A stretch of DNA of 34,329 nt, from positions 1 through 34,329 of the forward strand of contig JABEVE010000088.1 of the NCBI GenBank assembly GCA_013044035.1. Direction: 5' to 3'. The position numbers and the translations under genes were made by a program. The notes under the pieces are model-generated. The model did not search any database, was not told the origin of the DNA, and was given only the letters and a program-made list of their open reading frames with translations. The DNA is from Burkholderiales bacterium (lineage in GTDB: Bacteria; Pseudomonadota; Gammaproteobacteria; Burkholderiales; Burkholderiaceae_C). Within the stretch, counting starts at the first letter, position 1. Each line of letters begins with the position of its first letter. Positions 1 through 34,329 of this stretch are shown here, in pieces.

Positions 1-94
1 GCATCCCCGCGTCGTCAGTTCACCCCTGCCCGCAGTGCAGGCCTTGCAGCCTGCCCGATTGGGGTGGCGCGAGTGCAGAAAAACAGCAGCAGAG
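1..94. other. Window edge, no supportable gene
   Basis: Nothing coding can be supported here. A minus-strand ATG complement lies at 2-4 and could be the start of a next gene leaving the window on the left, but only one codon is visible, so no call is made. Confidence 0.3.
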
Positions 95-559
95 TCAACG
101 CAGGGCGATGACGCCCTGGTGGCTGAACGGGATCTGCAGCATGGTCAGGCCGATCTCGGCGTGGCCCTGGAGTGCGTAATTCACGCGGCCGTCAGGGGGC
201 AGGTTGGCGAGAACGCCCAACAGGCTGGCGCTGTCGACGTGCAGGCGCACCGGGACCATGGCCCGGCCGCCAGCGGGGATGGTGACAGGGGCGGTGCTTT
301 GGCCCTGCGCCACGTCGACGCCGTTGAAGCCGCAATGAAAATGCAGCGCCTGCAGCGGCAGGGCCAGGCCGGCGGTGTTGCGGATCGACAGCGTCAGGTC
401 CAGCACGGCGGTCTGGCCGCGGAAGTCGATGCTGTCGACGCTGGCGATGGAGACTTCGGGCGCGGTCTGCGCCGGCGCTGCCGGCACGCCGAGCCAGGCG
501 CTCAGCACGGCGCAGGCGGCGAGTCTGCAGCAGGCGCGACGACCCTCAAGCACCGGCAT
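95..559 (-). CDS. Exported LEA type 2 (WHy-domain) family protein
   Basis: A 154-residue protein with an N-terminal signal peptide: an Arg-bearing n-region (GRR), a hydrophobic Ala/Leu/Cys core to about residue 26, and a likely cut near APAQ-TAP. The rest matches the LEA-2/WHy pattern: a beta-rich domain with an '[22 protein letters not shown]' type strand, a GVDVAQGQS turn, and '[14 protein letters not shown]' near the middle. LEA-2 domains are immunoglobulin-like and usually of unknown function in bacterial envelopes. The start at 559 is chosen because the signal peptide begins there; a start at 634 would add 25 residues of low-complexity sequence inside apt. The ATG overlaps the apt stop by 14 bp, so the two are probably translationally coupled in one minus-strand unit. 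The family call is good, the function unknown. Confidence 0.75.
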
Positions 560-1091
560 AGTCCACCAGGGTGAACAGGGACAGTCCGGTGGCGCGCAGC
601 GCTGTGGAGCCGCCGAGTTCGGGCAGATCGACAATGGCGGCGCCTTCGATCACACGCGCGCCGAGTTTCTCCAGCAGGCGCTTGCCCGCCATCATCGTGC
701 CGCCCGTGGCGATGAGGTCGTCGATCAGGAGCACGCGGTTGTCCGGCCGCACCGCGTCGGTGTGGATTTCCACCGTGGCGCTGCCGTACTCCAGTTCGTA
801 GCTCTCCTCCACCGTGGTGTAAGGCAGCTTGCCTTTTTTGCGGATGGGCACGAAGCCGATGTTGAGTTCGTAGGCAACCACCGCGCCCAGGATGAAGCCG
901 CGCGCGTCGATGCCGGCCACCACGTCGGGCCGCAGTTCGGGCGCCATGTAGCGGTGCACGAACTGGTCGATCAGCACGCGGAACACGCGCGGGTTTTGCA
1001 GCAAGGGGGTGATGTCGCGGAACTGCACGCCGGGGGCGGGCCAGTCGGGCACGGTGCGGATATGGTCGCGCAAGTAGGTGTTGACATCCAT
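546..1091 (-). CDS. apt: Adenine phosphoribosyltransferase
   Basis: A 181-residue cytoplasmic purine-salvage enzyme that converts adenine and PRPP to AMP and pyrophosphate. It is colinear with the family: '[17 protein letters not shown]' at residues 16-31, the '[11 protein letters not shown]' loop at 60-70, the flexible '[19 protein letters not shown]' loop at 85-103, and the PRPP-binding '[14 protein letters not shown]' at 120-133 with the paired Asp residues. Length is normal (about 180). The start at 1091 gives the standard N-terminus; the frame stays open upstream to 1427 but that part is shadow of the neighbouring gene. It lies 49 bp after the BPSS1780-type gene and its 3' end overlaps the LEA-2 gene. 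Confidence 0.97.
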
Positions 1092-1140
1092 CGGCGGGGC
1101 TGTGCGTTGGGAACGGCGGGAGGGGGCGTAAGGCACGCGT

Positions 1141-1989
1141 TCAACCGACGAAGCCGGGCGCCTGATCGCGTGATTCGGGCGGACCGGATGCTTGCCCGAA
1201 GACGTCCTGATACGACGCGTACGACGCCCCCGACAACACGGGCAGAAGCACCAGCAGGCCCAGGCCCATCGGAACCATGGCGACGAAACCGATGGGGATG
1301 AGCAGCAAGGTGAACAGCAGCAGCGCGCCAAAGTTGGCGAAGCCGGCCTTGAACGACAGCGCAATCGCCTCCCACGGCGTGGCGCCGCCCAGCGTGACCA
1401 GGGTGTTGACGAACCAGAACGCGACATTCAACAGGAACAGGGCGAGCAGCGCCAGCAACATCAGCGTGAACATGCCGCTGGCCACGGCGCCCAGGCCGGC
1501 CAACATGCCCACGCCCGGCGTCATCACGTGCGCCAGCGCCCCCATGCTTGCCAGGCCGACGCCGAACACGGCGCCCAGGCCCAGCACCAGCAAGACCCCG
1601 AAAGCCCCGCCCAGCACCAGCACCAGCACCGAGACCAGCAACAAGGGACCGACGCGGTCTTTCCAGAGCCGGGTGGAATCTCGCAGCGCGCCCTCGGTGG
1701 CCGGCTCCACCGGCATGCCCTGCGGCGTGATGCTGCGCGCCTGCGCCCAGCGCCGGCGCAAAAAGGAGGCATACACCGCCCCCAGCGCGAACAGCGGCAG
1801 GCTGAGCCATTGTGACAACAACCCGCCCAGCGGCAAGGCGTGCAACACCAGCAGGATGATGAGCAGTCCGATGCTCAGGCCCACCCAGGGCAGCGGTGCG
1901 CGCATGAAGCTGCGCCAGCCTTCGCCCCACCAGGCCAGGGCCTGGCCGACGGGTACGTGGCGGTACGGCCGGTTGCTTGCGGGATTCAT
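1141..1989 (-). CDS. BPSS1780-family multi-pass inner-membrane protein
   Basis: A 282-residue protein with about six hydrophobic segments (roughly residues 34-58, 60-76, 117-135, 137-160, 170-195 and 225-255) and short Arg-rich loops. The N-terminal '[25 protein letters not shown]' and the C-terminal '[22 protein letters not shown]' are the recurring pattern of the betaproteobacterial BPSS1780 membrane family, whose function is not known. The start at 1989 is preceded by a strong AGGAGG site at 1995-2000. The residues between TM2 and TM3, rich in Arg and Glu, are probably cytoplasmic. It lies between an MFS gene and apt in the same orientation; no functional link is evident. Confidence 0.8.
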
Positions 1990-2149
1990 GGAAGCCTCCT
2001 GGTATGGGGTGACGCCATTATCCCCGGCCGCGGTGAAGGCGGCCCAGGGATGCTGGTTCGTGGCCGGTGGGACGGAGCATGCACGCGGCGAGACGCCGCG
2101 CAAGGCCTGCCGACAGGCGCAACTCCGTAGCTGGTCCGCGCTGGAGGTA

Positions 2150-2167
2150 CGCGGCAGGTATGCCGCG
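2150..2167 (-). terminator. Hairpin downstream of the MFS gene, no T-run
   Basis: A perfect 7-bp inverted repeat (CGCGGCA / TGCCGCG) with a GGTA loop, in the 230-bp gap between the MFS gene stop (2220) and the next start (1989). There is no U-tract, so it may be only a processing or attenuation hairpin. Confidence 0.3.
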
Positions 2168-2219
2168 AGACCCTTCGCGCGGCGCGCGACCAGGCGCAGG
2201 CCTGTTCGCTGGTCCGCGC

Positions 2220-3629
2220 TCAGCGGGCGATGTCTTCCAGGCGGCGCTGCGTCGCCTTCGGCCCCATGATGCCGATGATGATGGCCACGCCCACCATGGC
2301 GGCGGCGATGAAGGTGAACACACCCACATCGCCCGAGGTCTTGAGCAGGTCGGCGATGATGAAGCCGCTGATGACCGCGCTGATGCGGCTGAACGAATAG
2401 ACGAAGCCCACGGCCTGGGCCCGGATGCGCGTGGGGTACAGCTCGCTCTGGTAGGCGTGGAAGGCGTAACTCATGATGTTGTTGCAGAAGGTCACGAGAA
2501 TGCCGAACAGGATGATGGTCGCAGCGCCGCCGGCGTTGGCGAACAGCAGCCCGAACAGCGCCACGCCCAGCGCCGGAGCCACGATCAGCCATTTACGCTC
2601 GACGCGGTCGCCGAAGGTGGTGCCGATGAGCGAGGACACCGGGTAGGCGATGGCGATGATGAAGGTGTAGAGCAGCGACTTCGGAATGTCGTAACCCTTG
2701 GCGATGAGGTAGGTCGGCGCCCAGCTGGCGAAGCCGTAATAGCCCACGGTCTGCAGGATGTTGAAGACGATGAGCATGGCGGTGCGCTGGCGATAAGCCG
2801 CGCTCCAGATCTCGCTCCAGCGGCCCGCCGCCTCGGCGATTTCGCCCGGCACCACCTGCGGTTGCGGCAGCGCCCTGCCAGTCTCGGCCTGCACCCGGGT
2901 TTCGATGCGCCGCAGGATGGCGTCGGCCTCGGCCACGCGTCCCTTGCGCTCCAGCCAGCGCGGCGATTCCGGCAGCCCCAGGCGGATGAACCAGATGGGA
3001 ATGGCGCCCAGCGCGCCGATGATGGCCACCCAACGCCAGCCGTCCAACCCGGCGATGTGGTGCGGCACCAGAAGCCAGCCGAGAAACGCGACGATGGGCA
3101 CGGCGCTGAAGGTGATGAACTGGTTCATCGCGAAGTACGAGCCGCGCTTGGCCTGCGGCGCCAGCTCCGAGACGTAGGTGTCGATGTTCACCAGCTCCAC
3201 GCCGATGCCGATGGAAGCCAGGAAGCGCCAGATGTCGATGCTCATCGCCGTCTGCTGAAACGCCATGATGAGCGTGGCGAAGCAGTACCAGACCAGCGCC
3301 CAGGTGTAGACCGGTCGCCGGCCGTAGCGGTCCGAGAACCAGCTCACGAACAGCGTGCCCACCCACAGGCCGAGGAACAGCGCGGCCACGAAGCTGGCGA
3401 TCCCCTCGAAGCCGAGGAAAGCCTTGGTCGTGGCCGTGAACACCCCGCTCTTGAACAGGCCGGGGGCGATGTAGGCGGTGAGGAACAGGTCGTAGAACTC
3501 GAAGCAGCCGCCGAGCGACAGCAGCACGACCATGTTGCGCACGGTTTTCGATGGCGGCAGGCGGTCGATGCGGGCGGCGATGGTGGCGGCGGACGCTGAC
3601 GTGGCGCCCGGCGTGGGAATGCGGCTCAT
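2220..3629 (-). CDS. MFS permease, metabolite:H+ symporter / sugar-porter-like
   Basis: A 469-residue, 12-helix transporter of the inner membrane. The loop 2-3 motif A is clear ('[10 protein letters not shown]', about residues 98-107), and '[12 protein letters not shown]' before the central loop is the sugar-porter-type signature. The first helix contains '[10 protein letters not shown]', typical of the aromatic-acid/metabolite:H+ symporter and NiaP-like groups. The N-terminal 35 residues are cytoplasmic and hydrophilic. The start at 3629 follows 'GGGAG' at about 10 nt. The substrate cannot be read from sequence; organic acid, aromatic acid or nicotinate are all possible. It is transcribed in the same direction as the pirin upstream, with a 133-bp gap. 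Confidence 0.88.
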
Positions 3630-3762
3630 GGTTTGTCTCCCGAATGGCTGTTATGCGGCAATCATGGTGGCAAACGCCGGGGCCTGGTGTATCAAGATGT
3701 GAGGCGCGCTTGACCTGGCGCTGCCGTCGTTCGCGCAGCAGCTCGGCTGCCAGTCCGCAGCC

Positions 3763-4656
3763 TCAGCGTGCCGGCAGCGGAATGCGCTCGAGATCGTCAC
3801 CCGGAATGGTGGGAAAGCGCTCGGCGGCCCAGTCGGCCCGGGCCTGCTCGATGCGCTCGCGCCGGCTGGAGGCGAAGTTCCAGTGGATGAAGCGCGGCCC
3901 CTCCAGGGGCTCGCCCGCGATCAGCACGGCTTCGGTGCCGGCCTCGGCATGCACCTCCGCGGCCTGGCCCGGGGCGAGCAGCGCCATATGACCCGGCTGC
4001 AGCGTGATGCCGCCGAGGTGCACGGCGCCACGCGCCGGGTAGATGGCGCGCTCGGTGTAGTCCGGCTCGAGGCGCCAACGGCCGGCATCATGCCAGTGGG
4101 CATGGACATACGCCAGCGGCGAGAGCACCGGCACCGGCGAGGCCAGGCCAAAAGCACGCCCCAGCAGCACGCGCACACGCACCGCCCCTGACGTGGTCTC
4201 GGGCAAATCGCCGGCCGCCGCGTGGTGAAAACCCGGCGCGTCGTCCTCATGCGCCTGGGGCAGCGCCACCCACAGCTGCAGGCCATGGCTGGTCCAGGCG
4301 CGGCCGCGCAGGTCGTCGGGCACGCGCTCGGAATGCACGATGCCGCGCCCGGCCAGCATCCAGTTCACCGCGCCAGGCTCGATGCGCTGCACGGTGCCGA
4401 GATGGTCGCGGTGCAGCATGGCGCCTTCGAACAGATAGGTGACGGTCGCCAGGCCGATATGCGGGTGCGGCCGCACGTCCACGTTCTGGCCGGCGGCAAT
4501 CGTGGTGGGGCCGAAGTGGTCGAAAAACAGGAAGGGACCAACACCCTGCTGCGGATGACCGGGCAGCAGCCGCCGCACGATGAAGCCGCCGCCAAGGTCG
4601 TGCTCGTGGGCCTGGTAGAGGTGGCGAATGATGGTGCTGGGAACGGGGGTGGTCAT
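3763..4656 (-). CDS. Pirin family protein (first of a divergent pair)
   Basis: A 297-residue bicupin. The N-terminal cupin keeps all four metal ligands expected for pirin: His64 and His66 in 'RPHPHIGLATVTY', and His108 and Glu110 in 'GRGIVHSE'. The pirin C-terminal domain follows ('PLEGPRFIHWNFASS' near residues 255-270). Bacterial pirins (for example E. coli YhhW) can act as quercetin dioxygenases or as redox-state modulators of partner enzymes; which applies here is unknown. The start at 4656 is chosen over 4713 because a GGAG lies 8 nt upstream and pirin homology begins there. It is transcribed away from a second pirin at 4872. Confidence 0.9.
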   Translation of the reverse strand: MTTPVPSTIIRHLYQAHEHDLGGGFIVRRLLPGHPQQGVGPFLFFDHFGPTTIAAGQNVDVRPHPHIGLATVTYLFEGAMLHRDHLGTVQRIEPGAVNWMLAGRGIVHSERVPDDLRGRAWTSHGLQLWVALPQAHEDDAPGFHHAAAGDLPETTSGAVRVRVLLGRAFGLASPVPVLSPLAYVHAHWHDAGRWRLEPDYTERAIYPARGAVHLGGITLQPGHMALLAPGQAAEVHAEAGTEAVLIAGEPLEGPRFIHWNFASSRRERIEQARADWAAERFPTIPGDDLERIPLPAR

Positions 4657-4773
4657 GGCTGGAGCTCCGGTCTTGGGCGTTGCGGGACGGGTCGACATGC
4701 CGGGTTCGGGCAAGCCACCGGACGGCGGCGATCACCCACGGAGCGCGCCGCGCGAGAGGCTGGCCAAGCCCTT

Positions 4774-4790
4774 GCGTTCGGTACGAACGC
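4774..4790. promoter_or_regulatory. Perfect 17-bp palindrome between the two pirin genes, candidate operator
   Basis: The arms GCGTTCG and CGAACGC flank a GTA centre, giving a 7+3+7 perfect inverted repeat. It sits in the 215-bp divergent control region, 82 bp before the plus-strand pirin. A weak plus-strand -35 (TTGCGT, 4772-4777) overlaps it and a TATCAC lies 18 bp further on. Size and symmetry fit a dimeric repressor operator; the regulator is not identified. Confidence 0.45.
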
Positions 4791-4871
4791 CCGCATATCA
4801 CCATAATCGAAAATGACCAACCCGCCGTGCCGGCAGCCTTTGCCGGCGCGGTGGCCCTACTGGAGCTCGCC

Positions 4872-5807
4872 ATGTCTGCCACCACCACCTTGTCGCATTC
4901 CACAGGCCTTGCCCCGGCCGTCGCCGCATCGGCACCAGCCGCCGCGACCGACGCCCTCATGCGCGTGGCCCGCGTGGTGGATGGGCGCGCCAGCAGCGAC
5001 GGCGACGGCGTCAAGCTCACCCGCGTGCTGGAGCCCCAGCTCGCCGCGCTGATCGACCCCTTCCTGCTGTTCGACGAATTCCGCTCCGACACTGCGGCCG
5101 ACTACATCGGCGGCTTTCCGCCGCACCCGCATCGCGGCTTCGAGACCGTCACCTACATGATGGCCGGACGCATGCGCCATGGCGACAACAAGGGCAACCG
5201 CGGCGATCTCGCCCCCGGCAGCGTGCAGTGGATGACCGCCGCGCGCGGCATCGTCCACGAAGAAATGCCGCAGCAGGAGCAGGGCCTGATGTGGGGCTTC
5301 CAGCTCTGGCTGAACCTGCCCGCCGCGCACAAGATGGACGAGCCGGCTTACCAGGACATCGCCCCCGACAGCATTCCGCTGGTGCGCCGCGCCGACGGCG
5401 TGCAGGCACGCGTCATTGCCGGCAGCTTCGCCGGCGACGACGGCACGCCCGTGCAAGGCCCGGTGCGCGAGCGCCCCACCCAGCCCACCTATCTCGACCT
5501 CACGGTTCCGGCAGGCCAGACCTTCCACTGGACCGCGCCCGCCGGCCAGACCGTGCTGGTGCACGGCATCGAAGGCGAATTCGGGGTCGGCCCGAACGCT
5601 ACGCCGCTGCGCCCACACCGCATGGCCATCCTGCGTGCCAGCGACGCCACCGTGCTGCGCGTGCAGGCGGGCGCCACCCCGGCACGCTTCCTCATCATCG
5701 CCGCGCGGCCTCTGCACGAGCCCGTGGCGCACTACGGCCCCTTCGTCATGAACACCCGCGAGGAAGTGATGCAGGCCATGCAGGACTACCAGGCCGGGCT
5801 GTTCTGA
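4872..5807 (+). CDS. Pirin family protein (second of a divergent pair)
   Basis: A 311-residue bicupin of a different pirin subfamily from its neighbour. Metal ligands are present: His85 and His87 in 'PPHPHRGFETVTYM', and His129 and Glu131 in 'ARGIVHEEMP'. 'WGFQLWLNLPAAHKMDEPAYQDI' and 'PLHEPVAHYGPFVMNTREE' are the typical mid and C-terminal pirin blocks. The first 25 residues are Ala/Pro-rich and disordered. The start at 4872 is preceded by GGAG at 4862-4865; the frame is open upstream to 4680 but that sequence is non-conserved. The divergent arrangement with the other pirin suggests joint control from the shared gap. Confidence 0.9.
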   Translation: MSATTTLSHSTGLAPAVAASAPAAATDALMRVARVVDGRASSDGDGVKLTRVLEPQLAALIDPFLLFDEFRSDTAADYIGGFPPHPHRGFETVTYMMAGRMRHGDNKGNRGDLAPGSVQWMTAARGIVHEEMPQQEQGLMWGFQLWLNLPAAHKMDEPAYQDIAPDSIPLVRRADGVQARVIAGSFAGDDGTPVQGPVRERPTQPTYLDLTVPAGQTFHWTAPAGQTVLVHGIEGEFGVGPNATPLRPHRMAILRASDATVLRVQAGATPARFLIIAARPLHEPVAHYGPFVMNTREEVMQAMQDYQAGLF

Positions 5808-5811
5808 GCGT

Positions 5812-5836
5812 CTTCGGGCGGTAAGCCGCCCCGAAG
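5812..5836 (+). terminator. Hairpin just after the pirin stop
   Basis: CTTCGGG-CGG pairs with CCGC-CCCGAAG, with one bulged base and a small loop, starting 5 nt after the stop. No T-run follows, so it is a weak terminator call. Confidence 0.35.
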
Positions 5837-5885
5837 GCGACTTGGCTGCAGATCGAGGGCGGTCCGCTGTGGCAGGCTGAGTGCC

Positions 5886-6058
5886 GTGTAGCTCAGCCAA
5901 TCCGGGTTGTTGGCCTACACCATGTCGCGGGACGCGGCTTTGATGCGCCCAAGCCCCTCACGCCCGGTTGAAAAACCGGGCGCGGTTCGATACGAGAGGG
6001 TGCTGACGCACCGGGATGGATCTCGCGGGCCTTGGCCGGCTGACCTTCCTGGTTCTCC
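5886..6058. repeat. Hairpin-rich, repeat-like intergenic element
   Basis: The 298-bp gap 5808-6105 has no gene but strong structure. Positions 5886-5891 (GTGTAG) pair with 5915-5920, and 5896-5900 (GCCAA) with 5910-5914. A perfect 9-bp stem with a GAAA loop spans 5961-5982 (CGCCCGGTT / AACCGGGCG). The minus strand from about 6057 to 5946 reads open in one frame with no good start codon, giving '..ENQEGQPAKAREIHPG..' then '..PVFQPGVRG..'. I recall such peptides as annotated hypothetical proteins at intergenic repeats in other proteobacteria, but cannot verify this. It may also serve as a terminator between the convergent pirin and YegP-type genes. Confidence 0.4.
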
Positions 6059-6105
6059 AACTGGGGAACTGGTGTTGTGAGGCTGCGGCCTGGGGCCGTT
6101 CATGC

Positions 6106-6441
6106 TCAAGCGCTGCGATCGTGCACCGGCGCTTGTTCGGCGTGGGCCTGCACGGCGGCGATGGCGGCGTCACGGGTTTCGGCTTTGGCGAACATCGGGC
6201 TGGTGCCGACGATCTGGTGGTTGCCGGCTTTCAGGTTGAAGTAGGCGCGGCCGTCGCTGGCGGTCAGGCGCTCGAAGCGCTCGGCCAGCAGGCTGTTCTT
6301 CTTCACGGAGGCGATGCCATTCTCGGCCGAGGGCTTGGACTCGTAGGACTCACTGCGCAGCAAGGTGCCGCCGTCGGCGCCCTTGAGGGAAAAGTGGAAG
6401 TGGCCTTTGTCGTTCTTGAGCAATTCGAAACTGGTTGCCAT
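6106..6441 (-). CDS. YegP-type DUF1508 protein
   Basis: A 111-residue protein made of two tandem DUF1508 units (about residues 4-50 and 56-105). Each has the pattern F-x-F-x-L-K plus a later 'S..Y.....A...I..V': 'HFHFSLKGADGGTLLRSESY' and 'RAYFNLKAGNHQIVGTSPMF'. This matches the length and arrangement of E. coli YegP (about 110). The biochemical role is unknown; it is a small soluble protein. The start at 6441 has AGGAG at 6448-6452. Upstream in the same orientation, 154 bp away, is the LexA-box radical SAM gene; a hairpin lies between, so co-transcription is uncertain. Confidence 0.88.
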   Translation of the reverse strand: MATSFELLKNDKGHFHFSLKGADGGTLLRSESYESKPSAENGIASVKKNSLLAERFERLTASDGRAYFNLKAGNHQIVGTSPMFAKAETRDAAIAAVQAHAEQAPVHDRSA

Positions 6442-6554
6442 GGGGGACTCCTGATCGTGGATTGCAAAAGGCCCGTGCTTGCAGGCGCGCGCCATGTCGA
6501 GAGGGCGCCGGCTCCCCAGGCCCTGGCTGATGGTAGGCGCTGGGCATGACGAAA

Positions 6555-6571
6555 GCCATCTTTGCGATGGC
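6555..6571 (-). terminator. Hairpin after the radical SAM gene
   Basis: A 6-bp stem (GCCATC / GATGGC) with a 5-nt loop, 25 nt past the stop codon at 6596, followed on the minus strand by TTTCGTC. The T-run is short, so this is a weak intrinsic terminator at best. Confidence 0.35.
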
Positions 6572-6595
6572 CATGCTCTGGCCGCATGCTCAGGG

Positions 6596-7795
6596 CTAGA
6601 ACAGCGTGCCCTGCCGCGCATCCAGGGCCGACGGGACTACGGGTGGACGAAAGGCGCTGGCGTCCAAGGCCGTGAGCCCCGGCTGATTCAGACCGGCGCG
6701 CGCGCGGGCTTTGGCAACGCGCTGGCGAATGAGTTCGGCCCAGGGGCCGGTGCCGTGCATGCACTGATCAAAGCGGGCGTCGTAGTCGCGTGCAGGACGG
6801 CCGTGTTGCGCGACGCGTTGCTCAGCGACGATGCCGTGCAAATCCTGCACCCGCGCCATGACCCGCGCGGCGCGCTCGGGGGCATGCACTTGCAACCATT
6901 GCCGAAACAACGGCGCCACTTCCCAGGGCAGGCGCAGCACGGTGTGGTGGATGCTGCGCGCGCCGGCATCGGCCGCGGCCTGGACGATGGCTTCGATGTC
7001 GCCATCGTTGATGAAGGGAATGATGGGCGCCACGTTCACTCCCACCGGCACACCGGCCGCCGCCAGGCGCCGCACCGTCTCCAGCCGACGGTGCGGCGCC
7101 GGGGCCCGGGGTTCGAGCGTGCGGGCGAGTTGCGCGTCGAGCGTGGTGATGCTCACGCTCACCCAGGCGCGGCCGGCGTGTGCGGCAGGGGCGATGAGGT
7201 CGAGGTCGCGCAGCACGCCGGCGGACTTGGTGATGAGGGCGTAGGGGTGGGCGCAGTCGCCTAGCACCTGCAGCACGGCGCGGGTGATGCGCAGCTCGCG
7301 CTCGATCGGCTGGTAGGCGTCGGTGATGGAGCCGATGGCAATGCAACTGGCCTGATGGCCGGGCCGTGCCAGTTCGCGCTGCAGCACGCTGGCAGCGTTG
7401 ATTTTCGCCACCAGCCGGGTTTCGAAATCCAGCCCGGGGGAGAGGTCCAGATAGGCGTGCGTCGGCCGCGCGTAGCAGTAGATGCAGCCATGCTCGCAGC
7501 CGCGGTAAGGGTTGAGCGAGAGGGTGAAGGGAATGTCGGGCGAACTGTTGCGCGTGAGCAGGGAGCGTGCCTGCTCGTGGGTCACCGTGGTGGCGGGCGG
7601 CGGCGCCTCGCCGCGGGCCAGCGCGGCTTCATCGAGCGTGTCCCAGCCGTCGTCGAACGCCTCGCGTGTGCTGGGCTCGAAGCGGTGGGGTATGGCCACC
7701 GCCGTGCCGCGCCCCTTGAGCGCGTCGCGGCCCGCATCGGGCGTCGCCGCGGCGACGCCCGTGCGGTGGATGGGGATGATTCTTGGGGGTATCAC
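6596..7795 (-). CDS. PA0069-family radical SAM protein (spore photoproduct lyase-like)
   Basis: A 399-residue protein counted from GTG at 7795. The radical SAM cluster is CxxxCxxC at residues 100, 104 and 107 within 'NPYRGCEHGCIYCYARP'. The N-terminal 'KGRGTAVAIPHRFEP' and the downstream 'ALITKSAGVLRDLDLI', 'VSVSITTLD' and 'LEPRAPAPHRRLETVRRLAAAGVPVGV' blocks are characteristic of PA0069/Rv2578c-type proteins. They resemble the SplB group, but the substrate is not established. The GTG start is chosen because conservation begins shortly after it and because a LexA-type box ends 13 nt upstream (7808). The frame is open to 7939, but that part would overlap the promoter. No strong Shine-Dalgarno is seen. 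It is likely a single damage-inducible unit. Confidence 0.85.
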   Translation of the reverse strand: MIPPRIIPIHRTGVAAATPDAGRDALKGRGTAVAIPHRFEPSTREAFDDGWDTLDEAALARGEAPPPATTVTHEQARSLLTRNSSPDIPFTLSLNPYRGCEHGCIYCYARPTHAYLDLSPGLDFETRLVAKINAASVLQRELARPGHQASCIAIGSITDAYQPIERELRITRAVLQVLGDCAHPYALITKSAGVLRDLDLIAPAAHAGRAWVSVSITTLDAQLARTLEPRAPAPHRRLETVRRLAAAGVPVGVNVAPIIPFINDGDIEAIVQAAADAGARSIHHTVLRLPWEVAPLFRQWLQVHAPERAARVMARVQDLHGIVAEQRVAQHGRPARDYDARFDQCMHGTGPWAELIRQRVAKARARAGLNQPGLTALDASAFRPPVVPSALDARQGTLF

Positions 7796-7807
7796 GGCGT
7801 CTGAAGA

Positions 7808-7823
7808 CTGTATAAAAACACAG
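7808..7823 (-). promoter_or_regulatory. LexA-type SOS box
   Basis: The 16-mer CTGTATAAAAACACAG fits the beta/gammaproteobacterial LexA operator CTGT-N8-ACAG with an A/T-rich centre and perfect outer half-sites. It lies directly upstream of the radical SAM start (GTG at 7795) and covers the expected transcription start, a position suited to repression. Confidence 0.75.
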
Positions 7824-7850
7824 TTTATTCGGGGGCCTGATCGACCGCAA
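7822..7850 (-). promoter_or_regulatory. Sigma70-type promoter of the radical SAM gene
   Basis: On the minus strand, TTGCGG (complement of 7845-7850) is separated by 17 bp from TAAACT (complement of 7822-7827). The start site would fall near 7815, inside the LexA-type box. Confidence 0.5.
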
Positions 7851-7943
7851 GGACAGCTCAAATCGAGGCCGATGCAGCCATCGTCACGACACCGCTCCAG
7901 GCTTGCCCCCAAAGCCGACGCCCTGGCCGAAAGGCGCATGACG

Positions 7944-7960
7944 CAGTGGCATGGCCACTG
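7944..7960 (-). terminator. Hairpin downstream of azlD
   Basis: A perfect 7-bp inverted repeat (CAGTGGC / GCCACTG) with a 3-nt loop, 37 nt beyond the azlD stop. It has no T-run. It would separate the azlCD unit from the radical SAM promoter. Confidence 0.35.
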
Positions 7961-7996
7961 GGGAGCAGTGCTGGCGCCAGAGCATGCTGGCGTCGA

Positions 7997-8329
7997 TCAA
8001 GCCGGGCCGAAGCCCCAGCGCCACAGCAAATACACCGCCAGCCCCCCGGCGATGGCGGTCAGCAGACGGCGCGTGCCCAGCACCAGCAAGGCGCTGGCCA
8101 GGGCCCCGGCCAGCCAGGGGTTGCGCCAGCTCAGGTCCCAATGCTGGCCGTCGGGCAGCAGCACCATGGGAGCGACGATGGCCGTGAGCACCGCCACCGG
8201 CACATGGCGCAGGGCCTGCCGTACACGCGGTGAAAACCGCAGCCGGCTGCCCAGCCCGAACAGGGCGTAGCGAATGACGAAGGTGACGGCCGCCATGCCG
8301 CCGATCACAACCCAGAGCGTGGCGCTCAT
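7997..8329 (-). CDS. azlD: AzlD-family branched-chain amino acid export subunit
   Basis: A 110-residue membrane protein with about four hydrophobic segments. It has the AzlD pattern: '[51 protein letters not shown]', then a [28 protein letters not shown] tail. AzlC and AzlD together form an exporter of branched-chain amino acids or analogues; AzlD is the small subunit. The ATG overlaps the azlC stop as ATGA (8326-8329), which fixes the start and implies translational coupling. The residue count is normal for the family. Confidence 0.93.
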
Positions 8330-9090
8330 CGGGGGCTCTCCCCGCCGTCGGGCTTGGGCGAACGCGCTGCGGCGCGCGCGTCCAGCCACACGCCGACCAG
8401 CACCCCGGCGAACGCCGCGGCCAGCAGCGAAAGTTTGTAGGGCAGATCGCGCGCCAGCAGGGCCACGGCTGCCGCGGAGAGGCTGGCGGCGATGCTCGGC
8501 GCGTCGCGCAGCAAGGGCACGACGATGCCCACGAACGTGGCCACCAGCGCGAACTCCAGCCCGAGATGCGCGAGCGCCGGACTGGCCTGCCCCAGCCACA
8601 CGCCGGCCGCCGTCCAGCCCAGCCAGTTGGCGTACATGATGGCGCCGGAGCCGGCGGTGTACCAGTGCTTGAACGGGGCGCCGTCGTCACGGGCGTAGCG
8701 GTGATACACCACGGCATAGGTTTCGTCGGTGAGCCAGAAGGCCAGCAGCAGGCGCCAGCGCTGCGGCAACCTGGCCACCTGAGGCTGCAGGCTGGCGGAG
8801 TACAGCACATGGCGCAGATTGACCACCAGGGTGGTGAAGACCACGATCAGCCCGCTGGTGCCGCTGCCCAGCAGGCTCAGGGCGATGAACTGCGCCGAGC
8901 CGGCGAAGACCAGGGCCGACATCGCCAGTGCCCCGCTGGAACCTAACGCGCTGCCCGCCGCCAGCGCGCCGAATATCAGCCCGAAGGGCGCGGCGCCCAG
9001 CAGTAGCGGCACGGTGTCGCGTGCTCCGTGCAGGAATTCAAGGCGGCGGTCGGGCCAGACGGGGGGCGGTGTGAGGGTGAAGGAGGCCAT
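8326..9090 (-). CDS. azlC: AzlC-family branched-chain amino acid exporter, large subunit
   Basis: A 254-residue inner-membrane protein. Family marks: '[22 protein letters not shown]' (residues 30-51), '[20 protein letters not shown]' (59-78), '[13 protein letters not shown]', and '[16 protein letters not shown]' in the middle. It works with AzlD, whose gene overlaps its stop. The start at 9090 is the only one in the right place. It follows an AraC-type regulator gene by 95 bp in the same orientation, a common arrangement in which the regulator controls the exporter. Confidence 0.94.
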
Positions 9091-9185
9091 GCCAGCAGAC
9101 TACGCGGTCTGCGGCGGCAGGTCTTGAACGTTCTTGCGCTGCTGTGCAGATTCCGGCACGCCTTCGGTGCCTGCGCATCTCTGAC

Positions 9186-10055
9186 TCAACTCCGCTTCCC
9201 GCCGCCGCATTCGCCGCGATAAACCCCTGGCGTGACGCCGAACGCACGTTTGAACTGCCGGTGCAGATGCGACTGGTCGGCAAAGCCCAGCGCCGCAGCG
9301 ACCTTCGCCGGAGCTTGCCCACGCCGCAGCAGGGTCTTGGCCTGCGCCAGTCGCCATTGGTTGCGCCAGGCGTGCGGCGGCATGCCGACATCGCGGGCAA
9401 ACACCCGGTTCAAATACCACGGGCTCAAGCCCACGGCGCTGGCCAGATCGGTCAGGCCCAACGTGGCCCCGGCATCGGCACGCAGCAGGTCTTGTGCCCT
9501 GCGCACGGCGCTGGTTTCGCGCCCCGGCTGGCGTGGTGCGAGCCCGGCGTGACGCAGCAGCAAAGCGCCCATGGCCGTGCGCCAGGCGCTGGCGCGATGC
9601 AGGGCGCAGGCCTCGCCATGCAGCAGCAGGTGCAGGTGGTGCAAGACCCGGAACAGCGGTGGGTCGGTGAGCACGGTGTCGCCAAAGGCGGGCGGTGCTG
9701 GCGTCGCGCCCGGCCATTCCGCCATCAGCGCGACTAGCAGTTGCGGCGCGGGATAAAACACGCGGTAGCTCCAGCCCGCGTCGCAGCCGCGCTGCCCGGT
9801 ATGCAAGGCGCCCGGCGGCACGATCACTAGGCTGCCTGCCGGCGCCAGCCAGTCGGCGCGACCGCAGCGAAATTGCTCGGCCCCCCGCTCGATCAGCGCA
9901 ATCACATAGGTGTCGTGCACATGTGGCGCGAAGCGATGCGCCCGGTAGCTGGCCGTGAGCATTTCCATGCCGGCCAGATCTTGGGCGAAGGTGAAGCGTG
10001 CTTGTTCGCGGGTCGAGGCTGTTCGGGGCATGGGTTGAGAACCTGCTGCGGGCAT
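9186..10055 (-). CDS. AraC-family transcriptional regulator, likely of azlCD
   Basis: A 289-residue protein with an N-terminal AraC cupin (residues about 20-150, with 'HRFAPHVHDTYVIALIERG' and 'GSLVIVPPGALHTG') and a C-terminal two-HTH DNA-binding domain (about 185-285). The domain has 'LTDLASAVGLSPWYLNRVFARDVGMPPHAWRNQWRL' and 'VAAALGFADQSHLHRQFKRAFGVTPGVYR'. The second helix-turn-helix signature is intact. The start could be 10055 or 10031; neither has a good Shine-Dalgarno. It probably senses an effector through the cupin and regulates the adjacent azlC-azlD. Confidence 0.92.
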   Translation of the reverse strand: MPAAGSQPMPRTASTREQARFTFAQDLAGMEMLTASYRAHRFAPHVHDTYVIALIERGAEQFRCGRADWLAPAGSLVIVPPGALHTGQRGCDAGWSYRVFYPAPQLLVALMAEWPGATPAPPAFGDTVLTDPPLFRVLHHLHLLLHGEACALHRASAWRTAMGALLLRHAGLAPRQPGRETSAVRRAQDLLRADAGATLGLTDLASAVGLSPWYLNRVFARDVGMPPHAWRNQWRLAQAKTLLRRGQAPAKVAAALGFADQSHLHRQFKRAFGVTPGVYRGECGGGKRS

Positions 10056-10150
10056 GGTGTGCTGCGGACTTCAGCATGCTCGATGGTAGGCCGGTACGCG
10101 CGCCATAAAGGACGAAAATGGAGGTCTTGCACGTCGTATCGAGATGGACC

Positions 10151-10894
10151 ATGAACTCTGTGTTGTTGGTGACGGGCGGCAACCGCGGCATCGGCGCGGC
10201 CACGGCGCTCCGTGCTGCGATGGCGGGCTACGCCGTCTGCCTGAGCTACCGCAGCCATGCCGACGAAGCCGCCGCGATGGTGGCGGAGATCCGCAAACGG
10301 GGCGGCGAAGCCGTCGCGGTGGCTGCCGATGTGGCGGTGGAGGCCGAGGTGTCGCGCCTGTTCGAGCAGGCCGACGCCTTGGGGCCGCTGCGGGCGCTGG
10401 TGAACAACGCCGGCATGCTGGAGCCGCGGGCGCAGGTGGCGGACATGAGCGCGGCGCGGTTGACGCGGGTGTTCGCGGTCAACGTCATCGGCAGTTTTCT
10501 GTGCGCGCGCGAAGCGGTGCGTCGCATGTCCACGCGGCAGGGCGGCGCGGGCGGGGCCATCGTCAATGTCTCGTCCGCCGCAGCGCGACTGGGCTCTCCC
10601 GGCGAGTATGTGGATTACGCCGCGTCGAAGGGGGCGATCGATACCTTCACCATCGGCCTGGCGAAGGAAGTGGCGGCCGAGGGCATTCGCGTCAACGCGG
10701 TGCGTCCCGGCGTCATCCACACCGCCATCCATGCCAGCGGCGGCGAGCCTGACCGGGTCGAGCGGGTGAAGGCCTCGGTGCCGATGCAGCGCGGCGGCCA
10801 GCCCGACGAGGTGGCACAGGCCATCATCTGGCTGCTGTCCGACGCGGCTTCGTACTGCACCGGCAGCCTGCTCGACATCAGCGGTGGACGCTGA
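10151..10894 (+). CDS. Short-chain dehydrogenase/reductase (classical SDR)
   Basis: A 247-residue Rossmann oxidoreductase. The nucleotide motif is TGGNRGIG (residues 8-15), with NNAG at 85-88, Ser141/142 in 'NVSSAA', Tyr156 and Lys160 in 'YAASKG', and 'IRVNAVRPGVIHT' after it. This is the standard catalytic set, and length is normal. Arg34 in 'LSYRSHADEA' suggests NADP(H) preference. The substrate is not predictable. The start at 10151 places the glycine motif at the usual distance; an ATG at 10118 with AAGGA upstream would add 11 residues and remains possible. The PaiB-type gene follows 17 bp later, so they are probably co-transcribed. Confidence 0.93.
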   Translation: MNSVLLVTGGNRGIGAATALRAAMAGYAVCLSYRSHADEAAAMVAEIRKRGGEAVAVAADVAVEAEVSRLFEQADALGPLRALVNNAGMLEPRAQVADMSAARLTRVFAVNVIGSFLCAREAVRRMSTRQGGAGGAIVNVSSAAARLGSPGEYVDYAASKGAIDTFTIGLAKEVAAEGIRVNAVRPGVIHTAIHASGGEPDRVERVKASVPMQRGGQPDEVAQAIIWLLSDAASYCTGSLLDISGGR

Positions 10895-10911
10895 CCTCAC
10901 GGAGACAAACC

Positions 10912-11562
10912 ATGTATATGCCCTCGCATTTCGCGCAACCTGACGCGCCGGCCCTGCAGGCCTTGATGCGCGACCATCCGCTCGCGACCCTCATCACCCA
11001 CGGCGCGCAGGGGCTGGACGCCAACCCGGTGCCGCTGCTGTGGCTGGACGACGGCTCGGCGCACGGCCTGTTGCGCGGCCACGTGGCGCGGGCCAACCCG
11101 GTGTGGCGCGACACGCCGCAGGGCAGCGAGGTGCTGGCCGTGTTTCACGGCGCCGATGCTTACATCAGCCCGAACTGGTACGCCACCAAGCGCGAAACCG
11201 GCAAGGTGGTGCCGACCTGGAACTACACCGTGGTGCACGCGCGCGGGCCGCTGCGGGTGGTGGACGATGTGGCCTGGCTGCGTGAACTGGTGACGGCGCT
11301 GACCCGCACCCACGAGGCCGCGCAGCCCCGGGCCTGGGCGGTGGACGATGCGCCACCCGACTACATCGAGCGCATGCTGGGCGCCATCGTCGGCATCGAG
11401 CTGCCGCTCACCAGCCTGCAGGGCAAGTGGAAGGCGAGCCAGAACCAGCCCGCCGAGAACCGCGAGGGCGTCGTGGCCGGCCTGCGGCAACGCGGCGGCC
11501 CGAGCGATCTGGCCATGGCCGAGATGGTGGTGCGACCGCGGGTGGCGGACCCGGTCAGGTGA
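10912..11562 (+). CDS. FMN-binding PaiB-family protein
   Basis: A 216-residue protein beginning 'MYMPSHFAQPD', the PaiB signature start. It also has 'HPLATLITHG', 'HVARANP', 'AVFHGADAYISPNWYATK', 'VPTWNYTVVHARG' and 'LQGKWKASQNQP', all diagnostic of the FMN-binding negative regulator family with a split-barrel flavin fold. In Bacillus PaiB was linked to repression of sporulation and protease genes; in proteobacteria the role is unclear and an FMN-dependent enzyme is equally likely. A GGAG ribosome site precedes the ATG. Its last 8 bp overlap the 3' end of the convergent response regulator. Confidence 0.92.
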   Translation: MYMPSHFAQPDAPALQALMRDHPLATLITHGAQGLDANPVPLLWLDDGSAHGLLRGHVARANPVWRDTPQGSEVLAVFHGADAYISPNWYATKRETGKVVPTWNYTVVHARGPLRVVDDVAWLRELVTALTRTHEAAQPRAWAVDDAPPDYIERMLGAIVGIELPLTSLQGKWKASQNQPAENREGVVAGLRQRGGPSDLAMAEMVVRPRVADPVR

Positions 11563-12196
11563 TGAGCCCCTGGTGCATGGCGTAGCGCACCAGATCGGCG
11601 TCCTTGTCCAACCCCAGTTTGGCCATGAGCCGGGTTTTGTGGGTGCTCACGGTCTTGCCGCTGATGTGCAATTCCTCGGCAATGCCGTTGACGCTGCTGC
11701 CTTGCGCCAGTCGCATGAAGACTTGCATTTCACGGTCGGACAGGCGCAGGTGCGGCGCCTCGGTGCTGCCGCCGTCGTCGAGATGGGTGGCGAGCTGATC
11801 GGCCACCACGGCGGTGAGATAGCGCCCGCCACGCGCCACCTTGCGGATGGCCTCGATCACGATTTCCGGGCTGCAGCCCTTGGTCAGGTAACCCGCCGCG
11901 CCATTGCGCAAGGCGCGCAGGGCGAACTGCTGCTCGGGGTGCATGCTGAGGATGAGCACCGGCAGGCCCGGCTTGACGAGCTTGATGCGCTTGAGCAAAT
12001 CCAGGCCGTTGCCGTCGGGCATGGACAAGTCCAGCAGCACCACGCTCCAGTCCTCCTCGCGCATGCGCTGCAGCGCCTGTCCGGGGTCGGCGCACCAGGC
12101 AGCTTCAATGGAGTTGGCCTGCAGAAAGCGCGCCACGCTTTCGGCCAGCAAGGCATGGTCGTCGACGATGAGCACGCGCAGGCTGAGCTTAAGCAT
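11555..12196 (-). CDS. NarL/FixJ-type response regulator
   Basis: A 213-residue protein with an N-terminal receiver (about residues 6-125; acidic pair Asp12/Asp13, phosphoacceptor Asp56 in 'VVLLDLSMPD', Lys in 'GYLTKG') and a C-terminal LuxR-type HTH (about 148-210; 'LSDREMQVFMRLAQGSSVNGIAEELHISGKTVSTHKTRLMAKLGL'). Its start overlaps the histidine kinase stop (12189-12196), so the pair is translationally coupled. It is convergent with the PaiB-type gene, overlapping by 8 bp. The signal and target genes are unknown. Confidence 0.95.
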   Translation of the reverse strand: MLKLSLRVLIVDDHALLAESVARFLQANSIEAAWCADPGQALQRMREEDWSVVLLDLSMPDGNGLDLLKRIKLVKPGLPVLILSMHPEQQFALRALRNGAAGYLTKGCSPEIVIEAIRKVARGGRYLTAVVADQLATHLDDGGSTEAPHLRLSDREMQVFMRLAQGSSVNGIAEELHISGKTVSTHKTRLMAKLGLDKDADLVRYAMHQGLIT

Positions 12197-13325
12197 GGCT
12201 GGGCTCCTGCGGCGGCAGGCAGACGCGGATCATGGCGCCGCCTTCGGGCGCCGGCCCGTGGCTGAAGCTGCCGCCCATCAGCAACGCACGCTCGCGCATG
12301 CCGCGCAGGCCGTAGGTCGGGCGCTGTGCGAGGGTGGCGGATTCCGTCTGCGGCACGCCGAAACCCCGGCCGTCGTCGCGCACTTCGAGGCAAAGGCCAT
12401 CGGGCTCCTCGACCAACTTCAGCCAGGCCTGGCCGGCCTGGGCATGGCGGGCGATATTGGTCAGTGCCTCCTGGGCGATGCGAAAGATCTCGGTGGCCAT
12501 GAGTTCGTCGACCGTCGCCTGCACCCGCGCACTGCAATGCAGGCGTATGCCGTAGCGCGCGCGGTGCTGATCGGTCAGCCAGCGCAGCGCCGGCTCCAGG
12601 CCGAGGTCCAGCACGCTGGGGCGTAATTCGGCGGCGACCCGGCGGCCGGCATCGGCGGCGGCGTCGATCAACCGGTCCATGCTGTCGAACAACTGCGCAT
12701 GCGCTGCGCTCACGGGCTTGCGCAGCAGATGGTGCAACGAGGCCAGATCCATCTTCAGCGCCGTCAGCACCTGGCCGAGGTCGTCGTGCAGGTCGCGCGC
12801 CAGGCGTGCCCGCTCCAGCTCGCGCACCGACTCCAGCCGCACCGCCATGTTGCGCAGTTCGGCCGAGCGGTCGCGCAACTGGCTCTCGCGCCGGTGGCTC
12901 AGGCTCACATTGAGCATGATGCCCGCCGATTCGGCCTGCAGCGGCCCCAGCAGCCGGGTCTGCGCGCGGATGTTGACCCACTTCGGCCCGTAAGGGGTGC
13001 GCAGCCGGCCCTCCCAGTTCCAGATGCCACTGACGCCGCTGCCCTGCAGCGTGGTGTGGAACGCCGCCAGGTCGCGCGTGTCGATCAGGCTGAGGAATCC
13101 GCCGTCCCGCGCATTCAGCCCGGCGCCATCGAGGCCGCAGACCGCCTGGCAGCCGGCGCTGGCTTCGGTGAAGCGCAGTTGGTCGCCGGCATGCTCCAGG
13201 CAAAAGACGAAGCCGGGCAGGCGATCGATCAACTGGCGCGCCGCGGGCTGAGGCGCAGCTTCAGGTGCCGGCTTGCCCGGCGCGGTTGTCGCTGGAGTCG
13301 GCGAAGTGCGTGGGGGTGCAGGCAT
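12189..13325 (-). CDS. PAS-containing HisKA_3 sensor histidine kinase
   Basis: A 378-residue cytoplasmic kinase with no membrane segment. A PAS-like domain occupies about residues 30-145, a coiled linker leads to the NarX-type dimerisation box 'ERARLARDLHDDLGQ' with His180, and an HATPase_c domain spans about 270-375 ('IAQEALTNIARHA' N-box, 'VRDDGRGFG' G1, 'YGLRGMRERA' G2). The start at 13325 is chosen because the earlier part of the frame (to 13400) is Cys/Arg-rich and unlike the family. The PAS sensor and lack of a transmembrane region imply a cytoplasmic or redox cue. It is paired with the NarL-type regulator just downstream. Confidence 0.9.
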   Translation of the reverse strand: MPAPPRTSPTPATTAPGKPAPEAAPQPAARQLIDRLPGFVFCLEHAGDQLRFTEASAGCQAVCGLDGAGLNARDGGFLSLIDTRDLAAFHTTLQGSGVSGIWNWEGRLRTPYGPKWVNIRAQTRLLGPLQAESAGIMLNVSLSHRRESQLRDRSAELRNMAVRLESVRELERARLARDLHDDLGQVLTALKMDLASLHHLLRKPVSAAHAQLFDSMDRLIDAAADAGRRVAAELRPSVLDLGLEPALRWLTDQHRARYGIRLHCSARVQATVDELMATEIFRIAQEALTNIARHAQAGQAWLKLVEEPDGLCLEVRDDGRGFGVPQTESATLAQRPTYGLRGMRERALLMGGSFSHGPAPEGGAMIRVCLPPQEPSHA

Positions 13326-13506
13326 GGTGTCAGGCCCGGGCCAAGACCTTGCAATCAGGCCGGCCGGGCATCGGCGGCGGCAGCGCGAGCAGGGGCACAA
13401 ATGCCGGCGTCAACGCATCGGCACACGCAACGGTTGGCCTCTGCGGGTGGCGGGCAACGGCTTGGCATGGGCGCTTCGAACTTGGGTGGCGGTAGGCAGC
13501 TGACAT

Positions 13507-13523
13507 CGCAGTCTCAGACTGCG
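13507..13523. promoter_or_regulatory. Perfect 17-bp palindrome, candidate operator
   Basis: CGCAGTCT and AGACTGCG flank a single C, giving 8+1+8 perfect symmetry, 182 bp upstream of the kinase start and 227 bp before the plus-strand exported protein. Such a tight loop fits a DNA operator better than an RNA hairpin. It may bind the adjacent response regulator, but this is inference. Confidence 0.4.
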
Positions 13524-13572
13524 GGGATTGTCGAGCGCCCGGCCTCGGGAACCCATCCCGCAATCGTGGGTT

Positions 13573-13588
13573 GTCAGGAAATTCTGAC
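13573..13588. promoter_or_regulatory. 16-bp inverted repeat GTCAG-N6-CTGAC
   Basis: GTCAG and CTGAC flank GAAATT. It is 50 bp from the 13507 palindrome in the same gap and shares its CAG/CTG-type arms. It is a possible second operator with no assigned binder. Confidence 0.3.
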
Positions 13589-13749
13589 GCGCGATTCAGT
13601 CTACGGCTGACGGTTGCATTCTGAAACCTCCGATGGAGCATCCCGGGTGCGGCAACCAGAATGCAGTCATCGTGATCCGGCAATCCTTCACACCTTGAGG
13701 CCCGGTTTGCGGCTTTTGTCACCCAGCAGCCGATTCTGGAGCACAGCGC

Positions 13750-14346
13750 GTGAAAACCTGGCGTGTCGCCGCCGTGGCAATTGTTGGTGCAGGGCTCTGG
13801 GGCGCCGGCAGCAGCCATGCCCTGGCCTCGGTGCGCATGGTGGTGAACAGCAAGCGTTGCGTCCCTCAGGAGAACCAGGAGAAGACCCAAACCGGCCGTC
13901 CGGTGCAGCATCCGCAGCCGCTGGTGTGGCGGCCTTTCGCAGATGCACATCTCTGGAGCGCCGCTTTGCGTTGGACTCACGGGATCGCGAGCAGCAACCC
14001 ATGGTCAGCCATCGGTCTGCCGTTGCAACGCCCCGGTGCCGGCAACGCCACGGCCGGACGGTTGACGGCGGAGGCTCAAGGGGGCAACAGCGTTGCGTTT
14101 TCAAACCTCGCCGGGTCTTCCAGCCCGGACTGGAGCGGCAAAAGCCCAGCCCAAGGCTGGCAGTTCCGGAGCGACATCGAAGTGGCCTACCCAGGGCAGC
14201 TCGACGTGGCCGCAGTTGGCGAAGGCGCTTTGGGCGCATCGGGGCCCTCCGGGGTGACTCAAGCCGCGCAGGCGGCGTACTTGGGTGCATCGAGTCGATC
14301 TCGGGAATATCCGGTTCTCCAGGTCGCCATGGCCTACCGGTTCTGA
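13750..14346 (+). CDS. Exported protein of unknown function
   Basis: A 198-residue protein starting at GTG 13750, 8 nt after a GGAG. It has a clear signal peptide ('MKTWRVAAVAIVGAGLWGAGSSHALA', cut near residue 26). The mature part has 'VWRPFADAHLWSAALRW', Ser/Gly/Ala-rich stretches, and ends '..VLQVAMAYRF', with the C-terminal Phe and alternating pattern seen in outer-membrane beta-barrel strands. I do not recognise the family. A periplasmic or outer-membrane site is inferred. A T-run hairpin follows the stop. Confidence 0.6.
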   Translation: MKTWRVAAVAIVGAGLWGAGSSHALASVRMVVNSKRCVPQENQEKTQTGRPVQHPQPLVWRPFADAHLWSAALRWTHGIASSNPWSAIGLPLQRPGAGNATAGRLTAEAQGGNSVAFSNLAGSSSPDWSGKSPAQGWQFRSDIEVAYPGQLDVAAVGEGALGASGPSGVTQAAQAAYLGASSRSREYPVLQVAMAYRF

Positions 14347-14347
14347 G

Positions 14348-14376
14348 CGGCCCCGCAAGGATCGCCGGTCTTTTTT
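14348..14376 (+). terminator. Imperfect hairpin followed by T6
   Basis: CGGC (14348-14351) pairs with GCCG (14364-14367), with an inner CC/GG, and GTC-TTTTTT follows at 14368-14376. It starts 2 nt after the exported protein stop. The stem is short and bulged, but the T-run supports a terminator. Confidence 0.45.
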
Positions 14377-14411
14377 GATTTGCAGGATTTGCATTTGTGG
14401 ATTGGATGACT

Positions 14412-16547
14412 ATGAATACCCACGCATTAACGACAGCCGCCCTGGCGGGTTTCCTTGCCCTGACCTTGACCGGTTGCGGCGGAGGTTCGGGCGGCATGGC
14501 CAGTGCCGCAGGCTCTTCGAGCACGAGCACGCTTGCGGCAACCGGGGTCATTCCCTGCAAACCCACCGTGAGCAATGCGTCGACTTGCACCATGAGTTCA
14601 GCGGACATTGGTGCTGCGACGATATCAGGCATGGCCACCGCTTCGACGACAACCACCACTGCGGCGCAGACGGCGATCGGTTCAGGCAGCAACTTCCCAG
14701 CGCCCGTTCCCTCCAGCTTCCAGTCCATCGCCACTCCCTGGCAAGTGTGGAGCCCCAGCACGCCGGTGACGCCGCCGTCGGCGACGGGCAAGACCTACTA
14801 CGTCAGTCCCACGGGCAGCGACAGCAACAATGGCACGTCGTTGGCGACGGCTTTTGCCACCCCCCAACATGCGGCCGATCTTGTGCAGGCGGGCGACACC
14901 GTCTTGATCGCGGCCGGGACTTACCACGGCACCATCAATCTGATCAACGGTGCCAGTGGCGTGGCCGGCAAGCCCATCACCTTCGGCTCCTACGGCAATG
15001 GACCCGTCATCATTGACGCTTCTCCCGTCATCGCAGCAAGCGCCTGGAGGCAGGTTTCCGGCTCGGTCTGGCAGGCGCCATTTGGTGTGACCCCCGACGC
15101 TGTCGTGGTCAACAATGTGCCCCTCAGGCCGGCGCTCTCGGCGGCGTACCAGGCCACCTCGTCCCCCCCGCCCACCGACGCCAGTCTCGTGACCTCGGGC
15201 TCAGGACTCTGGGCCTACAACTCCGGTGTGCTGAGCGTGGACTTCGGCGCTGTCACGCCTGCGGCGGCCAATCTCGTCATTCCGGTCCAATCCAACCCGA
15301 ATCCGATTTATTGGTTCAACAAGAACTATCTCGTCTTCAATGGCTTGACCGCGCAAGGCTCGGGGGCCGGCGGCATCTGGGGGTACGGCAGCAACATCAT
15401 CGTGAGTAACTGCAACGCGCAGTTCAACGACAAGGCCGGCATCAACTTCATGGCCATCGGCGGCGACGGCGCTAACAACGCCAACAACCAGGCGCTTTAC
15501 AACCGCGTGTACCAGAACGCCATGCTCAACTGGCCGCGCGGCAACAACGGCTTCGCTTCGTCCGGCGGCGGATGGAGCGGTGGCCTGGTGTTCACCAGCA
15601 GTCTCAATGGCCTGGCTCGTGGCAATGTGGTCTACGACAACGGCGGCGAAGGCATCATCTCTTACGGCAGCGCCCCGGGCGTGCAAACCGGGGGTACGGT
15701 GTTCGAGCAAAACGTGTCGATGGACAACTGGTCGGCCAACATGTACTTCGACAACCAGCCCAACGATGTTGCGCGCAGGAACATCTTGTACTTCAGCGGC
15801 TACAAGCAGAGCGACTGGATTCACCCCTACGATCCCAATGTCTACCCCTGGAACACGATGTACAAGTTCAACGCCGGCCTTTCCATCGGCGATGAATGCG
15901 GCTCGTCCGGGGCCAACCCCTGCACGGCCAATCTGGCCAACACGCAGATCTACAACAACCTGATCGTCGGGTTCCGGGTGGGTCTTGCCGAGTACTGGGA
16001 AGGCAATGCCATGCTCACCAGCAGCAGCCAGCATGGGCTGAAAAATACGCTGATCGCCAACAACACCATCGTCATGCCACCGACGACGCCGCCCGGCACG
16101 TACGCAATCGGGATGTATCTGTGGAACAACGGCACCAACAACTTCAACAGCCAAGTCGTCAACAACCTCATCGTCGGCTTCGACAAGACCGAGCCGGTGA
16201 TCTGGTACCAGGGCGCTGGAGCCGACCCAGGCGTGAGCATCAACCACAACGCCTATTGGAACGCGGGCTATGCCAACACCTTCAACCTGGGCTTCAATCA
16301 GGTGGCGAACGACACGTTTGCGCAGTGGCAGGCCGCATCCGGTAACGACGCGCAGGGCCTGTTCGGCAACCCGATGCTGACCAACCTGGGCGCGCTGGGC
16401 AATCCCAGCGCCGCTCCGTACAGCTATCTCAACGCGGTTCCCGCCGGGGGCTCTCCGCTGCTGGGCCAAGGGCAGCCCCTGGCGGCCTTCTCGACGAACC
16501 TGGCGGGTGCCGTGCGCACGGGCGCCTGGTCGATCGGGGCCTTCTGA
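14412..16547 (+). CDS. Parallel beta-helix surface lipoprotein (DUF1565-like)
   Basis: A 711-residue protein with a lipoprotein signal: hydrophobic stretch and lipobox LTGC with Cys22, followed by Gly/Ser-rich linker. After a low-complexity Ser/Thr/Ala region, 'KTYYVSPTGSDSNNGTSLATAFATPQHAADLVQAGDTVLI' is the classic start of DUF1565/right-handed beta-helix proteins. The rest is rich in Asn and short beta-coil turns (N-N-x-x pattern) typical of pectate-lyase-like helices. It is probably a polysaccharide-binding or -cleaving protein anchored to the outer membrane; catalytic residues were not assigned. The start may instead be GTG 14397 (AGGA at 14384-14387) or ATG 14406. Confidence 0.82.
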   Translation: MNTHALTTAALAGFLALTLTGCGGGSGGMASAAGSSSTSTLAATGVIPCKPTVSNASTCTMSSADIGAATISGMATASTTTTTAAQTAIGSGSNFPAPVPSSFQSIATPWQVWSPSTPVTPPSATGKTYYVSPTGSDSNNGTSLATAFATPQHAADLVQAGDTVLIAAGTYHGTINLINGASGVAGKPITFGSYGNGPVIIDASPVIAASAWRQVSGSVWQAPFGVTPDAVVVNNVPLRPALSAAYQATSSPPPTDASLVTSGSGLWAYNSGVLSVDFGAVTPAAANLVIPVQSNPNPIYWFNKNYLVFNGLTAQGSGAGGIWGYGSNIIVSNCNAQFNDKAGINFMAIGGDGANNANNQALYNRVYQNAMLNWPRGNNGFASSGGGWSGGLVFTSSLNGLARGNVVYDNGGEGIISYGSAPGVQTGGTVFEQNVSMDNWSANMYFDNQPNDVARRNILYFSGYKQSDWIHPYDPNVYPWNTMYKFNAGLSIGDECGSSGANPCTANLANTQIYNNLIVGFRVGLAEYWEGNAMLTSSSQHGLKNTLIANNTIVMPPTTPPGTYAIGMYLWNNGTNNFNSQVVNNLIVGFDKTEPVIWYQGAGADPGVSINHNAYWNAGYANTFNLGFNQVANDTFAQWQAASGNDAQGLFGNPMLTNLGALGNPSAAPYSYLNAVPAGGSPLLGQGQPLAAFSTNLAGAVRTGAWSIGAF

Positions 16548-16579
16548 CGCTCTCGCGCCTCACCCCTCTCCTGCCCACC

Positions 16580-18004
16580 TCATCGGCGTGACGGCTGCCA
16601 GCCGTCATTGAGCGTCTTGAGGAAGGCGATGATGTCGCGCATGTCCTGTGCGCTCATGGCGGGTGGCTGGCCCGGCTTGCGGTTGAACGGCGGGTCGATG
16701 GTGTCGACATTGGCGCGGTAGCGGGCGGGAAGGTCGTTGTACTTGTCAACGTTGCCATCGGCGCCAACCGGATAGATGGCTTGCGGCCGCACGTCGCGGA
16801 AGTTGTAAAAATCGAGCACCTGCCTCAGGTCGTGATACACGCCGTTGTGGAAATACACCGGCCGCCGCGCCACGTTGCGCAAGGTGGGGGTGAGGAACAG
16901 GCCGCAGTACTCGGGCTGGTTCTCCAAATCCGTGCGCAGCGGGCCGCACAGGCCAAGGTCGACATGGCGGGGGTTGTTGTTCGCTGGAAGGTGCGGATTG
17001 CGTGGCACGCCCAAAGCCTCGTACTGCGTGTCGGTGAACAGGGGTGCCAGTCCATTGGCCGTGGGTTTGTCGAGGTGGCAGGCGGCGCAATTGCCCTTGT
17101 GCACATCGTTGAACGCGAGATAGCCACGCATTTGCTGCGGGCTCATGCGCGCCTTGCCCTGCAGCCAGGCGTCGTACTTGCTGCTGAAAGCGTGAAAGCT
17201 TTGAGCTTCGATCTGGTAGCGGGCGATGGCGAACAGCGCTTCGGCCACGGTCAACTGCGGATCCGCGAGCACATTGGGGCCGAAGAGCTGCACAAAGTCC
17301 TTGGCGTAGGGCTGGCGCCGGATGATGGTGGCCACGCGCTGCGGCGAGCCGGCGTCCATTTCCACGGGGTTGAACAACGGGCCATCGGCCTGCTGCTGCA
17401 AGGTGTTGACGCGCCCATCCCAGAACAACCCGCCTTGCGGCACCAGATTGTGTGCCGTCGCAGCCGTGCTCCGCGCCGTTTTGGTGATGCGCGTGGCAGC
17501 CTGGCCCAGATGGATGAGTTGTCGCAGGGTGATGGTTTCGTTCTCTGCGTTGTCGGGGCCGATGGAGAAGTTCGGCTGACGGTAGAGATAGGCCAGCGAG
17601 GGTGGCGGGCGGTACCCCGGCGTGGCGAGATGCGGGCCGCCCAGCATCACCGGACCACTGCCCGGCGGCGGGTTGTAGCCTTGGGCAGGGTCATGGCAGG
17701 ACGCACAGGACTGCCTGCCGGAGGCGGACAAGCCGGCGTCGAAAAACAAGCGCCTGCCCAGTTGCGCGACGGCGGACAGTGGTTGCTTCGGAGGCACGAC
17801 GAGCGGGGCCGGGTCCGGGTTGGCTCCGGTGACAAGGATGGCGCTGTCCACCGGGTGTTGCAGCCAGTCCGTCAGGGTCAGGGTGGGTTGTTGCGCTGTG
17901 GCTTCGTACGCGGCGAAGCCGGCCAGCAGCAGGCTCAAGGCGCCCGCCAGCGCAAAACGACGCCCGGATGGCTTGCGCGCGGCGAGATCGGTGGAGTCAG
18001 GCAT
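16580..18004 (-). CDS. Di-haem cytochrome c peroxidase / MauG-family protein
   Basis: A 474-residue exported protein with an N-terminal TM/signal anchor (about residues 16-36). Two c-type haem sites are seen: CASCH at 100-104 and CAACH at 306-310. 'QLGRRLFFDAGLSASGRQSC', 'GGLFWDGRVNTLQQQADGPLFNPVEMD' and 'FLTPTLRNVARRPVYFHNGVYHDLRQVLDFYN' are hallmarks of the CCP/MauG family. It may reduce peroxide in the periplasm or modify a partner protein, as MauG does. It is longer than classical CCP (about 320-350), with an expanded central region. The start at 18004 is chosen over GTG 18064 because the anchor follows it. It is convergent with the beta-helix gene, 32 bp apart. Confidence 0.9.
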   Translation of the reverse strand: MPDSTDLAARKPSGRRFALAGALSLLLAGFAAYEATAQQPTLTLTDWLQHPVDSAILVTGANPDPAPLVVPPKQPLSAVAQLGRRLFFDAGLSASGRQSCASCHDPAQGYNPPPGSGPVMLGGPHLATPGYRPPPSLAYLYRQPNFSIGPDNAENETITLRQLIHLGQAATRITKTARSTAATAHNLVPQGGLFWDGRVNTLQQQADGPLFNPVEMDAGSPQRVATIIRRQPYAKDFVQLFGPNVLADPQLTVAEALFAIARYQIEAQSFHAFSSKYDAWLQGKARMSPQQMRGYLAFNDVHKGNCAACHLDKPTANGLAPLFTDTQYEALGVPRNPHLPANNNPRHVDLGLCGPLRTDLENQPEYCGLFLTPTLRNVARRPVYFHNGVYHDLRQVLDFYNFRDVRPQAIYPVGADGNVDKYNDLPARYRANVDTIDPPFNRKPGQPPAMSAQDMRDIIAFLKTLNDGWQPSRR

Positions 18005-18126
18005 GGCGCGATCCGTCGGGTGGGGTGTGGCTGGCTGCCACGTACGCGATCCGTCCTGAGACACACGCAGGTTCCGCAGCGTTGGCCAAGGCCGGCGACG
18101 GGATGATGGTGCGCCCGCCGCCGCCC

Positions 18127-18154
18127 AACCCTCGCCGCCCGCGGGGAGAGGGTT
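18127..18154 (-). terminator. Hairpin downstream of the phosphoesterase
   Basis: AACCCTC (18127-18133) pairs with GAGGGTT (18148-18154), with a GC-rich loop that can fold further. It lies 16 nt past the phosphoesterase stop. This CCCTC-GCGG-GAGGG type of sequence is a common intergenic hairpin in proteobacteria. No T-run is present. Confidence 0.4.
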
Positions 18155-18169
18155 CAGCGCGCGGATCCA

Positions 18170-19906
18170 TCAGCTCGCCGCCGAGCCTGCGCCGGCTCGC
18201 TTGAGCACCACTGGCGCCGCGTTCAGCGGTGTGCCGTAGGTGGAGTCGAGATACAGCGGCGGGTTCGTCCCGTTGCTGCCGGTGAAGTTGAACATGTCCA
18301 TGATCGACCCCGCGCTGGCGTCGAACGCGCCGCCGCCCAGGCGCTGCCCGCCCAGCCAGTTGTCTTCGATGAACCGCACCACCGAGGCTTGCGAGATGGG
18401 CGTGTGGCTCACATCGTTAGCCTTGGCCCAGGGCGAGATGACGAGGAAGGGAATGCGTGTGCCGGGGCCGCAGCGGCCGTTGACCGGCTTGCCGTTCACA
18501 CCGTTCATCGGCGTGGCGCCGGCCGTGCCGCAGCGGCCGGGGCCGTTCAACTGGTCGGCCTGGCCGTCGAACGAGGGGTTGGTGGTGGTGGCAAAAGCGT
18601 GGTCGTACCAGCCGTCGGAGTCGTCCCAGGTGACGATGACCGCGGTGTCTTTCCATTGCGGCTGCTGCTGCAGGAAGTTGATCACCCTGGTGACGAAAGC
18701 CTGTTCATCCAGCGGGTCGGAGTAGCCGGCGTGGCCGTCTTCATAGGCCGGTGCCTTCAGGTAGGACACTGCGGGGAAGTTGCCGGCCTGCACCGTGGCG
18801 AAAAAGTCCTGCATGCCGTATTCGTGGTTGGCCGGGTCCACGGTCTTGCCGTCAGCTTCCAGGGTGTGGCCGATGGCGGCGACCGCGCTGGGTCGCGCAT
18901 GCGTGGGGTTGGCGGTGGAGGCGAAGTACTGGAACCAGTTGTGGTGCTGGATGTAGTCGTTCACATTGCCGCCGACCACCGGGGAATAGGTGCTGCGCCT
19001 GCAGCCGGTGGTGCCGTTGGCGTTCACTGTTTGCAGGTTGAAGCCACCCATGAAGCCGCCCCAGGAGATGGTCTTGGCGTTGAGCAGGTCGCCGATGTTC
19101 TGGCCGCTCATCATCACCTGGTCTGTGGCGCTGGAGCACACGTCATGGCCGGGATCGACGTCGTTGATCATCGTGAGCCCGCCCTGACCGTCGTTGATGT
19201 AGTACGAGTAGGCGGACAGGGTGAACGGCTGCTTGCTGCTCGCCACGATCTGCATGCCGTTGGTCTGGCCCGACACCACTTCGAGCGCGCCGGGGGTGGA
19301 GGGGCCGTAGGTGTCGGTGTAGGCGTTGTCGCTCATGGCGAAGTGCTGGGCATAGTTCCACATCGCCGTGGCGGTGTTGCCGTCGAAGTAGCCCATCACT
19401 TGGCCCTTGGTGCCGAAGGCGCCCACGCCACCGGTCGAGGCCTTGCCGGTGTCGAGCGGAAACAGGTCGGCTTTGCCGCCGTCATACGCTTGCTGCTCGG
19501 CCGTGTAGGCGTGGTTCTGGTCGGCTGTGTTGGCCTGGCTGCGGTCGAGGCGGAAGGGCTCGGCGGCGTCGGCGCCATTGGCGGTGTTGGTGGCGTTCGG
19601 GTTGTTGGTCAGCAGATTGGCGCTGACCAGGTTGTTCACCGTGGGCGTGCCGGCAGCGGCGGCAAAGGCGGGCTCGCCGGCGGGGTTGGTCGCCGTTGGA
19701 TACGTGGCGAAGTAATGATCGAAGGAGACGTTCTCCTGATAGATCACCACCACATGCTTGATGGGCGTGGCCGTCGCCAACGCGCTGGCGGCGGTGTAGA
19801 GCGGCGCGGCCGAGGCGGTGGTGGACGAGCCGCCACCGCCACAGGCGGCCAACGAGCCGGCGATGGTGGCCACGGCGGCCGTCGTCCAAAAGGTTTTGCG
19901 CAGCAT
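18170..19906 (-). CDS. Phosphoesterase-family lipoprotein (PLC/acid phosphatase-like)
   Basis: A 578-residue secreted lipoprotein with lipobox 'LAAC' (Cys22). The PF04185-type phosphoesterase core begins 'IKHVVVIYQENVSFDHYFATYP' (residues 49-70), with the metal-binding Glu/Asn and SFDHYF. Later blocks are 'VIVTWDDSDGWYDHAF' and 'GTRIPFLVISPWAKANDVSHTPISQASVVRFIEDNW', both diagnostic of phospholipase C/AcpA-like enzymes. It probably hydrolyses phosphate esters at the cell surface or periplasm; lipid or soluble substrate is undecided. The start at 19906 has a good GGGAGAG site; 19963 would add 19 residues. A Pho-box-like sequence and -10 lie upstream, which fits phosphate-starvation control. 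Confidence 0.92.
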   Translation of the reverse strand: MLRKTFWTTAAVATIAGSLAACGGGGSSTTASAAPLYTAASALATATPIKHVVVIYQENVSFDHYFATYPTATNPAGEPAFAAAAGTPTVNNLVSANLLTNNPNATNTANGADAAEPFRLDRSQANTADQNHAYTAEQQAYDGGKADLFPLDTGKASTGGVGAFGTKGQVMGYFDGNTATAMWNYAQHFAMSDNAYTDTYGPSTPGALEVVSGQTNGMQIVASSKQPFTLSAYSYYINDGQGGLTMINDVDPGHDVCSSATDQVMMSGQNIGDLLNAKTISWGGFMGGFNLQTVNANGTTGCRRSTYSPVVGGNVNDYIQHHNWFQYFASTANPTHARPSAVAAIGHTLEADGKTVDPANHEYGMQDFFATVQAGNFPAVSYLKAPAYEDGHAGYSDPLDEQAFVTRVINFLQQQPQWKDTAVIVTWDDSDGWYDHAFATTTNPSFDGQADQLNGPGRCGTAGATPMNGVNGKPVNGRCGPGTRIPFLVISPWAKANDVSHTPISQASVVRFIEDNWLGGQRLGGGAFDASAGSIMDMFNFTGSNGTNPPLYLDSTYGTPLNAAPVVLKRAGAGSAAS

Positions 19907-20186
19907 TGGAACTCTCCCTGTTGAAATCGGGCCGGCAAGTGGCAGACCCTGTGTAACACCCACTTTAGGCAGCCAGGATGCAAGAACGATGACAGTTCGT
20001 CCGCAAACAACTCTGGTTTCATTTGCAACATTTCGTCACGTATGCGCTGCGCCCAGGCCCGATTGGCGGCTGTTGCCTGGGGCGGCGGTTTTCCCCAGCC
20101 CCAAAGCGTGATCGCCGCGTTAAGCTGACCGGCTTCGTCAGCGTCTTGCATACGCGCCAGACCAGGGTCTTTCTCACTCGACATCG
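19907..20186. other. Divergent gap with an unassigned minus-strand reading frame
   Basis: The gap between the phosphoesterase and the first diguanylate cyclase. A minus-strand frame from 20184 reads 'MSSEKDPGLARMQDADEAGQ' then '..AANRAWAQRIRDEMLQMK..' with plausible codon use for about 70 codons, before running into the phosphoesterase leader and start (it stays open to 19744). It would share its start with the divergent cyclase promoter, so a genuine gene or a gene remnant are both possible. No strong ribosome site was seen. Confidence 0.25.
19962..19995 (-). promoter_or_regulatory. Pho-box-like site with spaced -10
   Basis: On the minus strand CTGTCAT (complement of 19989-19995), 4 nt, then CTTGCAT (19978-19984). 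The first half matches the PhoB half-site exactly and the second by 5 of 7, at the correct 11-bp period. Ten bases further is TAAAGT (19962-19967), placed as the -10 of a PhoB-activated promoter. It is 72-89 nt upstream of the phosphoesterase ATG. Confidence 0.55.
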
Positions 20187-21443
20187 ATGCACGTTCCTCG
20201 ACTGATCCCCGAAGCCGCCTGGCTGGAGCAACTCTCGGCCTCCGTGATCGTCATCATCGACGGCAAGTTGCGCTATGCCAATGCCGCGGCGCTGTGCCTG
20301 CTGCAGGCGGAGTCGCCCGACGAGGTCATCGGCCATGCCGTCACCGACTTCATCCACCCCCTGGACGTGTCGCGAGTCCTGGCGCGCATCCGCCGTGCCC
20401 AGAGCGAAGCCGTGACCAACCCGGCAACGGAGTTCCGCATCTACACCTGCCGCCGCCGTCTGCTGGTTCTCGCCATGACCAGTACCCACTTCGAGCACGG
20501 CGGGCAGGCGGGCGTGCTGGCCACTTTTCTCGACATGAGCGAACGCGCGGCGATGGAAACCCGGCTGCGCGAAACCGACGAGAACTTCCAGCGCATGATG
20601 AACACCATGCAGGACGTGTTCTACCGCACCGACGCGCAGGGCATCACCCGCTATGTCTGCCCGGCGGTGAAGAACGTGCTGGGGTACGAAGCCCAAGAGA
20701 TCATCGGCCTGCCAGCCGGCGCGTTCTACCCCGATCCGAGCGAGCGCGAGGCGCTGATCGCCGCCATCCGCCAGCATGGCGCCGTGCACGATTTTCCAGG
20801 CCGCATGCGGCGCAAGGATGGCGCCATCATCGACATCTCCATCAGCACCCATGCGCTGTTCGACGAGCAAGGCCAGTACGCCGGGGTCGAGGGCATCTGG
20901 CGTGACATCACCGAGCGCAAGCGCATGGAGCGCGAACTCGAGCGCCTGGCCACCTACGACACCCTCACCGGACTGCTGAATCGGCGCTGCATCATCGAGC
21001 AACTGGAGCAGGCACTGATGCAGCGCGCCGACCGCCGCGCGCAAAGACCGCTGGCCGTGCTGCTGCTCGACCTCGACCACTTCAAACGCGTCAACGACGG
21101 CCATGGCCATGCCGTGGGCGACCGCGTGCTGCGCCAGTTCGCTGACGTGGTGCTGGCGCAAAAGCGCGCGCCTGACGTGTTCGGCCGCCTCGGCGGCGAG
21201 GAATTCCTCCTCCTGCTGCACGATGCCGACGAGGCTACCGCGCGGCAGGTGGGCGAGCGCATCCGCCAGGCCGTCGAGTCCACCCTCATCGCGCTCGCGC
21301 CCGGCGAGACCACCCGCCTGACGGTGAGCGTCGGCCTCGCCCAGGCGGACCCCGCCGATCGCAGCCCAAGTGCCGTGCTCGAGCGTGCCGACCGCGCGCT
21401 CTACAAGGCCAAGCACCGCGGCCGCAACTGCGTCTGTGCCTGA
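20187..21443 (+). CDS. Diguanylate cyclase with two PAS domains
   Basis: A 418-residue soluble c-di-GMP synthase. PAS-like domains occupy about residues 10-120 and 132-250, with 'EGIWRDITERKRME' as the PAC end. The GGDEF domain runs 255-418 with active site GGEEF (336-340), metal-binding 'LLLDLDHFKRVND' (293-304), and an intact inhibitory I-site RAPD (327-330). The enzyme is predicted active and feedback-inhibited. No transmembrane segment is visible. A start at 20187 gives the PAS directly; no clear Shine-Dalgarno was found. It is the first of three cyclase genes within 6 kb. Confidence 0.93.
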   Translation: MHVPRLIPEAAWLEQLSASVIVIIDGKLRYANAAALCLLQAESPDEVIGHAVTDFIHPLDVSRVLARIRRAQSEAVTNPATEFRIYTCRRRLLVLAMTSTHFEHGGQAGVLATFLDMSERAAMETRLRETDENFQRMMNTMQDVFYRTDAQGITRYVCPAVKNVLGYEAQEIIGLPAGAFYPDPSEREALIAAIRQHGAVHDFPGRMRRKDGAIIDISISTHALFDEQGQYAGVEGIWRDITERKRMERELERLATYDTLTGLLNRRCIIEQLEQALMQRADRRAQRPLAVLLLDLDHFKRVNDGHGHAVGDRVLRQFADVVLAQKRAPDVFGRLGGEEFLLLLHDADEATARQVGERIRQAVESTLIALAPGETTRLTVSVGLAQADPADRSPSAVLERADRALYKAKHRGRNCVCA

Positions 21444-21639
21444 ATCCGGAGCCGAAGCGTGGGCCTCGGCGCGGCCGCCACCGCCTCGGCCCAAGGCAAC
21501 GCAGGTGCGCAAATCGCGTGAACGGACCCTAATTCATCCCTAAGGCCGTTTGCGTACATTGCGTTACATGCGCTTGTGCCGGCCTCGTGCGTGCCGTGCC
21601 GGCGGGTTGTCGCAGATCATCGTTCAGGGAGCGAAAAAC

Positions 21640-22431
21640 ATGGATACAAGCACCACACCGAGCGCCATCGGGCACTGGAGCGAACTGGCCAAGGTGCCGG
21701 TGCTCATCACACTGTGGTTCTGGGTCATCAAGATCATGGCCACCACGGTCGGCGAAACCGCGGCCGACTTTCTCGCCGTCGATCTGCACGCCGGCCTGCT
21801 CGCCACCTCGCTGGTCATGACCGGGCTGTTCGCCGTGGCGCTGACGGCGCAGATGCGAGCCAGGCGCTACATCCCCTGGTTGTACTGGCTCACGGTGGTG
21901 CTCATCAGCGTGGTGGGCACGCTGCTGACGGACAACCTCACCGACCGACTCGGCCTGCCGCTCGTCATCAGCACCGGGTTGTTCGCGCTGGCGCTGGGCG
22001 CCACCTTCATCGCCTGGTACGCCCGAGAAGGCAGTCTGTCGATTCACAGCATCGTGCGCGGCCGGCGCGAAGGCTTCTACTGGGCAGCCATCCTGTTCAC
22101 CTTCGCCCTGGGCACCGCCGCCGGTGACCTCGCGGCCGAGCGGCTGCATTTTGGCTACGTCAACTCGGCGCTGGTGTTCGGCGGCCTCATCGCCGTGGTG
22201 ACGCTGGCGTACCACGTCTTTAAAGCCAACGCCGTGTTCGCGTTCTGGCTGGCGTACATCCTCACTCGCCCGTTTGGTGCGACCTGCGGCGACTGGTTGT
22301 CCAAGCCGATCGACGAAGGGGGCTTGGGCCTGGGCACGGTGGGCACCAGCGTGCTGTTCCTGGCGGTCATCATGGTGCTCGTGACCTATCTCACCATCAG
22401 TCGCAAGGACGCGCCGCGCCCTGCGGTCTGA
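21640..22431 (+). CDS. COG4705-type membrane protein with four GxxxxD repeats
   Basis: A 263-residue integral membrane protein with about eight hydrophobic segments. Four related motifs sit near conserved positions: GETAAD (38-43), GTLLTD (93-98), GTAAGD (158-163) and GATCGD (213-218). The 55-residue spacing repeats twice (38 to 93; 158 to 213), consistent with a duplicated two-unit module. The family is annotated only as an uncharacterised membrane-anchored protein. Four conserved Asp in or near membrane helices make a cation transporter plausible, but this is inference. AGGGAG precedes the ATG at 21640; the start at 21550 is unlikely. It is plus-strand, between cyclase genes. Confidence 0.85.
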   Translation: MDTSTTPSAIGHWSELAKVPVLITLWFWVIKIMATTVGETAADFLAVDLHAGLLATSLVMTGLFAVALTAQMRARRYIPWLYWLTVVLISVVGTLLTDNLTDRLGLPLVISTGLFALALGATFIAWYAREGSLSIHSIVRGRREGFYWAAILFTFALGTAAGDLAAERLHFGYVNSALVFGGLIAVVTLAYHVFKANAVFAFWLAYILTRPFGATCGDWLSKPIDEGGLGLGTVGTSVLFLAVIMVLVTYLTISRKDAPRPAV

Positions 22432-22628
22432 GCGCGTGCCGCGGGGTGAGGCGTGGCAATCCCGGTTTCATGACGAGCCCAGGATGACCGTTGCACCCCG
22501 GGCGGGCCGGCGCGACCGCCGCGGGCACCGTTGCAGAGCTGCACGGCAGGGCGTGGACCAGACGGCGCCTTGCCTCGCGGCACAGACGCAGGCCCGAGGC
22601 GTCGCAGAATATGGCGCCCGTGAGGGCG

Positions 22629-22664
22629 CGAGAATGGTTGCGAGAATGGGCACGAGAAGCGCCT
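22629..22664. repeat. Three imperfect 12-bp tandem repeats
   Basis: Units beginning CGAGAATGG, CGAGAATGG and CGAGAAGCG recur every 12 bp in the 270-bp gap (22432-22701) before the second cyclase. No other supported feature is seen in that gap. They overlap a possible promoter region (TTGCGA at 22638, TACTAT near 22664) whose spacing of about 20 bp is poor. Confidence 0.4.
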
Positions 22665-22701
22665 ACTATCGGAACATCGCCGAAGCTGCGACGCTGCCCA
22701 C

Positions 22702-24264
22702 ATGAGCCCAGACACCCTCATCGCCCAGGATCAGGCACGCACCCCCATGCGCAGCAACGGCCTGTTCGCGCGGACAGAGGACGAGCAGGACTTCCGGCGC
22801 AGTGAATGGGACTACATCGGCGCACGCCTGCGCAGCCTGGGTCTTTGGGGCACGGCCGCCTTCATGCTGGCCTCGATCACCGACTTCACCGTGCTCGGCG
22901 CCTCACCCGTCTACTTTGGCCTGCTGGCGCTGCGCTGCGTCGTGCTTGGGCTGGGCGCGCGCCTGGTGCAACTCGGCCGCAAGCCCGAGGCGCCCGCGCT
23001 GCAATGCCTGTCGCACGCGCTCTTGGAGTTCGAGGTCGCCATCCTCGTCATTTTCCTGCTGGTGGTGGCGGCCTATGGCGGTGCGGTGGACTATCACGCC
23101 ATCACCGCGCTGCTACTGACCATCGCGCTGTACGCCTATGCGCCGGCCCTGAGCGCCGCCTCGCTCTGGCTTGGTCCGGCGTTCACCCTGGTCTTCCTGC
23201 TGGAAGCGGTGTTCGTGCTGCATGCCCCGGCCAAGGTCGGCAGCATCGTCGCCGTGCTGTTGGTGTTCGCCAATTTCGCCGGCTGGCAGGTGGCCACACA
23301 GCTCAACCGCATCCAGCGTCTGAACTGGCTGGACCGCCAGCGCCTGCGCCGTGAAGTGATGGAGCGCCTGGCCGCCGAGCAGCGCGCCCTGGCTGGCGAA
23401 GAGAACCTGCGACGCCTGTTCGACACCACGCCGGTGCCCATGGTGCTGGTGCACCAGCCCGACGGCCAGGTGCTGCGCTACAACCCGGCGGCCGAGAGCC
23501 TGCTCGACCCGGCCGGCAAGGTGCGCGCCGGGCTCGTTCCCTTCAGCGCCGATTTCTATGCCGATCCGTCACAGTCCGCGCAACTGCGCGCGACGCTGCT
23601 GCGCGAGGGTCGCATCGGACCGCTGGACGTGCAGCTCAAGACCACCGACGGCAGGCCGGTGGAGGTGATGTTGTCGTCGGCGCTGATGCAATTCCACGGC
23701 GAGCCGGCCACCATCTCCAGCCTGGTGGAAATCACCGCGCGCAAGAATTACGAGCGCGAGTTGCAGCGCCTGGCGCACGCCGATCCGCTGACCGGGCTGC
23801 TCAACCGGCGCGGCTTCTTCGGCCACGCGGCGGCGCTGTTGCAAACCGCACGATCGGGCGGCGAGACCATGGCCGTGCTGCTGATGGACGCCGACCACTT
23901 CAAGCGCGTCAATGACACCCACGGCCACGCGGTTGGCGATGAAGCGCTGCGGCAGATCGGTGGCGTCATCCAGGCGCAGTTGCGCGATGCCGATGCCCTG
24001 GCCCGCGTCGGCGGTGAGGAATTCGCCTGCCTGCTGCCCAACACGCCGCTGCAGCAAGCCATGGACATCGCCGAGCGCATCCGCGACGCCATCGCCGCGC
24101 ATGCCCTGCACTGCGCCGGCGTGCGCGTTCAGGTGAGCTTGACGGTCGGGGTGAGCCTGGTCGGCGCCAGCGAGCAGCGTATCGACGAAGCGCTCAGTCG
24201 CGCCGATCGGGCCATGTATGCGGCCAAACAGGCCGGACGCAACCGGGTCGGCCAGATGGTCTGA
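22702..24264 (+). CDS. Membrane diguanylate cyclase, tandem paralogue 1
   Basis: A 520-residue protein. An N-terminal membrane module of about six helices (residues 47-195) contains 'SLWLGPAFTL' and 'FANFAGWQVATQ', then a charged linker (200-235), a PAS-like domain (236-350), and a GGDEF domain (352-520) with GGEEF (437-441), 'LLMDADHFKRVND' and I-site RDAD (428-431). It is predicted active. The membrane module does not match MASE1, CHASE or other named sensors that I recognise. The next gene has the same architecture and sequence motifs 51 bp downstream, so the pair arose by duplication and is probably one transcript. Confidence 0.93.
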   Translation: MSPDTLIAQDQARTPMRSNGLFARTEDEQDFRRSEWDYIGARLRSLGLWGTAAFMLASITDFTVLGASPVYFGLLALRCVVLGLGARLVQLGRKPEAPALQCLSHALLEFEVAILVIFLLVVAAYGGAVDYHAITALLLTIALYAYAPALSAASLWLGPAFTLVFLLEAVFVLHAPAKVGSIVAVLLVFANFAGWQVATQLNRIQRLNWLDRQRLRREVMERLAAEQRALAGEENLRRLFDTTPVPMVLVHQPDGQVLRYNPAAESLLDPAGKVRAGLVPFSADFYADPSQSAQLRATLLREGRIGPLDVQLKTTDGRPVEVMLSSALMQFHGEPATISSLVEITARKNYERELQRLAHADPLTGLLNRRGFFGHAAALLQTARSGGETMAVLLMDADHFKRVNDTHGHAVGDEALRQIGGVIQAQLRDADALARVGGEEFACLLPNTPLQQAMDIAERIRDAIAAHALHCAGVRVQVSLTVGVSLVGASEQRIDEALSRADRAMYAAKQAGRNRVGQMV

Positions 24265-24315
24265 CGCGGGCCAGCTTCCGCGCGACCGCAAGCCCGAGCG
24301 CAGGACGACAAGCCA

Positions 24316-25908
24316 ATGTCCTCTTCACCCCGTCCCAGCCTGGTTCTCGACACCGACGCGGCGCCGCCATCCGCCCCGCGGCTGACCGCCAGCGGTCTGT
24401 TCGCGGAGGACTTGCAGGACGACGCCTACGTCCTGGCCAACTGGGCGCGCATCCGTGGGCGCGTGCGCGACATCGGGATCTATGGCAGCAGCGCTTTTCT
24501 CCTCATGGGGCTGGTGGACTATGCCATTCTCGGCCCCGTTCCCATGCTCGCGCTCATCCTGTTCGGGCGCCTCGCCGTGGTCAGTTACGGCTGGCAGGTC
24601 TCACGCCAAGGCATGCGACCGACCATCACGCTGGAGTTGCTGTCGCGCCTGCGCCGGCAACTGTTCCTGTACGAGCTGCTCACGGTGCCCACCTTCCTGC
24701 TCCAGGTCTGGGTCTTGCCGACCTCCGCGGCCTTCAGCATCATGAGTGCCCTCACGCTGGTGTTCGCGCTCTACGCCTTCGCCCCGCTGCTGTGCCGGTA
24801 TTCCCTCTGGCTCGGTCCGATGCTCACCTTGCCGCTCATGGGCATGGTCGTTGTCGGTTTCCCGCTGGATTGGCGCCTGCTGGCCAGTGCCGCGCTGCTG
24901 CTGGGCTTCGCCAACATCGCCGGCTGGCAGTTGGCCGTGGCGCAGGCGCGCCATCTGCGCCTCGCGTGGCTCGACCGCGAAGCGCTGCGGCAGGAAGTGG
25001 CCGAGCGCAAACTCGTGGAGCAGGCCCTGGCACGCAGCGAAACCCACCTGCGCCGCCTGTTCGAGGCGGCTCCGGTGGCCATGGTGTTGCTGCGCCTGGA
25101 AGACGGCGCCATCCTGCGCCACAACCAGGCCGCGCGCACCTTGCTCGACCCCAAAGGCCTGAGCCGCGCGCCGCTGGTCTCGCTCGACTTCTACGCCGAC
25201 CCGCAGTGCCGCGAACCCTTGCGCGCGCACCTGCGCGCCGGGCAGGCGCTCAGCCAGATCGAGTTGCAACTGCGCAATACCGAAGGGCTGCCACGCGACA
25301 CCCTCGTTTCAGCCCAACCCATCGAGCACGAGGGGCAGGCCTGCGTGCTGATCGGCCTGACCGACGTCTCCGGTCTCAAGCAACTGCAGCGGCAGTTGCA
25401 GCAGCAGGCCGAGCAGGACATGCTCACCAGCCTGCCCAACCGGCGGGGCTTTGTCGCCGTCGCCAACGAACTGCTCGACCGCAGCGACTCGGTGCTGGCG
25501 CTGCTGATGATCGACCTCGACCATTTCAAGCGCATCAACGACAGCCACGGCCACCGCGTCGGCGACGAAGTGCTGGAACAATTCGGCGCCTTGCTGAACG
25601 CCCACATGCGTCAGGGCGACCGGGTGGCGCGTTTTGGCGGTGAAGAATTCGTCGTGCTGCTGGCCGTTGCCAGCGGAGCGGCAGCCGTGGACGCCGCCGA
25701 GCGCATGCGCAGCTATGTCGAGCAGCACCCCTTCGCCACCAGCGTCGGTGTTCTGCGCTTGAGCGTGAGCATCGGCCTGGCGCTGCGCGAGCCCGGCCAG
25801 TCGGTGCGAGGCGATCTGGCCAGCCTGCTGCAAGCCGCCGACGACGCGCTCTACCGTGCCAAGCAAGGTGGGCGAAACCGTGTGGAGACGCAGGCGCTGG
25901 GGACTTGA
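24316..25908 (+). CDS. Membrane diguanylate cyclase, tandem paralogue 2
   Basis: A 530-residue paralogue of the preceding gene. Six-helix membrane module at about 55-205 with 'SLWLGPMLTL' and 'FANIAGWQLAVAQ', linker, PAS-like domain (246-355, 'LRRLFEAAPVAMVLLRLEDG') and GGDEF domain (365-530) with GGEEF (441-445), 'LMIDLDHFKRIND' and I-site RQGD (432-435). Both copies share 'DFYADP' in the PAS region and have intact catalytic residues, so neither is decaying. They may respond to different ligands in the membrane module. A minus-strand terminator for katG lies just beyond the stop. Confidence 0.93.
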   Translation: MSSSPRPSLVLDTDAAPPSAPRLTASGLFAEDLQDDAYVLANWARIRGRVRDIGIYGSSAFLLMGLVDYAILGPVPMLALILFGRLAVVSYGWQVSRQGMRPTITLELLSRLRRQLFLYELLTVPTFLLQVWVLPTSAAFSIMSALTLVFALYAFAPLLCRYSLWLGPMLTLPLMGMVVVGFPLDWRLLASAALLLGFANIAGWQLAVAQARHLRLAWLDREALRQEVAERKLVEQALARSETHLRRLFEAAPVAMVLLRLEDGAILRHNQAARTLLDPKGLSRAPLVSLDFYADPQCREPLRAHLRAGQALSQIELQLRNTEGLPRDTLVSAQPIEHEGQACVLIGLTDVSGLKQLQRQLQQQAEQDMLTSLPNRRGFVAVANELLDRSDSVLALLMIDLDHFKRINDSHGHRVGDEVLEQFGALLNAHMRQGDRVARFGGEEFVVLLAVASGAAAVDAAERMRSYVEQHPFATSVGVLRLSVSIGLALREPGQSVRGDLASLLQAADDALYRAKQGGRNRVETQALGT

Positions 25909-25938
25909 CGGCGGCTCGGCGACCGCATCGACGAGGCC

Positions 25939-25963
25939 AAAAAAAACCGGGATCACTCCCGGT
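25939..25963 (-). terminator. Intrinsic terminator of katG
   Basis: On the minus strand ACCGGGA - GTGA - TCCCGGT forms a 7-bp stem, followed directly by a run of eight T (complement of 25939-25946). It is 83 nt past the katG stop, the best intrinsic terminator in the window. Confidence 0.85.
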
Positions 25964-26045
25964 CAAGTCCAGCCATGCCCGCCGCGTCATCACCCAGCCC
26001 ATGGTGTCGCATGCATCGCAACGGTGCCAGGGTGCGAGGCGCCGC

Positions 26046-28283
<2,238 letters not shown>

Positions 28284-28294
28284 TCAGTGAGGCG

Positions 28295-28357
28295 ACTGTA
28301 GGCCGCAGCCGCCGAAAAGAAAAATTGAAAGTTCCGATCCGATGGATTGAACAAATC
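28295..28357 (-). promoter_or_regulatory. Possible katG promoter with OxyR-like half-site
   Basis: TTTTCT (complement of 28318-28323), 17 bp, TACAGT (28295-28300) on the minus strand. Upstream, 28341-28357 (GATGGATTGAACAAATC) matches the OxyR half-site GATAG-N7-CTATC at outer bases but misses several inner ones. OxyR control of katG is well known in the group; here the site is only suggestive. Confidence 0.3.
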
Positions 28358-28394
28358 TTCATGCACGTCGATGGCGTGTCCGACAATTCGAGCC

Positions 28395-29600
28395 ATGCCC
28401 CTCGAACCCCTTCCCTCTCCGACCCCGGGCGCCGCGCTGCGTCTGGCGGACTTCGATTTCCACCTGCCGCCCGAACTCATCGCTCAGCATCCCGCCACCG
28501 AGCGCACCGCCTCGCGCCTGCTCGACGCGCGCCAACACGCGTTGAGCGACCGCGTCTTCCGCGACCTTCCGCAACTGCTGGAAGCGGGCGATTTGCTGGT
28601 GTTCAACGACACCAAGGTCATCAAGGCCCGGCTGTTCGGTTCCAAGGCCAGCGGCGGGCGGCTGGAGTTGCTGGTCGAGCGTGTGCAGCAGGACGGCATG
28701 GTGCTTGCCCATCTGCGCGCCAGCAGAAAACCCAGGCCGGGCGATGTGCTGGCCATGGACGGCGGCTTCACCGCCGAGCTTTTGGGGCGCTGGCCGGACG
28801 AGGCGGGAGCCCTGTTCCGCCTGCGCTTCTCGAGCGATGCCTTCGCCTTGATGGAGCGCCACGGCCATGTGCCGCTGCCCCCCTATATCCGCCACGCCGA
28901 CGACGCGGACGACGCCCGCCGCTACCAGACCGTGTTCGCGCGCGAGCCGGGCTCCGTGGCCGCGCCCACGGCCGCGCTGCATTTCGACGAGGCGCTGCTG
29001 ACCGCGCTCGAGGCGCGCGGCGTGCGCCGGGCCCACGTCACGCTGCACGTGGGGGCTGGAACCTTTCAGCCCGTCAAAGGCGACGACATCACGGCGCACC
29101 ACATGCACAGCGAGCGCTACGCAGTGCCTGCCGCCACGCTCGAAGCCATGGCCCGCACCCGCGAGTCGGGCGGACGCATCGTGGCTGTGGGCACCACCAC
29201 CGTGCGCACGCTGGAGACGGTGGCCCAGCGCCTGCCAAACTGGCCGGCGCCCGAACCTCGTCTTGGGTTGCGCGCCCAGGGTGACTGGCCCGAACTGCAG
29301 GGCGAAACCGAGATCTTCATCAAGCCTGGCCATCGTTTCCAGATGGTGGACCTGCTGATCACCAATTTCCACCTGCCCCGCTCCACGCTGCTGATGCTGG
29401 TGTCGGCATTCGCCGGAACCGAGCGCATCCGCGCAGCCTACGCGCATGCCGTGGCCGAGGGCTACCGGTTTTTCAGCTATGGCGACGCGATGCTGCTGCG
29501 GCTGCAGCCGTTGCCGCAGCAGCATCCGGCGCCAACCTTGACCCACCAGATCGGGCCCTCGCGCGGTCACGACTGCCCGGGGGTTGCTGCCATCCCGTAA
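28395..29600 (+). CDS. queA: S-adenosylmethionine:tRNA ribosyltransferase-isomerase
   Basis: A 401-residue enzyme that transfers ribose from SAM to 7-aminomethyl-7-deazaguanine in tRNA, making epoxyqueuosine. Family blocks are intact: 'FHLPPELIAQHP', 'LLVFNDTKVIKARLFG', 'HVGAGTFQPVKGDDITAHHMHSE', 'VAVGTTTVRTLET', 'FQMVDLLITNFHLPRSTLLMLVSAFAG' and 'FFSYGDAM'. About 30 residues extend past the usual C-terminus, which ends soon after 'SYGDAM' in other members (E. coli about 356 residues). The ATG at 28395 fits the family start with a 15-residue N-terminal extension. It is divergent from katG; tgt, normally next to it, is about 1.2 kb further on. Confidence 0.96.
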   Translation: MPLEPLPSPTPGAALRLADFDFHLPPELIAQHPATERTASRLLDARQHALSDRVFRDLPQLLEAGDLLVFNDTKVIKARLFGSKASGGRLELLVERVQQDGMVLAHLRASRKPRPGDVLAMDGGFTAELLGRWPDEAGALFRLRFSSDAFALMERHGHVPLPPYIRHADDADDARRYQTVFAREPGSVAAPTAALHFDEALLTALEARGVRRAHVTLHVGAGTFQPVKGDDITAHHMHSERYAVPAATLEAMARTRESGGRIVAVGTTTVRTLETVAQRLPNWPAPEPRLGLRAQGDWPELQGETEIFIKPGHRFQMVDLLITNFHLPRSTLLMLVSAFAGTERIRAAYAHAVAEGYRFFSYGDAMLLRLQPLPQQHPAPTLTHQIGPSRGHDCPGVAAIP

Positions 29601-29718
29601 GTAGGGGTTGTGTGGGATGGAACTGGATTCGTATCTTCAATCAAAATGGTCGCAAACATTGCCAAATCTGGATTGAGGGGGTAAGGCCGCGTCGCATCTC
29701 GTGCGCAAGGGCCACGTC

Positions 29719-30714
29719 ATGATTGCCGAGACTCACCATTCTCTGCCCTGCGAGGGGCAACCCAAGCCGGGACGTCTCATGCAGTTCGTCGGTGAATCGG
29801 TACAGAACATTGCGCTGGCCAGTGGCGCGTCGGTCTGGCTGGCGCATCGGCAAGCCTCCAGGCGCATCGTCATGCTGCACAGCGTGGGAGGACTGAAGCT
29901 GCCTGTGGCCGAGTTCAAACAGGCCATGGTTTGGCTGAAACAACACTTTCGCATCGTGGCCCTGGACGACATGGTGAAGGACATCACGGCGGGGCAGCCA
30001 CCGGCGGTTGAAAACGAATTGGCCATCACGTTTGACGATGGCTTGCGCAACCAGGCGCAACTGGCCTACCCCATTTTGCAGGCTTTGGACATCCCGGCAA
30101 CCATCTTTGTGTGTCCGGGACTGATCGAGCAGAGGCAATGGCAATGGAACCACGAAGCCAGGGCGCGCCTGAGTCGATTGACGCCCGAGCAACGCCTCGC
30201 ATGGACGCGCGCGCGGGGGGGGGCCGCGGGGCAAACCGATCAAATCATCGATGGGCTCAAGCTGTTGCCGCTGCAGCAGCGCCTGGCGCTCGAAGACAGC
30301 CTGCGCCAGGCCACGCCCGACTTTGAACCCACGCGCGAAGAACGCGGCGCCTATGACCCGATGAGCTGGGACGATCTCGCCGCGCTGGACCCCAACCTCG
30401 TCACCATCGGTTCGCACACGATGTCCCATCCGATTCTGTCCACATTGAGCGAAGAACAGATCCAGCATGAGCTGCAGGCCAGCCGGGTCATGCTGGAATC
30501 GCGTCTGGCACGTCCGGTCGATCTGTTTTGCTATCCGAACGGCTCGCATGACCCGCGCGTGCGACGCATCGCCGCGCAGGTCTACCGTGCGGCGGTCAGC
30601 ACCGATGAGGGCCTGGTGCCCAGGCCGGTGGCTGACGCCTACGCCATTCCACGCATCCCCATCGCGGCGAACCTGCCGCTGCTGGCGTGGCGGATGCATC
30701 GCCCCACCGCCTGA
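29719..30714 (+). CDS. Polysaccharide deacetylase (NodB-type) between queA and tgt
   Basis: A 331-residue enzyme of carbohydrate esterase family 4. Core motifs: 'AITFDDG' with Asp106/Asp107 (motif 1) and 'SHTMSHP' with His233 and His237 (motif 2), then 'CYPNGSHD'. It probably de-N-acetylates a surface or LPS/exopolysaccharide sugar; no signal peptide is seen, suggesting a cytoplasmic location. AAGGG precedes the ATG at 29719; GTG 29701 and ATG 29779 are alternatives. A G9 run at 30215-30223 lies in frame at codons 166-169, so slippage would frameshift the gene before motif 2. Its placement between queA and tgt is unusual. Confidence 0.88.
   Translation: MIAETHHSLPCEGQPKPGRLMQFVGESVQNIALASGASVWLAHRQASRRIVMLHSVGGLKLPVAEFKQAMVWLKQHFRIVALDDMVKDITAGQPPAVENELAITFDDGLRNQAQLAYPILQALDIPATIFVCPGLIEQRQWQWNHEARARLSRLTPEQRLAWTRARGGAAGQTDQIIDGLKLLPLQQRLALEDSLRQATPDFEPTREERGAYDPMSWDDLAALDPNLVTIGSHTMSHPILSTLSEEQIQHELQASRVMLESRLARPVDLFCYPNGSHDPRVRRIAAQVYRAAVSTDEGLVPRPVADAYAIPRIPIAANLPLLAWRMHRPTA
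30215..30223 (+). repeat. G9 homopolymer inside the deacetylase gene
   Basis: Nine consecutive G within codons R-G-G-A (166-169). Such tracts are slippage hot spots; as given the frame is open. An insertion or loss of one base would truncate the protein before its His-box. Confidence 0.6.
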
Positions 30715-30725
30715 ACGGCGTCTGT

Positions 30726-30743
30726 CGTGGCGCGAGCGCCACG
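30726..30743 (+). terminator. Hairpin after the deacetylase, no T-run
   Basis: CGTGGCG and CGCCACG form a perfect 7-bp stem with a CGAG loop, 12 nt past the stop. Without a T-run it may not terminate, so read-through to tgt is possible. Confidence 0.35.
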
Positions 30744-30818
30744 CGCTGCGCCGTGTTGCCCTGCGAGCTCGACCGGGCTGATCCAAACCCGATGAGGGCC
30801 TGATGCGGCGCCGTCTGA

Positions 30819-32043
<1,225 letters not shown>

Positions 32044-32044
32044 G

Positions 32045-33379
32045 TCAGGCCACGGCTCGCCGGCCGACCCACGCGACGAAACGCCGTCCGTACAACGGCT
32101 GGCGCCACAGCAGAAAGGCGGTGGCCAGTGCGTTGAGCAGGGCCACGCTCAGCAGCAGCATCGGCACGCTCACGCCGGCCACCAGCAGCGCGGCGCAATA
32201 GCCGGAGCAGACGACCATGTACAGCGCATTGATGATGTTGTTCGCGGCAATCACGCGTGAGCGGTGGGTCACGGGCGTGTGCTGCTGGATGAGGGCGTAT
32301 AGCGGCACGCTGTAAATGCCGGCGCTGGCCGAGAGCAAAAACAAGTCGGCCATCACGCGCCAGTGCGCGGAATCACTCACGAAGGCCGCAACGCCTTGCA
32401 ACGCCACCTCCTGCGGCAGGTTCAGCGTGGCGAAATACATGTCGACGCCGAAGGCGGTCATGCCGATGGCGCCCAGCGGTACCAGGCCGATTTCCACCCG
32501 TCCGCGTGCCAGCCATTCGCACGCCACCGAGCCCAGCGCGATGCCAATCGAAAACACCGCCAGCAGCAGGGAAGCCACCGCCTCGTCCCCGCCCAGCACA
32601 TGGCGGGCGAAGACCGGGAACTGCGTCAGAAAGGCCACGCCGTAGAACCACATCCACGAAATGGCGAGCAGTGCCTGCAGCACCGTGCGGTCGCTCGCGG
32701 CCAGCTTGAGGTTGCGTGCCGTCTCGGTGAAGGGGTTCCAGTTGATGCGCAATTGCGGGTCCACCGGGGTCGTGGCGGGGATGAAGCGGGCGGCGGCCCA
32801 ACCCAGCAGCGCCACCGCGACGCAGGCCAGCCCGGCCAGCAGCGGGCCCTGCGGGAAGGCCATGAGCAGGCCGCCGGCCAGGTTGCCGAGCAGGATGGCG
32901 ACGAAGGTGCCCATCTCGGTCATGCCGTTGCCGCCGGTGAGTTCCGCCGTGCTCAGGTGCTGCGGCAGGTAGGCGTATTTGGCCGGGCCGAAGATGGTGG
33001 AGTGCAGTCCCATGCCGAAGGCGCAGACCAGCAGCGCCGCCACGTTGCCGGCGACGAAGCCCCACAGCGCCAGCAGCATGATGGCAATCTCGAGCGTCTT
33101 GACCTGACGCATCAGCCCGGCCTTGTCGAACTTGTCGGCCAGTTGCCCGCTGGTGGCGGAGAACAGCACGAAGGGCAGGATGTAGAGCGCGGCGATGAGG
33201 TTCACCATCAGTCCGGCCGAGAGCGTGGAGGAGCTCTCGACGCGGTAGGTCACCATCACCGTGAAGGCAAACTTGAACAGGTTGTCGTTGCCGGCGCCGC
33301 CGAACTGGGTCCAGAAGAACGGGGCGAAGCGCCGTTGCCCGAGCAGGGCGAACTGGTTGGGGTGCGGGGTGTCGGGCAT
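32045..33379 (-). CDS. LplT-like MFS permease
   Basis: A 444-residue, about 12-helix inner-membrane protein. It has the LplT-type features 'FTQFGGAGNDNLFKFA'-like N-terminus ('FFWTQFGGAGNDNLFKFAF'), 'QLADKFDK' loop and 'GPAKYAYLPQHL' at about residue 130. LplT proteins flip lysophospholipids inward for Aas acyltransferase; in many bacteria the acyltransferase is fused, but here no acyltransferase domain follows. The substrate is therefore inferred only from family likeness. The start at 33379 is consistent with homology. It converges with tgt and is divergent from trhO across 90 bp. Confidence 0.9.
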   Translation of the reverse strand: MPDTPHPNQFALLGQRRFAPFFWTQFGGAGNDNLFKFAFTVMVTYRVESSSTLSAGLMVNLIAALYILPFVLFSATSGQLADKFDKAGLMRQVKTLEIAIMLLALWGFVAGNVAALLVCAFGMGLHSTIFGPAKYAYLPQHLSTAELTGGNGMTEMGTFVAILLGNLAGGLLMAFPQGPLLAGLACVAVALLGWAAARFIPATTPVDPQLRINWNPFTETARNLKLAASDRTVLQALLAISWMWFYGVAFLTQFPVFARHVLGGDEAVASLLLAVFSIGIALGSVACEWLARGRVEIGLVPLGAIGMTAFGVDMYFATLNLPQEVALQGVAAFVSDSAHWRVMADLFLLSASAGIYSVPLYALIQQHTPVTHRSRVIAANNIINALYMVVCSGYCAALLVAGVSVPMLLLSVALLNALATAFLLWRQPLYGRRFVAWVGRRAVA

Positions 33380-33469
33380 GGGTGGCGCTGGCGTGAGGTC
33401 AGTCGCAGGTCGGACGCACGCTCATCATGGCATAAAGCGCGAACGGGCCCCAGACCGTAGACTTTCGCC

Positions 33470-34329
33470 ATGACATCTGCAACCTTCCCCGCGGCCGGCG
33501 ACGCGTGCGGTGCGGCAGCGCCCCGCACGGACACTGCGCCGGGTGGCGGCGTCGTCAACGTCGCCGCCTACAAATTCGTCAGCCTCGATGACTTGCCCGG
33601 CCTGCGCGCGCAGCTGCTGGCGCGGTGCCAGGCGCTTGGCGTCAAAGGCACCATCCTGCTCGCGCCCGAGGGCATCAACCTGTTCCTGGCGGGCACGCCA
33701 CAGGCCATCGCCGCGGTCCTCGCCACGCTGCGTTTGGACGCGCGCCTGGCCGATCTGCAGGTCAAGACATCGTTCTCGGCGGCGGCGCCGTTTCGGCGCA
33801 TGAAGGTCAAGCTCAAGCGCGAGATCATCACCCTGAACCGGCCGCAGCTTCGCCCCGAGGCCGAGCGCGCTCCCGCCGTGACGCCCAATGTGCTCAAGCG
33901 CTGGCTCGACGCCGGATGTGACGATGACGGCCGCCCGGTGATGATGCTGGATACGCGCAATGCCTTCGAGCGCGAACTGGGCGGCTTCGACGGTTCGGTC
34001 GATTTCGGCATCGCCCGCTTCAGCGACTTCGCCCCGGCGGTGGAGACCCAGTCGACGCGTTTGACCGGGCAGACCGTAGTGACTTACTGCACCGGCGGCA
34101 TCCGTTGCGAGAAGGCCGCCCTGCTGATGCGTGGCGCCGGCATCGAACATGTCTACCAGCTCGACGGCGGCATCCTCGCGTACTTCGAGCAAGTGGGCGG
34201 CGCGCATTACAGTGGCGACTGCTTCGTGTTCGACGCGCGCACGGCGCTCGACCCCGCGCTGGCGCCATGCGGCGAGGCGGCGCCGCAAGCCGTTCCTGCA
34301 CCGCAAGCCCCGGCGCGGCACTCCGGCAC
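33470..34329 (+). CDS. trhO: tRNA uridine-34 hydroxylase (TrhO/YceA), 5' part
   Basis: 286 residues are seen and the frame remains open at the window edge, so the C-terminus is missing (E. coli TrhO is about 350). An N-terminal ferredoxin-like domain ('VAAYKFVSLDDLPGLRAQL', 'GVKGTILLAPEGINLFLAGT') precedes a rhodanese domain with catalytic Cys207 in 'TYCTGGIRCEKA', then 'YQLDGGILAYFE'. TrhO introduces 5-hydroxyuridine at tRNA position 34 using oxygen. The N-terminal 25 residues (Ala/Pro-rich) are extra to the family. The ATG at 33470 is chosen as the first in-frame start. It shares the wobble-base theme with queA and tgt nearby. Confidence 0.93.
   Translation, partial: MTSATFPAAGDACGAAAPRTDTAPGGGVVNVAAYKFVSLDDLPGLRAQLLARCQALGVKGTILLAPEGINLFLAGTPQAIAAVLATLRLDARLADLQVKTSFSAAAPFRRMKVKLKREIITLNRPQLRPEAERAPAVTPNVLKRWLDAGCDDDGRPVMMLDTRNAFERELGGFDGSVDFGIARFSDFAPAVETQSTRLTGQTVVTYCTGGIRCEKAALLMRGAGIEHVYQLDGGILAYFEQVGGAHYSGDCFVFDARTALDPALAPCGEAAPQAVPAPQAPARHSG

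Follow-up and report, generated by a model that had tools for sequence, protein, structure and literature searches.

Reports from several phyla describe SOS-controlled radical SAM genes called SplB, which have continued to bear the label of photolyase. In the parts of these papers available to us, splB of multi-chromosome alpha- and beta-proteobacteria is predicted to be under SOS control (PMC3323433), a LexA-regulated radical SAM protein is reported in Gram-positive bacteria and Balneolaeota (PMC7739468) and a LexA-regulated SplB in Bacteroidetes (PMC8565304), and the LexA table of Streptomyces venezuelae includes a radical SAM protein (PMC9380542). The available text of other papers describes SplB-like proteins linked to ImuB-C (PMC3765255) and archaeal SplB-like genes that adjoin nreB, a relative of the PCNA-binding NreA, with a substrate called unknown there (PMC4929162); PA0069 is named in another as an insertion site (PMC7485682). 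That such genes ("splB", COG1533) answer to the SOS response has largely been published already. We further take PA0069 to belong to the LexA regulon of P. aeruginosa, and Rv2578c to that of mycobacteria.

Here we describe a PA0069-family locus in a 34,329-nt stretch of DNA from a Burkholderiales bacterium, which we call the window. What it likely adds is a tail resembling those that bind the sliding clamp, and an argument against the chemistry of spore photoproduct lyase (SPL).

Results

A predicted LexA operator precedes a PA0069-family radical SAM gene

The 16-mer CTGTATAAAAACACAG has both its CTGT and ACAG half-sites intact and lies 12 bp upstream of the likely GTG start, at 7795, of a PA0069-family radical SAM gene (Table 1). 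This start is supported because the orthologue from the same genus, L082, begins within one codon of it (MPTRIIPI compared with VIPPRIIPI in the window). The product scores 421.4 bits against the PA0069-family model NF033668 (cut-off 360) and 50.9 bits against PF04055 (cut-off 29.5); against NF038135, the model of the Rv2578c family, it reaches 231.5 bits, which is below the cut-off of 430. Its AlphaFold2 model has a mean pLDDT of 79.3 and a pTM of 0.79, with residues 1-45 and the last ten poorly defined. The operator and the gene behind it, both claimed in the preliminary description, are thus present, the former as a near-consensus CTGT-N8-ACAG. The -35/-10 promoter said to overlap the operator was not recovered, as a scan of 5900-8100 for sigma-70 promoters found none. 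Nor did we find support for the suggestion that the downstream YegP-type gene may form part of the same unit: in a tblastn search with the window YegP, which as a single-query search could miss divergent YegP, only the window matched among 221 loci, with 0 copies in the other 220 (flanks mostly 1.5-3 kb). Two other identities considered for the radical SAM gene were rejected. Matches to defence systems in PADLOC were weak only (E values of 1.2e-4 and 2.1e-4), and the partial matches in 9 phage records never covered 80% of the protein.

Table 1. Positions of the features discussed, in window coordinates
Feature	Position	Strand	Remarks
LexA-type operator CTGTATAAAAACACAG	7808..7823		On the gene's strand reads CTGTGTTTTTATACAG
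PA0069-family radical SAM gene	6596..7795	-	GTG start (likely), TAG stop, 399 aa; NF033668 and PF04055 matches
CxxxCxxC motif (C100, C104, C107)	7475..7498	-	Cys at all three places in 220/220 aligned orthologues; expected [4Fe-4S] cluster holder
C-terminal pentapeptide QGTLF, beta-clamp-binding-like motif	6599..6613	-	Gly at position 2; Q395 and L398 conserved
YegP-type DUF1508 gene	6106..6441	-	PF07411, 113.8 bits; neighbour only, 154 bp from PA0069-family gene

The window holds two exact copies of CTGT-N8-ACAG. If one mismatch is tolerated the number rises to 7, against a mean of 10.2 in 100 shuffles, which is not above chance. When three mismatches or fewer are tolerated, the AT-rich consensus CTGTATATATATACAG matches one site in the window and none in 100 shuffles, and a box model trained on promoters from 15 other genomes scores the operator at 25.2 (threshold 6.0). 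The second exact copy, the palindromic CTGTTCGCGCGGACAG at 22762-22777, has a GC-rich core, starts 60 bp into the ORF 22702-24264 and probably arose by chance.

The same box type in the rest of the genome

Across the genome, palindromic CTGT-N8-ACAG sites number 25, compared with 14 when the pattern is reversed. The genome encodes a canonical LexA and RecA, and both genes follow this type of box: boxes stand 93 bp before the start codon used for lexA, 63 bp before that of recA and 54 bp before that of a Y-family polymerase gene. We examined 20 of the 23 palindromic sites outside the window with their flanks, and scanned 8 adjoining proteins for family matches. Two more of these boxes precede genes of other kinds. 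The LexA-like box CTGTATGCACATACAG (L006, 132-147; C87) precedes an integron integrase gene by 14 bp, and CTGTCCAAAAACACAG (L002, 2001-2016; C25) is 155 bp before mraZ, the first gene of a division and cell-wall cluster, where SOS control of cell division is possible. The other three scanned proteins were a transposase, a dihydroorotate dehydrogenase with the box at or inside its gene start, and one protein that matched no family; many of the other 12 box stretches have GC-rich cores.

LexA-type boxes before orthologous genes

We scanned orthologous promoters for the LexA motif, as the preliminary description had suggested. The loci are not a random sample: most beta loci come from one genome family, related sequences are counted separately, the first 30 alpha loci were those with the highest scores, and the named loci comprise the best 80 of 596. 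Outside the named loci, groups were inferred from relatedness to the window genome (beta, same family or order; gamma, same class; alpha, same phylum), and xanthomonads from the resemblance of promoter and family to the named loci. In a first set of 141 loci including the window, exact CTGT-N8-ACAG was found within 300 bp upstream in 44/48 loci of the same family, 2/5 of the same order and 10/21 gamma loci, and in 1/3 loci of the genus itself, that is, in the window only. Decoys with another spacing or order gave 0-4 matches per group, and elsewhere in the loci the density of matching boxes was below 0.01 per 300 bp. The box model, trained on the promoters L052-L066 and applied to the 206 remaining loci with a threshold corresponding to 0.015 expected matches per promoter, was positive for 38/41 beta loci, 10/14 non-xanthomonad gamma loci and 55/60 named loci (from the best 80 of 596, with alphas and xanthomonads removed). 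The beta positives include the window and its two relatives from the same genus, whose boxes are degenerate yet score 12.2 and 16.8. In four promoters (L082, L165, L188 and L239) a symmetric CTGG-N8-CCAG replaces CTGT-N8-ACAG, with both half-sites changed alike, perhaps reflecting a shifted LexA specificity.

The CTGT model was positive for only 3 of 64 alpha loci, and for none of the nine named alpha loci (from the best 80 of 596). Exact copies of the alpha-type box GTTC-N7-GTTC lie within 300 bp upstream in 58 of the 64 alpha-type promoters (one of the 58, L151, is doubtful), and GTTC-N7-GTTC is also present in 7 of the 9 named alpha loci (again from the best 80 of 596). Decoys with another spacing or order matched 0-4 of the 64, and the remaining locus DNA held one site in 239,022 bp. 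Save where the cited papers state it, the assignment of box motifs to LexA groups is our assumption.

Xanthomonads were negative with the CTGT model (0/18). One xanthomonad-type locus, L108, carries a TTAG-N6-TACTA box; among seven genomes of this type, LexA is above the cut-off in six and any of the box types searched for is present in one. By eye, CTGAGAC was seen before the start in the box-less xanthomonad-type loci L113, L115, L125, L126, L202 and L205, and likewise in L210, L213, L218, L221 and L228. As an alternative xanthomonad-type operator we considered a longer form of this motif, TCGC-N2-5-GCTGAGAC, which occurs at 1-3 places per genome in five genomes and therefore does not mark a broad regulon. 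All of 14 genomes that lack a clear alpha or CTGT box (one of them, G353, has a single doubtful alpha-type match) have a LexA-like match, which is above the cut-off in 9/14, compared with 14/14 hand-picked box-bearing genomes. Given these 9/14 box-less and 6/7 xanthomonad-type genomes, the lack of a canonical LexA explains missing boxes only partly.

The actinobacterial sample consists of four Rv2578c-type copies on plasmid records. Exact GAAC-N4-GTTC stands just upstream of the Streptomyces and Nonomuraea copies and is the sole exact site of each locus. The boxes of the other two were first spotted by eye: that of Arthrobacter has one mismatch, and its 6.8-kb locus holds four such sites, while Tsukamurella has a GAAC-N5-GTTC variant, the best match of the N4 scan there having 3 mismatches. 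Two of the four actinobacterial boxes are thus clear, and the four relatives back LexA control more thinly. Taken on comparative grounds, the prediction that 7808-7823 is a LexA operator and that LexA controls the gene is close to certain; this control, and through it the conserved SOS-induced role in DNA damage proposed in the preliminary description, is well supported by the promoters of beta-, gamma- and alpha-type orthologues.

A C-terminal tail that resembles clamp-binding motifs

The published C-terminal clamp consensus is Q-L-x-L-F (PMC4549789), and Gly at position 2 lowers the affinity of clamp peptides, less than losing the Gln does (PMC11139829), according to the available text of both papers. 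The PA0069-family protein of the window ends in a related pentapeptide, a feature absent from the preliminary description, and its genome encodes DnaN. QxxL[F/L/M] occurs within the last 12 residues of 204/220 orthologues and at the very end of 189/220, whereas only 3 of 1714 control frames have it within the last 12 (other stop-to-stop frames of the loci, 200 aa or longer, many of them not real genes). A strict form modelled on the available text of PMC11139829 (Q, aliphatic, any residue, L/M, F/L, in five or six residues) was found in 114/220 orthologues and 2/1714 control frames, and a relaxed form in 210/220 and 14/1714. By group, the strict form is present in 56/63 alpha, 10/21 gamma, 11/56 beta and 37/80 named proteins (the best 80 of 596). 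With Gly at position 2, as in many beta proteins, the QGTLF of the window falls outside the strict form, and we predict that it is a weak form of the beta-clamp-binding-like motif. In the alignment, column 395 is Gln in 219/219 rows with a residue and column 398 is Leu in 215/219; MAFFT can favour a terminal match in such counts, which leaves the pattern counts unaffected. Q and L are fixed, while the linker before Q395 is variable and much of it nearly free.

Sixteen tails failed the first search. Fourteen of the 15 inspected align a related form, for example QMALDL, QLEMF or QLSLF followed by ten residues; the fifteenth, L101, is split over two frames in its record and was counted as a miss. 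The sixteenth, L222, ends in QMRLI. Some family members have a six-residue form or up to 25 residues past the motif. The four actinobacterial relatives end in QLTLL, QEPLF, QESLF and QLRLL, which fit the loose form in 4/4 and the strict form in 2/4. The tail was absent from all six wider COG1533 relatives on plasmids that were inspected (Runella, two from Paenibacillus, Staphylococcus, Priestia and the archaeon Natribaculum) and from all seven of the SPL-like proteins L246-L248 and the relatives L249-L252.

Three plasmid-borne members of the wider family are of separate interest. A Gemmatirosa relative (L244, Gemmatimonadota) ends in QLSLGI, which resembles the six-residue clamp form. On a Runella plasmid (L253), a SplB-like radical SAM gene overlaps the UvrD-type helicase gene downstream of it. 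On a Staphylococcus saprophyticus plasmid (L256, NZ_CP022057.1), the gene of a distant, tail-less SplB-like protein stands beside genes for a 2OG-Fe(II) oxygenase, a DNA glycosylase, an Ada-type protein and a methylated-DNA methyltransferase, a neighbourhood that suggests alkylation damage as a lead for the wider SplB-like family.

Relation to spore photoproduct lyase

The preliminary description called the protein SplB-like, which holds at the level of the fold and fails at that of sequence and of a fourth conserved Cys. In a Foldseek search against the PDB, the first six matches were entries of one SPL (best E value 9.4e-8); the match is modest, with 15-18% identity (18% at the best match), TM scores of 0.40-0.51 and rmsd values of 5.7-9.4. 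Searches of the PDB by sequence gave nothing with the single protein, and weak matches only with a profile. The lyase model TIGR04070 scores the protein at 22 bits (cut-off 400), and this lyase had no match in the organism's own genome at an E value of 1e-30.

SPL depends on C141 (in B. subtilis) and Y99, as stated in the available part of PMC3742179. In an alignment of 220 unique orthologues, no fourth conserved Cys was found beyond the CxxxCxxC trio, the best other column having Cys in 94/220. By position, the residue after the third Cys corresponds to SPL Y99 and is Phe in 138/220 and Tyr in 82/220, while the residue before it, at SPL Y97, is Tyr in 220/220. A profile-profile comparison with three SPL-like proteins aligned residues 186-299 only and did not place C141; the evidence that we use for a different chemistry is that no fourth Cys is conserved. 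Since a fourth Cys is not conserved, the name photolyase probably implies the wrong chemistry, and together with the Phe at the Y99 position in most orthologues this implies that the Cys/Tyr reaction of SPL is probably not run.

Discussion

The presence of a LexA switch in most of the relatives examined, together with a tail like a clamp hook, implies that the product is probably a DNA-repair enzyme working at the replication machinery. The explanation that we favour and consider probable is that of an SOS-induced, clamp-tethered radical SAM enzyme whose target in DNA is some lesion distinct from spore photoproduct. LexA bound at 7808-7823 would block transcription of the PA0069-family gene, as the box and its conservation suggest. 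Upon DNA damage, RecA would trigger the self-cleavage of LexA, and the gene would be induced alongside those for LexA, RecA and the Y-family polymerase. Its product would be a radical SAM enzyme with an SPL-like core, whose CxxxCxxC cluster would generate a 5'-deoxyadenosyl radical to act on a damaged DNA nucleotide. The QxxL[F/L] tail, judged by its conservation as a short linear motif, would dock the enzyme on the sliding clamp DnaN and so bring it to replicating or gapped DNA. On the target one can only speculate: an alkylated base or some other kind of crosslink, for example, might be the lesion that is acted on.

Three other readings were weighed against this one. A LexA-regulated true SPL-type repair enzyme, which would use the SPL mechanism to reverse either spore photoproduct or a thymine dimer related to it, is the published reading that the name splB conveys. 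The closest solved fold is indeed that of SPL, and SOS-regulated genes are called SplB in the available text of PMC3323433 and PMC8565304; yet the missing fourth Cys, the frequent Phe at the Y99 position and a score far short of the lyase cut-off make this reading quite unlikely. That LexA has nothing to do with the gene in this organism, its box being non-functional or a product of chance, is highly improbable. The failure of the sigma-70 scan, the chance-level count of loose half-site matches in the window and the degenerate boxes of the two closest relatives would fit it, but the operator far exceeds the threshold of the box model, both relatives pass it too, and the box is conserved across groups that use different operators.

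The tail allows a reading that leaves LexA control and a DNA substrate in place, for conserved C-termini can have roles other than clamp binding. The pentapeptide could serve the radical SAM barrel as an intramolecular lid or as part of its fold instead of being a clamp hook, as is suggested by the many tails that end exactly at the motif and by a short helix at 392-398 in the AlphaFold model. However, model confidence drops to an average of 53 over the last block, the linker varies while Q and L are fixed, several members have a six-residue form or a long extension after the motif, and the pattern fits the clamp motif as published in the available parts of PMC11139829 and PMC4549789. We regard the lid as unlikely, though worth bearing in mind, and retain the clamp-tethered enzyme as the favoured explanation.

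More tentatively, PA0069 and Rv2578c might represent a widespread and overlooked class of SOS-induced, clamp-hooked radical SAM repair enzymes that act at or behind the fork on a non-SPL lesion by a non-SPL radical chemistry. If so, a radical SAM DNA-repair enzyme recruited by the sliding clamp would be encoded in 205/397 sampled genomes of the phylum, the number in which the PA0069 family is above its cut-off. A clamp-binding-like tail and LexA-like boxes in two phyla would direct the search for the substrate to lesions in replicating DNA.

Comparison with described systems

The radical SAM cluster motif and the overall fold are shared with SPL (SplB, TIGR04070; PDB 4FHC-4FHG). Unlike SPL, the PA0069 family has no fourth conserved Cys, carries F or Y at the relay tyrosine and has the clamp-like tail in addition, and the window protein does not belong to TIGR04070 at the sequence level. 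The splB gene (COG1533) treated in the available text of PMC3323433 resembles the present one in being SplB-like and in having predicted LexA sites of two markedly different, class-specific types. It is read there as a photolyase, and the available text mentions no clamp tail. We infer that it is the same gene as the PA0069 family, a match made with neither the PA0069 name nor locus tags. Like Pol II and Pol IV (QL(S/D)LF) in the available text of PMC11139829, the PA0069 family bears a C-terminal short linear motif; no radical SAM enzyme is among the clamp-binding proteins named there, and "radical SAM" and "photolyase" do not appear in that main text. In the literature covered, which is incomplete and in part available only as excerpts, we found no published description of a clamp tail for the radical SAM/SplB family. 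The closest relatives are the PA0069 family (NF033668) itself and its sister, the Rv2578c family (NF038135), and examined members of both have QxxL[F/L] tails and LexA-like boxes. The two models give no function, and the regulation and the tail are what the present analysis adds to them.
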